Source: Marinibacterium profundimaris
GTDB lineage: Bacteria > Pseudomonadota > Alphaproteobacteria > Rhodobacterales > Rhodobacteraceae
DNA length: 57,383 bases
Direction: 5' to 3'
NCBI RefSeq assembly: GCF_002210095.1
Contig: NZ_AQQR01000022.1
Coordinates: forward strand, 1 to 57,383
This document shows, piece by piece, positions 1 through 57,383 of the stretch. Below the pieces are notes generated by a model. The model was not told the origin of the DNA and did no database searches. It saw only the letters and a program-made list of their open reading frames with translations. Both the position numbers and the translations under genes were made by a program. Position 1 is the first letter of the stretch. Each line of letters begins with the position of its first letter.

Positions 1-902
1 GCGACAGCGGCACGCTGATGCTGCAAGGCCACGACATCACCGCGCTGCCTGCATGGGACCGCGACATCGGGCTCGTGTTCCAGAACTACGCGCTGTTCCC
101 GCATATGAGCGTCGCCGAAAACGTGGCCTTCGGGCTCGATATGCGCAACCTGCCCAAGCCCGAGATCCGGAGCCGCGTGGCCGAGGCTCTCGACGCCGTC
201 CGGCTGGGTGAATTCGGCAACCGCAAGCCCGCCGCCCTGTCCGGAGGCCAGCAACAGCGCGTCGCCATTGCCCGCGCCATCGCCATCAAGCCGCGCCTGC
301 TGCTGCTGGACGAACCGCTGTCCAATCTCGACGCTGTCCTGCGGGCCTCGGTCCGGACCGAACTGCGAGAACTGCACGACCGGACCGGCATCACCACGAT
401 CATGGTGACTCACGATCAGTCCGAAGCCCTGTCCATCGGCGATCGCATCGTGCTGATGAACGAAGGCCGGGTGATCCAGAACGACACGCCCGAGGCGATC
501 TACCGCGAACCGGCATCGGCCTTCGCCGCCGCCTTTATCGGCTCACCGCCCGCCAACCTGCTACCTTTGCCTTCCGCTTCGGAGGCAAAGGCGGCCGGAT
601 GGACCCCACCGCCAGCTCTCGCCCCCCATCTGAGCGGCGACTGCCTCGTCGCCCTCCGCCCCGCGGCGCTGAAGCTTTCGGCAGAGCCGACCCCACAGGC
701 CCTGCCCGCGTATCTCAAGCGCATCGAATTCCAGGGCGCCGACCGTTTCGCCCATGTCGAGGCCCTGGGCCATCCCCTGATCGTGCGCCTGGGCGACGAC
801 CAATCCCTGACGCGCTCCGAAGTCTGGCTGACTCTGCCCGACAGCCCGCGCGTCTTCTCGAAAAAGACCGGGGCGCCTGTCGCGCCCGCAACGAAAGGAT
901 AA
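1..902 (+). CDS. ABC transporter ATPase, polyamine (PotA) type; C-terminal part of a gene that crosses the circle join
   Basis: This is the nucleotide-binding subunit of an ABC importer. The gene starts at 57175 and runs over the join (57340 to 1) without a frame change, giving 355 residues; codon 56 (TGC) is split by the join. Within this part lie the Q-loop (FQNYALFPH), the signature LSGGQQQR near residues 135-142, Walker B LLLLDEP and the switch histidine in VTHDQ. The C-terminal third resembles the TOBE region of spermidine/Fe3+ importers. It follows the two permeases by ATGA overlap and ends 3 bp before the next gene, so the operon continues. The substrate is not readable from the ATPase alone. 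Confidence 0.95.
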   Translation, partial: DSGTLMLQGHDITALPAWDRDIGLVFQNYALFPHMSVAENVAFGLDMRNLPKPEIRSRVAEALDAVRLGEFGNRKPAALSGGQQQRVAIARAIAIKPRLLLLDEPLSNLDAVLRASVRTELRELHDRTGITTIMVTHDQSEALSIGDRIVLMNEGRVIQNDTPEAIYREPASAFAAAFIGSPPANLLPLPSASEAKAAGWTPPPALAPHLSGDCLVALRPAALKLSAEPTPQALPAYLKRIEFQGADRFAHVEALGHPLIVRLGDDQSLTRSEVWLTLPDSPRVFSKKTGAPVAPATKG

Positions 903-905
903 CCC

Positions 906-1670
906 ATGGCTGACAGCAGCGATCTCTGGGCCAAGCGCAGCCCGAAGAAACAGGTAGTGCGCGACCGTATCTGGCAGCAGCTCGAAGACACCGGGATCGG
1001 GATCGGCCCGACCCACGGCACGATCCCGAACTTCGCCGGCGCCGACATGGCGGCGTTTCACATCTCGCAAACCGAAGCCTGGGCCGCCGCGAAGAACGTC
1101 AAATGCAACCCCGACCCGCCGCAGATCCCGATCCGCCTGCGCGCGCTCTACGCGGGCAAGACGCTCTACTGCCCGGTCCCGGCCCTGACCCGCGACTTTC
1201 CCTATCTGAAGATCGACCCGGCGAAGCTGGTCGAAAAGGGCATCAGCTTTGAACTGGCCGCCACCGCCGAGGGCTACATGGCCCATGGCGAGCGCATCGG
1301 CTTCGAAGACGTGCCGGTGCTCGATTTCTCCATCGTTGGCTCCGTCGCCGTCACCCGTTCCGGTGGGCGCATCGGCAAGGGTGCGGGCTTTGCCGATCTC
1401 GAAACCGGCATCTTCCGCGAAATCGGGCGCATCCTGCCGGAAACCCCGATGGTGACGCTCGTGCATTCCTCGCAGATCGTGGACGAGGATCAGATGACCA
1501 TGATGGCCCACGACAGCCCGCTCGACATGTTCGCCACCGAGCAGGTGCTTGTGATCACCGGCAACGACACCCCTCGCCCGCGCGGCGTGGAATGGAGCGA
1601 GGTCCAGGAGGACCAGTTCCGCGACATTCCCTTCCTGGCCGCCCTGCGCGACCGCATGACCACCGAATGA
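906..1670 (+). CDS. 5-formyltetrahydrofolate cyclo-ligase family protein (COG0212, MTHFSD-like)
   Basis: The protein has 254 residues. Family members convert 5-formyl-THF to 5,10-methenyl-THF with ATP. The C-terminal half carries the family loop as RIGKGAGFADLE, corresponding to the Gly-rich RxGxGxGYxD motif, and is closer to the MTHFSD variant than to housekeeping FAU1/YgfA enzymes. It is somewhat longer than typical cyclo-ligases of about 190 residues. An AAAGGAT ribosome site lies before the ATG. The gene sits inside the ABC operon and before an oxygenase, which suggests a substrate-specific role, perhaps on a formyl or C1 product of the imported compound. That role is inference. Confidence 0.8.
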   Translation: MADSSDLWAKRSPKKQVVRDRIWQQLEDTGIGIGPTHGTIPNFAGADMAAFHISQTEAWAAAKNVKCNPDPPQIPIRLRALYAGKTLYCPVPALTRDFPYLKIDPAKLVEKGISFELAATAEGYMAHGERIGFEDVPVLDFSIVGSVAVTRSGGRIGKGAGFADLETGIFREIGRILPETPMVTLVHSSQIVDEDQMTMMAHDSPLDMFATEQVLVITGNDTPRPRGVEWSEVQEDQFRDIPFLAALRDRMTTE

Positions 1671-1684
1671 AAGGAGCGTCATCC

Positions 1685-2638
1685 ATGACCGACGCCACCC
1701 TCCCCGTCATCGACATATCCGGGCTGAACTCCCCCGATCTCGACACCCGCAAGGCCGTGGCCGCCGAAATCGGCCATGCCTGCGACACCTACGGGTTCTT
1801 CTATGTCTCCGGCCACGGCATCCCCGACGACGACATCCTTGCCACCGTCGATGCCGCCCGCAGTTTCTTCACCCAGCCGCTGGAAAAGCGGATGGAAATC
1901 AAGGCCGGAGCCACCAACCGGGGCTACACCGCGCTGAAGGAATCCGAACACGAGGACGGCAAGCCGGACGTCAACGAGGGTTTTGAACTGGGCTTCCCGG
2001 TGCCGCCCGAAGACCCCGATTTCGACGGCGGCAACCCCGTCCGCGCGCCCAACCGCTGGCCGGATCTGGAGGGCTTCCGCGAACCGGTGGAGAAGCACTA
2101 CTTTGCCACCTTCGCGCTTGGCATGACGATCCTGCGCGGCTTCGCCCTGCATTTCGGCCTGCCGGAGGATTTCTTCACCAAGACGTTCAAGCGCCCTGTC
2201 GCCGACATGCGCCTGGCGCATTACCCGCCGCAGACCGGCGACGGCGTCGAATTCGGCACGTTCGACCACACCGACCATGGCGTGATCACGATCCTCTGGC
2301 AGGACAACAACGGCGGCCTTCAGGTGCAATCGCCCGGGGGTGAATGGCTGCCGGCAGCGCCCATCCCGGGCACCTTCGTCGTCAATATCGGCGACCTGAT
2401 GAGCCACTGGACCAACAAGCGTTTCCGCTCGACGCTGCACCGGGTGATCAACCGCCCCGGCGTGGACCGCTATTCGATCCCGTTCTTCTTCAACCCGGAT
2501 TTCGACACCCATGTCGATCCGGCCGACATCCCGGGCATTCCCGCGGATGCAGAGGTGCTGGAACCCGTGACCTCGGGCCCTTACCTGATCGGGCGGTTCT
2601 CGGACTACCGGCATTCCTGGAAAGAAGAAGACGCCTGA
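1685..2638 (+). CDS. 2-oxoglutarate/Fe(II)-dependent oxygenase, isopenicillin N synthase-like
   Basis: The protein has 317 residues. The N-terminal DIOX_N segment (VIDISGL, then TYGFFYVSGHGI) precedes the 2OG-FeII domain. Iron ligands are His195 and Asp197 (HTD) and His252 (STLHRV); the Arg262-x-Ser264 (RYS) pair binds 2-oxoglutarate. The start at 1685 is chosen because AAAGGAG lies just upstream and the DIOX_N domain begins at once; an upstream in-frame start would overlap the previous gene. It is the last gene of the ABC operon, before two hairpin terminators. Relatives hydroxylate, desaturate or demethylate small molecules; the substrate here is unknown. Confidence 0.9.
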   Translation: MTDATLPVIDISGLNSPDLDTRKAVAAEIGHACDTYGFFYVSGHGIPDDDILATVDAARSFFTQPLEKRMEIKAGATNRGYTALKESEHEDGKPDVNEGFELGFPVPPEDPDFDGGNPVRAPNRWPDLEGFREPVEKHYFATFALGMTILRGFALHFGLPEDFFTKTFKRPVADMRLAHYPPQTGDGVEFGTFDHTDHGVITILWQDNNGGLQVQSPGGEWLPAAPIPGTFVVNIGDLMSHWTNKRFRSTLHRVINRPGVDRYSIPFFFNPDFDTHVDPADIPGIPADAEVLEPVTSGPYLIGRFSDYRHSWKEEDA

Positions 2639-2646
2639 GCCGGACA

Positions 2647-2677
2647 AGGACATTGGCGGCCGCGCCGCCAATGTCCT
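2647..2677 (+). terminator. Stem-loop after the oxygenase gene
   Basis: A perfect 14-bp inverted repeat (2647-2660 with 2664-2677) and a 3-base loop lie 9 bases after the oxygenase stop codon. No long T run follows. It is probably the first of two tandem transcription ends. Confidence 0.6.
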
Positions 2678-2685
2678 GCCAGTAA

Positions 2686-2719
2686 AGACAGCCCCGATGC
2701 TCCTGCGTCGGGGCTGTCT
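2686..2719 (+). terminator. Second stem-loop terminator
   Basis: A perfect 12-bp inverted repeat (2686-2697 with 2708-2719) with a 10-base loop directly follows the first hairpin. The stem is GC-rich and starts AGACAGCCCC. Its position at the operon end supports a terminator, although the T tract is weak. Confidence 0.65.
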
Positions 2720-2833
2720 CGTGATGATCGCAGGCTGATCAAAGCAGATCAGAACCGGCGGATCTGAACTGTCCGCCCGGTGTTGTCACGTTAACGGGCG
2801 CCATGCGCAAAGGGCGTGATTTCCGCCGTCGTT

Positions 2834-3283
2834 TTACGCGATGCCCGCCGCCGTCTTCCAAGCGTCGAAGGCTTCCATACGGTGATATCTTACCTGGTTT
2901 GCTGAGCGGCGGCGGGAGGGAGCGGAGAAGCGGTTCCGGACGGCCGAATGGCAAGACACATAGCGTTGGAACCCGCCAGGTGATCGGAATCCTTGCATGC
3001 ATCTCTCGCGCTTGCGGAACGGCAGGTGGCTGTTTTCTGCCCGGTTGTTCAGCCCCTTGTGCGACCCGTGCTCAAGGCCGGGGACGACCTCGCGTTTCGC
3101 CGCGCTATAGGACCGAAGCTTGTCCGTCACGATCCGCTTGGGCAGGCCATGGCGCCGGATCAGCGTCTTCAGAAGCCGTTTCGCGGCGCGCTTGTCCCGC
3201 TTCGACTGCAGGATTTCGTCCAGAACGATCCCGTCCTGATCAACCGCCCGCCAGAGCCAGAAACCCTCCGTTACGAAATCAAA
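2834..3283 (-). pseudogene. IS6-family transposase fragment
   Basis: The minus-strand reading frame from 3283 to 2834 gives the C-terminal part of an IS6/IS26-type DDE transposase: WLWRAVDQDG, then VTDKLRSYSAAKREV, HKGLNNRAENSH and a C-terminus ending around YHRMEAFDAWKTAAG. The catalytic D and E of the second half are retained, but the N-terminal helix-turn-helix and first D region are missing and a stop lies just upstream at 3284-3286. No terminal inverted repeats were identified. This is a dead remnant. Confidence 0.85.
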
Positions 3284-3641
3284 TCAGATGTCCCAAGGGC
3301 GCTGATGTCGGACACTGAGGAGGTCCCGGAGCAGAAGTCGGCTACAAAGTGGCCCAAGATTTGCTGAATGCCGAGAGCGGCATTCAACCGGCACTGGGCG
3401 AATTACGGCCTGGTATCTCCCAAGATCAGCGACCTCGGATCGCCACGGAACAGATCTTTTCTTGCTGATCTAAAGAACAACATTCTCGTTTTACGCAGAC
3501 TTACGGTTAAAATCAGAACCTTTTCCAAGGTGTCGGCCTCCGGCGGCACTTTCGTGTTAGGGCGAACATTCTGCGTGGCGCAAACTTCCTGCCCAATGAG
3601 CCACATCGTCCGTTAGTGGTCACTGCGGGGGGTCGGTCAGA
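3284..3641. other. Stretch without a convincing gene
   Basis: No supported gene is seen. It contains one 9-bp perfect hairpin (3365-3373 with 3378-3386, loop AGAG) without a T tract. The open frames here do not resemble proteins I recognise. It separates the IS6 remnant from the XRE gene. Confidence 0.5.
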
Positions 3642-4046
3642 TCAGCCGCTGCACTTCCTGATCTTTAACGAGAACTCGCCTTCTATCGCCCAGGCCTCTG
3701 CTGTTGCTTCGGCCGGGACCTCCTCCTCAGGCCCCTTCATCCGCAATCTCCGCACTGCATCCAGTTCTTTCGCCGTCAATGGGAGCCCGAGGATGTCGAC
3801 GAGCACCTCGTGGACGGGCGGGTAGTACTCTGCGATGGCCGTCATCAGGAACTCTTGCGCGTCGAGCTCGAGCACGCTGGCCAGCGCAGGAATGCGAACC
3901 AGCGGAATGTTGGTCTCTCCGGTCTTCATCATGGACAGGACGTTTGCGTTATTGAAGCCGGCACGCGCGGCGACTTCGCGCTGGGTCAGATCCGAGGCGT
4001 CGAGGGCACTGGCAAGCATTCGGGCGGTGGGGCTGGTGGCGGTCAT
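3642..4046 (-). CDS. XRE-family helix-turn-helix regulator
   Basis: The protein has 134 residues. Residues about 8-60 form a Cro/CI-type HTH (LTQREVAARAGFNNANVLSM), with a distinctive second part (DAQEFLMTAIAEYYPP) and an acidic C-terminus. GGAGAAG lies before the ATG. It stands alone, divergent from the unrecognised gene at 4556. It could be an orphan repressor or the antitoxin half of a broken toxin-antitoxin pair; no partner toxin is visible beside it. Confidence 0.75.
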   Translation of the reverse strand: MTATSPTARMLASALDASDLTQREVAARAGFNNANVLSMMKTGETNIPLVRIPALASVLELDAQEFLMTAIAEYYPPVHEVLVDILGLPLTAKELDAVRRLRMKGPEEEVPAEATAEAWAIEGEFSLKIRKCSG

Positions 4047-4555
4047 GGTCTTCTCCGTGACTGAATTTGCTGATGCTCTGTCTTAGTCGCGAGGGGACTG
4101 TCCTTGCCCTGACGCATAGGCGCGCGCCTTTGGCAAGCTCTTGACCACGATTTACGGGCACGGAGTCTGCCGCAGCATGGGACCACCGGGTTGATTTGAC
4201 TTGGCTTGAGCGAAGCGGCAAGTCGTGAACTCTGTCGTGAACTCTATTGTCAAAGAGCCTCAGGCGCTCTTGGGGCAGCGGAGCCTGTCCAAGGATCCTT
4301 GCGCGTCTCGGACGAGGATCAGGCGTTGCCTCATTCTGTATATCTGCTACCGCCCAAGATATCGTGCATCTGGTTTCCCATGTTGAACCAAGCATGTCAC
4401 CAAGTTTGCGCCATGAGAATTCCATGGGCTTTCCATGGGGCAAATCAGAATGCTGCATGCCCTTGAAAAGCAACAGGATCGTGCCTTTCTCCCATCGAAA
4501 CGCGATGTTAGGTGAAATTGGGTTGGAATCTGGCCCAGGCCAAGAAAGGAGCAAT
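4047..4555. other. Intergenic region between divergent genes
   Basis: This stretch separates the XRE gene from the gene at 4556 and should hold the promoters of both. From about 4189 it shares diverged similarity with 7255-7400 (GTTGATTTGACT, then CCAAGGATCC and GGATC near an AGGC block), so it may contain an ancient duplicated or IS-edge sequence. No RNA gene was recognised. Confidence 0.4.
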
Positions 4556-5353
4556 ATGGGATATACGGTCCAAGACGTTTTGAAGGCAAAGGATCAGGGG
4601 CGAGTCAATTCGGCGCTTGGCATTTCTCTAACAATTGATCCAAAGCAAGAACTACCCGCCATCCGGAAGATCAAGGCAGGAGCTTCCGAACGGGGCAGGA
4701 AATCGATCATCTTGAAGGGAGTACCTGCTCGGAGCAATGAGGAGCTAGGCCAAGCTTTGCGTCTAAGGCGAATGATGCTACTCGCGCGGCATCGCAACTG
4801 GGTGGCATGGGATAAAGAACGCAAGTATATCGAACAATTGCTGAGATCTCATGATCGCATCCGTTTGGGGCAGGACGATTGGACAGTCCATTGTGCGGCG
4901 GAACTCGCGACGCTCCTGATGGGGGCCAATTATCCGGAAAACCCAAGTGGCCCGTTGCCGCATCAGCGGAATAGGCCAACGTTTTGCGAAGAAACAGGAC
5001 TTCTCTGGCTATTCTTGAACTACATTGTGGAGTTGAACCCTAGGCGGCGCCGTGGAACAAAGCCGAGCCCGGAAAGGCTATTCAAGTGTATTCTCAGCAC
5101 GGAAGTTGCTCGCAAACTTAAACAACCCAATGGAGGCAACCCTTATGTTCTTCCAAATTCTCGAGACGTTTCCGACGTTTGGTATGTTCTGTTTGGAGAA
5201 AGTGAGCCTTTCGACAACATTAAGAAAATCATTCCTCAGTTGATTTATTATTTGTCTGAATTCAAATTTCATCACCCCACGATCAGATCGTGCGAATTGT
5301 ATCATTATCCGAAACTGGAGCAAGCACTGCGTCACAAATACCCTGTCAAGTGA
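4556..5353 (+). CDS. Hypothetical protein of unrecognised family
   Basis: The protein has 265 residues. ATG 4556 is preferred over upstream starts because AAAGGAG sits 7 bases before it. The protein is basic, with an Arg/Lys-rich middle (NPRRRRGTKPSPERL) and an aromatic C-terminal part (IYYLSEFKFHHP). No signal peptide or membrane segment is evident. Base composition is less GC-rich than the plasmid backbone, especially in the 3' half, and the gene lies among IS remnants, which suggests later acquisition. I do not recognise the family. It could be a defence or phage-derived gene, but nothing in the sequence proves that. Confidence 0.6.
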   Translation: MGYTVQDVLKAKDQGRVNSALGISLTIDPKQELPAIRKIKAGASERGRKSIILKGVPARSNEELGQALRLRRMMLLARHRNWVAWDKERKYIEQLLRSHDRIRLGQDDWTVHCAAELATLLMGANYPENPSGPLPHQRNRPTFCEETGLLWLFLNYIVELNPRRRRGTKPSPERLFKCILSTEVARKLKQPNGGNPYVLPNSRDVSDVWYVLFGESEPFDNIKKIIPQLIYYLSEFKFHHPTIRSCELYHYPKLEQALRHKYPVK

Positions 5354-6804
5354 AATTCTGCCCGATCCGGCTGACTGATGGAACTTTCTCGAACCGCGAT
5401 TTGGGCATGGTTCTGGTCATGGCCGCGCTCCTCAGATTTTCTGGCGTCAAGCTGAAGCTCGATCACGCTTGGCCTGATGCCCGGGTTTCCCATCGGGCGG
5501 CGGCCTGCGCTTGTATCAGTCCGTAGCGTCTGTCGCCTCGAACCGGATCGGGACAGAAGCAGGGCCGAAACGACCCTCGACGGCTCTTCTCGCACTACCA
5601 ATCAGGGCGGTGAGATGATGCCCAAAGCTGACTATGAGAGCCAGGCGGCCGGCGATCCGCTGCACCGCTTCGGCGATTGTTCCCGCCTCCCGAATGGCTC
5701 GGAAACTTTCCCTGCTGGGAAGTCTTTGAACGCCCTCAGAGGGCTTCCATCTCGACCGCAGCCTGACGCGTGGGGAAAGTTCGGGCATCAACATGTGCCG
5801 CAAGGAGGCCGCGTTTCACCCGACCTCTACAACATATGGTACTCGGTTAGGAGCTCAAGGTCATTCAGCCCCCCTTTTTAGGTTATTTATCCCAGAGAGA
5901 TGGATATGATCTTCATTCTCCTTATCAACATTCCTGAAGGGGAGGCTGCCACCGGCAGACCAGACGTACGTAGGAATATTGTCAGTCGCCGGTCGTCGAT
6001 AGTCCACCTCGGTCGCCACCATCAGCTCGATGACGAGGGGCGTGGTTACTAACTCAGCGCGAGGGCCCAGATGGCGGTCGACGCCAATTGCTCCCCTGAC
6101 TGTCCTCAACCTTTTCGCTCCATTCTGTCGGATCTGGCAAATTGGGAATGACCCGTCGATCGGCTCTCAAGAGATGCCCCAGGCGCGGCTCTCAGGCTAC
6201 AGTTCGATTGGTATAGCGCTGAGAGGCGCTGAGGCGGCCTGTGGGCGGCGTCTTGACCTCGTGATGACTGTGTCCTGCTCTCGACGCGAGAGGCCGCTCA
6301 CGGACGCTCTCCGTGGCGGCTTTTGGCCTGCATCTGAACAGGTTGTGTGCGTCGGGCGTGGTAGGGTCATACACTCGCGGAACTCACGCCGTTCCGACCA
6401 TGAGCACCCATAACGACATTGGGATCTGCGAGCTTCCGACGAGGCGGCAGCCGAAGCTCACATTCCGCCGCGATATCTTTCAGTCGAACGAAAACCTGGG
6501 CCGGGGCTCATTTCCTACCCCGACCTGGTGGAGCTGGTAATTTGCCTTCTGTCCATGGCGGGTCATTGTCCTCTTGCAGTTCCGCAACTTCTTAGCCGAT
6601 CTCGTTGTCCTCTTCTCGGAACTCGCGGTTCTGACACTCAGCGGGGTCTATGCGGTTCTCGCTCGCTTCCGCAGGAGGCGGTCGCGACCAATGGTGGCTC
6701 ATTTCTGGCGAGACGCTCGACGGGCTCGGGATGGTGGCGGCGAAGCCAGGGTTGCTGATCATGTAACTGCAATTCCGGGTCTCACGGGCGCCTTGCGGGA
6801 GTCG
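5354..6804. other. Decayed accessory DNA without a supported gene
   Basis: About 1.4 kb with only short, mutually overlapping open frames. A minus-strand frame at 5861-6109 looks somewhat protein-like but lacks homology I can name and a good ribosome site. The right edge leads into an IS3 transposase remnant. It is most likely eroded mobile-element or gene debris. Confidence 0.45.
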
Positions 6805-7213
6805 GGTTGGTCTGCCCAGTCTCGCATGACGACGGACCTGGCCTTGCAGGCCCTGCTGATGACGGTCTGGCGACGCAAACCCGACGGAAAGGTCACGGTG
6901 CATTCAGATAGTCCAAGGCTCTCAATTCACCAGCCGGGAGTGGCAGACGTTCCTTCGCCAGCACACCCTGGAACCCAGCATGAGCCGACGCGGGAACTGC
7001 CAGGACAATGCCGTCGCGGAGAGCTTCTTTCAGCTGCTGAAACGCGAACGGATCAGGCGACGCACATACAATAACCGGGAAGCCGCCAGACAGGACGTGT
7101 TCGAGTACATCGAACTCTTCTACAACCCGAAACGCAAGCACACGAACAACGGCATGCTGTCGCCCGTTGACTTCGAGATCAGGCAGCAGACACTGAATCC
7201 GGCAAGTGTCTAG
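6805..7213 (+). pseudogene. IS3-family transposase (OrfB) remnant with frameshift
   Basis: The plus strand reads GWSAQSRMTTDLALQALLM and VHSD in one frame. After a 4-base insertion (AGTC, around 6910) it continues in another frame as GSQFTSREWQTFLRQHTLEP, SMSRRGNCQDNAVAESFF and YNPKRKH to the stop at 7213. These are the typical C-terminal rve-domain motifs of IS3-group OrfB. The N-terminal half and OrfA are absent. It cannot encode an active transposase. Confidence 0.85.
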
Positions 7214-7756
7214 GACACGAGGGGCACCTCAGAGGGCGCCAAAGGGAGGCGCCAAGTTGATTTGACTACCGGAGCAGACGGCAGAAGGAAATCCCGCAAC
7301 GGAGCCACTCGAGCGCCGCCCCCTCTCCAAGGATCCGCGCCAGGACCGGCCCTGGATCTAGGCAATGCCCCCATATGTCCGCCATTGCCACTTAGGACTT
7401 CCTGCTCCTGACTTCCCCGTGGTGAAAGGCGCATTTCGGCATGGGATTGGCACGGGGAACGGAAGGGGTTGCAGCGTGACATCATCCCAAAACTGTCCTG
7501 GGTCTGGGCGGTGCCCTACCCAGATTCAGCGCTCAGAGTGGATCTTCGGACCGTAGCGGTGCGGTGCGGTGCGGTGCGGTGCGGGAAGGCTTCGACAAAG
7601 GCAGCCAGCAAGCAAGCCTCGCGTGCTCTCATCGCTCTCCAAGTATTGCTCGCAACGGCGTTCGTGTTTGAAGTGAAGTGACGTTTCGATCTACTGAATT
7701 CTTATATCGCAGTGAACCGCCCTCTCACGGACCGCGCGGTTTTCTCGTGGCCGCGA
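7214..7756. other. Stretch without a supported gene
   Basis: Debris between IS3 and IS256 remnants. It holds the diverged counterpart of 4189-4380 (from 7255) and a pentanucleotide tandem repeat (7556-7580). No coding region is convincing. Confidence 0.45.
7556..7580 (+). repeat. Tandem GCGGT repeat, five copies
   Basis: Five exact head-to-tail copies of GCGGT, followed by GCGGG. The array lies in non-coding debris. It could vary by slippage but has no visible role. Confidence 0.9.
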
Positions 7757-8555
7757 GATCAGCTTCTCAGCGGCATCCTCTGAGGGAAACGAACCCCGCG
7801 TCTTGATCGATTTCCGGATCACCCGGTTCAGGGAAGGCCGAGTTGATCGCTTCAGGGAATCCTTTCAGCCCGTCCACCACCGCGATCAGGATGTCCTGGA
7901 CCCCACGGTTGCGCAGCTCCGTCATCACTGCAAGCCAGAACTTGGCGCCCTCGTTCTCCGCGATCCAGAGTCCCAGAACCTCGCGCTGGCCGTCGCCAGT
8001 GACGCCGAGCGCCAGATAGACGGCCTTGTTCTTGACAATCCGGCTGTCCTTATCCCTGATCTTCACCCGCAAAGCGTCAAAGATGTCAATGGGATAGACC
8101 GTGTCCAGCGCTCGCGAGCGCCATTCCTTGACCTCGTCGAGAACGGCGTCGGTGACACGGCTGATCAGGTCCGGAGAGACTTCCAGGCCATAGAGTTCCT
8201 CCAGATGGCCACGGATGTCGCGCACGCTCATGCCACGGGCGTACATCGCGATGATCTTCTCGTCCAATCCGTCGATCCGGGTCTGGCCCTTGGCGACCAG
8301 GCGAGGTTCGAAACTGCCGTCCCGGTCCCGCGGCACATCAATCTCGAACGCGGCGTCCTCGCTTTTCACGGTCTTTCTGCTGATACCGTTCCGCCGGTTG
8401 GTCTGGACCGGCGGCGCCTCCGCACCATGCTCGTAGCCAAGATGCTCGGCTCCCAACATCCGCTGCATCAGCGCCTTCTTGAGCTCCTTCATCAGCCCGT
8501 TGTCACCTAGCAGGCCTTCTGGCCGCTCGCAGCCCTTCAGCAGCTCGTCCAGCAC
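7757..8555 (-). pseudogene. IS256-family (Mutator-type) transposase with internal deletion
   Basis: From GTG 8555 the frame reads [16 protein letters not shown] through the IS256 catalytic regions ([16 protein letters not shown], then [18 protein letters not shown]). At about 7828-7837 the sequence jumps, out of frame, to the far C-terminal motif [22 protein letters not shown] and soon after (about 7757) loses homology. Roughly 100 codons, including the last catalytic Glu region, are missing. The shared TCCCTGA at the junction suggests deletion through short homology. The CRISPR array starts 80 bp upstream of its 5' end. Confidence 0.88.
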
Positions 8556-8634
8556 GTATTCGTTGATCTTCTTTCCAGTGGTCCACGCTGTCCTTTCTTC
8601 TCAGCATGGACCGGCGAGCGCTTACACAGAAGAT

Positions 8635-10249
8635 CGGACACTCTCCGCGTGTGCGGGGAACAGAATACACGTCGCGCGAGTTGCTGCGGAATAACCGGTT
8701 CATCCCCGCGTGTGCGGGGAACAGCCCCGCGCCTTCAGCAGCCGCGCGTCGTGGGCCGGTTCATCCCCGCGTGTGCGGGGAACAGCGGCGGTCGTACCAG
8801 TATTTCACCACGCCGATCGGTTCATCCCCGCGTGTGCGGGGAACAGAGGCCGTAGCCCCCGCCCAGGTTCACCGGGAGCGGTTCATCCCCGCGTGTGCGG
8901 GGAACAGAGGCGGGGGATGGAACGGGGAAGGGGGCGGGTCGGTTCATCCCCGCGTGTGCGGGGAACAGATCGTGTCGCCCAGAAACGACACAACGCAGGT
9001 CGGTTCATCCCCGCGTGTGCGGGGAACAGATCGCCGCCTGCGCTTCCTCCTCGGACAGCCCCGGTTCATCCCCGCGTGTGCGGGGAACAGCCGCGCGGCT
9101 GGGCGGGGATCGTGAAGTCGGCCGGTTCATCCCCGCGTGTGCGGGGAACAGATGGGCCAGCGTTCAGATCCGCGCTATCGCCGCGGTTCATCCCCGCGTG
9201 TGCGGGGAACAGAGGTTCTCCATGAACCAGATGACAACCGGGTTCGGTTCATCCCCGCGTGTGCGGGGAACAGGGCCTGCGTTCCTCAAGGCCCTTCAAT
9301 TCTGCCGGTTCATCCCCGCGTGTGCGGGGAACAGACTTCGAAGCGCAGTCACGTCCTCTCGGATGTCGGTTCATCCCCGCGTGTGCGGGGAACAGCTCGT
9401 CAGGATCGCGGGCAGGTTTTGAAACGTCGGTTCATCCCCGCGTGTGCGGGGAACAGCTGCTCGGGTTGTCCGGGTCTGGCGGCACGGACGGTTCATCCCC
9501 GCGTGTGCGGGGAACAGTTCCCCGCCGCGCTGGCCCGGTGCTTCCGGCGCGGTTCATCCCCGCGTGTGCGGGGAACAGTCGACGCCTTCGGAAGAGTTGA
9601 CCATGAACCCCGGTTCATCCCCGCGTGTGCGGGGAACAGCTTGTATGCTGTGATGGTCATTCTGCTGCTACCGGTTCATCCCCGCGTGTGCGGGGAACAG
9701 AAACAGTCGATGCGCCCAGGCCACGATTTCCTCGGTTCATCCCCGCGTGTGCGGGGAACAGAGACCTCATGCATCTCCGCCCTGAAGGCCAACCGGTTCA
9801 TCCCCGCGTGTGCGGGGAACAGCACACCGTCGCTGGCGTAGATGGCTGGATCGCCGGTTCATCCCCGCGTGTGCGGGGAACAGAGGCGGGATGACAGAAG
9901 CACCAAGGGTTGGTGCGGTTCATCCCCGCGTGTGCGGGGAACAGATGGGGTGGGTGGATGATGAATGGCCTGTCGCCGGTTCATCCCCGCGTGTGCGGGG
10001 AACAGCGATTGAGATGGCCGGTGCATCTCCTGATGGCCGGTTCATCCCCGCGTGTGCGGGGAACAGCCCGGACATCGGGCAAATCCACCCGCTCACGGCG
10101 GTTCATCCCCGCGTGTGCGGGGAACAGAACTGGATACGTCTACTTTCACTTGGTCTCTCCGGTTCATCCCCGCGTGTGCGGGGAACAGTCTATGTGGGGC
10201 ATGTCAGGCAATCCCGAGGGCGGTTCATCCCCGCGTGTGCGGGGAACAG
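8635..10249 (-). CRISPR. Type I-E CRISPR array: 27 repeats, 26 spacers
   Basis: The 29-bp repeats are spaced exactly 61 bp apart (starts 8635, 8696, 8757 ... 10221), so every spacer is 32 bp. On the plus strand the repeat begins CGGTTCATCCCC and ends GCGGGGAACAG. By analogy with E. coli the transcribed strand is minus, giving crRNAs with the 5' handle ATGAACCG. The leader-proximal end is at 10249, next to cas2. The last, leader-distal repeat (8635-8663) has five substitutions in its first ten bases, as is common for the oldest repeat. All other repeats that I read look identical. No spacer was seen by eye to match elsewhere in the window. Confidence 0.99.
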
Positions 10250-10324
10250 TCTTGCTGTAGGCAATTGTTCTTGCATCCTTTTTCAATTGTCAAAGAACGT
10301 ACCGGAGGTCTGGCCCGGTTTTCA
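10250..10324 (-). promoter_or_regulatory. CRISPR leader with predicted array promoter
   Basis: This AT-richer gap lies between cas2 and the first repeat. On the minus strand a TTGACA box (10293-10288) is followed after 18 bp by AACAAT (10269-10264, 4 of 6 to TATAAT). That would start transcription near 10257, just before the first repeat. Leaders also hold the Cas1-Cas2 integration signals; I cannot assign an IHF site with confidence. Confidence 0.65.
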
Positions 10325-11521
<1,197 letters not shown>

Positions 11522-11525
<4 letters not shown>

Positions 11526-12219
11526 GCCCGCCGGATCAGCATCAGGCCGCAGCCAAACGCCTTGGCCCGGCCAAAGCCCTGCGCCAGCCGGTTCAGAAAG
11601 GCTTCCGGATCGCGGATCTCGATCTCGCCGGTCAGGTCAAGCACGCCGAACTGGGGCTGCCGACGCCGCGGTCCGCGATAGGATGGCAGGGCTCGCACCG
11701 AATAGTCGCGCACTACGCAGGACCGGATATGGAACCCGTGCCGCAGCCCCTGCCCCGCCAGCCAGTCCGCTCCGGCGGCCTGCGCCACATCCATCCGCCG
11801 CGCTGCGCGCTCCTCTCCCGCCGGGACATCACGCAGCCGGTCCATGACCACGTCGTGATGCTTGCGGCGGGGCTTGCCGTTGGTCCCAGGCGCGTCGGTC
11901 TTCACTGTCCGCGTCGCATTGGCGCGCAGGACAAAGGCCAGCGCATCACCGGGGGCGAGATCGGGTGCAAAGGGTTTGACCTCCGGCGGGTCGAACAGCT
12001 CGCTGTCGGCAGGAGGACGCCGGGACAGCGTGGTGAAGTGCCCCCTGCCCTCCGCGCGCCACAGGAAATCTCGATCCTGATCGGCGTCGCCCGCGAAGGC
12101 CGACCACAGCAGCCGGTGATGCGCATCCTCACGCGCACCCGGCGCCTGCGGATCGATAAGCTGGCCAAGGGCGGCCACCGAGGGCGCCCGCGACAGGCTG
12201 AGCCGCGACAGGTAGAGGC

Positions 12220-12223
<4 letters not shown>
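11522..12223 (-). CDS. cas6e: Cas6e (CasE), pre-crRNA endonuclease
   Basis: The protein has 233 residues. Cas6e cuts the repeat hairpin of the pre-crRNA and stays on the crRNA 3' end in Cascade. It has two RAMP-type ferredoxin folds; the C-terminal glycine-rich loop GFGRAKAFGCGLMLIRR is typical. The N-terminus MSLYLSRLSLSR also fits. A basic KPRRKHHD segment lies in the middle. It overlaps cas5e by 4 bases. It would also be needed to process the repeat-like RNA predicted at 16183-16262. Confidence 0.96.
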
Positions 12224-14468
<2,245 letters not shown>

Positions 14469-14472
<4 letters not shown>

Positions 14473-15935
14473 GCCGTCACCTCCGGTTTGCCCGCGGGCT
14501 CAAGCCCCAACAGTTCATATGCCTTGGCCCCGTTCCCCTTTGCCCCGACGAACGCCGCCACCAACCCTGCCCGTGCCCGCGCGATCCTGTGTTGCGCCTC
14601 CATCGGGCGATCCGCCAAACCGGGCACTGCCCGATCATCGAAAAGGCGCAAGGATACCCGGCGCAGCTCTGCCACCCAGTCCCGCGCCACTTCTTGCAAA
14701 GCCCGACCCGCCACCAACTCGGCCGCCCACTGTTCGAACCCAGCCTGGGTGAGGTCGTAAAACGCCTCCTGAACCGCCTGCCGCGCCTCACCCGCGCCCA
14801 TCACCGGTGCCAGCGCCCCGCGCAGGCTGCCACAGAACAGATCCGCAGCCCCGATCATCCCCCGCAGGGCCAGCCCGCCATCCGGCAGGTTCAACAAAGG
14901 CGGCTCGGACCAGGTGAAATCCAGCGGTTTCATGTTGTCCATTGCCCAGCCGGCCACGATCAGGTGCGCTTGCTGCCAGCCCGACCGCTCATGCCACAGG
15001 GCCACCGAGCGGCCGGTTTGCGACAGCGCGTCCTCGCCGCCGTCAACCACCACGCCAAGCCAGTTGCGGTAGCCAAACCGCCCCGGCTTGGGATGCTTTG
15101 GCAGCAGCTCGGCGCCTTCTTTCATGCGGTAGTAGGGTGTCAGCGGGTGGACCCAGCCGGCATAATTCGCCCCATAGGGCCGCTGCACGACGCCGGTGAT
15201 CTGCCCTGCGTCTTCGACCAGTCGCAACCGCCTCGGCGTTCCGAAAAATGATTCTGCTTCAATGCCTTGCTGTGGATACCGCTCGCTTCCCTTGTCCTGC
15301 GACACCTGCGTTGGCTGCATCCAGGGCAACGCCTCGGGATCACCGGGCATGCCATCCGGCACATTGGCCCAGATCATTGGCCACAGCCCCTGCCCCGGTT
15401 CGATCAGCGTGACCATCGGTCCGCCGCCCCGCATCGATGTCCGGTTGCCCGCGCCACCCGATGGCGCATGAGCTTGAAATGTGTATAGCGCCATGGCTGC
15501 CAATGCCGGGTCCAGCACCGGATAGCGGCCACGATGGACCATAAGATCGGCATTGTTGCGCGCCGTGTTCGCCCCGGCGCTGTCGATGAACAACATGTCG
15601 GGCGTATTGGGTGCGCCGGGCAGGTCCTCAAGATCCTGCAGGAACCGCGGCCCATCCCCGGTCAGCTCAAACGCCGATGCAAAAGGCCTCAGGCGGTCGC
15701 TCAGCCGCTCCGGGTCCGGGTCTTGGCGATCCTCCCAATCGTCGCTGTCCTCGGGCGGATCGGCCAGGAAAATCAGCCCGATCAAGAACTCCAAACATCC
15801 AAGGTTCAGATCTGGGCGCGGCCAATCCGGCCGAAGCAGATCCGCATCCGCCATCTGCCAGGGCGCGATCGTTTTCCTTTCTCCCGTTTTGGTCAAAACG
15901 GGAATCCACGCATGATTGATCAAATTGATGGGCAT
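14469..15935 (-). CDS. cas8e: Cas8e (Cse1/CasA), PAM-recognising Cascade subunit
   Basis: The protein has 488 residues. Cas8e reads the PAM and recruits Cas3. The N-terminus MPINLINHAWIPVLTKTGERKTIAPWQM is diagnostic for Cse1. The C-terminal part is helical, as in the four-helix bundle of the family. It is the first gene after a gap of about 300 bp following cas3. That gap carries a promoter, a repeat-like guide and a mini-ORF, so Cascade and cas1-cas2 may be controlled separately from cas3. Confidence 0.96.
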
Positions 15936-15972
15936 CGGTCATTCCCAAAGAGTTCCTTTCTGGATTGCCTAG

Positions 15973-16007
15973 CTCCAGCTGCGCCCCTAGAATGACCGCA
16001 GCTGGAG
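15973..16007 (-). other. Stem-loop in the cas8e 5' region
   Basis: A perfect 11-bp inverted repeat (15973-15983 with 15997-16007, 13-base loop) lies between the mini-ORF and the cas8e start. No U run follows in the minus-strand RNA. It could cap a short upstream RNA or control cas8e translation. Confidence 0.6.
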
Positions 16008-16018
16008 TGGCGGGGAAC

Positions 16019-16033
16019 TTATATCGGACCCAT
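16019..16033 (-). CDS. Candidate four-codon mini-ORF with a strong ribosome site
   Basis: On the minus strand AAGGAGG (16048-16042) lies 8 bases before ATG GGT CCG ATA TAA, which encodes Met-Gly-Pro-Ile. It sits in the predicted 5' RNA of cas8e, downstream of the promoter at 16162-16134. ATA is a rare isoleucine codon in GC-rich genomes. CreT toxins of CRISPR-guarded CreTA modules are known to use strong Shine-Dalgarno sites with tiny ORFs that trap rare tRNAs. The alternatives are a regulatory upstream ORF or chance. Confidence 0.35.
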   Translation of the reverse strand: MGPI

Positions 16034-16101
16034 CGTCTTAACCTCCTTGCGTTAGCTACCAATCGTTTTGGCTCAACGATGGAAAGCTTGTTTCGATGCA
16101 G

Positions 16102-16132
16102 AGGCGAATCTGGTTTCCAGATTCGCCTTTTT
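16102..16132. other. Hairpin at the predicted 5' end of the cas8e transcript
   Basis: A 12-bp perfect stem (16102-16113 with 16117-16128, TTT loop) is followed on the plus strand by a short T tract. Read on the plus strand it looks like an intrinsic terminator, which could stop antisense transcription entering the cas3 end. On the minus strand it would form a 5' cap hairpin on the cas8e leader RNA. Confidence 0.6.
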
Positions 16133-16133
16133 C

Positions 16134-16162
16134 ATTCTGCGCCTTTCGTAATAGTTCGTCAA
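16134..16162 (-). promoter_or_regulatory. Predicted promoter reading toward cas8e
   Basis: On the minus strand TTGACG (16162-16157) and CAGAAT (16139-16134) are separated by exactly 17 bp. They match sigma-70 consensus at 5 of 6 and 4 of 6 positions. Transcription would begin near 16127. A 32-nt Cascade footprint on the predicted guide target (from 16186 down to 16155) would cover the -35 hexamer. Confidence 0.6.
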
Positions 16163-16182
16163 CGGTCAAGAACCTTTGATTA

Positions 16183-16262
16183 CGCTCTTATCCCCGATAG
16201 GGCCGGGGAACTCTGTGAACCTTTGATGACGCTCGGTTCATCCCCGTTCTTCCGGGGATACA
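16183..16262 (-). ncRNA. Candidate Cas-regulating guide RNA (CreR/CreA-like mini-CRISPR)
   Basis: Read on the minus strand, pseudo-repeat 1 (16262-16234) matches the array repeat at 20 of 29 positions and keeps a CCCCG/CGGGG stem and the exact 8-nt handle ATGAACCG. A 20-nt pseudo-spacer (16233-16214) follows, beginning AGCGTCATCAAAGGTTC. Pseudo-repeat 2 (16213 to about 16184) begins GAGTTCCCCG, has a six-pair stem and a degenerate handle ATAAG. Cas6e could process this to a short crRNA-like guide. The first 17 nt match 16186-16170 at 16 positions, next to AAG. Expression would depend on cas3 readthrough or a promoter I cannot see. Confidence 0.72.
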
Positions 16263-18739
16263 ATAACCAAACCAGCTTTCTCGGTATACCGCAACCCGGC
16301 ACAGATGACGCCCTCCACATCCACCGGGCATAGAACCGTCTCCGCTTGTCTCCATTCTGGCCAATCCGCTTTGATCGCCGCGATCTCGGGCGTCTCTTGG
16401 TCCGGCAGCTCCAGCCCCCGGAACCGTGCCGCGTTGGCCGAAACCTCGGACAAAGACCAAAGCTCGGCGGCGCTCCGCCCCGGCACCCGCGCCCAGGGCA
16501 TCAGTTGACCCTGCTCCCACCGTGCTAGGCACAAGGTTCGTTGATCCATCCCAAGGCGCGTTGGGAAGCTACGGTCATCTGCATCGGCTCCGCCCGAGCG
16601 ATAATCCTTGTCCAGATCCGCCCGGTTCTGGCGCGCCATGTTCTGGCGGGCCAGCCCGTCCCCCAGACGTTCCAGCTCGGCCTGCTCCAGCACAGTCGGA
16701 ACCGGCGGCGCAGCTGTGCCGTCCACCGCCTCGATCAACCCGCGCAGCCCATGCGGCGCATCAATCGCACCCGCCTCGAACAGGGCCCGCGCCGTGCGCC
16801 ATTGCTGATCCACCGGATAGGTCCAAGCGCCGCGGTCGAGCACCTCTCGCAGCCAAAGAGCCGTCTTCACCTCAGACGGATCCGGCGACAGAACCTGCAA
16901 GACCGGATGCGGCACCGGACGTGTTTGTGCAGGGCGCAGATCCATGTGCCGCCAGAGCCGCCCTGCTCTCTGGATCAACGAGGCCATCGGCGCGAGATCC
17001 GACAGCATGACATCAAAATCCAGGTCCAGCGACGACTCTATGACCTGCGTCGCAACCAGAACCTGGCCGCGCCGTCCCTCTCCGGTTTTCCCGAAACAGG
17101 CCAAGGCCCGGGATTGGATTTCCATCCGATCGCACAGGGCAAACCGCGCATGCAGCAGTGTCGCAGGCACGCCCCTGGCGCGCAAAGCCTCGACCGCCGC
17201 AATCGCGTCATCAACCGCGTTTCGGACCCAGGCACAGGCCGCCCCATCGGCTACCGCCTGAACAAGATGCTCCACCGCGGCATCGGATGTTGCCAGCCGT
17301 TCCACCCGTACCGGACCGCGCAGATCGGGCATGGCGGGCACCGGCTCTGGCGCGCGGCCGGCAATGGTCAGCGCCGGATAAGGCGCCGCCACGGGCAGGT
17401 CGTCTCCCCAAGCTGCCAGCAGCATGTCGCGCTGCGCCCGCGGCAAGGTTGCCGTCAACAAGATCGCCGAGCCGCCATTCTCCCGATGGGCCCTGAGCAG
17501 CGTCGCCAGCAGCTCGGCCATGTAGGGCTCGCCAACCTCATGCACTTCGTCCACGATCAGGATCTTTGACGACAGGCCATAAAGCCGCAACGGAGCATGC
17601 CGCGTTTTCAGCACCGCCAACAGCGCCTGATCAATCGTCCCGACCCCGACAGCCGCCAACAAGGCGCGCCGCCGGCTGTCCATGAGCCATTCGGTCGGGC
17701 CTGGGGCATCTTCGCTCCGTGCGCGTTCGGCGGCGATATCACGATAGGTCTCAGACAAGGCGGATCGGCCATGCGCCAGTGTCAACGTCGGGGCCGTCGC
17801 ATAAAGGGCCGTCAGCGCAGGCCCGACCCGCGCAAACATCGCATCCGAAGTGGCCATGGTGGGCAACGCGAAGTATAGCCCCCTCCCCTTGCCGCACTGA
17901 ATCATCCTGTGCGCCAGGATCAAGGCCGCCTCTGTCTTGCCCGATCCGGTTCCGTCCTCGATCAGCGCAAGGACCGGGCCGTCCGGCAGGGCGAGATCCG
18001 CAACAGCCGCCTGCATGGGCCGTGGGGACGCCGGTAGAAGATCGCCCTGCCCCGGTTGCGGCACTTCCAACCCCGCGGCCCACACCGCTGCTTTTGCCCG
18101 GTGGCGAGCTGCATCGAGATAGGCCGCCGCAGCCGGCCCAGGGTTGACCGCAGGAAACCACTTAGCGTTCGACCCGACCCAATCCGCTGCGGCGATGAAC
18201 CCTGGCAACCACCAAGACAACGCCTGCAGATCGGTGGTCTCAAGTCTGGTAAGATCGGCCTTGGGCCAGAGCTCAGAGAAGCAGCGGATGACCCCCGCAG
18301 CATCCTGGCTCGCCGCTGTTCCGATCGCGGTTCGCAACCTGTGCAGGTTATCGCCGGTCTTTTGCGGTGGCCGCCCGTGATGACCGGCAATCGCCGCATG
18401 GATCCACGCCCGTCGCCTAGGGCTTGGCCCGAGACATGTCAGCAACGCATCATGGTCCCGCAACAGCACCTCGGTCGCTTCCCAGTGGCGACCATGGCGT
18501 TGCGGTTTCCCGTTGGTCAGCATGTCTCGGAACGACTGGCTGATCTTACCCAGATCGTGCAGCGCAGCCGCGAGAACGCAAGCCTGCTGACGGCTATCGG
18601 GCAAGTTCAACGGGGCCAAAAGGCATTCGGCCACGGCCGCCACGTCGAGCATGTGATAGACAGCCGGGTGCATCGGTTCCGTAGGGGAAAGAGCGCCCTT
18701 TCCTGGCCATGTTTCAGCGATGCGCAGAAGGTCGGTCAC
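16238..18739 (-). CDS. cas3: Cas3, type I-E nuclease-helicase
   Basis: The protein has 833 residues. Cas3 degrades target DNA after Cascade binding. The N-terminal HD nuclease shows AALHDLGK (His61-Asp62) and AIAGHHGR near residue 120. The SF2 helicase shows Walker A GSGKT (265-269), the DEVH box (397-400) and LTATLP. The start is GTG 18739 with GGAG 9 bases upstream. The stop TGA (16240-16238) lies inside the handle of pseudo-repeat 1. It follows repC by 93 bp on the same strand, so readthrough from repABC is possible. Confidence 0.97.
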   Translation of the reverse strand: MTDLLRIAETWPGKGALSPTEPMHPAVYHMLDVAAVAECLLAPLNLPDSRQQACVLAAALHDLGKISQSFRDMLTNGKPQRHGRHWEATEVLLRDHDALLTCLGPSPRRRAWIHAAIAGHHGRPPQKTGDNLHRLRTAIGTAASQDAAGVIRCFSELWPKADLTRLETTDLQALSWWLPGFIAAADWVGSNAKWFPAVNPGPAAAAYLDAARHRAKAAVWAAGLEVPQPGQGDLLPASPRPMQAAVADLALPDGPVLALIEDGTGSGKTEAALILAHRMIQCGKGRGLYFALPTMATSDAMFARVGPALTALYATAPTLTLAHGRSALSETYRDIAAERARSEDAPGPTEWLMDSRRRALLAAVGVGTIDQALLAVLKTRHAPLRLYGLSSKILIVDEVHEVGEPYMAELLATLLRAHRENGGSAILLTATLPRAQRDMLLAAWGDDLPVAAPYPALTIAGRAPEPVPAMPDLRGPVRVERLATSDAAVEHLVQAVADGAACAWVRNAVDDAIAAVEALRARGVPATLLHARFALCDRMEIQSRALACFGKTGEGRRGQVLVATQVIESSLDLDFDVMLSDLAPMASLIQRAGRLWRHMDLRPAQTRPVPHPVLQVLSPDPSEVKTALWLREVLDRGAWTYPVDQQWRTARALFEAGAIDAPHGLRGLIEAVDGTAAPPVPTVLEQAELERLGDGLARQNMARQNRADLDKDYRSGGADADDRSFPTRLGMDQRTLCLARWEQGQLMPWARVPGRSAAELWSLSEVSANAARFRGLELPDQETPEIAAIKADWPEWRQAETVLCPVDVEGVICAGLRYTEKAGLVIVSPEERG

Positions 18740-18813
18740 GGTTCAGCTCCATGTTCCGTCCGAAAGAAAACCCAGTCAATGGATGCGCGGTATGTCCTGG
18801 AGACTCGCATACA

Positions 18814-18829
18814 GTTGACAACTGTCAAC
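18814..18829. promoter_or_regulatory. Candidate repABC parS site between repC and cas3
   Basis: The 16-bp near-palindrome GTTGACAACTGTCAAC has 7-bp arms and a 2-bp centre. RepABC centromeres are 16-bp palindromes of the form GTTNNCNGCNGNNAAC; this site departs only at one of the central GC bases. It lies 3 bp after repC and about 75 bp before cas3. RepB (ParB) binding is the expected role. Confidence 0.6.
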
Positions 18830-18832
18830 CTG

Positions 18833-19951
18833 TCACGCCGATACACCGGCGCCGGTCCTGAGCAGTGCCATGATCATCGGACCCGGAGAGAACCCAGTCT
18901 TGCCGACTAGAGCCCGAAGGTATCCTCCGGGGCGTTGGATTGATTGACCTTTCTGAAGGATCGCGGCCAATGTCACGGCGGCTTGTTCCGGGCCAAGCCT
19001 ATGTTGCGCTTCGGACCAAGCTGGGCGGCTGATCCCCATCATCGGATGCAACATATGCGAGGCCGCGACCAATTCGTGCCAATGGTGAATTCCTCCGGGC
19101 ACGTAATCCTCGATCTCGGGACAGGCTTTCAGGACGAGCTCAAGCGGCAGACCTATGTCTTGCTTTTCCTCGCGAAGTTCAGATTCAAAAGTATTATGGT
19201 CTGAATCCTGAATGTGCCGCTCAGTTTGACTGTCATTGCCGCTTGAAACGGGTGTTTCAAGATGATCGACCCACTCGGTTATCCCTATCAGTAGCGACTT
19301 TGCCCGCTCGTTCAGACGTGCGATTTCCTCAAGGGACAGTTTCCGGCGCAGTGCGGACTTGAGCATTGCCAACTCGGCGACGAACGGCTCCCACTCCTGC
19401 GGGAGATGATCGCGCCCGAAAGCCAGGAGCTTTGTCGCGTCGCGCAGAGACAGGACCAGGACCTCACGTTGGCGACGCAAAGTGTCGGCGGCGGTGCGGG
19501 CGGCCTCGGCCGCGGCGGAGATCTCGGCGGCACGGACGAGCAGGGGGCGCAGGTCGAACCCGAAGGCCGATTGCTGCGTGGCATAGCGTTTGCCGTTGGG
19601 ACTGTCATGGCGCAGGATCAGGCCGGCGGTCACCAACGTGGCCAGGTGCCGGCGCAGAGTGCTTTCGGCCATGCCGTTCGCGCGTTCGCCCAGCTTTCGG
19701 TTCGACGGAAAGACAATCGTGCTGTCATTCTTCGACAAACGCGGTTGTGGCAGGAAGGACAGCAGCGCTGACAGAACTGTCAACGCACGGTCGCCCAGAC
19801 CGAAGGCCTGTCGCGCCGTTGTCAGATCGCGCAGGATTGCCCATTTGTTGATGTCGCGTGCCGGGGCAGGGGCCTCGGCCAGCCTGCGACGGTTCAGATG
19901 GCCAGCCGTCACCGGCCGCCGCCCAAAGGGCGTCGTGGAAAGATGTGTCAT
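18833..19951 (-). CDS. repC: RepC, replication initiator of the repABC module
   Basis: The protein has 372 residues. RepC is the essential initiator, and the origin of repABC plasmids lies inside its gene. The N-terminal part (INKWAILRDLTTARQAFGLGDRALTVLSALLSFLP, FPSNRKLGERANGMAESTLRRHLATL) is the conserved winged-helix region. An AT-rich stretch (about 19157-19230) in the C-terminal half is a plausible unwinding site. The ribosome site is weak and follows a leader hairpin, as expected for ctRNA control. Confidence 0.96.
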   Translation of the reverse strand: MTHLSTTPFGRRPVTAGHLNRRRLAEAPAPARDINKWAILRDLTTARQAFGLGDRALTVLSALLSFLPQPRLSKNDSTIVFPSNRKLGERANGMAESTLRRHLATLVTAGLILRHDSPNGKRYATQQSAFGFDLRPLLVRAAEISAAAEAARTAADTLRRQREVLVLSLRDATKLLAFGRDHLPQEWEPFVAELAMLKSALRRKLSLEEIARLNERAKSLLIGITEWVDHLETPVSSGNDSQTERHIQDSDHNTFESELREEKQDIGLPLELVLKACPEIEDYVPGGIHHWHELVAASHMLHPMMGISRPAWSEAQHRLGPEQAAVTLAAILQKGQSIQRPGGYLRALVGKTGFSPGPMIMALLRTGAGVSA

Positions 19952-19998
19952 TCTTGATCACGAAAACAAAGCTTCCCCGTTCGCCCGCAACCGGGGCG

Positions 19999-20027
19999 TT
20001 GACAGGATCCCGGTTGATACCTAGATT
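19999..20027 (+). promoter_or_regulatory. Promoter of the repABC antisense ctRNA
   Basis: A perfect TTGACA (19999-20004), exactly 17 bp, then TAGATT (20022-20027). It faces opposite to repABC in the repB-repC gap, the usual position of the ctRNA (incA) promoter. Confidence 0.8.
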
Positions 20028-20033
20028 CAAGGT

Positions 20034-20083
20034 GCGAAGTTGAATGGCCTCTCGGGACGTATGTTCTGGGGGGTCTTTTCTTT
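20034..20083 (+). ncRNA. Counter-transcribed RNA (ctRNA) controlling repC
   Basis: Predicted start near 20034. An 11-bp stem with G-U pairs (20048-20058 with 20063-20073, loop GTAT) is followed by TCTTTTCTTT, a standard intrinsic terminator, giving an RNA of about 50 nt. In repABC plasmids such antisense RNAs pair with the repB-repC leader, reduce repC expression and set incompatibility. The repC leader on the other strand has its own bulged hairpin (about 19975-19996) just before repC. Confidence 0.75.
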
Positions 20084-20142
20084 GCTCTCTTTGTGCCTCC
20101 GATTGTTGTGTCTGCTTACCTCATGCAGGACCGTTTCAGGCC

Positions 20143-21048
20143 CTATTCGCCGCTTCCCTCGATATAGTCGCGGTGAATTCTCTCGATGTTTTCCGCCAGC
20201 CAATCGCCGAAATCGCCCGATTTCGCGCGTTCCAGCACCAGCGTGATCTTTTGCTCTGATCGGGTGACCTGACCCAGGCTGCGACCGTTGACACCTGTCA
20301 ACTTTGGTGGGGCGGGTGACGGTGCCTTCTCCGGTGCCAGTGCCCGGAACACAGCGTCAAAGCGTTTATCGGATGTTTCGCCGACCGCCAGAGCAAGAGC
20401 ATTTTTGCTCTGGCCCGCCATGCGCTCGGCCAGCGCCAACCAGCGGTCGCGGCCCACCGAGGGCGCGGCGCCGATGGCGCGGATCACGGGCGCGGGGATG
20501 TCTTCGGTGACCTTCAGCATCCGCGAAATCACGGTCTTGTCGATATGCAGCGCATCGCAGATGATTTTGCGCTCAAAGCCCAGCTCGACCATCTGGCGCG
20601 CGAAATTGGCTTTTTCGATAAAGCTAAGTTCCTTGCGGGCAGTGTTTTCCTGCCCCTGTGCGATGATCAGGTCGCGGTCCTTCAGATCGCGGATCATCGC
20701 GCGGACTGGTTGGCCAAGCGCCCTTAGTGCCGCGACCCGGCGGCGGCCATAGACCACCTCGTAACGGCCTTCCTCGTTGGGAGAGTGGCGCAGAAGCACC
20801 GGCACCTGCTGACCGTAATCCCGGATCGAAGCGATCATCGCCTCCAGATCGTCATCGGGATCGAGCCGGTCGACCAGCCCGGCCGTGTCGATCATATCCG
20901 CGGGCACTTCGGTCAGCGACCGCGTGCGCAGCTCGGCAATCGATTGGCTGACCGCGCCGATCGCGCCTTTGGCCGCGCGCGGGGCAGGGGAGGGGGCCGC
21001 CTTGGCGTTTCCCTCCATCAACCCCTTTAATAGATCCTTTCGTGCCAT
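20143..21048 (-). CDS. repB: RepB, ParB-type partition protein
   Basis: The protein has 301 residues. RepB binds parS and works with RepA in partition. It shows MARKDLLKGLM at the N-terminus, the ParB/Sulfiredoxin-like domain with YEVVYGRRRVAALRALG, and ENTARKELSFIEKANFARQM before the HTH (ICDALHIDKTVISRML). AGGAGG lies at 21058-21053, overlapping the repA stop, so the two genes are coupled. A 16-bp parS-like palindrome sits inside the coding sequence. Confidence 0.96.
   Translation of the reverse strand: MARKDLLKGLMEGNAKAAPSPAPRAAKGAIGAVSQSIAELRTRSLTEVPADMIDTAGLVDRLDPDDDLEAMIASIRDYGQQVPVLLRHSPNEEGRYEVVYGRRRVAALRALGQPVRAMIRDLKDRDLIIAQGQENTARKELSFIEKANFARQMVELGFERKIICDALHIDKTVISRMLKVTEDIPAPVIRAIGAAPSVGRDRWLALAERMAGQSKNALALAVGETSDKRFDAVFRALAPEKAPSPAPPKLTGVNGRSLGQVTRSEQKITLVLERAKSGDFGDWLAENIERIHRDYIEGSGE
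20287..20302. promoter_or_regulatory. Second parS-like palindrome, inside repB
   Basis: GTTGACACCTGTCAAC has the same 7-bp arms (GTTGACA/TGTCAAC) as the site at 18814 and differs only in the central two bases. Two copies with identical arms in one replication module support a real binding site for RepB. Confidence 0.5.
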
Positions 21049-21057
21049 CTGGTCCTC

Positions 21058-22233
21058 CTATCGCTCCCAGGCGCCCTGGATCATACCGGCAATCTCGGCA
21101 TTGACCGCGTTCATACTTTCAAGGGCGCGTTCATAGGTGGTTCGGACAAACTGCGATTTCTCGACTTCGTAGAGCGTTTGCTTAGTCATCCCGGCATCCG
21201 AGATCGCCGTGGACTTTAGCGCGGGGTGGTTGAGGACGTGCTCGCCAAACATCGACCGCATGAAGCTAACCATTTGGTTCTGCGGCCCGTCGCCAGGTTC
21301 GTAGCGCGTCACCACGTAACGCATCCAGTCGTAGGACATGTCTCCGCCCGCATCCGCCACCACGCCAAGCAACTGAGAGGTCATCAACAGGAACTGGCAC
21401 ATCGACATGACATCGAGCATCTGCGGATGCACCGTCACGAGGATCGCGGTTGCCGCCGACAGCGCCGACATGGTCAGGAAGCCGAGCTGCGGCGGGCAAT
21501 CCATGACCACCACGTCGTAGCGATCTTCGATATCGCCAAGCACTTCGCCCACCCGGGTGAAAAACACCTGCCCCTTGCGCTCGGCCAGCACGCGGGGCGT
21601 GTCGTGTTCGAATTCCATCAGGTCTAGGTTGCCGGGCACGATATCCAGATTGGTGAAATAGGTCTTCTGGATGACCTCGGCGATCGGGACGGGATCGTCA
21701 TAGCGGATCGCATCGTAGAGGGTGCCACCGTCCTGCAGATCGATCTCCGGCTGAAATCCGTGCAAGGCGGAAAACGATGCCTGCGGATCGAGGTCCAGCG
21801 CCAGCACCCGATAGCCGTCAAGCGCAAGCTTCTGCGCCAGATGCGCCGAGGTCGTGGTCTTGCCAGAGCCGCCTTTGAAATTGATGACCGAAATCACCTG
21901 GAGATGGTCGCCTTCGCGGCGCCCCGGCAGATAGGTGCCAGGCGTCTTGGCGCCTTTCTCCAGCATGACGCGCAGGGCCTGGATGTCTTCGGGCGCATAA
22001 AAGCGACGGCCGTTGCCGCGGATCTCGGGTTCGGGGCCGCGGCCATCCAGATGCAGTTTGCGCAGATAGGCGTCTTTGATTCCGAGCAGCGCCGCCGCCT
22101 CGCCAGAGGTGAACTTGCGCATCTTGCGCCGCGTGTCGGGCGGGAACAGCTGTTCGCGATGCGCTTGCAACGTCTCCGACAATCGGGTTGCATGATCCCC
22201 GACGAGGATATCGATGCGCTCTTTCCGCGTCAT
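21058..22233 (-). CDS. repA: RepA, ParA-type partition ATPase and repABC autorepressor
   Basis: The protein has 391 residues. It shows an N-terminal HTH region (FTSGEAAALLGIKDAYLRKLHLDGRGP), then a deviant Walker A KGGSGKTT (120-127) and a Walker B-like VVVMDCPPQLG. ATG 22233 is chosen because repABC RepA proteins begin shortly before the HTH; the longer frame upstream is not conserved-looking. RepA moves plasmid copies and represses its own operon. The gene is divergent from brnT. Confidence 0.95.
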   Translation of the reverse strand: MTRKERIDILVGDHATRLSETLQAHREQLFPPDTRRKMRKFTSGEAAALLGIKDAYLRKLHLDGRGPEPEIRGNGRRFYAPEDIQALRVMLEKGAKTPGTYLPGRREGDHLQVISVINFKGGSGKTTTSAHLAQKLALDGYRVLALDLDPQASFSALHGFQPEIDLQDGGTLYDAIRYDDPVPIAEVIQKTYFTNLDIVPGNLDLMEFEHDTPRVLAERKGQVFFTRVGEVLGDIEDRYDVVVMDCPPQLGFLTMSALSAATAILVTVHPQMLDVMSMCQFLLMTSQLLGVVADAGGDMSYDWMRYVVTRYEPGDGPQNQMVSFMRSMFGEHVLNHPALKSTAISDAGMTKQTLYEVEKSQFVRTTYERALESMNAVNAEIAGMIQGAWER

Positions 22234-22346
22234 GACTGCCTGCCTAGTTCCTTTGTGGACGCACCGTTTGTTACGGTTATTCGCGTCTCTCTTAGCTCTT
22301 AGCGTAAATGAATGCCCGTAAGTTGCGATTCTTGCAAGAGGTTTGT

Positions 22347-22358
22347 CCCACATGTGGG
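22347..22358. promoter_or_regulatory. Palindrome in the repA-brnT divergent region
   Basis: The 12-bp perfect palindrome CCCACATGTGGG lies about 115 bp upstream of repA and 135 bp before brnT. It is a candidate operator for RepA or for the BrnTA complex; which one cannot be told from sequence. The surrounding 22234-22493 gap carries no gene. Confidence 0.4.
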
Positions 22359-22462
22359 GGTAGGGCAGGGGGCGGGTACAATAACACTGCCGGGGTACGG
22401 CCAGCGTAGCGCATTCGGAGGACACTGTGCGTGCCTTGCCGGGCGACGGCGGCGCGCACTTG

Positions 22463-22468
22463 TATAAT
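22463..22468 (+). promoter_or_regulatory. -10 box of brnTA
   Basis: A perfect TATAAT lies 26 bp before the brnT ATG. No good -35 is present at 16-18 bp (TTGCCG is 21 bp away), as in some activator- or repressor-controlled promoters. A TGTAGTTACA palindrome lies between it and the start codon and could be the BrnA operator. Confidence 0.5.
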
Positions 22469-22493
22469 TGCATCTTTGTAGTTACATTCCCCC

Positions 22494-22796
22494 ATGACCT
22501 CACCGCTCGTCACTTGGGACGAAGACAAAAATCTGTCGAACCAACGCAAGCACGGGGTCAGCTTCGAGCTCGCAGCCCGCGTGTTTCTAGATCCGCTGCG
22601 CCTATCGGTTCAGGACCGGGTCGATGATGGCGAGCAACGGTGGCAGACCATCGGGCAAATCGACGGCCTCGCGGTTGTTCTAGTCGCGCACACCTACACG
22701 GAAGAGGGGAGCCTGGACGACTCGGTGGAGGTGGTCCGTATTATCTCGGCCCGTGCCGCGACACGAAAAGAAAGGAAGCGATATGAAGAAGGTTGA
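22494..22796 (+). CDS. brnT: BrnT-family toxin
   Basis: The protein has 100 residues. BrnT is a RelE-fold ribonuclease toxin. The opening VTWDEDKNLSNQRKHGVSFELAARVFLDP is diagnostic for the family (DUF497), and the C-terminus VVRIISARAATRKERKRYEEG holds the conserved RIISAR motif. It overlaps brnA by 14 bases, giving toxin-first order as usual for BrnTA. It probably stabilises the plasmid. Confidence 0.95.
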   Translation: MTSPLVTWDEDKNLSNQRKHGVSFELAARVFLDPLRLSVQDRVDDGEQRWQTIGQIDGLAVVLVAHTYTEEGSLDDSVEVVRIISARAATRKERKRYEEG

Positions 22797-23076
22797 ACAG
22801 ACGTCCGCCACGCTCCCGCCTTTGACGGAAGCGCAGAAGGCCGATCTCGCTCGCCTGGCGGCGATGCCGGATGCCAAGATCGACACAAGCGACATCCCCG
22901 AGCTGACCGAGGCGCAGCTGGCCGAGATGACACGGCCGGAACACTTCCGCCCAGTCAAGAAGCAGATCACGGCCCGTCTGGACGCGGATGTGCTCGCCTG
23001 GCTCAAATCGGGCGGCAAGGGCTATCAATCGCGGATGAACGCGATCCTGCGGCGGGCGATGCTCGACGGGAAGTGA
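22783..23076 (+). CDS. brnA: BrnA-family antitoxin
   Basis: The protein has 97 residues from ATG 22783, which has AAAGGAAG upstream. BrnA proteins end in a ribbon-helix-helix DNA-binding domain, seen here as RPVKKQITARLDADVLAWLKSGGKGYQSRMNAILRRAM. The acidic N-terminal part would wrap BrnT. The complex is expected to repress the brnTA promoter. Confidence 0.95.
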   Translation: MKKVEQTSATLPPLTEAQKADLARLAAMPDAKIDTSDIPELTEAQLAEMTRPEHFRPVKKQITARLDADVLAWLKSGGKGYQSRMNAILRRAMLDGK

Positions 23077-23277
23077 CAGAGCAGACGCGTTCCGCCTTGG
23101 AAGGCGAAACGCTGGCCCTGACCCGTGACTTTCAGGCAACTGCCTGATCTAAAGTCAATTTTGGCCGCTCTGCGAACCTGTTCCGGAATTGACGGCCACC
23201 CTAAAACGACACCTTGCATCTTCCCAAGCTTCGGGAGCCGTTAAGACAGCTGAGCGTGAACGACGTGTCTGTTGCAG

Positions 23278-24651
23278 TTAGCGATGACGGACGACGACAC
23301 CCTCGGCCGCTTCCGCCAGCCGTAGCAAATGGCAATCGCGTCCGGCCGTGCAGCAGATGCTCAGACCGACAGGGGCACCGCCCGGCTCGCCGATCGGCAG
23401 GCTGACAGCGCAGCCGTCCAGCAGATTGACCAGGGTCGGGTTGCGCAGCATCAGCAGGTTGAGCCGTCCGTACTCGGCGTCATCCACGAAAGCGTCGAGC
23501 GGTGGGGCCACCAAGGGCACCGTGGGCATGAGGAAGGCGTCGTAGCCTTTAAGCGCCTCGGCCATGCCCACGATGTAGCGGGCCCGCAAAGCATCCAGCT
23601 GCGCTTTGGCATCCGAGGCAAGCCTGGCTCCGCTTTCGATGCGGGAGCGGACCCGAGGATCGTATTCGTCGCCGCGCTCGACCAGGCGCTCGCTGTGATC
23701 GCGCCAGGCCTCCAGCGCGGCGTAATTGCCGATCGCGCCCATCTCGGCCACGATATCGAAGGGTGCCAGAGCGCGGTGTTCGATGCGCCAGCCGGCCGCG
23801 ACCAGGGCATCGAGAGCGGCGCGGAACCGTTCGGCGACCACCTCATCGGCACCGTCGTGGACCAGGTTCGTCGGCACCAGAACGCGCGGTGCGGCCGCCT
23901 CAGGAGCCGTGTCCGGCGACGTTCCGGAAATCACTTCGTAAGTCAGCCGCGCGTCGGCAACGCTGCGGGCGAGAGGGCCCACGGAATCGAGTGCCCAGGA
24001 CAGCGGGAAGACACCGTCGCGCGGGACGCTGGACTGGCTCGGCTTGAACCCGACCTGGCCGCAGAGCGCGGAAGGAATGCGGATCGAGCCGCCCGTGTCC
24101 GTGCCAATCGACACGCCGCACATTCCTTCGGCCAGCGCTGTGATCCCACCAGAGGAGGAGCCGCCGGGGATCCGGCCGGTGGCCTTGTCCCATGGGTTTA
24201 GGGGGGTGCCGAAATGCGGATTGATGCCGAGACCCGAATAGGCGAATTCGGTCATCCCAGTGTGGCCGATGATGATGGCGCCCGCGGCGCGCAGGCGCGC
24301 GACAACCGCGGAATCCACCTTTGCCGGCGGCGCATCTGCCAGAACGCGGGAGCCGGCGGTGGTGACTTGGCCGGCCACGTCGAGCAGATCCTTGACGCTG
24401 ACCGGGATGCCCAGGAGCGGGCCGGTTTCGCCGGCTGCGATCCGTGCGTCGGCGCGTTCGGCCTCCCTCCGGGCGGTGTCCCCGAAGAGCCGCAGGAAGA
24501 TCTTCTGCCCTTCCTCGCCGGATCGAGCGATTTCGGCGAAGGTCGCCTCAACGAGGTCAACAGCGGTGCAGGCACCGGAATTGAGGGCGGCGCGCATCCC
24601 GGTCTCGCCGGAGATACCCGCCTTCAGAAGGCTTGCAGCAGTCACGTTCAA
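23278..24651 (-). CDS. Amidase signature family hydrolase
   Basis: The protein has 457 residues. The Ser-cisSer-Lys amidase fold is shown by Lys87 (GIPVSVKDLLD), the GGSSSGG loop (163-169) and the nucleophile Ser189 in GTDTGGSIRIP. Relatives include GatA, allophanate hydrolase and aryl or alkyl amidases. There are no gatB or gatC partners, so a catabolic amidase is likely. Its ATG overlaps the GntR stop by 4 bases, so the two genes are co-transcribed. The substrate is unknown. Confidence 0.92.
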   Translation of the reverse strand: MNVTAASLLKAGISGETGMRAALNSGACTAVDLVEATFAEIARSGEEGQKIFLRLFGDTARREAERADARIAAGETGPLLGIPVSVKDLLDVAGQVTTAGSRVLADAPPAKVDSAVVARLRAAGAIIIGHTGMTEFAYSGLGINPHFGTPLNPWDKATGRIPGGSSSGGITALAEGMCGVSIGTDTGGSIRIPSALCGQVGFKPSQSSVPRDGVFPLSWALDSVGPLARSVADARLTYEVISGTSPDTAPEAAAPRVLVPTNLVHDGADEVVAERFRAALDALVAAGWRIEHRALAPFDIVAEMGAIGNYAALEAWRDHSERLVERGDEYDPRVRSRIESGARLASDAKAQLDALRARYIVGMAEALKGYDAFLMPTVPLVAPPLDAFVDDAEYGRLNLLMLRNPTLVNLLDGCAVSLPIGEPGGAPVGLSICCTAGRDCHLLRLAEAAEGVVVRHR

Positions 24652-25319
24652 ATCACTTTCAGAATGGTGTCGCGGAAGGATTCGATATGTAGCCGTGCGG
24701 CGTCAGCGGCACCATCGCTGTCGCGGGCGCCGATTGCCCGCAGGATCTGCTTGTGCTGTTCCTGTACACGCTGGGCATGGCCATCGTCGCTGAGCGACAG
24801 GAACCACGAGCGCGCAGAGCGGTCCTGCAACTGGCCCAGCACCTCTTCCAGCACCTGATTGCCTGCAGTTTTCAGGATCCAGGAATGGAAGGCATTGTCG
24901 TAGTGGATCAGCTTCTCGATCCTGCGCTCGCCGTCGACCTCGCGCTCGGCCTCGGCAAGGATGCGGGTCGGCTCCTGCAGGCCAGCTTGCGAGACTAGCG
25001 AGGCGGCGCGGGCGGCGCAATGGGGTTCGGTGAGCAGGCGGGCCTCAATGATCTGGGCAATCTCGTCGAGGGAGACGGGACGCACGATCACCCCCTTACG
25101 GGGGCGGATCTCTACCAGGGCCTCGCGCGAGAGGCGGTGAAGGGCGTGATGGACCGGATTGCGGCCGAAGCCGAGATCGGCGGAAATCTGGGCCTCTTTC
25201 AGGGCGACACCGGGCGCGTATTCGGTGGTGATGATCCGCCGCTTGAGAACCTCGTAAGCTTCCTGTGCAAGCGACGTGCGTTTGCCCTCATCCGGCTTGT
25301 TCTGCGCTGACCTGGCCAT
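24648..25319 (-). CDS. GntR-family regulator, FCD subgroup
   Basis: The protein has 223 residues from ATG 25319 (GAGGA upstream); an earlier start at 25394 would add a low-complexity tail. The winged HTH (LAQEAYEVLKRRIITTEYAPG, ISADLGFGRNPVHHALHRLSREALVEIRPRKGV) precedes an FCD ligand domain with the metal/ligand residues in HYDNAFHSWILKTAGN. It probably senses an acid intermediate and controls the amidase and the neighbouring TRAP/monooxygenase genes. Confidence 0.92.
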   Translation of the reverse strand: MARSAQNKPDEGKRTSLAQEAYEVLKRRIITTEYAPGVALKEAQISADLGFGRNPVHHALHRLSREALVEIRPRKGVIVRPVSLDEIAQIIEARLLTEPHCAARAASLVSQAGLQEPTRILAEAEREVDGERRIEKLIHYDNAFHSWILKTAGNQVLEEVLGQLQDRSARSWFLSLSDDGHAQRVQEQHKQILRAIGARDSDGAADAARLHIESFRDTILKVI

Positions 25320-25491
25320 TACGCGTCCTCTTCTGTCGCCGCTCTTCCGGCAGCGTTCCCCCAGCCCGGGCGGCCCGGACAGCCCCGGACACACCCATCG
25401 ATAACATGCTTCACCTGCGATCCCCCCGGATGCTCCGCTTGCCGAACATGCCGCATGGCATGAAACGCAGCATCCGGAAAGATCTGCGGCC

Positions 25492-26484
25492 TCAGTCGGC
25501 GCGGATCTCTTCGATCATCTCGATCGTCTCGGCGATGATCGGATCGCGCCCGGCATATTCCTCGTACAGCGGAGCAAGAACCTCGGCGAATGGGGCCAGG
25601 TCAATGTCCTGTTCGATCTGCAACTCGTTGGCTTCGAGGATCTCGATCGACTCGGCGTCGGTTTGGGCCATCAGCTCATAGTTGTAGCGCTGCGTGTCCG
25701 CAGCGGCGCGCATCAGTGCATCCTGCTGCTCAGGTGTCAGTCCTTCCCAGACCTGCAGGTTCACGGCCAGAACCGCCGACCACGTATACATCTGGGTGAT
25801 CGAGAGGTAATCGACCACCTCGTAGGCGCCCTGGCTGATCCAGGTGTTCAGGAACTGGTCCTGCCCCTGCAGCACGCCGGTCTGCAGCGCGGTGAAGATC
25901 TCCGGGTAGGGCATCGGCGTCACGATGGCGCCAAGCCGGTCGAACATGCTCAGCAGCAGCGGCGCTTCGGGCGCGCGAAAGGCGATGCCTTCGAAATCCT
26001 CGGGCGTGCGGATCGGGCGCACGGTGTTGCCGGGGACGCGAAAGCCGTTTTCGACGATGGCAAGCGCCTTGATGTTGAAATCCTCGAACTCCTCAAGCGC
26101 CCGGGCCGCAACGTCGCTGGTCTGCGCCTCGTAGGCGGTTTCGTAGCTGTCGATCAGGAAGGGCATCGAGAAGCCGGTCAGCGCGGGCGTCAGATTTTCC
26201 CAGATCGCGAGGCTGATGTAGCCCGCCTCGACCGAGCCGAGCTGGATACCTTCGAGCAGGTCACGGTCCCCGCCCAGCTGGGCCCCAGGGAAAAGCGCGA
26301 TCTCGACCGAACCGTCGGTATATTCGGCGACCTTCTCGGCGAAATGTTCGGTGGCCCAGCTGTAGGGGTTCGCCGCGGGGCCGACATGGCCGAGGTTGAT
26401 CGTCACATCCTGTGCGGCGGCGCCAGTTGCCATGCCGATGACGGCGGCGCCGGCCAGGTACTTGAAGTGCTTCGTCATTTTCAT
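25492..26484 (-). CDS. dctP: TRAP transporter solute-binding protein (DctP type)
   Basis: The protein has 330 residues. The signal peptide is MKMTKHFKYLAGAAVIGMATGAAAQ with cleavage near residue 25. The DctP fold is shown by INLGHVGPAANPYSWATEHFAEKV, the FPGAQLGGDRDLLEGIQLG motif and the central GNTVRPIRTPEDFEGIAFRAP with the conserved substrate-binding Arg. It lies on the minus strand with the monooxygenase, while its membrane partners dctQ and dctM are on the divergent plus strand at 29998. Substrates are usually organic acids. Confidence 0.95.
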   Translation of the reverse strand: MKMTKHFKYLAGAAVIGMATGAAAQDVTINLGHVGPAANPYSWATEHFAEKVAEYTDGSVEIALFPGAQLGGDRDLLEGIQLGSVEAGYISLAIWENLTPALTGFSMPFLIDSYETAYEAQTSDVAARALEEFEDFNIKALAIVENGFRVPGNTVRPIRTPEDFEGIAFRAPEAPLLLSMFDRLGAIVTPMPYPEIFTALQTGVLQGQDQFLNTWISQGAYEVVDYLSITQMYTWSAVLAVNLQVWEGLTPEQQDALMRAAADTQRYNYELMAQTDAESIEILEANELQIEQDIDLAPFAEVLAPLYEEYAGRDPIIAETIEMIEEIRAD

Positions 26485-26527
26485 TATGTTGCCTTTCCTG
26501 TTGGGAGGATCCCGCGCTGAAGGGCGT

Positions 26528-28471
26528 TCAGCGCCAGATGTAATGCCGGGGGTCCATCTCCCCGGTCATTTTCCAGTAATCGACAAGCCGCCACGGAGAG
26601 TTCGTGACCACCCGCCCCTTGCTGTTTCGGTACCAGTTGCGCATGCCGCCATGGGTCCAGACCATGTTGTCGTGGGCGGCATCGACGCGCTGGTTGTAGG
26701 CGTCGAAGGTCTCGGGCCGGACCGACACGGTCGCGGCACCCCGGGCCTTCATTTCGTGCAGCAGCATCATGACGTGGCGCACTTGGCATTCGGCGTGGAA
26801 GAACAGGCTGCCGCCATGGGCCAGATTGGTGTTGGGGCCATACATGATGAAGAAGTTCGGGAAGCCCGGCACGGTCAGGCCGAGATAGGCGCGGGCATCG
26901 TCACCCTGCCAGACCTCGCGCAGTTGCGCGCCGCCCTCGCCGGTAACCTCCATGGGCGCCAGCATTTCGGCGGCCTTGAACCCGGTAGAGAAGATGATGG
27001 CATCGCACGCGTGGTGCTCCCCGGCCTCGTCGATGACGCCGGTACGATCGACGGCTTTCAGGCCGCGGTCGACCAGCTCGACGTTGTCTCGGCGCAGCAT
27101 CCGATACCACCGGTTGTCGCGCAGCATGCGCTTGCCGTAGGGCGGGTAGCTGGGTGTGGCCTTGGCGATCAGCGCCTCGTCGCCATCCAGCTCGGCCCGG
27201 ATATGGGCCTCCAGCCGGACGCGCATCTTCTCGTTGTCGGCGTTGAGCGACCGGTCAGGATGCGGCCAGTCGGGATCCTTCTGCAGCGAGGCATGCAGCG
27301 TGTCGCCCGAGGCCCAGAACAGCAGGAACCGGTACCAGTGGATCAGGTAGGGGACATTCGCCAGCACGAAGTGCTCGTCTTCGGAGAAGGTGCGGAAGTA
27401 GTTCGGGTTCGGCGCCGCCCAGTTCGGCGAGCGCTGGAACACGGTGAGCGCAGCGACCTTGTCGGCGATGCCCGGGCCGACCTGGATCGCGCTGGCGCCG
27501 GTGCCGACAAGAGCCACGCGCTTGCCGTCCAGATCAACCGCTTCGGGCCATTGTGCAGTATGGAAAGCCGGCCCCTCGAAGCTGTCGAGGCCCGGGAAAT
27601 CGGGGACATTGGGGCGGTTCAGCTGACCGACGGCGCTTGCAACGATGCGATGCGTCACCTCCTGCGCCCCGCCGTCCTGCCGCAGGCGCAGTGTCCATTG
27701 GCCGGCTTCGGCGTCGTAATCGGCAGCCTCGACGGAGGTGCCGAAGCGAATATGGTCGAGCAACCCGTGGTCTTCCGCGAAGGCGCGCAGATAGCCGAAG
27801 ATCTCGTCACGCTTGGCAAAATGGTGCGACCAGTCCGGCTTGCGGTGGAAAGCGTAGCTGTAGAAATGGCTGGGAATGTCGACCGCGGCACCGACATAGC
27901 GGTTCTCGAACCAGGTGCCGCCGACCTCGTGGTTCTTTTCGTAGATGACAAAGGGAATGCCGGCTTCGAGCAACTTGGCGCCCAGTGCCAGGCCGGAGAG
28001 GCCCGCGCCGATGATCGCCACGTCATGGCCGGCCCGGGCGTCGGCGGCGATGTCGCTGAAATCCACCGATCGCTGGTCGCCGCCGGTCAGGTTGAGCTCT
28101 TCCAGCATCATCGCCGCGTAATCTGGCGGTAGCGGGGCGTTGATGCCCGCGCTCATGATCTCGGCGAAACGCTCCGGGTCCAGGGTGGAGGGCGGCATCA
28201 GGCTGCCTTCGGCGATCCCGGACAGGGCCGTGACGAGCGCCTGCGAGACCTCCTGCGCGAGGGCGGGCGGGACATCCTGTTCAAAGCTCCAGCCGCCAGC
28301 CACATGGCCGGACACCTGCGTGAGGAGCCTGTCGTCCCCAGTGAGATGCGCGAGAACCAGCGCCTGCGGCACCGGCTCGATCGCGGCCAGCGCCGCCAGC
28401 AGCCGCGCAGGCTCCGCAATCGCGTTCCCTGCCTGCTCCCTGATGGCGGCCTGCTCGCTCTTCTTCGTCAA
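26528..28471 (-). CDS. Flavin Baeyer-Villiger-type monooxygenase, 4-hydroxyacetophenone monooxygenase-like
   Basis: The protein has 647 residues if TTG 28471 is the start; it has AAAGGGAAAG just upstream, while upstream frames look non-coding. The FAD GxGxxG is at 155-160 (GAGLSG), the BVMO fingerprint FEGPAFHTAQWP at 298-309 and the NADPH site GTGASA at 323-328. The extra N-terminal domain of about 140 residues is as in 4-hydroxyacetophenone monooxygenase. It would turn a ketone into an ester, fitting the hydrolase and dehydrogenases on the opposite strand. Confidence 0.88.
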   Translation of the reverse strand: MTKKSEQAAIREQAGNAIAEPARLLAALAAIEPVPQALVLAHLTGDDRLLTQVSGHVAGGWSFEQDVPPALAQEVSQALVTALSGIAEGSLMPPSTLDPERFAEIMSAGINAPLPPDYAAMMLEELNLTGGDQRSVDFSDIAADARAGHDVAIIGAGLSGLALGAKLLEAGIPFVIYEKNHEVGGTWFENRYVGAAVDIPSHFYSYAFHRKPDWSHHFAKRDEIFGYLRAFAEDHGLLDHIRFGTSVEAADYDAEAGQWTLRLRQDGGAQEVTHRIVASAVGQLNRPNVPDFPGLDSFEGPAFHTAQWPEAVDLDGKRVALVGTGASAIQVGPGIADKVAALTVFQRSPNWAAPNPNYFRTFSEDEHFVLANVPYLIHWYRFLLFWASGDTLHASLQKDPDWPHPDRSLNADNEKMRVRLEAHIRAELDGDEALIAKATPSYPPYGKRMLRDNRWYRMLRRDNVELVDRGLKAVDRTGVIDEAGEHHACDAIIFSTGFKAAEMLAPMEVTGEGGAQLREVWQGDDARAYLGLTVPGFPNFFIMYGPNTNLAHGGSLFFHAECQVRHVMMLLHEMKARGAATVSVRPETFDAYNQRVDAAHDNMVWTHGGMRNWYRNSKGRVVTNSPWRLVDYWKMTGEMDPRHYIWR

Positions 28472-28845
28472 CGTCTTTCCCTTTTCGGGTTGTCGGCACG
28501 GCGCACCGGAGTGCCGCGCCGGAATACAGTCCTGTAAAACTTCACTGTCCGCCGCACACGCATGATCCGGAATTTTGCTCGTTCCGGAATCGACGAATCC
28601 AGCTTGCAGGTAGACTGAAATTTCACAATTGCAACGTGCGACGAGAGCAGCGCACCTGTCAAGTCCGCTCATCAATCACCAGAGATATTCTATTTAATGT
28701 ATACTTTTCAGATGTTTACTATAGGTACGCGAGATTACTTAGTGAGGAGCCGCCTGTCTTCGAGAATTTTCCCGGCGGGCGCTTGACCCCAAAATTGAGT
28801 TCTGACACATTTGAAATATCACATGAACAACGAAGCGAACTTCCG
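28472..28845. promoter_or_regulatory. Divergent promoter region of the monooxygenase and DUF2848 operons
   Basis: This 374-bp gap is noticeably AT-rich between about 28680 and 28740. It contains GTATAC (28699-28704) in TAATGTATACTTTT, resembling the short palindromes bound by FCD-type GntR proteins. It is a candidate site for the GntR regulator at 24648. No gene is seen. Confidence 0.4.
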
Positions 28846-29535
28846 ATGGCCGCCACCACTTTTACTGTCCAGAAGCAGACCGGAGCGTCGGAACTGGAAA
28901 CCACTGTCGAGCAATTGATCATCGCCGGATGGGCCGGGCGCGACGCCGGCGCGGTCGAGGAGCATATCCGCGAACTGGAAGAGATCGGGGTGAAGCGCCC
29001 CGCACATACGCCGACCTTCTACCGCCTCGCGCCCATGCTGCTGTCCAACGCACCGGTCATGACCGTGACAGGGCAGGAGGCGACCGGAGAGGTTGAGGCT
29101 GTGCTGATCCGTGCCGGCGGAGCATTCTACGTGGGCATCGGATCCGACCACACGGACCGCAAGCTTGAGACCCTGAGCGTCACGCTGTCCAAGCAGATCT
29201 GCGCCAAGCCGGTCAGCCGCGACCTCTGGCCGCTGGAGGAGATCGAGGATCACTGGGACGAGCTGGTGCTCTCCTCGACGATCGAGGTCGATGGCAAGAC
29301 CGTGTCATACCAGGAAGGCCCGCTGTCCTCGCTTCTGTCGCCGCGGGATCTGCTCGACCGCCTCGCGCAGCAGGAGATCGACTTCGCCGACGGCAGCGCC
29401 ATGCTCTGCGGCACCGTGCCGATCAAGGGCGAGATTCGCTTCGCGCATCGCATGCAGGTGCGGCTGGAGGATCCCGTGCTGGGCCGGGCACTGGTGCATG
29501 AGATCACTCTTGCGCCGCTGCCGCTCGCCGACTGA
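28846..29535 (+). CDS. DUF2848 family protein
   Basis: The protein has 229 residues from ATG 28846; the longer open frame upstream is AT-rich non-coding sequence. Motifs typical of DUF2848 are TFYRLAPMLLSNAP, GSDHTDRKLE and SKQICAKPVS. These proteins resemble the fumarylacetoacetate hydrolase-like fold and often sit next to hydrolases and transporters, but their reaction is not established. It is the first gene of the plus-strand operon here. Confidence 0.8.
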   Translation: MAATTFTVQKQTGASELETTVEQLIIAGWAGRDAGAVEEHIRELEEIGVKRPAHTPTFYRLAPMLLSNAPVMTVTGQEATGEVEAVLIRAGGAFYVGIGSDHTDRKLETLSVTLSKQICAKPVSRDLWPLEEIEDHWDELVLSSTIEVDGKTVSYQEGPLSSLLSPRDLLDRLAQQEIDFADGSAMLCGTVPIKGEIRFAHRMQVRLEDPVLGRALVHEITLAPLPLAD

Positions 29536-29562
29536 CGACACAAGACTGAACAAGGCCAAGAC

Positions 29563-29937
29563 ATGTATAGCAAACCCCACATCGAATTCACCCGCGTCGA
29601 CATGGAAGACGGCTGGGAAACACCGCCGGGCTATCCGGCGGGCATCAAGCAGAAGATCCTCGCCGGCGCGCTGGACGAAGAGAACAACACCGGCAACCGC
29701 TCCCGGTTGCTGCGGTTCGAGCCCGGCGTCTATACCACCGCGCCTTTCGTCCATGAGTATTTCGAGGAGGTCTTCCTGGTGTCGGGCGACCTGGTCGTGG
29801 GCAACGATGCAGATGGCAAGGGTGGCGAAACCTTCACTGGTCCGACCTACGCCAGCCGCCCGCCCGGCGCTTGGCATGGCCCGTTCCGGTCCGACACCGG
29901 CTGCGTGCTGTTCGAAATCCATTACTTCGAGAAATGA
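29563..29937 (+). CDS. Cupin-domain protein
   Basis: The protein has 124 residues and a single small beta-barrel. Likely metal ligands are in HEYFEEVFLVSGDLVVG and later PPGAWHGPFRSDTG (His). It is 27 bp after DUF2848. ChrR/anti-sigma-like or dioxygenase-type cupins are possible; the short form next to a transporter suggests a small-molecule isomerase or binding role. Function cannot be fixed. Confidence 0.8.
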   Translation: MYSKPHIEFTRVDMEDGWETPPGYPAGIKQKILAGALDEENNTGNRSRLLRFEPGVYTTAPFVHEYFEEVFLVSGDLVVGNDADGKGGETFTGPTYASRPPGAWHGPFRSDTGCVLFEIHYFEK

Positions 29938-29942
29938 CGCCT

Positions 29943-29974
29943 TCGGGCGCCGCGCATCCTCGCGCGGCGCCCGA
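29943..29974 (+). terminator. Strong hairpin between the cupin and dctQ genes
   Basis: A perfect 13-bp stem (29943-29955 with 29962-29974, loop ATCCTC) begins 6 bases after the cupin stop codon. TTTT follows 5 bases later. It may partially terminate transcription and lower dctQM relative to the first two genes, or stabilise the 3' end. Confidence 0.6.
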
Positions 29975-29997
29975 TCGCATTTTCACCAGGATCGCAC

Positions 29998-30486
29998 ATG
30001 CTTGATCGCTTCGCTCTGATGCTCGACATGGCGGCCCGGGCCATCGTCTTTCTGCTGCTTTCGCTCATCCTCGGGATCGTCGTGGTACAGATCACACTGC
30101 GCTACGGGTTCGGCGGATCGCTGACCTGGTCCGAGGAGCTTGTGCGCTACCTGCTGGTCTGGCTCACCTTTGTCGGTGCTTCGGTCGCCGCGCGCGAGGG
30201 CAGCCTCGTCGGCCTCGACCTGCTGGAGCAGAAGGCGCGGACGCTGGGGATGGACCGACCGCTGCAATGCGTGATCCTGCTGCTCAGCCTGAGCTTCATC
30301 TGCGCGATCGGCTATTACGGCGCGAAGCTGGCGACCTCGCCGGGGATCATGCGGCAGAGCTTCTCGACGATGCCCTTCTCGATGGCCTGGGTCTATGCTT
30401 GCATTCCCGTCAGCGCGGTGCTGACCGGGATCCAGTTGCTGAACCTGCTGGCCAATACCGTCCTGCCGAAAGGGAATGCGCAATGA
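29998..30486 (+). CDS. dctQ: TRAP transporter small membrane subunit (DctQ type)
   Basis: The protein has 162 residues with four predicted membrane helices. The family motif is seen in GGSLTWSEELVRYLLVWLTFVGASVAAREGSLVGLDLL. It overlaps dctM by ATGA, so translation is coupled. Together with DctM and the DctP at 25492 it forms a sodium-driven importer. Confidence 0.94.
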   Translation: MLDRFALMLDMAARAIVFLLLSLILGIVVVQITLRYGFGGSLTWSEELVRYLLVWLTFVGASVAAREGSLVGLDLLEQKARTLGMDRPLQCVILLLSLSFICAIGYYGAKLATSPGIMRQSFSTMPFSMAWVYACIPVSAVLTGIQLLNLLANTVLPKGNAQ

Positions 30487-31763
30487 GCATCGCGGTCTTC
30501 GCCAGCCTGTTCTTTGGCTTCGTCATCGTTGGCGTGCCGATCGCCTTCGTGCTCGGGCTGACCAGTTTTGCCTACATCCTGATCGAAGGGAAAATAAACC
30601 TGCTGATCGCCACGGGCCAGCGCATGGTGCAGGGCGTCAACAACTTCTCGCTGCTCGCGGTGCCGTTCTTCATGCTGGCCGGCGAGCTGATGAACCGCGG
30701 CGGTACCACGCGGCGGCTGATCGAGTTCGCGCAATCGGTGATCGGCCACCTGCATGGCGGGCTGGCCTATGTGAACATCATCGTCTCGGGCTTCCTGTCG
30801 GCAATCATCGGCTCGGCCAACGCGGTGGCGGCAATTACCAGCGCCTCGATTGTGCCGGAGATGCGGCGCAAGGGCTATTCCAACACCTCCGCCTCCGCCA
30901 CCAGCGCGGCAGCGGCGACGATGGGGCCGATCATCCCGCCCAGCATGGTGCTGATCTTCTACGGCGTGGCCGCCAATGCCTCGATCGGGGATCTGTTCCT
31001 GGCAGGCGTCATTCCCGGTCTGCTGCTGGGAGCCGGCTTCCTGGCCATGGCATTCGTCCTGTCACGTCGCGAAACCGGGATCGAAATGGCGCCCCAGGCC
31101 ACTCTGCGGCAGGTGCTGCGCAACACGCTCGGCACGCTGCCGGCGCTCAGCATCCCCGCCATCATCCTTGGCGGCATCGTTTTCGGCGTCTTTACCCCGA
31201 CGGAGGCGGGCGCGATCGCCTGTGTGATCGCGCTGTTTCTGGGCCGCTTCGTCTATGGCGAGCTGAAATGGCGCGACCTTCCGGGGATCCTGGTGGATTC
31301 CGGCGTGGTGACCGCCGGTGTGCTGTTCATCGCCGCAACCGCGGCACTGTTCGGCTGGATCATGGCGATTGAATCGATCCCCACGACCGTCGCGCAATGG
31401 ATGCTGGCCTTCTCCGACAACGAGATCGTCATCATCCTGATGATCACTCTGGCGCTGCTGATCATCGGTCTGTTTCTGGAGCCGCTGGCCGCCATCCTGA
31501 TCACCGTTCCGGTTCTGATGCCAGTGGCCGTTCAGCTTGGCATTCACCCGGTGCAATTCGGGCTACTGGTGTCGCTCAACCTTGTCATCGGGCTGATCAC
31601 GCCGCCCGTCGGCATCGTGCTCTTCATCATCTCCGGCATCACCAGGGTGTCGGTGCCGGATCTGTGCCGGGGGTTGCTGCCGTATTACCTGATCGCCTTC
31701 ATCGTGCTGATGCTGGTGACATTCGTGCCGCAGATCACCATGCTTCTGCCCTCCCTTTTCTAG
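30483..31763 (+). CDS. dctM: TRAP transporter large membrane subunit (DctM type)
   Basis: The protein has 426 residues from ATG 30483. It is highly hydrophobic, about 12 membrane helices, with the conserved VPFFMLAGELMNRGG, GSANAVAAITSASIVPEM, TMGPIIPPSMVLIFYGV and LITPPVGIVLFI motifs. Two pseudo-symmetric halves are typical of the family. It is followed after 18 bp by the hydrolase gene. Confidence 0.95.
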   Translation: MSIAVFASLFFGFVIVGVPIAFVLGLTSFAYILIEGKINLLIATGQRMVQGVNNFSLLAVPFFMLAGELMNRGGTTRRLIEFAQSVIGHLHGGLAYVNIIVSGFLSAIIGSANAVAAITSASIVPEMRRKGYSNTSASATSAAAATMGPIIPPSMVLIFYGVAANASIGDLFLAGVIPGLLLGAGFLAMAFVLSRRETGIEMAPQATLRQVLRNTLGTLPALSIPAIILGGIVFGVFTPTEAGAIACVIALFLGRFVYGELKWRDLPGILVDSGVVTAGVLFIAATAALFGWIMAIESIPTTVAQWMLAFSDNEIVIILMITLALLIIGLFLEPLAAILITVPVLMPVAVQLGIHPVQFGLLVSLNLVIGLITPPVGIVLFIISGITRVSVPDLCRGLLPYYLIAFIVLMLVTFVPQITMLLPSLF

Positions 31764-31781
31764 ACAAGCCAAGGACTTCCG

Positions 31782-32576
31782 ATGCTCGACCTCATTGACC
31801 TGGGCGCCCATTCGCTTGGCTACCGGCTGGACGGCGCGCCAGGCGCGCCGGCCGTGGTGTTCATCAACTCGCTCAGTTCGGACCACCGCATGTGGGATGC
31901 GCAGATCCCGGCGCTGGAGGGAGAGTTCCGCATCCTGCGCTTCGATGCGCGCGGCCATGGTCAGAGCGATGTGCCGCCCGGCCCCTACAGCGCCGACCTG
32001 ATGGCCGATGACCTGGCCGCGCTGCTGACCCGGCTGGAGATCGTCGGGCCGGTGCATGTCGTCGGGCTGTCGCTAGGCGGCATGGTGGCTATGGCCTTTG
32101 CCAGCCGTTACCCGGAGCGTGTCGCCAGGCTGGTGCTCTGCGCCACGACCGACAACATGGCCGGCGGGGAGGCGATCTGGAACGACCGGATTGCCAAGAC
32201 CAGGGCAGGGGGCACGGCAGCCTTCGCGCCGGACACCATCGCGCGCTGGTTCACCCCCGCCTTCCTTGCCGAGCGGGACGACAAGGTTGCACCGATCCGG
32301 GACCAGATCGTCGCCACTCCGGACGAGGGGTATATAGCCGCGGCGGCAGCGGTGCGTGACGTGAACCTGTCGGACCGGCTGGCGGCCCTGACCATGCCGA
32401 CGCTGGCCATCGCCGCCTCTGAGGATCCGGTGACGCCACCGGCGATGATGCAGGATCTGGTCGACCGGCTGCCCAATGCCCGGCTCGAGATTGTCGGTCC
32501 GGCAAGCCACCTGTTGAACGTCGAACAGCCGGAGGCGTTCAACACCATTCTGCGCGCTTTCCTTGCCGGGGCCTGA
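31782..32576 (+). CDS. Alpha/beta hydrolase, 3-oxoadipate enol-lactonase-like
   Basis: The protein has 264 residues. The nucleophile elbow is GLSLGG; the acid is in ASEDPVTPP and the His in GPASHLLNVEQP. The oxyanion-region sequence is INSLSSDHRMWDAQIPAL. PcaD-like proteins open lactones; in this cluster it is a good candidate to cleave the ester or lactone made by the Baeyer-Villiger-type monooxygenase. Confidence 0.9.
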   Translation: MLDLIDLGAHSLGYRLDGAPGAPAVVFINSLSSDHRMWDAQIPALEGEFRILRFDARGHGQSDVPPGPYSADLMADDLAALLTRLEIVGPVHVVGLSLGGMVAMAFASRYPERVARLVLCATTDNMAGGEAIWNDRIAKTRAGGTAAFAPDTIARWFTPAFLAERDDKVAPIRDQIVATPDEGYIAAAAAVRDVNLSDRLAALTMPTLAIAASEDPVTPPAMMQDLVDRLPNARLEIVGPASHLLNVEQPEAFNTILRAFLAGA

Positions 32577-32580
32577 CCGC

Positions 32581-33378
32581 TTGGACGACACGATCACCGG
32601 TCTCTTCGGCCTGTCGGGGCGCGTTGCCTTTGTCACCGGCGCAGGCTCCGGCCTGGGCCGGGTGATCGCGGAGACCCTCGCCGGGGCGGGCGCGCATGTG
32701 GTGGTGGCAGACCTGGACGGCGCCGCCGCGGAGGTCAGCGCCGACGGGTTGCGACAGCGTGGGCTGTCCGCCGAGGCGCTCGCGCTGGATGTCAGCGAGA
32801 CCGGAGCCTGCGACGATGCGGTCGGCGGGATCCTCAAGGCACATGGGCGGCTCGACATCGCTTTCGCCAATGCCGGGATCTCCGGCGGGCCGGGGCCGGG
32901 CGTGTCGGAGGGCATGCTGGCCGCAATCTCGCGCGAGCGGTGGGCCTCGGTTCTGGATGTCAACCTGACAGGCGTGGCGGAAACGTTGCGCGCCGTGGCT
33001 GAGCCGATGAAGGCGCAGGGCCGGGGGCGGATCGTTGCGGTGGCCTCGGCCTCGGGGATGCGGTCGGATCCGATGGTGTCCTATGCCTATGCCGCCGCGA
33101 AGGCAGGGGTGATCAACCTGGTACGCCAGGCCGCCGCCGAACTGGCGCCACACAACGTCATGGCCAATGTCCTGGCACCGGGCCCGTTCCTCACCAGCAT
33201 CGGCAAAGGCCGCCTGCACGACCCCACCGTGGCCGCGTGCTTTGCCGAAACTACCATGGCCGGGCGCGTCGCGGCCCCGAACGAGATCGCCGGCGCGGCG
33301 CTGCTGCTTGCCTCCGACGCATCCAGTTTCATGGCGGGCAGCATTCTGGCGGTCGATGGCGGTGCCTCGGCCTGGTGA
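32581..33378 (+). CDS. SDR-family dehydrogenase
   Basis: The protein has 265 residues from TTG 32581; an in-frame TTG at 32563 would overlap the hydrolase and adds six residues, so the start is uncertain. The NAD(P) motif is TGAGSGLG, followed by NAG (ANAGIS) and the catalytic YxxxK in SYAYAAAKAGV. It ends GGASAW as classical SDRs do. It probably oxidises an alcohol product of the ester-cleaving step. Confidence 0.92.
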   Translation: MDDTITGLFGLSGRVAFVTGAGSGLGRVIAETLAGAGAHVVVADLDGAAAEVSADGLRQRGLSAEALALDVSETGACDDAVGGILKAHGRLDIAFANAGISGGPGPGVSEGMLAAISRERWASVLDVNLTGVAETLRAVAEPMKAQGRGRIVAVASASGMRSDPMVSYAYAAAKAGVINLVRQAAAELAPHNVMANVLAPGPFLTSIGKGRLHDPTVAACFAETTMAGRVAAPNEIAGAALLLASDASSFMAGSILAVDGGASAW

Positions 33379-33397
33379 CAAGATCAAGGAAAACGCA

Positions 33398-34171
33398 ATG
33401 ACCAATACGAGCTCGAAACAACTCGACGGACGGGTGGCGATCATCACCGGAGCCGCTGGCGGCCTTGGCGCGATCTTTGCCGGCGTGCTGGCCCGCGAAG
33501 GTGCGGCTGTCGTCGTTTCGGACATAATCCCCTGCGACGGGACCGTGGAGACGATCGTTCAGGCCGGGGGCCAGGCCATCTGTGTCACCGCCGATGTCAG
33601 CACCGAGGCCGACATGACCGCCCTTGCCCGCGCCGCCGAGGAGGCTTTCGGCGGCATCGACATCCTGATCAACAACGCCGGGCTCTTCGCCAACCTGCGC
33701 ATGATGGGAATGGAGGAGATCTCCCCTGATCTCTGGGACAAGGTGATGGCGGTCAACGTGAAGGGACCCTATCTGGCGACCCGCGCGGTGCTGCCGGCGA
33801 TGCGCCGGGCGGGCTATGGCAAGGTGATCCATCTATCTTCGGGCATGGGCATCAAGGGCGCGGTGGATTACCTGCATTACGCGACCAGCAAGAGCGCGAT
33901 CATCGGAATGACCCGCTCGATGGCGCGTGAACTGGGGCCCTCGGGGATCCGCGTAAACTGCGTGGCGCCGGGCTTGACGGATACGGATGCGATCCGAAAC
34001 CACGGCGACTGGCAGGGGGACCGACGGGCGAACAACATCGCCGGACGGGCGATCAGCCGAGCAGCCATGCCCGAGGATATTGCCGGGACGGTGGTCTATT
34101 TGGCATCGACGGCTTCCGACTTCGTGACCGGGCAGACTGTGGTGGTCGACGGTGGCTCCGCAATGGTGTGA
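33398..34171 (+). CDS. SDR-family dehydrogenase
   Basis: The protein has 257 residues, with AAGGAAAA before ATG 33398. The cofactor motif is TGAAGGLG, then NNAGLF and the catalytic Ser and YxxxK (HLSSGMG and YLHYATSKSA). It is only moderately similar to the preceding SDR, so the pair probably acts on different intermediates. It is the last gene of the plus-strand operon, before a hairpin terminator. Confidence 0.93.
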   Translation: MTNTSSKQLDGRVAIITGAAGGLGAIFAGVLAREGAAVVVSDIIPCDGTVETIVQAGGQAICVTADVSTEADMTALARAAEEAFGGIDILINNAGLFANLRMMGMEEISPDLWDKVMAVNVKGPYLATRAVLPAMRRAGYGKVIHLSSGMGIKGAVDYLHYATSKSAIIGMTRSMARELGPSGIRVNCVAPGLTDTDAIRNHGDWQGDRRANNIAGRAISRAAMPEDIAGTVVYLASTASDFVTGQTVVVDGGSAMV

Positions 34172-34203
34172 GAGCTCAAGGCCCGGGGCGCAACCGGGCA
34201 CAC

Positions 34204-34234
34204 TGCGCCGCCAAGGGGGGGGCGCAACTCTTTT
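34204..34234 (+). terminator. Terminator of the TRAP/SDR operon
   Basis: An imperfect GC-rich stem with a TGCGCC (34204-34209) to GGCGCA (34221-34226) base is followed by ACTCTTTT. It lies 33 bp after the last SDR stop. Confidence 0.65.
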
Positions 34235-34286
34235 GGCAGAACCGAAAAAGGATGCCGTGAGATGCGGTAGGAGCATGATGGCTCAA

Positions 34287-34866
34287 GGGTCGTTGCGACG
34301 TTATCCGCTATCTTATTTTCATCATCTCTTCTCTGAAGGCCTCGGTCGGAGTTCGCCATCCGAGGCACTTTCTGGGCGTGCCATTCAGGCGGTCACAAAT
34401 CGCCTTCATATTGCGATTTGAGAGCGCCGCGAGCTGGGTGTCACGTGGCAGGTATCTGCGGGCCCGCTTGTTCAGGTTCTCTACCGATCCTTTCTGCCAG
34501 GGCGCTTGCGGATCGCAGAACCAGCTCTCGGTGCCGATGCCGGACTTCAGCTTGCGCCAGGCACGGAATTCAAAGCCTCGATCGAAGGTGATCGACTTGC
34601 GGGCCGGCTGGCGTCGGCCGTCCGTTGAGCCGTCACGCCGTAGTAGCCATTCAGATTGGGAAGCTCATAGTCCTCGAAGCGATTACGCTTGATCTCGCGA
34701 TAGACCGTCGAACGGTGCCTGCCGATCGCCGCCGCAATCTCGTTCACAGTCACCTTCGCGTGCAACATATCCTCAATCGCGCGTCGCTCGCGCAAATCCA
34801 GCTCTGTGTGGGCCAATTCCATTCTCCTTGCTTTCCAGCAAGATAGGGGATTTGTCGCAACCCAGT
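34287..34866 (-). mobile_element. Truncated IS30-family element with imperfect terminal repeats
   Basis: The left end (about 34287-34311) and, in inverted orientation, the right end (about 34841-34866) share GTTGCGAC followed by an ATCC-CTAT block, in keeping with IS30-type terminal inverted repeats. The transposase in between is internally deleted. No clear target duplication was found. Confidence 0.65.
34308..34822 (-). pseudogene. IS30-family transposase with large internal deletion
   Basis: From ATG 34822 it reads the N-terminal HTH of IS30 transposases (MELAHTELDLRERRAIEDML, IAAAIGRHRSTVYREIKRN). After about residue 70 it switches frame to the C-terminal DDE part (ITFDRGFEFRAWRKL, WFCDPQAPWQKGSVENLNKRARRYLP) and ends EEMMKIR at 34308. 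More than half the protein, including the first catalytic Asp region, is missing. Confidence 0.85.
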
Positions 34867-34920
34867 TTAGAATGTGCCCCGCGGTCACGCCTGATACCTG
34901 TAAACATACTTATGTTGACT

Positions 34921-35263
34921 CCTGTCTGTCTACGAGATCGGCGTCGAACAGATCAAGCTCAGCAGTTTCGCGGCGGCGTCGGTGCTGTTCCTGATAGCCG
35001 TATCCTATTCGGGAAGGCGAAGCCGGCTCGACGGAAAATACTGGCTGACATTCCTCGGCCGAAACTCCTACGCGATCTATCTGATCCACCTTCTCCCGAT
35101 GTCCCTGTTTCGCGCATGGGTCGGGAGGTCTGGCCCGCTATTCGAAGCACAGCCAGCGTATATCGGTGTTGCTGTTCTGGTGGCATTGCTGTCGTGCGCG
35201 ATGTTCGTTGTCGCTGTCCGAACGGTTTTGCCCAATCGCATGTGCAGGATCGTTTTGGGTTAA
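34921..35263 (+). pseudogene. C-terminal fragment of a membrane acyltransferase (Acyltransferase_3 family)
   Basis: The open frame reads LSVYEIGVEQIKLSSFAA, SYSGRRSRLDGKYWLTFLGR and then NSYAIYLIHLLPMSLFRA, a typical last-helices segment of family-3 acyltransferases such as those acylating surface glycans. Only about 110 codons remain and the 5' end is cut close to the IS30 right end, so it is a remnant from another locus. Confidence 0.7.
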
Positions 35264-35340
35264 TCTTCACTAACAGCCCCGCAGACCGTCATTCCGTTCG
35301 AAACAGTCGGCCTTCCCAACCCAAAGATCACGCCGCCGCA

Positions 35341-36834
35341 TCAAACCCAGCCTTTGTAGAACCCTCGGACCGGCTCCAACAGTTCCCCGGCCAGCTGGCG
35401 CATCGCGGTGTCCTGAGGCGAGAGAGGCCCGGCGAGGCTCTCGGCGATCTCCTCCAGGACGGCGTCGCAGACGATCCGGGTGAAGCGACCGCCCTCGTAA
35501 ACCACCTCTCCGCCGATGATCACCTTATGCACCGCATCCGGCTTCGCGCGCCGCAGGAGCACGTCGACGATCGGCAGGGCGGAATCCTGGTATGGATAGG
35601 TGACCGTCTTCCAGTCGACCAGCACGATATCCGCCAGCCCACCCGGGCTCAGGCGGCCGATGCGGGCGCCGTGCGGGGTCGTCCGGGCACCAGTCTCGGT
35701 TGCCATGCGAAAGATCTCGGCCGCCGTAGGACAGGGCGCGTCATGACCGGACGGGCGGTGGAGCGTGAGCGCCAGCCGCATTTCCTGCAGCATGTCGCGG
35801 TCGTCGTTGATCCCCGCCTCGTCCATGCCGAGCGCCACCGGAATGCCGCGTGCGATCAAGCGGTTGAGGTCAAGGGTTCCGCTTTTCAGCCGCAGGTTGG
35901 ACGAACAATTGTGACACAGGCACGCGCCGCGTTCGGCCAGCAGGTTGATGTCGTCCTCGTCCATCCAGACACCATGGCCGATGGTCAGGCCCGGCCCCAC
36001 AAGACCGAATCTGTCCATGAAGGACAGGGCCGAGCCACCGGTGCGGCGGCGGGCGTATTCCTTCTGGTACGGGGTCTCGAGCAGATGCATGTGCATCGGT
36101 GCGCCGGTGTCCTCGGCCATCCGCGCCGCGCTTTCGATGGCGGCATCCGACAGCCAGTGCAAGTTCGACGGCGCGATCTGGATCGCGACATGTGCGTCGT
36201 CCGACCAGCGTTCCCTGAGCGCGTGAAACACGGCGACCTGTTCTGACAGGGGAAGGCCGAAACCGGACAGGTATTCAGCGGCGGGTTTGCGCAATGGCTC
36301 CGGCAGGGAGGCGACGAAGTCCTGATCGTCGGCATAGATCATCCGGTTCTGGTCGCGCAGCGCAAAGGAATACGAGGCGCGCATCCCCAGTTCCTTGTAG
36401 GCCCCGATGATCGTGTCGGCGCGGGCCAGTACCGCGTCTGTATCCCCGGGTGCGCGGCTGTGCAGGTGCTGAACTGTCGTCACGCCCGAGGCGATCATCT
36501 CGAAGGCCGAGAACAGCGTATCGAGCCGCGCGTCGATATCGCGCATGCCAAGGCGTTCGGGGAACCACAATTCGAGCGGCTGGTCGCGGGCGCCCATCTG
36601 GAACGGGGTGAGCCCGACATGGTGATGTGCGTTGACGAGCCCGGGAATGGCCACGAAGCCGCTGCCGCCGATCTGCCGCGCGTCGGGATGGTCACGCCGA
36701 AGCTCGGCGGCCGGGCCAATGGCGCATATGGTGTCGCCTTCGACCAGGATCGCGGCGGTATCGAGCACCTCCGGTTCGCCATCCGGACCTATGCCGGTGA
36801 CGATCCTGTCGGCGATCACGAGGGTTTGGGTCAT
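35341..36834 (-). CDS. Metal-dependent amidohydrolase, ATZ/TRZ-like deaminase/hydrolase
   Basis: The protein has 497 residues from ATG 36834. Metal ligands are His70 and His72 (NAHHH), with further residues His248/His250 (HMHLLET), His287 (IGHGVWMDEDD) and Asp338 (LGMDEAGIND). This is the pattern of the TrzA/AtzA, guanine and 8-oxoguanine deaminase group. It ends the minus-strand operon, 61 bp after the deacetylase gene. A purine-like or triazine-like ring, or another amidine, is the likely substrate class. Confidence 0.9.
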   Translation of the reverse strand: MTQTLVIADRIVTGIGPDGEPEVLDTAAILVEGDTICAIGPAAELRRDHPDARQIGGSGFVAIPGLVNAHHHVGLTPFQMGARDQPLELWFPERLGMRDIDARLDTLFSAFEMIASGVTTVQHLHSRAPGDTDAVLARADTIIGAYKELGMRASYSFALRDQNRMIYADDQDFVASLPEPLRKPAAEYLSGFGLPLSEQVAVFHALRERWSDDAHVAIQIAPSNLHWLSDAAIESAARMAEDTGAPMHMHLLETPYQKEYARRRTGGSALSFMDRFGLVGPGLTIGHGVWMDEDDINLLAERGACLCHNCSSNLRLKSGTLDLNRLIARGIPVALGMDEAGINDDRDMLQEMRLALTLHRPSGHDAPCPTAAEIFRMATETGARTTPHGARIGRLSPGGLADIVLVDWKTVTYPYQDSALPIVDVLLRRAKPDAVHKVIIGGEVVYEGGRFTRIVCDAVLEEIAESLAGPLSPQDTAMRQLAGELLEPVRGFYKGWV

Positions 36835-36895
36835 GAGAAGCCTCCGTTGCTCACAGGTGTCGACGCAACCAGTATTGGCGCATCGTCCGCGCAGC

Positions 36896-37780
36896 TCATG
36901 GAACGGCGCGAGAGAATGCGCGGGCGATGTCGATCCGGCGGGCAATCCACAGATCGTCACGCCGGCGGGCAAGTTCAGCCAGCACGCCCTGGAACGCCTT
37001 GAACCGGCCCGGGCGGCCGACGATCCTGAGGTGAAAACCGATGTTGAGAAGCCGGGGCAGGCCTTCGTCCGCCTCGGCCTGCAGCACGTCGAGCGCATCG
37101 GAAACGTAGTCGACCATTTCCCGGGCCCGCACGAAGCCGTTGGGATGGAAGAACTTCATGTCGTTGCTGTCGAGCGCATAGGGCACGACAAGCAAACCGT
37201 CGGAATCGCGGTAGGGCAGATCGTCGTCGAACCCGTTGGACGTATAGACAAAGCCACGGTCGCGCAGAAGCGCCCGGGTCCAGGGGCTTTCGGCGCCGCG
37301 GCAGAAGAACCCCCGAGGCGGCTCACCCGAAGCCTTGGCGATGGCGGCGATGGCGCGGTCGAGATCGGCGGCCTCTTCCTCGGCGCTGTCGTAATCGGCG
37401 TGCGGCCGCCACAGCCAGCCGTGGCAAGCGACTTCGTGCCCCGCGCGGGCCAGCGCCGACAGAGCCGGTGCGGCGCGTTCGGCCGCGCGGCCGCAGGCGA
37501 AGATGGTCGCCGGGACCTCGTGACGATCCAGCGCCCGGGCCATGCGCCAGACGCCAGCCCGGGTGCCATAGCCGAAGATCTGCGCCTGCCCCTGATCGGG
37601 CTTGCCCTCCGGCACGACCGAGATGACCTCGCCGATCCGTTCGCTGGCAGGATCGCCGTCCAGCACCTGCTGCTCGGCGCCTTCCTCGAAATTCACCACC
37701 ACCGACACGGCAAGCCGTGCCCCGTTGGGCCAGGTGAAATCGGGCCATGTGCCCCCGTATCCGACGAGGTCGCGCGTCAT
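36896..37780 (-). CDS. NodB-like polysaccharide deacetylase family protein, PuuE allantoinase-like
   Basis: The protein has 294 residues. It shows the degenerate NodB fold with GHEVACHGWLWRPH and the long N-terminal VSVVVNFEEGAEQQVLDGD segment found in PuuE-type cyclic amide hydrolases rather than sugar deacetylases. It overlaps the next upstream gene by ATGA. The paralog directly before it suggests two steps or two substrates, or a heteromer. Confidence 0.85.
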   Translation of the reverse strand: MTRDLVGYGGTWPDFTWPNGARLAVSVVVNFEEGAEQQVLDGDPASERIGEVISVVPEGKPDQGQAQIFGYGTRAGVWRMARALDRHEVPATIFACGRAAERAAPALSALARAGHEVACHGWLWRPHADYDSAEEEAADLDRAIAAIAKASGEPPRGFFCRGAESPWTRALLRDRGFVYTSNGFDDDLPYRDSDGLLVVPYALDSNDMKFFHPNGFVRAREMVDYVSDALDVLQAEADEGLPRLLNIGFHLRIVGRPGRFKAFQGVLAELARRRDDLWIARRIDIARAFSRAVP

Positions 37781-38724
37781 GAGACGTCTTGCAGGTCGGC
37801 GAACCCGGCGGGGGTCGCCCGAGGCTCCCAGTCCGGCAGTCCGAGCCCGGACCGCCAGGCCGAAGCGATCCCGGCGCGCGTGGCGAACCAGACACCATCG
37901 GCGGCGAGGGCGTGATCGAGAAACGCCTCCAGCCCGCCGATCCGGGCCGGGCGGCCAATGATGCGCGTGTGAAGGCCGATGGATAGCATGCGCGGCGCCT
38001 CGCGGCTTTCAGCCAGCAGGCGGTCGAAGGCGGCGATACAATAGCGCGCGAAATCGTCACCGAAGACGAAACCGCCGTTGTTGTTGAACCGCATGTCGTT
38101 GGTGTCGAAGGCATAGGGCAGCACGACATGAGCGTGGTCGCCGACCTGCACCATGTAGGGGAGATCGTCGTTGTAGGCGTTGCTGTCGTAAAGAAATCCG
38201 CCGTGCTCGACGAGCAGGTCCCGCGTCGCCAGAGAGGTGGCCGACCGGGTGTGCCAGCCGACCGGCAGGCTGCCGGCGGCGCAGGTGATCGCCTCGACGG
38301 TCCGGGCGATGGCGCGGCGTTCCACCGGCTCGGCCATTCCGGCGTGACGTTCCCAGCGCCAGCCATGGGCGGAGACCTCGTGCCCGTCAGCCACCGCTTC
38401 GGCCAGAAGCCACGGGGTCGCGTCGGCAGCGCGGCCGCAGACATTCAGTGTGGCGCAAACCCCGCGTGCGGCCAGCGCCGCCCGGATGCGCGGCCAGCCG
38501 GCGCGTGGCCCGTATTCGAAATGGCTTTCCATGCAGAGGTCGGGCAGGCCATCAACCCGCTCGACCGCTTCGTAGATATGTTCGTTGCGCTCGTCGCCCG
38601 CGCCCAGCGACAGCTCTGCGCCCTCCTCGACATTGACGACCACCGAAATCGCCAGCCCGGCCCCACCGGGCCAGGCGGCGATCGGAGCGCAGTCGCGGTA
38701 TCCGGCGAAGTCGCGCTCGGTCAC
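37777..38724 (-). CDS. Second NodB-like deacetylase family protein, PuuE-like paralog
   Basis: The protein has 315 residues from GTG 38724, chosen because it makes a 4-base GTGA overlap with the btpA-like gene; an upstream ATG (38757) is possible. It shares the ISVVVNVEEGAELSLGAGDERNE N-terminus, GHEVSAHGWRWERH and LSIGLHTRIIGRPARI with the paralog at 36896. Unlike sugar deacetylases it lacks a signal peptide, so it acts in the cytoplasm on an imported compound. Confidence 0.85.
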   Translation of the reverse strand: MTERDFAGYRDCAPIAAWPGGAGLAISVVVNVEEGAELSLGAGDERNEHIYEAVERVDGLPDLCMESHFEYGPRAGWPRIRAALAARGVCATLNVCGRAADATPWLLAEAVADGHEVSAHGWRWERHAGMAEPVERRAIARTVEAITCAAGSLPVGWHTRSATSLATRDLLVEHGGFLYDSNAYNDDLPYMVQVGDHAHVVLPYAFDTNDMRFNNNGGFVFGDDFARYCIAAFDRLLAESREAPRMLSIGLHTRIIGRPARIGGLEAFLDHALAADGVWFATRAGIASAWRSGLGLPDWEPRATPAGFADLQDVS

Positions 38725-39506
38725 CGGGCTCGCGCCTTGTCCATGAAGCGCCGGCAAAGGTCGGGGTCCCAGCGCAGGATGTCGTCCTCTCCGGCATCCT
38801 TCCGCATCAGCGCGCTGGAGACCACGACACCGTCACTGGCGGCCAGCGCCTCGCCCAGATTGGATTCGGTCACGCCGCCGCCGATCAGGATCGGCGCCGC
38901 GCCGACCGTCTTGCGGACCGCCGCGATCCGGTCGAGCGTGTCCGGGAAGCTGGATCCGGTGATGATCAGCCCGTCGGCCCCGGTGCGCACAGCCCAGTCG
39001 GCCGCGAACGGCTGGCTTTCGTCGGAAAGCGGCCGCGCGGTGCGGTCATGCACATCCGCCAGGATGGTGACATCGGTACCGCCGATGGCCTGACGATGCG
39101 CCACTGCGGCCGAGCCAAGGCCGTGGCGCGGCCCATCCGCCGTCATTGCGCCGCCGACGAAGACCTTGAGCCGCACGAAGGACGCGCCGGTCGCATGGGC
39201 CACCGAGAGGGCCGCCTCGGGATCATGCGCCTCGATGATGATGCCAAGCCCCAGGTCCGGGTATTCGGCCCGGATCAGCCGCCCCAGCGACGCCATCAGC
39301 GCGAGCGTTTCCGTCGACGCCGGGCCGGATGTGCGGGTCTGGTCCTGCAGTTTGATCCAGGGCACGCCGGCTTCGGCAAAGACACCTGCATTGGCCAGCG
39401 CGTAATCCTCGTACCACGCCACCGAGCGATGCCGGTTCAGGGCGAACTCGGGAAGGTGCAGCGCGGCAATGATCTCGGGGGTGGTTTCGAACATCTTCCG
39501 GCTCAC
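38721..39506 (-). CDS. BtpA/SgcQ family protein
   Basis: The protein has 261 residues and a TIM-barrel-type repeat pattern, with the family motifs IAALHLPEF at the start, GVPWIKLQDQT, ASFVRLKVFVGG and a phosphate-binding-like end (GADGLIITGSSFPDT, PILIGGGVTESNL). Members are linked to sugar operons (SgcQ) or photosystem assembly (BtpA); the reaction is not established. It overlaps PfkB by ATGA. Next to a kinase and a SIS isomerase it probably acts on a sugar phosphate. Confidence 0.9.
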   Translation of the reverse strand: MSRKMFETTPEIIAALHLPEFALNRHRSVAWYEDYALANAGVFAEAGVPWIKLQDQTRTSGPASTETLALMASLGRLIRAEYPDLGLGIIIEAHDPEAALSVAHATGASFVRLKVFVGGAMTADGPRHGLGSAAVAHRQAIGGTDVTILADVHDRTARPLSDESQPFAADWAVRTGADGLIITGSSFPDTLDRIAAVRKTVGAAPILIGGGVTESNLGEALAASDGVVVSSALMRKDAGEDDILRWDPDLCRRFMDKARAR

Positions 39507-40519
39507 GGCTGGAACTCCTTATTCAATGTGTCGCGCACCGCGGCCCGGTCGACGGGCAGCGGGGCGTCGGCGCCGAAGCGCGTTACGATCCGGGCCGCCG
39601 AGATCGCGCCGAAGCGGGCGGCGGCAACGGGATCGCCGGTTTCGACAAGGCCCGCCAGGAACCCGCCGCTAAAACTGTCACCCGCGCCGGTCGGGTCGAG
39701 CGTGGCAACGCGCATGGCCGGCACCATCACCGGCGCATCGGTCGTGCGGTCCCAGACCAGAGCGCCCTTGGGTCCGAGCTTGACCGCAATCGCACCTGGG
39801 CAGCGGCCGGCCAGCACCCTGAGCGCATCGCCCGGGGCCGCGCCGGGCACCATCGCCTCGAGCTCCACCTCGCTGGGCAGGAAGGCGTCGAGCCGTGACA
39901 GGACCGGGGCGATCTCGTCCAGTGGACGGCTGGACAGATGGCCACCCGGATCGGCGGTGAAGATTGCGCCGCCGGGGGCGAAATGGTCGATCATCGCCAG
40001 CATGACGTCGGGCTGGCTGGGCGCCAGATGGACCCCCTTCACGCCCGCCCAGGAGGCCGGGATCTGCGAGGGCATCAGCGGATGGCGGTTGCGGAACTCG
40101 GAATAGCTGATCTCGTCCGGTGCATCCCGCCGGGCAAGCCAGGCGCGCCAGGCGTCCAGTTGCTCCGGCTCCAGCCGGTCGGTCGGGAACCCGGCCTCGC
40201 CCAGGGCGTCGGGCGGGCTGCTGAGCTCTTCGTCGCGGCGGCCGTCTTCTTCGTAGATGAACCAGTGGCACGAGGTCAGGCGTTCGTCCGACCAGGCGAC
40301 ACCGCCCAGGTCGACGCCCCCTGCCCCGAACCGTTCCAGCGTATCTCGCGGATAGGAGGCGACGGCGCAGCTGACCAGGCCGACATGGCCGACCCAGTGC
40401 AATGCGCCGACCGCCGAATAGGCGCCGTTGCCGCCGGCCTGGCCCAGGGCCACGGTTCCGTCTGCGGCAACGACATTGTCGACGGTCAGACCTCCGACCG
40501 TAACCAGATCGGGCGTCAA
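39503..40519 (-). CDS. PfkB-family carbohydrate kinase
   Basis: The protein has 338 residues from TTG 40519, just after the SIS stop codon with a G-rich ribosome site; a longer start at 40558 overlaps the SIS gene. The N-terminal PfkB signature is degenerate (LGQAGGNGAYSAVGALHW), while the C-terminal anion-hole and catalytic Asp motif DPTGAGDSFSGGF is intact. Ribokinase-like enzymes phosphorylate sugars or nucleosides. It is second in a six-gene minus-strand operon. Confidence 0.92.
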   Translation of the reverse strand: MTPDLVTVGGLTVDNVVAADGTVALGQAGGNGAYSAVGALHWVGHVGLVSCAVASYPRDTLERFGAGGVDLGGVAWSDERLTSCHWFIYEEDGRRDEELSSPPDALGEAGFPTDRLEPEQLDAWRAWLARRDAPDEISYSEFRNRHPLMPSQIPASWAGVKGVHLAPSQPDVMLAMIDHFAPGGAIFTADPGGHLSSRPLDEIAPVLSRLDAFLPSEVELEAMVPGAAPGDALRVLAGRCPGAIAVKLGPKGALVWDRTTDAPVMVPAMRVATLDPTGAGDSFSGGFLAGLVETGDPVAAARFGAISAARIVTRFGADAPLPVDRAAVRDTLNKEFQP

Positions 40520-40520
40520 G

Positions 40521-41633
40521 TCAGCCCCCCAGCCGCGGTGCGCCCAGGCCGAGCGCATCGCGCTCCACTGCGGCGTGGTAGCCGAACAGGTGGATCGGAA
40601 CGCTGTAGAGCATCGGCGCCGTTTCGGCCGCCACTTCGGGCAGGTGCCATGTCACGTCCGCAACCTCGGTGATCTCGGTTTCGCCCTCGGGGACCAGCGC
40701 CACGCAAAGACCTTCGCAAGCCTGGCTCATGATCGCCGTTTCCAGCGCACGATGATGGCTTTCGCTGTCCCCGGCGACAAGGAAGATCGGGTCGCCGGCC
40801 TTCTGGGTCCGGTAATGGTGATATTCTTCAAGGGGAAAGGCATAGGAATGGATCGGGGCCAGTTCCTTGAGCTTCGCCGATCCGAAGGCGGCGGGTGCAA
40901 AGAAGGCGCCGGCCCCCGCCAGCATCACCAGCTCGGCCCGGGCCAGCCGCTTGGCCAGCTCCTTCGCCGGTTCGTAATAGGCGTTGGCCACCGCATCGAC
41001 CTGGTCCGGGATCGCCGCCAGCGCGGCCGTCAGGGACGACACGTCGCGGCCCTTCGCCTTGGCCACGGCTTCGGCGAAGGCCAGCAGCAGCGCCATGGCC
41101 GCGGTGCTGGACTGGGTCGGCCAGCCGCCACGGGTCGCCTGGATATGCAGAGCGCCGGGGAAGGTGACCATGAGGGGCGAGCCCAGAGTGTTGGACAGCC
41201 CGACCGTATAGGCGCCACGCTCCGCCGCATCCTTGAGCCCGTCGATCACCGGCTCGGTCTTGCCGCTGGAACTGAGACCGATAACGACTGTCTCCTCGTC
41301 GATCACGTCCAGCCCGTAATTGGCGAAATCGAACGCCTCGTAGGGTTCGCAGACGGCGCCCAGCACACGCTCCATCGCGCGGCGCACGCCGAAGCCGGCA
41401 ATCCAGCTGTCGCCGCAGCCGACCATCACCACACGCCGGACGGTACGGCCCGCAAGGTCCGCGCCGATCTTCGCCAGTGGCTCGACATTCGATTCAAGGG
41501 TCGAGCGGATCGCCGTCCCTTGCGACATCATCTCCTTTTCCGTCAGCGCCACGCGCCGGAAACGCTCCGGGTCGCCCGGCTCGTCGGTCGAAGATTCCCG
41601 CCGTATCTCAATAATGCGCTGATCAATGCTCAC
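40521..41633 (-). CDS. SIS-domain protein, GlmS/AgaS-like sugar isomerase or deglycase
   Basis: The protein has 370 residues with two SIS domains. The first has VVMVGCGDSWIAGFGVRRAME and VIGLSSSGKTEPVIDGLKDA; the second has VMLAGAGAFFAPAAFGSAKLKELAPIHSYAFPLEEYHHY. There is no glutaminase domain, so it resembles AgaS, FrlB or other deglycases that act on amino- or ketosamine-sugar phosphates. It heads the minus-strand operon, divergent from the ABC importer at 42184. Confidence 0.9.
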   Translation of the reverse strand: MSIDQRIIEIRRESSTDEPGDPERFRRVALTEKEMMSQGTAIRSTLESNVEPLAKIGADLAGRTVRRVVMVGCGDSWIAGFGVRRAMERVLGAVCEPYEAFDFANYGLDVIDEETVVIGLSSSGKTEPVIDGLKDAAERGAYTVGLSNTLGSPLMVTFPGALHIQATRGGWPTQSSTAAMALLLAFAEAVAKAKGRDVSSLTAALAAIPDQVDAVANAYYEPAKELAKRLARAELVMLAGAGAFFAPAAFGSAKLKELAPIHSYAFPLEEYHHYRTQKAGDPIFLVAGDSESHHRALETAIMSQACEGLCVALVPEGETEITEVADVTWHLPEVAAETAPMLYSVPIHLFGYHAAVERDALGLGAPRLGG

Positions 41634-42183
41634 GCCTGTCTCCTCGTGGTCGATGCAGTGAACCGCCCGCGCGAGGCAAGCGGCGATTTCTTTCGATATC
41701 TGTCAAAGTGATGCCTAACGCAAGTTTTATTTACGAAAACGGAAGCGCGGCAAAAATGGATCGCGCGGGCACGAGCGGAAAGTGAACGATTGGAAGGCAG
41801 GCCCGCCGTCGGGCCGGTCTACACCGGGTGACCAACGCTATATACAGTCACTTCACGCGGGAGGCCGCGCACAAACCAGGAAATACAGGCGCCCATACAA
41901 GGCTTCCACGATGATTCTCATGGCGCTTTCGCAGGGCGGCATCCTGCGTTTCGGCGCGCACCGGGCCGCGTGAAGGGCCGAATCGCATCCCGGGATCGCC
42001 CCGTCAGCGCCCAAAACCCAGCGGATCTGCGCAAAAAACATGCAACACAACCGAGCACCTATCGCATTGGGCGCGTGTTTATGAATTTCTTCTTTCTACC
42101 TACTCGTGAAAGTGTCGAAAGGTAAATCGTGGAACCGCTTCGGCGCTCGGCACCCAAGAACACACAGATGGGGAGTTCATCAT
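41634..42183. promoter_or_regulatory. Divergent regulatory region between the SIS operon and ABC importer operon
   Basis: This 550-bp gap holds no convincing gene. TTTACGAAA (41730-41738) also occurs upstream of the deoR-type gene (49565-49573) in the same orientation relative to transcription, and TTTC-rich tracts (near 41690 and 42085) resemble half-sites of DeoR-family sugar repressors. It should contain promoters for both operons. Confidence 0.45.
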
Positions 42184-43226
42184 ATGCAATTCAATCGACG
42201 TACAGTCCTTGGCGGCCTTGCCGCAGCCAGCGCATTGTCCGCGCCCGGCATCCTGCGCGCACAGACGCGCGAACTGGTCATGGTCGGATACGGTGACGCG
42301 GCCGACGCGCCGCTGATCGCCGCCGGCGAGGAACTGGCGAAGCGCCATGCCGGCGTATCGCTCAAGGTCATCGGCGGCCTGTCGTCCGAGGCGCTGGCCC
42401 AGATCAAGGCCGCGCGCGGCAACTCGCCCTACGACCTGGCGGTGATGGGTTCGCCCGCGATCGTCAACGCGCTGGCCGAGGACGTGATCGTCCCGCTCGA
42501 CTTCTCGAAGATCCCGAATTCGGCCAATGTCGATCCGCGCTTTACGCCCTATGGCTATGATGTCGGCCAGCCGATCTGGTTCGAAGGTATCGGCATCGCA
42601 TACGACAAGACCCGCGTCGAAACGCCCCCGACCACCTGGGAAGAGCTGTGGAGCGGCGATTTCAACGGCCGCGTCGGCATGTGCCGTCCGCAATCGAACC
42701 TGGGCCTTGGCGTCCTGGCGGCAACATGCGAGGCTTTCGGCCAGCCGCAGAGCGACATGACCTTTGCGCTGGAGAAATGGAAGGAACTGGATCCCCTTGT
42801 CGGCCGCAGCCCCTCGTTGCTGCAACAGATGATCGAGCGCGGCGAAGTCGATCTCGCGCCGTTGTGGCACGTCAACGCGGCTTTGGCCGCATCGTCCGGC
42901 CTGCCCATCGGTTACACCAAGATCGCCGGGCCCGGGCCGCTGATGCTGCCGACCAATATCGTGCAGTTCGTCAACACCGCCGACGGCACCGGCGATCTGG
43001 TCCATGAATTCGCCGATATCATCCTGACCCAGCAGATCCAGGAAATGGCCGGCGGCGCGCCGACCTATTTCGGCACCGTCGTGGAAGGAATCGCCGTCCC
43101 CGAGGCCGCCGCACCCTATGTGCCGTCGACCGAGGCCGAGCTTGACACCATGACTTCGCTCGACTGGAAGACCGCGGCTCCGCTGCGCGGCGAAACCGTC
43201 GAGACCTTCGACAGAATGTTCGGCGC

Positions 43227-43230
<4 letters not shown>
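42184..43230 (+). CDS. ABC transporter substrate-binding protein, PotD/spermidine type
   Basis: The protein has 348 residues. The N-terminus MQFNRRTVLGGLAAASALS has a twin-arginine-like signal and cleavage after LRAQ, so it should be periplasmic and Tat-exported. It belongs to the class II binding proteins of the polyamine/iron/thiamine cluster (EGIGIAYDKTRVETPPTTWEELW, GRVGMCRPQSNLGLG). ATG 42184 precedes the signal peptide exactly. It overlaps the ATPase gene by ATGA. Confidence 0.92.
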
Positions 43231-44305
<1,075 letters not shown>

Positions 44306-44306
<1 letters not shown>

Positions 44307-45238
44307 TGGCCGACGTGACTTCCTCCCCTGCCATCTCCGGCCCCGGGCTTGGTGAAAAGACGCTGGACCTCTTGTTGTCTGGCCGCGGCATCTGGCCGGC
44401 GGTCCCGTCGATCATCGTGCTGGTCGTCGTCGCCGTCATCCCCTTCATCCTGCTGCTGTCGCTTGGATTCTCGGACATCGAGGTCGCCCGGGGCGAGATC
44501 GTCTCGCAGACGTTTTCGCTGAACCACCTGACAAACGCGCTGTCGGATTCGCTCTACTGGACGACGTTCAAACGCTCGCTGAGCCTTGCGCTGTCCACCA
44601 CGGCGCTGTGCCTGCTGTTCGGCTATCCGGTCGCCTATCTCTTCGCCGTCGGCGGGCGCTGGACCCGCCGGGTGATCCTGATCCTGACCATCGCGCCGCT
44701 TCTGACCAGCGGCATCGTGCGGACCTATGCCTGGCTTGTCATCCTCGGCGGGCGCGGCGTGGTGAACTGGGCCTTCCTCAAGCTGGGGATCGTCGATTCA
44801 CCGCTGCGGATCATGAACACCCACTGGGCGGTTCTGATCGGCATGGTGCAGATCCACCTGCCGGTGATGATCCTGCCACTGGTCGCGGTGATGAGCCGCC
44901 ACGACAACCGCCTGATCGAAGCGTCGGAAAACCTGGGCGCGTCGCGGCTGGGCACCCTGCGGACGATCATCTTCCCGATGAGCGCGCCGGGCATCGGCAC
45001 CGGGGCGGCACTGGTCTTCACGCTCAGCTACACCACCTTCGTGGTGCCGCAGCTGCTGGGCGGGGGCAATTACCTGAACGCGGCGACGATGATCTATGAA
45101 CAGGTCGTGTTCTCGCTGGAATGGAGCAAGGGCTCGGTCACCTCGTTGCTGCTGATGGTCACCTGTCTGGCAGTGCTGGTGATGATCTCGCTCGCCACCA
45201 ACTACTTCACCGGCTGGACAAAGGGGCGTGACGCATGA
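44306..45238 (+). CDS. ABC transporter permease, PotB type
   Basis: The protein has 310 residues with six membrane helices. The cytoplasmic EAA loop is EASENLGASRLGTLRTIIFPMSAPG. The start ATG shares its A with the ATPase stop codon, and the stop overlaps the next permease by ATGA. It would form the channel with the PotC-type permease. Confidence 0.94.
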
Positions 45239-46050
45239 AGGCGCTGAAACGCAGCTCACTGACCGACATCATCGGGCTCGGACTGATCTTTGGGGTGGCG
45301 ATCTTTTCGCTGATCCTGCTGGTCGCTCCCTCGATCATCGTCCTGATCATCTCTTTCGACACCCGCGCCTATGTGAGCTTTCCGCCCGAAGGCTTCACGC
45401 TGCGCTGGTATGGCGAGGTGTTCCAGAAGAGCGAGCTGGTCGAATCGATGCTCAACAGCCTGCAGGTCGGCCTGACCGTCACGGTGCTGTGCATTCTCCT
45501 GGGTGTGCCCACGGCGCTGGCCTGCGTGCGTGGCCGGTTCCGTGGAACAACGGCGCTGTCGGTCTTCGTGCTGGTTCCGCACATGGTGCCCGGCATCGTG
45601 CTGGGCGTCGCGGTTCTGTTCGCCGGGGCGCTTGTGGGCGTGTCGCCGTCGATCTGGCTGCAATCGGTCGCGATCACCGTGTTCATCCTCGCCGTTATGG
45701 TCCGGACCGTGCAAAGCCGGCTGATGCGGCTGGATCCTGCGCTGGAGGAGGCGGCGGCCAACCTGAGGGCGACCCCGTTCCAGAGCCTGCGCACGGTGAC
45801 CTTTCCGCTACTGATGCCCGCGATCCTGGCCGGTTCGGTGTTCACCTTCGTGGAGGGGATCGACAACCTCTCGGTCGCGATCTTCACCCACGGCTTCCGC
45901 GACCGGCCGCTTCCGGTCGAGCTGCTGGCACTTGTCCAGTACACCAGCACGCCGCTGGTGGCCGCGGTGTCCGGCGTGCAGATCGTCCTGGCCATCGTGG
46001 CCCTGATCGCAGTTTCGCTGACGATCGGGCTGGACAATGTGAACGACTAG
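45235..46050 (+). CDS. ABC transporter permease, PotC type
   Basis: The protein has 271 residues with six membrane helices. The EAA loop is EEAAANLRATPFQSLRTVTFPLLMP, and the N-terminal pattern TRAYVSFPPEGFTLRWYGEVF is typical of PotC. A GC-rich imperfect inverted repeat (46057-46089) lies just after its stop. Confidence 0.94.
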   Translation: MKALKRSSLTDIIGLGLIFGVAIFSLILLVAPSIIVLIISFDTRAYVSFPPEGFTLRWYGEVFQKSELVESMLNSLQVGLTVTVLCILLGVPTALACVRGRFRGTTALSVFVLVPHMVPGIVLGVAVLFAGALVGVSPSIWLQSVAITVFILAVMVRTVQSRLMRLDPALEEAAANLRATPFQSLRTVTFPLLMPAILAGSVFTFVEGIDNLSVAIFTHGFRDRPLPVELLALVQYTSTPLVAAVSGVQIVLAIVALIAVSLTIGLDNVND

Positions 46051-46117
46051 GGCCGTCGGCGCGGCGGATCCTTCCGATCCGGCCGCGCCGGCCCGACAAT
46101 CACGGGAATGACCTAAC

Positions 46118-47617
46118 ATGGCGCGTGACCTTCTTCTTCGCGGCGGCCGGATCCTGGCGTCGGCCTCCTCCGAACACCTGATCCGGGCTGATGTCCTGAT
46201 CCGCGACGGGATCGTCGCCGGCATCGGCGAGGATTTCTCTGCCGACGTGCCCGAACTGGACGTGACCGGCCAGATCCTGATCCCCGGGCTGATCAACGCA
46301 CATCTCCATTCGCCCGGCAATTTCATGCGCGGGACGCTCGAGGGACTGCCGCTCGAGGTGTTCATGCTCTACGAGGTGCCGCCGCTGGCGGACGGCGTCG
46401 GGCCGGACCCGGAGCGCGACCGGCTGCGCACACTGATCGGCGCGGCCGAGATGCTGAAGCTGGGCGTCACCTCGGTCATGGACGACGCCTTTTTCGTGCC
46501 GCTGACCACGACGCAATCCATCGACGCCATCGCGGGCGCCTATGCCGAGATCGGGATGCGGGCGACACTGGCGCTGGATCAGCCGATCGTGCCGGAATAC
46601 GACAAGTACCCGTTCCTGAAGGAGATCATCCCCGACAGCGTGCGGCACGACATGGACACCACCCCGCGCGAAACACCCGAGGCGATGCTGGAACATTATG
46701 CCCACCTGATCGGGCACTGGCACGGTGCGGCCGACGATCGGATCGGGGCAGCGGTCTCCTGCTCCGCGCCGCAGCGCGCCACACCGGATTACTTGCAGGC
46801 GCTGAGCGCCCTCGCCCGCGAACACGACCTTCCCTATTTCTGCCACATGCTGGAAAGCAAGCTGCAGCGCGTGCTGGGCGAGGAGAAATACGGCTGCTCG
46901 CTGGTCCAATATGCCGACCGGCTGGGGATCCTCGATGAACGGATGCTGGTCATCCACGCCATCTGGATCGACGAGCACGACATGGTGACGCTGGGCCGCT
47001 CGGGCGCCTGCGTTGCGCACAACCCCGTGTGCAACATGCGCCTCGGCAGCGGCGTCATGCCGTTTCGCGGCCTGTCCGACGCCGGGGTGCCGATCTGCCT
47101 TGGCACCGACGAGGCGGTCAGCGACGACAGCCACAACCTCTGGGGCGCGATCAAGACAGCGGGCGTCGTTCACGCCCTGTCCGGCCGCGATTACCGAAGT
47201 TGGCCAAGGGCGGACGAGATCCTCGCGGCTGTCTGGGACGGCGGCAATCGCGCGATGCGCCGGGATCAGCGGCTGGGTCGGATCGAAGTCGGCGCCGCGG
47301 CGGATATCGCCGTGCTGGACGGCGACGCCCCGACCTTCCAGCCGCTGCACGACATTCGCAGGGCGCTGGTGCTTTGCGAAACCGGTGCATCGGTGCGCCA
47401 CACCATCGTCGGCGGTGAAATCATGGTCCGCGACGGACGCCTGACCATGATCGACGAAACGGCCCTGCTGGCCGACCTCCGCGCGATCGAGCCCGAGCTG
47501 CAGGCCGGAGCCCGCGCCGTGCAGGAAACGGCGTCGCGGCTGGAGCCGTATTACCGCGAGATGCTGGAACGCGCCCATGCCCGCGACGTGGGCTTTTCGC
47601 GCTGGGTCGGTCGGTAA
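46118..47617 (+). CDS. Metal-dependent amidohydrolase, ATZ/TRZ-like
   Basis: The protein has 499 residues. Metal and catalytic residues are His62/His64 (NAHLHSPGNF), the CHMLES histidine, IHAIWIDEHDM and LGTDEAVSDDSHN (Asp). Architecture and length match the enzyme at 35341, but identity is clearly partial, so this is a second, diverged deaminase-type enzyme. It follows the importer after 67 bp and probably acts on the imported compound. Confidence 0.9.
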   Translation: MARDLLLRGGRILASASSEHLIRADVLIRDGIVAGIGEDFSADVPELDVTGQILIPGLINAHLHSPGNFMRGTLEGLPLEVFMLYEVPPLADGVGPDPERDRLRTLIGAAEMLKLGVTSVMDDAFFVPLTTTQSIDAIAGAYAEIGMRATLALDQPIVPEYDKYPFLKEIIPDSVRHDMDTTPRETPEAMLEHYAHLIGHWHGAADDRIGAAVSCSAPQRATPDYLQALSALAREHDLPYFCHMLESKLQRVLGEEKYGCSLVQYADRLGILDERMLVIHAIWIDEHDMVTLGRSGACVAHNPVCNMRLGSGVMPFRGLSDAGVPICLGTDEAVSDDSHNLWGAIKTAGVVHALSGRDYRSWPRADEILAAVWDGGNRAMRRDQRLGRIEVGAAADIAVLDGDAPTFQPLHDIRRALVLCETGASVRHTIVGGEIMVRDGRLTMIDETALLADLRAIEPELQAGARAVQETASRLEPYYREMLERAHARDVGFSRWVGR

Positions 47618-47623
47618 GGCCGC

Positions 47624-48505
47624 CTAGACTGCCAGTTCGGGCCGATCCAGCATCATCCGCGCGATCCGGTCTGGCGTCGTGAACCACACCCGATCGCTGT
47701 TTCGGGTCATGTGATCAATCGCGCGCCGCAGCGCCCGCAGGCGGAACGGCTGGCCCGAGATGAAGGAATGGATCACCACCGGCATCACCAGCGGCTGCGC
47801 CTCCGAGGCTTCCAGCATCTCGTCGAACTGATCGATGATCATCCCCGAGAAGTCCGTCGCACTGGCCTGCCGACCGATGATCGTGGTGCTATCGTTCAGC
47901 TCCAGCCCGTAGGGAACGCACAGCAGCGGTCCCGCCCGGGTGGCCAGCCAGACCGGCTGATCATCCATCCCCAGATCGAGGACATAGCTGTAGCCGGCTT
48001 CCTTCAGCAGATCGGCCGTGGCGTCGGTATGGGCAAGCCAGGGGCTGGACCAGCCCATCGGAGCCGATCCTTCATGCGCCGTGACCGCTTCGGCCACCTG
48101 CTTCAGATAGGCGGCCTCCGACGTTTCATCCCGCCCGGTCAGCGTATCGGAATTGGTCAGTCCGTGCGCAATGACCTCGCATCCGTTCGCACGCGCGAAT
48201 TCGGTCAGCTGCGGCGCGTGATCATAGACCTCGGTGTTCAGCAAAAGCGAAAGCGGGAGGTTCTCCTTGCCGAACCGTTCGATGATGCGGAAGGCGCCGA
48301 CTCTGTTGCCGTAATCGCGCCAGGAGGTGTTCGCGTAATCGGGCTTGGACGCACCGGGGAACAGGTCCTCGGTCATGCCCTCGCCGAACACGTATTCCTC
48401 GACCCCCAGGACGAAGTAGACGGCCAACGTCTTGTCACCGGGCCAGCGATAATCGGGACGCTCGGTGATCGGGTGGAATGCGTAGCGCGGTTGTGACGGC
48501 AGCAT
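47624..48505 (-). CDS. NodB-like polysaccharide deacetylase family protein (third paralog)
   Basis: The protein has 293 residues, cytoplasmic (no signal peptide). It shows VYFVLGVEEYVFGEGM, GCEVIAHGLTNSDTLTGRDE and MGWSSPWLAHTDATADLL, close to the PuuE-type allantoinase/peptidoglycan-deacetylase superfamily. It converges with the amidohydrolase at 46118 (6-bp gap) and lies beside the DeoR regulator on the same strand. Confidence 0.85.
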   Translation of the reverse strand: MLPSQPRYAFHPITERPDYRWPGDKTLAVYFVLGVEEYVFGEGMTEDLFPGASKPDYANTSWRDYGNRVGAFRIIERFGKENLPLSLLLNTEVYDHAPQLTEFARANGCEVIAHGLTNSDTLTGRDETSEAAYLKQVAEAVTAHEGSAPMGWSSPWLAHTDATADLLKEAGYSYVLDLGMDDQPVWLATRAGPLLCVPYGLELNDSTTIIGRQASATDFSGMIIDQFDEMLEASEAQPLVMPVVIHSFISGQPFRLRALRRAIDHMTRNSDRVWFTTPDRIARMMLDRPELAV

Positions 48506-48589
48506 CGGGAAAGCTCCTGGGTCGGACCGTGGTCCGTGGAAAGGGGCGGACCAGCCGCCTGCATGGGTGTGCGAGGTTTGCCGCGGCGC

Positions 48590-49363
48590 TCAGGCGATGA
48601 TCAGCTCAAGCCCGAGCCCGCGCATTTCCTTGACCACTTCGACCGACGCGTTGTTGTCGGTGATCAGCATGTCGGCCTCGGTCAGGGCGGCGATTTTGGC
48701 GGTGGCGACGTGCTTGAGCTTGGAGTGGTCCGCCAGGAACACCACCTTGCCGGCGGCCTGGATCATCGACTTCTTGATCTCGGCCTCCTGCCAGTTGCTG
48801 TTGGTGAAACCCTTCTGCGCATGGACCCCCGCGCAGCTCATGAAGGCGACATCGGCATTAATCTCGCGCAGAAGCAGCTCCCCGAATGGCGAGACGAGCG
48901 AATTCAGCTTCGGCCGCAATGTCCCTCCGGTCACGATGACCGTGGCACCCGGATGTTCGCTCAGGATCGCCGCGACCGACAGCGAATTGGTCACCACGGC
49001 GATATCGGTCAGGGTATGGGGAATCTGGCTTGCCAGCGCCGTGACCGTCGAACCCGTATCCATGATGATCGTCTCGCCATCCCGGATCATCGAGGCGGCG
49101 AGCCCGGCAATTGCCTCCTTCTCGGCGCTGTGCATCACCGCGTTCATCTCGGGCGGGCGTTCGTACCGGCTTGGCCGGGCCGAGATCGCCCCGCCCCTAA
49201 TGCGGCGCAGGATCTGCGAGCGTTCCAGATAGGCAAGATCGGCGCGGATGGTGACGCCGGAAACGTCGAGTTCTTCGGCCAGTTCCAGCACGTCGACACG
49301 ACCGTGGATGTTCAGCTGGTCGACGATCTTCTGCTGTCGTTCGCTGGCTTTCAGTGAAGGCAT
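48590..49363 (-). CDS. DeoR-family transcriptional regulator
   Basis: The protein has 257 residues from ATG 49363. The N-terminal HTH is ERQQKIVDQLNIHGRVDVLELAEELDVSGVTIRADLAYLE. The DeoRC effector domain contains MDTGSTVTALASQIP, VVTNSLSVAAIL and the C-terminal VFLADHSKLKHVATAKIA. Such regulators usually sense phosphorylated sugars, which fits the PfkB and SIS genes at 39503-41633. Confidence 0.92.
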   Translation of the reverse strand: MPSLKASERQQKIVDQLNIHGRVDVLELAEELDVSGVTIRADLAYLERSQILRRIRGGAISARPSRYERPPEMNAVMHSAEKEAIAGLAASMIRDGETIIMDTGSTVTALASQIPHTLTDIAVVTNSLSVAAILSEHPGATVIVTGGTLRPKLNSLVSPFGELLLREINADVAFMSCAGVHAQKGFTNSNWQEAEIKKSMIQAAGKVVFLADHSKLKHVATAKIAALTEADMLITDNNASVEVVKEMRGLGLELIIA

Positions 49364-49846
49364 CTGTAACTGCTCATACTTCGGTGCTGCGGGTCGGCCC
49401 CAGCGTGTCATCAATCTGATCCGAATTCCACGATATCCGCCCCGTTTCATGTGCCTTGAACCTGAAACGTTGCCTCCATGCGCAGACCGGACCGCGTCGC
49501 GGATCCGCGCGGAGGCGTCGCCCGGGCACCGCCAGCGGACCGCGCCAACAATCATTTACAAACTTTTACGAAAGCGCAACTTGGAAATTCACATCCATTT
49601 GAAGTGAAAGCCGCCACTACGGCCCGGGAATCGCAGCCAAACTCCGCTTCACTTTCCATTTCTTCAATCATATAGAGCCTTGACGCGCTGACCCCACTGG
49701 CGACATGGCGCGCAAAAATGCGGCAGGAAGCTTTCTTTTTCGAGGTCCTAATCTTTTATTTTGACGCACAAGTAAGATTCTTCATTGCCCTGCGGCGCAG
49801 GATCGGAAAGCCTCACGCTATCAACCGCCTGACAATGGAGAACGGC
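49364..49846. promoter_or_regulatory. Divergent region between the DeoR gene and the amino-acid ABC operon
   Basis: No gene is seen in this roughly 480-bp gap. It includes a TTTACGAAA motif (49565-49573) and the AT-rich stretch 49725-49790 with TTTCTTTTTCGAGG. These suggest DeoR autoregulation and the promoter of the binding-protein gene at 49847. Confidence 0.4.
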
Positions 49847-50698
49847 ATGACCCCTGCACTGAAGGCCCTCGGACTATCGTTCTTGACACTGATGGCAGCG
49901 CCGGTGATGTCCACCGCGCAGGACGCGCCGTCGCTCAACGGCACCACCCTGCCCCAGTATGCGGCCCCCGAAGGCGGCCTGGTTGCCGAGATCCAGTCGC
50001 GCGGCAAGATCGTGAACGGGATCGAGGCACAGAACCCGCCGTTCGAATATGTCGACAACGGCGAGATCGTGGGCTTCGACATCGAGGTCACAAACCTGTT
50101 CGCCGAATCCCTGGGCGTCGAGGCCGAGTTCATCGACACCGCGTGGTCGGGCGTGATCCCCTCTCTTTATACCGACAAATTCGACATGATCTGGTCGGCC
50201 ATGACGATCACCGAGCCCCGGAAGGAAGCGGTGAGCTTTTCCAAGCCCTATGCCTCGGACAAGGTGGAATTCATCGTTCAGGCCGGCAACACCGAGATCA
50301 CGTCGCTCGAGGATCTGAACGGCAAGGTTCTGGGCACGCAGCTGAATTCGGCCGCCGAATTCCAGGCCCAGCAGCTGATCGAGGAACACGACCTTGATAT
50401 CGAGCTGAAATCCTTCGACAGCTTCCAGGGTGCCTATCTCGACCTCAGGAACGGCAATGTCGATGCGGTGACCAGCACGCAGCTGAACAACCGCGTGCTG
50501 TTCGAAGCCAACCCCGGCGTCTACGAGGTGGCGATCGGTCTGCCGATCTACAACTTCGTCGGCGTGGCGATCCGCAAGCAGGACAGTGACCTGCTCGAAG
50601 CCGTGAACACCTTTCTCGACGCCAAGATCGCCTCGGGAGAGCTGGCCGCGCTGCAGGAAAAGTGGTTCGGCTACGCGATGGACCTTCCCGGGGAATAA
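49847..50698 (+). CDS. Amino-acid-type ABC transporter substrate-binding protein
   Basis: The protein has 283 residues. ATG 49847 has GGAG 6 bases upstream and starts a signal peptide (MTPALKALGLSFLTLMAAPVMSTAQ). The SBP_bac_3 fold is shown by NPPFEYVDNGEIVGFDIEVTNLFAESLG, DTAWSGVIPSLYTDKFDMIWSAMTITEPRKE and SFDSFQGAYLDLRNGNVDAV. These are ligand contacts of the polar amino acid and opine group. Confidence 0.93.
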   Translation: MTPALKALGLSFLTLMAAPVMSTAQDAPSLNGTTLPQYAAPEGGLVAEIQSRGKIVNGIEAQNPPFEYVDNGEIVGFDIEVTNLFAESLGVEAEFIDTAWSGVIPSLYTDKFDMIWSAMTITEPRKEAVSFSKPYASDKVEFIVQAGNTEITSLEDLNGKVLGTQLNSAAEFQAQQLIEEHDLDIELKSFDSFQGAYLDLRNGNVDAVTSTQLNNRVLFEANPGVYEVAIGLPIYNFVGVAIRKQDSDLLEAVNTFLDAKIASGELAALQEKWFGYAMDLPGE

Positions 50699-50707
50699 GC
50701 ACGTCAC

Positions 50708-51382
50708 ATGCCCGGTCTCGACTTTGACGTGATCCTCCAACGCTGGCCGGAATTCCTGGTCGGCGCGCGGGCCACGATCATCTACTCCGGAATATCGCTG
50801 TTCTTCGCCAGCGCCATCGGCCTTGCCGTGGCGCTGGCCCGCATGTCGCGCGTGACGCCGCTGCGCTGGTTCGCGCGCGGCTACATCGACTTCGTGCGCG
50901 GCACGCCGGCGCTGGTTCAGATCTTCTTCGTCTATTTCGGCCTGCCCGCCATCGGCATCAACCTGTCGGCGCCGACGGCGGCGGTGGTGGCCCTGTCGAT
51001 CAACAGCGGCGGCTACCTTGCCGAAATCTTCCGCGGCGGTATCGCCAGCGTGGACCGTGGCCAGGCCGAGGCCGCGCGGTCACTTGGCATGTCAGGCGCC
51101 GAGTCGATGCGGCGGATCATCCTGCCGCAGGCCGTTCTGCGGGTCGTCCCGGCCGCAGCCGGCGAATTCACCAACCTGGTGAAGGGCACATCGCTGCTCT
51201 CCACGATCTCGGTCACCGAGCTGACCCGCGTGGCACAGGTGATCGTCGGCACGACCTTCCGGCCCATCGAGGCCTATCTCGCTATCGCGGTGATCTATTT
51301 CATCCTCAACGCCTTCATCGCGCAGGGCGCGGTTTGGCTGGAGCGCAGGCTGATGCGCGCGCAGGGGCTGATCCATGTCTGA
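50708..51382 (+). CDS. Amino-acid ABC transporter permease (HisM/GlnP type)
   Basis: The protein has 224 residues with five membrane helices. The His/Glu/Gln/Arg/opine TMD pattern is clear: [20 protein letters not shown] and the EAA loop [25 protein letters not shown]. Only one permease is present, so it may act as a homodimer. It overlaps the ATPase gene by 8 bases. Confidence 0.94.
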
Positions 51383-52139
51383 GCCGATGGTGCGGATAAC
51401 CGGCCTGCGCAAGTCCTTCGGATCCAACGAGGTTTTGCGTGGCATCGACCTTTCGGTGGAAAAGGGCACGACGATCGCCGTGATCGGGCCCAGCGGATCG
51501 GGCAAATCCACCCTGCTGCGCTGCGTCAACCACCTGGATCCCCCCACAGCCGGCAGCATCGAGATCGACGGCGAACCGATGTCCCTGAGACCGGATGCCC
51601 CGTACCGCCGGCAAGAGGCGCAGCTGAACCGGATGCGTTCGCAGGTCGGCATGGTATTCCAGCGCTTCAACCTGTTCCCGCATCGCAGCGCCATCGGCAA
51701 CGTGATGGAAGGCCTTCTGGTGGTACGCCGCATGGCCGAACCCGAGGCCCGCCGCATCGCCGCCGCCATGCTGGATCGTGTCGGGCTGGCCGCCAAGATG
51801 GACGCCTATCCCGCGCAGCTTTCGGGCGGGCAGCAACAGCGCGTCGCCATTGCCCGGTCGCTGGTGATGGAGCCCAAGGTCATGCTCTTCGACGAGGCGA
51901 CCTCGGCGCTGGATCCCGAACTGGTAGACGAGGTTCTGACCGTGATGCGGGAGCTGGCCGCCGAGGGGCTGACGATGATCGTCGTCACCCACGAGATGGG
52001 CTTTGCCCGCGACGTGGCCCGCAGCGTCGTGTTCATGGACCAGGGCGTGATCGTCGAACAGGCGGCTCCGCAGGATATCTTCGTTGCCCCCCAACACGAC
52101 CGGACACGCCAGTTTCTCAGAAAGGTACTGCACCATTGA
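51375..52139 (+). CDS. Amino-acid ABC transporter ATPase (GlnQ/HisP type)
   Basis: The protein has 254 residues. Walker [11 protein letters not shown]-loop FQRFNLFPH, signature LSGGQQQR, Walker [15 protein letters not shown] and VTHEMGFA are all present, as in the polar amino-acid importer family. It overlaps the cyclic amidohydrolase gene by 4 bases, so transport and catabolism are co-translated. Confidence 0.95.
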
Positions 52140-53509
52140 CCGACGGAATTCTGATCAGGGGCGGCACGATCGTCACGCCGGAGGCTGTTTACGAGGCCGA
52201 TATCACCGTGCGCGACGGGGTCATTGCGGCCATCGGCCGTGACCTGCCCGCCGACCCGGACAGCGCGGTGTTTGATGCCACCGGCCTGCACATCCTGCCC
52301 GGCATGATCGACCCGCATTCCCACCTGTGGGAACCGGGCTTCATCTCCGACGACGATTTTCGCGACAGCACGGCCTCGGCCGTCGCCGGCGGCGTGACCA
52401 CGATCATCGAGATGCCGCTGACCACGCCCGAGGTGCTGGATCTCGAGATCTTCAGACAGAAAGCCGAACTCGGCCGCCGTACCTCGCATACCGATTTCGC
52501 GCTGCACGGCGGGGTGCGCCCCTCGAACCTCGGCGATCTCGAGGCGATGTGGGACGCCGGTGCGACCGCCTTCAAGATCTTCACCTGCGACACCGGCTGC
52601 GCGATGCACGGGGTCATCGACGATGCCGACCTGCGCGATGCGCTGGCGACCATCGCGGGATTTGGCGGGATCGCGACCTTTCACGCCGAGAACGACGAGC
52701 TACTGATCGCCAACCGCAAGCGACTGGACGCCGTCGGCCGCACCGACAATGCCGCCTTCAACGAATGGCGCGATGAAACGGTCGAACTGGAGGCGATCAA
52801 CCGCATCCTGTTCTACGCCGGCCGCACCGGCGCGCGGGTCAATATCGTTCATGTCACCTCCCCGGCCGGGGTTGCGCTGGTGCAGCGTGCCCGGTCCGAG
52901 GGGATCGACGCCACCGCCGAGACCTGCCCGCACTACCTCTACCTGACCGATCAGGACATCGAGACGCGCGGCGCCTGGGTCACCTGCTCGCCGCCGATGC
53001 GCGGCCCGGATGCCCGGGACGCGATGCGCCGGCTGGTGGCCGATGGCACGATCATGACCGTCGGCTCCGATCACGGGCCGGTCGATCCGGAGCTGAAACG
53101 GCGAGGCGGCAACAACGTCTTCGCCGGCCAGCCCGGGATGCCGGCGAACGAGACGATGGCGCCGCTGATGCTGGACCTCGTGGCGCGCGGCGAGCTGACC
53201 CTTGGCCGGCTGGCCGAGGTCATGTCCGAAGCGCCCGCTCGGCTTTACGGGCTCTACCCGCGCAAGGGCGCGATCCGGGGCGGATCGGATGGAGATTTCA
53301 CCCTTGTCGACCTGAACGCCACCTGGACGATCCGGGGAGCCGAACTTGTCGGCCGCGCCGGATGGACCCCCTACGAGGACGAGACGGTGACCGGCCGGGT
53401 CGCGGCAACGATCATCCGGGGCCGCATCGCCGCACGCGACGGCCGGCCCGTGGCCGAGCCGGGACAGGCGGCCTTCATCCCGCGCATCGGTGCGTCGAAC
53501 GCCCTATGA
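52136..53509 (+). CDS. Cyclic amidohydrolase, allantoinase/dihydroorotase-like
   Basis: The protein has 457 residues from TTG 52136, which overlaps the ATPase stop and follows AAAGG. Metal ligands are His61/His63 (DPHSH), the likely carboxylated Lys in AGATAFKIF, His in TFHAEND and NIVHVTS, and Asp in VGSDHGPV. The sequence is closest in style to allantoinase and dihydropyrimidinase-type enzymes. It would open a cyclic ureide or imide brought in by the adjacent importer. Confidence 0.9.
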
Positions 53510-54192
53510 CAACACGGAAGACCAAGATGACCCAAGACGACCTGATCACCATTCCCGCTCGCCACGGCAAGGCCGCGACGCTGAAAGCAGGGCAATCCCT
53601 GCGGCTGATCAACACCCACGGCACGCAGGTTGTCGATTGCTGGGCCTGGCGGCAGGACGACCTGTCCGAATTCATGTCGATGGAGGCCACGCGGGTCTGG
53701 AACCAGCGGCTGAACCCGGACTTCGGCGACACCTTCGTGACCAACCACCGCAACCCGATCCTGACCATCGTCGAGGACACCTCGCCCGGGGTCCACGACA
53801 GCTTCATGGCTGCCTGCGACCGCCGCCGCTATGAACGACTGGGCGTGACCGAGTATCACCGCAACTGCTTCGACAACATGATCGAAGCTGTGCGCGAGCT
53901 GGGCTACGAGATCCCTCATCCGACGCTGGCCTCGCTCAACGTCTTCATGAACATCGCCGTGATGCCCGACCTGCGCAGCCTCGATACCCGGCCGACCGTC
54001 ACGAAACCGGGCGATTACATCACCTTCCGGGCCGAGATGGATTGCATCGTCGCATTCTCCGCCTGCCCGCAGGACATCGTGCCGATCCAGGGCATGGAGG
54101 ACAACATCCCGCGCGACGCGCATTTCTGCGTGCTGGACGACGGGTTCCCGGACGTCCCCGGCACCAGCACCTGGACGCCAGATACAAAGTGA
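53506..54192 (+). CDS. DUF1989 (urea carboxylase-associated) family protein
   Basis: The protein has 228 residues from ATG 53506, which overlaps the previous stop; ATG 53527 is an alternative. Family features are IPARHGKAATLKAGQSLRLINTHGTQVVDCWAW, the Cys-containing CDRRRYERLG segment, NCFDNM and PSLNVFMN-like ASLNVFMNIAV. Members accompany urea carboxylase or guanidine/urea degradation genes, though no urea carboxylase lies here. It points to ureide or guanidine-like nitrogen. Confidence 0.85.
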   Translation: MTTRKTKMTQDDLITIPARHGKAATLKAGQSLRLINTHGTQVVDCWAWRQDDLSEFMSMEATRVWNQRLNPDFGDTFVTNHRNPILTIVEDTSPGVHDSFMAACDRRRYERLGVTEYHRNCFDNMIEAVRELGYEIPHPTLASLNVFMNIAVMPDLRSLDTRPTVTKPGDYITFRAEMDCIVAFSACPQDIVPIQGMEDNIPRDAHFCVLDDGFPDVPGTSTWTPDTK

Positions 54193-54507
54193 CCAGCTAC
54201 GGCCGGGCCCTGCGCCCGGCCGCATTCCGGAACATCGTCACCAAATCAACGCCTTAATCGCCCGGCCGACGGCCCGGCTCCTCCAACATCCGCTATCCGG
54301 GCGCGCAACCGTTTCAGGCACATCCGGGAATGTCTGCTCAAAAACAAAGCGCTCCCGCCAAATAGTACCCAGTGACACAATCTGGCGGATTGAGTGTCCC
54401 CGCGCCGATTTCCTAGCGTCGCATCGGCTTCGAAGTCATCCGCTCGATGAAACGTCCCGCGCATGCAACCGGGCCAGACCAGAACATCCACTGCAGGAAG
54501 CGTTAAC
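54193..54507. other. Intergenic region before the second polyamine-type ABC operon
   Basis: It begins with a 9-bp perfect hairpin (54200-54208 with 54214-54222) that may end the preceding operon, although no T run follows. A CCGCCA...TGGCGG interrupted inverted repeat lies near 54356-54390. The rest should be the promoter of the binding-protein gene at 54508. No gene is seen. Confidence 0.45.
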
Positions 54508-55542
54508 GTGCACGTAAAACCCAAACTTACCCTCACATCGGCCCTGACGGCCGTGGGACTGACCGCCAGCATCGCGACCGCGCAGGACTTCTCCGGCCAG
54601 ACCCTCATCGTCGGCACATGGGGCGGCGATATCGAACGGCTGCTCAAGGAACACGCGGCCGCGCCTCTCGAGGAAAAGACCGGCGCCAAGGTCGAATTCC
54701 TGCTGGGAGGATCCGGAGACCGCATGGCCAAGATCTATGCCGAGCGCCAGAACCCGACGATGGATGTGACCTTCCAGAACATCTACGAAGCGCCCCAGCT
54801 GCTGGCCGACGACCTGGTAGTCGCGCCCGACCCCGAACTGGACATATACGAGACCGTCTGGGACGGCATGAACGACGGCTGCTATGCCATGTCTCTTGTG
54901 GGCCTGGGCATCGCCTATTCCAAGGACCTGGTGCCCGAGCCGCCCGAATGGGCCGACATGTGGAAGCCCGAATACAACGGCATGATCGCCATGGCGCCCT
55001 ATCCGTCCTCCGAAGGCGACGGTCTGCTGGGTGTCGCGGCTCGCCTCGAAGGGGCAGACGAACATGACGCCGACGTTGCCTTTGCCAAGGTTGCCGAGCT
55101 TGGCGAACCCGCGCTCACCTATACCTCGCTGGACGAGGTCTTTGCCCTGATGGAAGCCGGCGAAGTCGCCATGGCGCCGATGATCTCGGGCTACGTGCTG
55201 GCCGGGCTCAAGGAATTCCCCGGCATCGGGTTCTCCTTCCCCACCGACCCCGGCCCGGTTCTGATCCGCGACATGGTCTGCCAGGTCAAGAACAGCCCGA
55301 ACCCGGAACTTGCGCAGATGTTCATCGAATACGCGCTGTCGGCCGAAACCCAGAAGGCCTATGCCGAAGAGATCTATTTCGGCCCGACCAATTCGACCGT
55401 GAAGCTGTCCGAAAGCGCCGCCGCCGACACGATCAACTCGCCCGAAGAGGTCGAAAGCCTGCTGGCGCTCGACTGGCCCTGGCTGATCGAACAGCGCGCC
55501 GACTGGACCGAGCGCTGGAACAAGGACATCATGGGCCAGTAA
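54508..55542 (+). CDS. ABC transporter substrate-binding protein, PotD-like
   Basis: The protein has 344 residues. GTG 54508 follows AGGAAG and opens a signal peptide ending in ATAQ. The family pattern is TLIVGTWGGDIERLLKEHAAAPLEEKTGAKVEFLLGG, GLGIAYSKDLVPEPPEWADMW and PTNSTVKLSESAA. It begins a six-gene operon that crosses the circle join and ends with the oxygenase at 2638. Confidence 0.93.
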   Translation: MHVKPKLTLTSALTAVGLTASIATAQDFSGQTLIVGTWGGDIERLLKEHAAAPLEEKTGAKVEFLLGGSGDRMAKIYAERQNPTMDVTFQNIYEAPQLLADDLVVAPDPELDIYETVWDGMNDGCYAMSLVGLGIAYSKDLVPEPPEWADMWKPEYNGMIAMAPYPSSEGDGLLGVAARLEGADEHDADVAFAKVAELGEPALTYTSLDEVFALMEAGEVAMAPMISGYVLAGLKEFPGIGFSFPTDPGPVLIRDMVCQVKNSPNPELAQMFIEYALSAETQKAYAEEIYFGPTNSTVKLSESAAADTINSPEEVESLLALDWPWLIEQRADWTERWNKDIMGQ

Positions 55543-55544
55543 CC

Positions 55545-56396
55545 TTGCTGACACGACGCAGCGCAGGACTACTCGTTGCTCCGGCCGTCATCCTGACGGT
55601 CGGAGTTTTCGTTGCGCCCTTCCTTCTGCTTCTGGCCATGAGCATCTGGTCCCAGCCGCCCGGGTCGCTGATCCTCGATCCCACGCCGACGATGGAAAAC
55701 TACGTCCGCATCGCCGGTGACGGCTATTACATCCGTGGCCTTCTGCGCACGCTCTGGCTGAGCCTGTCCACCACTGCCATCGCCGCCCTGCTCGCCCTGC
55801 CGCTGTCATGGTGGATCGTGCTGCGGGCCGGCCGGTTTCGCGGGCTGATGCTGACGCTGGTGCTGATCCCGATGGTCTGTGGCGCGCTGCTGCCGACACT
55901 GGGGTTGATGAACCTGCTGGGCCCGCTGGGCGTAATCAACGGAACGCTGAAATCGCTGGGCCTGATCGACCGGTCGTGGAAGATGCTCGGCAACCAGACC
56001 GGCATCCTGATCGGGCTGGTTCACGCCTTCCTGCCGCTGATGGTGCTGCCGCTGGTTTCTGCGCTCGACCGCCTGCCGGCGGATGTCGAAAGCGCCGCCA
56101 TGTCGCTGGGCGCGAACCGCCGCAAGGTCTGGCGCCGCGTGATCCTGCCGCTGGCCGCCCCCGGCCTGATCGCTGGATCAGCCCTCGTGTTCTGCGCCGC
56201 ACTGACCTCGTTCGTCACGCCGCTGATCCTGGGCCAGGGCAAGGTCGCCACCTTCGCCACCATGGCCTATCAACAGGCCTCGCTGGTGCTCGACTGGCCT
56301 TTCGCCTCGGCGCTGGCCGTGGTCATGCTGGTCATCCTCGCCCTGATCGGAGCCGGAGCCTGGGGCGCCCAACGCTGGGCCGCTGACACCCCATGA
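55545..56396 (+). CDS. ABC transporter permease, PotB type
   Basis: The protein has 283 residues with six membrane helices. TTG 55545 is the likely start, 2 bases after the preceding stop; the ribosome site is poor, so translational coupling is probable. The EAA loop is [26 protein letters not shown]. It overlaps the next permease by ATGA. Confidence 0.93.
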
Positions 56397-57178
56397 AACT
56401 GAAGACGATCCTCTGGGCCGCGTTGACCTTCGCCGTGCTGCTCTATCTCATTGCGCCGATCGCCGTGCTGATCTTTTCGGCCTTCGACGACGGCAAGTTC
56501 TTCCGCTTTCCGCCCCGCGAATTGTCGCTACGCTGGTTCCGCGCCGCGCTGGACAGCTCGGAATACCGCAGCGCGCTGGTCAATTCGACGATCATCGCCT
56601 GCCTCGCCTCCGTTCTGTCGGTCACCTTCGGCATGATGGCCGCGCTCGGCCTGACCCGGGGCGGCCTGCGGTCCCGTCCGGCGATCGAGATCCTGCTGCT
56701 CGCGCCCCTGACCCTGCCGCTTGTGGTCTGGGCCATCGCGCTCATCCAGATCTACGCGCGGCTCGGGCTCAGCGGGTCGTTCTGGGGCCTCCTGCTGGCC
56801 CATACGATCATCATCCTGCCCCTGTCCGTCCGGATCCTCATGGCCACCTTATCCAATATCGACCCCAACCTCGAAGACGCCGCCCGCAGCCTGGGCGCCC
56901 GCCCGATGCGGGCCTTTGCGCGTACCACGCTGCCGCTGGCCATGCCCGGGGTGCTGACCTCGGCGGCCTTCGGTTTCCTGATTTCCTTCAACGACGTGGT
57001 CGTGACCACCTTCATCGCCGGCGCCTCGTGGATGACCTTCCCGGTGCGCATGTACTCCCAATTGCGCGGCCAGGGCGTGGACCCGATCACGCTGGCCATC
57101 GGTGCGATGATCGTGGCCCTGACCCTCGTCATCGTCGCCCTCGGCGAGGCGCGCTTCAAATGGTCCCGCCGCATATGA
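56393..57178 (+). CDS. ABC transporter permease, PotC type
   Basis: The protein has 261 residues with six membrane helices. The EAA loop is [26 protein letters not shown] and the N-terminal [18 protein letters not shown] is typical of PotC. The stop overlaps the ATPase ATG (57175-57177) by ATGA, which fixes the ATPase start. Confidence 0.94.
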
Positions 57179-57383
57179 CCAGCTATCTCAAGATCGACCG
57201 CATCGGGAAATCCTACGGAACCACCCGGGTGCTTCAGGACGTCAGCCTCGATGTCGCGCCCGGCGAATTCACCGTGCTGCTCGGCCCGTCTGGCTGCGGC
57301 AAATCCACCCTTCTGCGTATCATCGCCGGGCTTCTGGACTGCGACAGCGGCACGCTGATGCTGCAAGGCCACGACATCACCGC
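57175..57383 (+). CDS. N-terminal part of the PotA-type ATPase, continuing at base 1
   Basis: The frame reads [20 protein letters not shown], then Walker [10 protein letters not shown] (residues 37-45) and [13 protein letters not shown]. The last 43 bases repeat the first 43 of the window. Joining 57340 to base 1 gives one uninterrupted 1068-nt gene of 355 codons plus stop ending at 902. The start is fixed by the ATGA overlap with the upstream permease. Confidence 0.95.
57341..57383 (+). repeat. Terminal direct overlap with bases 1-43 (circular junction)
   Basis: All 43 bases are identical to the start of the window. Such end overlap is what an assembler leaves on a circular molecule, here giving a circle of 57,340 bp. 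Confidence 0.95.

Follow-up and report, generated by a model that had tools for sequence, protein, structure and literature searches.

Introduction

CreTA modules have been described in the type I-B CRISPR-Cas systems of Haloarcula hispanica and Halobacterium hubeiense, in which the CreT mini-ORFs contain AUA or AGA codons (PMC8501985). According to the sections of that report consulted here, degenerate repeats (ΨR) lie beside a pseudo-spacer (ΨS), two in H. hubeiense and most others and one in H. hispanica; ΨS partially matches the promoter of a small RNA that carries a rare-codon mini-ORF followed by a stem-loop, and the whole module lies inside the cas locus. Two bacterial systems are also close, as far as the consulted portions of their reports describe them. 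The Cascade-repressed toxin of Citrobacter rodentium belongs to a type I-E system and lies in the cas3–casA gap with a PAM-flanked target at its promoter; its 96-bp ORF contains no rare codons, and the guide is encoded on the opposite strand (PMC12055562). The type I-F CreTA of Acinetobacter WCHA45 has a ΨR, a ΨS and a mini-ORF with a Shine-Dalgarno sequence between cas3 and the first effector gene; this 33-bp mini-ORF is divergent from creA, and its toxicity depends on RNA sequence and a hairpin, not on rare codons (PMC10097628). CreR, by contrast, is a crRNA-like guide directed against a cas-locus promoter, as outlined in the consulted part of a review (PMC12737573). Finally, the lambda bar minigene consists of a start codon, AUA and UAA, and in peptidyl-tRNA hydrolase-poor cells it causes peptidyl-tRNA to accumulate and free tRNA to fall; it is a phage gene, and CRISPR control of it is not known from the excerpt consulted (PMC8012679).

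Here, we describe a locus in a 57,383-nucleotide stretch of DNA (the window) that shares the general plan of these systems. Compared with the haloarchaeal modules as presented in PMC8501985 (consulted in part), it differs in belonging to a type I-E system of Alphaproteobacteria, in an extra 5' hairpin, in a ΨR1 that lies over the cas3 stop codon and in ΨS lengths that change in 6-nt steps; moreover, the only rare codon of the window minigene adjoins its stop codon, whereas characterised toxins of haloarchaea contain two consecutive rare codons. Unlike in C. rodentium, cas3, creT and the guide all share one strand. In contrast to CreR as reviewed, the window promoter leads into a minigene RNA, with the toxin-like minigene directly behind the promoter; however, six relatives fit CreR by layout. 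With lambda bar, the minigene has in common a very short ORF, AUA directly before UAA and an expected loss of free tRNA, but it has four codons instead of two.

The authors of PMC8501985 report, in the part consulted, that several bacterial CreTA modules were predicted in Science 2021, and some of the loci described here may therefore be among them. Literature searches that paired CreTA in turn with Rhodobacteraceae, type I-E or Alphaproteobacteria, and minigene or rare codon gave, at the level of the listings, no paper that appeared to describe the present form. Thus, CreTA is already known, one type I-E case included, while the alphaproteobacterial minigene form looks new. We know of no earlier description of four features: a minigene of the bar type, a guide element that overlaps the cas3 stop codon, guide lengths that differ in 6-nt steps, and a single slot in which toxin and cas outputs are exchanged.

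Results

A guide-like element and its target lie between cas3 and cas8e

The window comes from a 6.15-Mb genome and contains a type I-E gene set comprising cas3, cas8e, cse2, cas7e, cas5e, cas6e and cas1e, as identified by matches to NCBIfam models (Table 1). The array repeat, read on the same strand as ΨR1, is CTGTTCCCCGCACACGCGGGGATGAACCG; 26 copies have an identical 26-base core, the outermost unit, at 8635, is degenerate, and the spacers are 32 nt long. A fragment of an IS256-family transposase (7767-8555; 262 aa, covering positions 3-208 of a 338-position profile) adjoins the end of the array. Because repC (18833-19951), followed by repB and a parA-like gene (20143-22503), lies just upstream of cas3 on the same strand, the replicon that bears the system is very probably a repABC plasmid, in agreement with an earlier note on this DNA. 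The repC–cas3 order is also found in the Frigidibacter mobilis plasmid pcai42C.

Table 1. Positions of the guide element, its target, the candidate creT RNA and neighbouring features in the window
Feature	Position	Strand	Remarks
CRISPR array	8635..10249	-	27 repeat units, 61-nt period
cas8e (Cse1/CasA)	14469..15935	-	first Cascade gene; NCBIfam; followed by cse2, cas7e, cas5e, cas6e and cas1e down to 10587
11-bp stem-loop	15973..16007	-	downstream of the minigene; without T run
Proposed creT minigene ATG GGT CCG ATA TAA	16019..16033	-	rare AUA directly before stop
Shine-Dalgarno sequence AAGGAGGT	16041..16048	-	
12-bp hairpin	16102..16128	-	expected 5' end of creT RNA; preceded by an A run
Sigma-70-like promoter TTGACG-17-CAGAAT (proposed PcreT)	16134..16162	-	consensus match only
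Target AGCGTAATCAAAGGTTC	16170..16186	-	matches ΨS in 16/17 bases; sole mismatch at position 6
ΨR2 GAGTTCCCCG...	16185..16213	-	second degenerate repeat; expected 3' handle; 3' end overlaps PAM and first target bases
AAG PAM	16187..16189	-	adjoins target
ΨS AGCGTCATCAAAGGTTCACA	16214..16233	-	20-nt pseudo-spacer (creA guide)
ΨR1 TGTATCCCCGGAAGAACGGGGATGAACCG	16234..16262	-	degenerate CRISPR repeat; 8-nt 5' handle ATGAACCG intact (16241-16234)
cas3	16238..18739	-	guide at its 3' end

The earlier note had placed in the cas3–cas8e gap two pseudo-repeats around a 20-nt pseudo-spacer, a target next to AAG that differs from the pseudo-spacer at position 6 only, and a promoter by consensus match. The element was reproduced base for base, and target, PAM and promoter were found as claimed. 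ΨR1 is identical to the array repeat in 8/8 handle bases and in 20/29 bases overall (ungapped), ΨR2 matches it in 15/29 bases, and the two match each other in 14/29; ΨS is thus flanked by two divergent repeats. It is shorter than the array spacers by 12 nt (2 x 6). ΨR1 overlaps the end of cas3, as the cas3 stop codon TGA (16240-16238) sits within the handle A-TGA-ACCG. Because no minus-strand sigma-70-like site was detected at 16163-16450, we infer that creA is co-transcribed with cas3.

When ΨS was shuffled 100,000 times, no shuffled sequence reached a 16/17 match in the window gap and the best reached 15. Moreover, the 17-mer with position 6 left free occurs at only two places in the genome, i.e. 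ΨS and target, and AAG followed by the first 11 guide bases (position 6 free) has a single match, which is the window target. The site that ΨS matches adjoins the PAM and lies at the predicted consensus promoter ahead of the minigene. The window gap gave no matches in blastn against plasmids or in an Rfam search.

Guide and target co-vary in related loci

Relatives of cas8e were collected from species genomes (80 loci kept of 82 confirmed), from 394 family, 390 order and 385 class genomes (with matches in 21, 14 and 8, respectively, the window's own genome being counted in each), and from 40 plasmid records, 13 of which were inspected. Leaving out duplicates, loci without cas3 and loci cut at a contig end, the species- and family-genome loci together with the window gave 80 distinct loci with cas3 upstream of cas8e. 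L080 is missing from this set and was included in later analyses. The gaps of the 80 loci measure at most 130 bp in 37 loci, 131-699 bp in 39 and more in 4. A repeat-like handle is present in 24/39 medium gaps and in 1/37 short gaps.

In 20 of the 24 loci with a handle, the gap contains a site that matches the locus's own ΨS in at least 12/17 bases, compared with 15/552 cross-locus pairings; at a threshold of at least 13/17, the numbers are 17/24 and 1/552. ΨS and target sequences differ from locus to locus while the internal match is kept. Thus, guide and target co-vary, and the match between pseudo-spacer and promoter pointed out in the earlier note is conserved in this sense. Four loci fall below 12/17. 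L022 has a full 11-base seed with AAG and a mismatch solely at position 6, which the 17-base score missed; L035, L036 and L050 are decayed copies with a handle and no matching target. The scan used here was oriented and unbiased and replaced a first scan with a handle filter in which mismatches were allowed only at every sixth base.

In a seed-weighted scan of all loci, 31/44 loci with a handle reached 20 points, among them 0/4 of those in short gaps, and AAG adjoins the target in 27/31. The corresponding cross-locus control gave 63/1,892 pairings with at least 20 points; 23 of these came from L032, probably because of a second handle-like word within its repeat sequence. Because the seed-weighted score favours a mismatch at position 6, the test of mismatch positions described below rests on the unbiased scan. 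The 31 loci and L042, which the handle rule missed and which was added by hand, form the set of 32 guided loci. L033 and L034, where a whole CRISPR array fills the gap, were excluded from the seed-weighted scan, L063 (19 points) was not counted, and neither was L117, in which a guide-like match was noticed by eye but the handle pattern is not satisfied. Upstream of cas8e, L117 displays, also by eye, a match with an ATG PAM, a hairpin and a short arginine-rich ORF with AGA AGA. In the sister loci L083 and L085, the first 11 guide bases are common to both, the ΨS lengths are 12 nt apart and each locus has a matching target.

Guide elements carry signatures of Cascade

Cascade flips out every sixth guide base, each Cas7 subunit spans 6 nt of the guide, and AAG is the canonical I-E PAM. 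Among the 20 targets of the unbiased scan, in which no PAM was imposed, AAG was found at 17 and AAC, ATG and ATT at the others. Mismatches occur at position 6 in 14/20 and at position 12 in 10/20 loci, and none occur at positions 2-5, 7 or 11; positions 6 and 12 together account for 24/57 mismatches, a share that was equalled in 0/20,000 permutations. The ΨS lengths in the 32 guided loci are 20 nt (8 loci), 21 (4), 26 (2), 31 (1), 32 (14), 33 (2) and 38 (1), i.e. 32 plus or minus whole 6-nt steps, give or take one base, and loci with a short ΨS occur at scattered places in the cas8e tree. As read from sequence, the AAG PAMs, the mismatches at positions 6 and 12 and the 6-nt length steps are signatures of Cascade, and the reading of the element as a guide is strongly supported. 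According to the consulted part of PMC10989794, Cascade of altered stoichiometry can form when spacer length changes, and short spacers in a type I-B system repress without interference.

The cas3 stop codon lies inside ΨR1 in 21/32 guided loci and is the TGA of the handle in 10 of them, the window included; it lies within 60 nt upstream in 5 loci, just inside ΨS in 4, and further off in 2 (74 and 413 nt). Since a promoter for the guide could in most loci only be located within cas3, the guide is probably cut from the cas3 transcript.

The targeted site precedes a predicted structured RNA with a rare-codon minigene

In the window, the interval of about 200 nt between promoter and cas8e contains a 12-bp hairpin, a Shine-Dalgarno sequence, a 4-codon ORF and an 11-bp stem. 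The promoter is located upstream of cas8e, but the predicted minigene RNA lies in between. The predicted creT RNA has a folding z of -4.88. Read on the + strand (16100-16130), the 5' hairpin is a terminator-like stem followed by a T run, and A runs likewise lie ahead of the 5' hairpin in several relatives; the hairpin may stabilise the RNA or end transcription on the other strand.

The minigene has features of the lambda bar type: the ORF is very short, follows a strong Shine-Dalgarno sequence and has a rare codon as its last sense codon. In a sample of 97,782 codons (261 ORFs, filtered for third-position GC, from 400 kb of the window's genome), AUA makes up 0.155% and UUA 0.026%, which places AUA as only the eighth-rarest codon. 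This table superseded an unfiltered one (AUA 0.392%), which long antisense ORFs may have entered. Bacteria require tilS for AUA decoding, and tilS is present in the genome.

The distance from target to cas8e exceeds 170 nt in 26/32 guided loci, referred to here as creT-type, and is 83-131 nt in the other six (L037, L042, L090, L115, L140 and L148), leaving no room for such a toxin RNA. The creT-type loci often have the order promoter, hairpin, Shine-Dalgarno sequence, very short ORF and stem. The hairpin begins 46-77 nt past the target start, with a stem of at least 9 bp in 14/26 creT-type loci versus 2/1,560 shuffles. A second small hairpin with a loop like CGTT(G/C)CAGCG was seen by eye just before the Shine-Dalgarno sequence in L006, L055, L081, L109 and L142, and variants of it occur.

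Rare-codon mini-ORFs accompany guides in relatives

By an automatic rule, a rare-codon mini-ORF follows the target in 15/32 guided loci, all 15 of them among the 26 creT-type loci, and in 0/71 unguided loci; the latter comprise 0/29 with long or unmeasured gaps and 0/42 with short gaps, which are the weaker control because short gaps leave less room for a mini-ORF. With this qualification, the candidate toxin is seen only together with a guide, as an addiction module predicts.

One family of mini-ORFs, M-G-x-I/L-stop, lies behind AGGAGGTTnnGAnGATG in the window, L109 and L142 and behind a weaker Shine-Dalgarno sequence in L085; the forms nearest to the window minigene are ATG GGT CTG ATA TAA (L109) and ATG GGT CCA TTA TAG (L085). 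A second family, xTG-nnn-AAA-ATA-CCy, is found in L008, L038, L055, L062, L067, L068 and L112, with related forms in L066, L079 and L098. In KIP-type mini-ORFs, the rare codon lies at least one codon before the stop codon and not directly at it, and the comparison with lambda bar therefore applies to some members of the family only. Isolated forms include TTA TTA TTA (L022) and ATC AGG ATA TAA (L087); L006 (GTG AGA TGA) is a weak case among the 15.

The automatic rule failed at 11/26 creT-type loci. In L085 and L066, it missed rare-codon minigenes that are present; the L142 minigene ends in CTT, which makes up 1.0% of codons in the window's genome and is not rare there; the short ORFs of L028, L079 and L098 contain none of ATA, TTA, AGA and AGG; L058 appears decayed, having lost the start codon and ATA; and no mini-ORF could be named in the creT-type regions of L081, L083, L096 and L151. 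Besides guide and target, the L081 gap holds a longer small ORF, about 60 codons in length, whose product appears helix-turn-helix-like on inspection by eye. In a hand-read list of 20 mini-ORFs, which omits the creT-type loci L058, L062, L081, L083, L096 and L151 and includes some frames picked by eye, 21/81 sense codons are among the eight rarest, compared with 0.93% in the genome sample and 9.6% of triplets from the same regions. Because of these omissions and choices, we rely on the automatic rule.

On a quick cas8e tree, guided creT-type loci are scattered (26/102 rows, 23 changes); at least 20 of the 23 changes are forced by well-supported branches, and clustering is no greater than with shuffled labels. 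The decayed modules in L035, L036, L050 and L058 fit a stepwise loss. Moreover, Rhodobacter capsulatus DSM 1710 (L098) has the module and strain SP108 (L080) lacks the whole element; the two strains nevertheless share a conserved stretch of ~100 bp immediately upstream of cas8e.

Discussion

Judging from sequence comparisons, the element is likely a CreTA-type CRISPR-addiction module in which Cascade and a guide silence a toxin RNA that depletes a tRNA. In this mechanism, the cas3 transcript would continue into creA, a minimal array with two repeats that sits within the 3' end of the cas3 gene, and cutting by Cas6e would yield a guide with the handle AUGAACCG and a 20-nt spacer beginning AGCGUCAUC. 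Cascade loaded with this guide would bind AAG and the target just upstream of the -35 box and block the promoter, the pairing being presumably too short or too poor for cleavage. As in CreTA modules generally, this repression would be expected to require Cascade and CreA but not Cas3. The repressed gene, creT, would give a structured RNA on which the strong Shine-Dalgarno sequence drives repeated translation of AUG GGU CCG AUA UAA; together with peptidyl-tRNA drop-off, this would tie up the scarce AUA-decoding tRNA-Ile, as with lambda bar AUG AUA UAA. Loss or inhibition of Cascade would release the toxin, and cells losing Cascade would therefore be penalised. As reported in the consulted part of PMC8708949, the toxicity of a minigene increases with a strong Shine-Dalgarno sequence and UAA as stop codon and also depends on length and last codon, two-codon ORFs being the most toxic; however, one minigene with toxic-type features was not toxic when induced, and creT is therefore a candidate toxin.

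CreTA, i.e. toxin repression, is the best reading for the window over CreR, i.e. cas autoregulation, because what follows the promoter, in the window and in many of the guided relatives, is a structured RNA containing a rare-codon minigene, and because R. capsulatus keeps the ~100 bp before cas8e with or without the element.

The two functions could also be combined, in a variant that overlaps the preferred reading and that we consider possible but clearly less probable. A single repressed transcript would then include the toxin minigene and extend by read-through into the Cascade genes; when Cascade declines, its synthesis would rise first, and poisoning would follow only later. In the window, no further sigma-70-like site was detected on the minus strand from the element to cas8e, and the 3' stem lacks a T run; the promoter may therefore also feed cas8e by read-through. 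By contrast, some relatives have terminator-like stems, or a conserved separate region, before cas8e.

That the guide simply represses the Cascade operon, with cas8e mRNA as the main product and the 200-nt leader untranslated or regulatory, is in our view unlikely for the window. The six guided loci whose targets lie close to cas8e and the single promoter-like site in the window speak for such autoregulation, but the window has the creT-type layout of 5' hairpin, Shine-Dalgarno sequence, minigene and 3' stem, and rare-codon mini-ORFs occur by the automatic rule only alongside guides. Moreover, the stretch upstream of cas8e in R. capsulatus is conserved whether the module is present or absent, and a stem followed by a T run was seen by eye between minigene and cas8e in L038, L055 and L068. 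Of the earlier note's central proposal, a Cascade guide aimed at the gap promoter is supported by co-variation, PAM and mismatches at positions 6 and 12, whereas the idea that the regulated gene is simply cas8e is not supported, given the minigene RNA behind the promoter and the comparison in R. capsulatus.

ΨR1-ΨS and ΨR2-target in the window resemble a tandem duplication, and two similar segments could have arisen by duplication of repeat plus spacer and be operators for a protein repressor, with no guide RNA involved. This is very improbable, since the sequence varies between relatives yet the internal match is kept, AAG replaces the end of the handle, and neither mismatches at positions 6 and 12 nor 6-nt length steps are expected of a protein operator. 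Equally hard to credit is a functionless, decayed CRISPR remnant whose match was left from duplication: decayed copies do exist (L035, L036 and L050), but 20/24 loci with intact handles have a matching target, 17 of these with AAG, guide and target change together, and rare-codon minigenes are confined to guided loci.

If CreTA is the correct reading, a built-in guide RNA appears to keep a tiny poison-RNA gene off, and losing the CRISPR machinery may cause a cell to poison itself. Such a penalty would help to explain how CRISPR systems resist loss and persist despite their cost, and the module would provide a bacterial counterpart to rare-codon CreT toxins, which have been demonstrated only in haloarchaea in the portions of the literature consulted. 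Roughly thirty loci, several of them from cultured species, would then be natural replicates of one CRISPR-guarded control slot. Comparing them could reveal which responses phage anti-CRISPR proteins set off, by what means Cascade avoids cleaving its own genome when it works with short guides, and how a guide and its target can evolve in step while the cell survives.

More generally, we lean, by a narrow measure, to the view that type I-E systems of Alphaproteobacteria, and a few others, have one exchangeable control slot between cas3 and cas8e. In this slot, a guide that usually overlaps the cas3 stop codon and is loaded into Cascade at lengths stepped by 6 nt (20, 26, 32 and 38) would silence one of two outputs, a rare-tRNA-depleting minigene toxin of the bar type or the Cascade operon; guide and target would be rewritten together and the output swapped, giving an addiction module or a thermostat. 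In two Paracoccus metagenome-assembled genomes (L033 and L034), a whole CRISPR array lies between cas3 and cas8e, and an array in this position may be a route by which creA guides originate.
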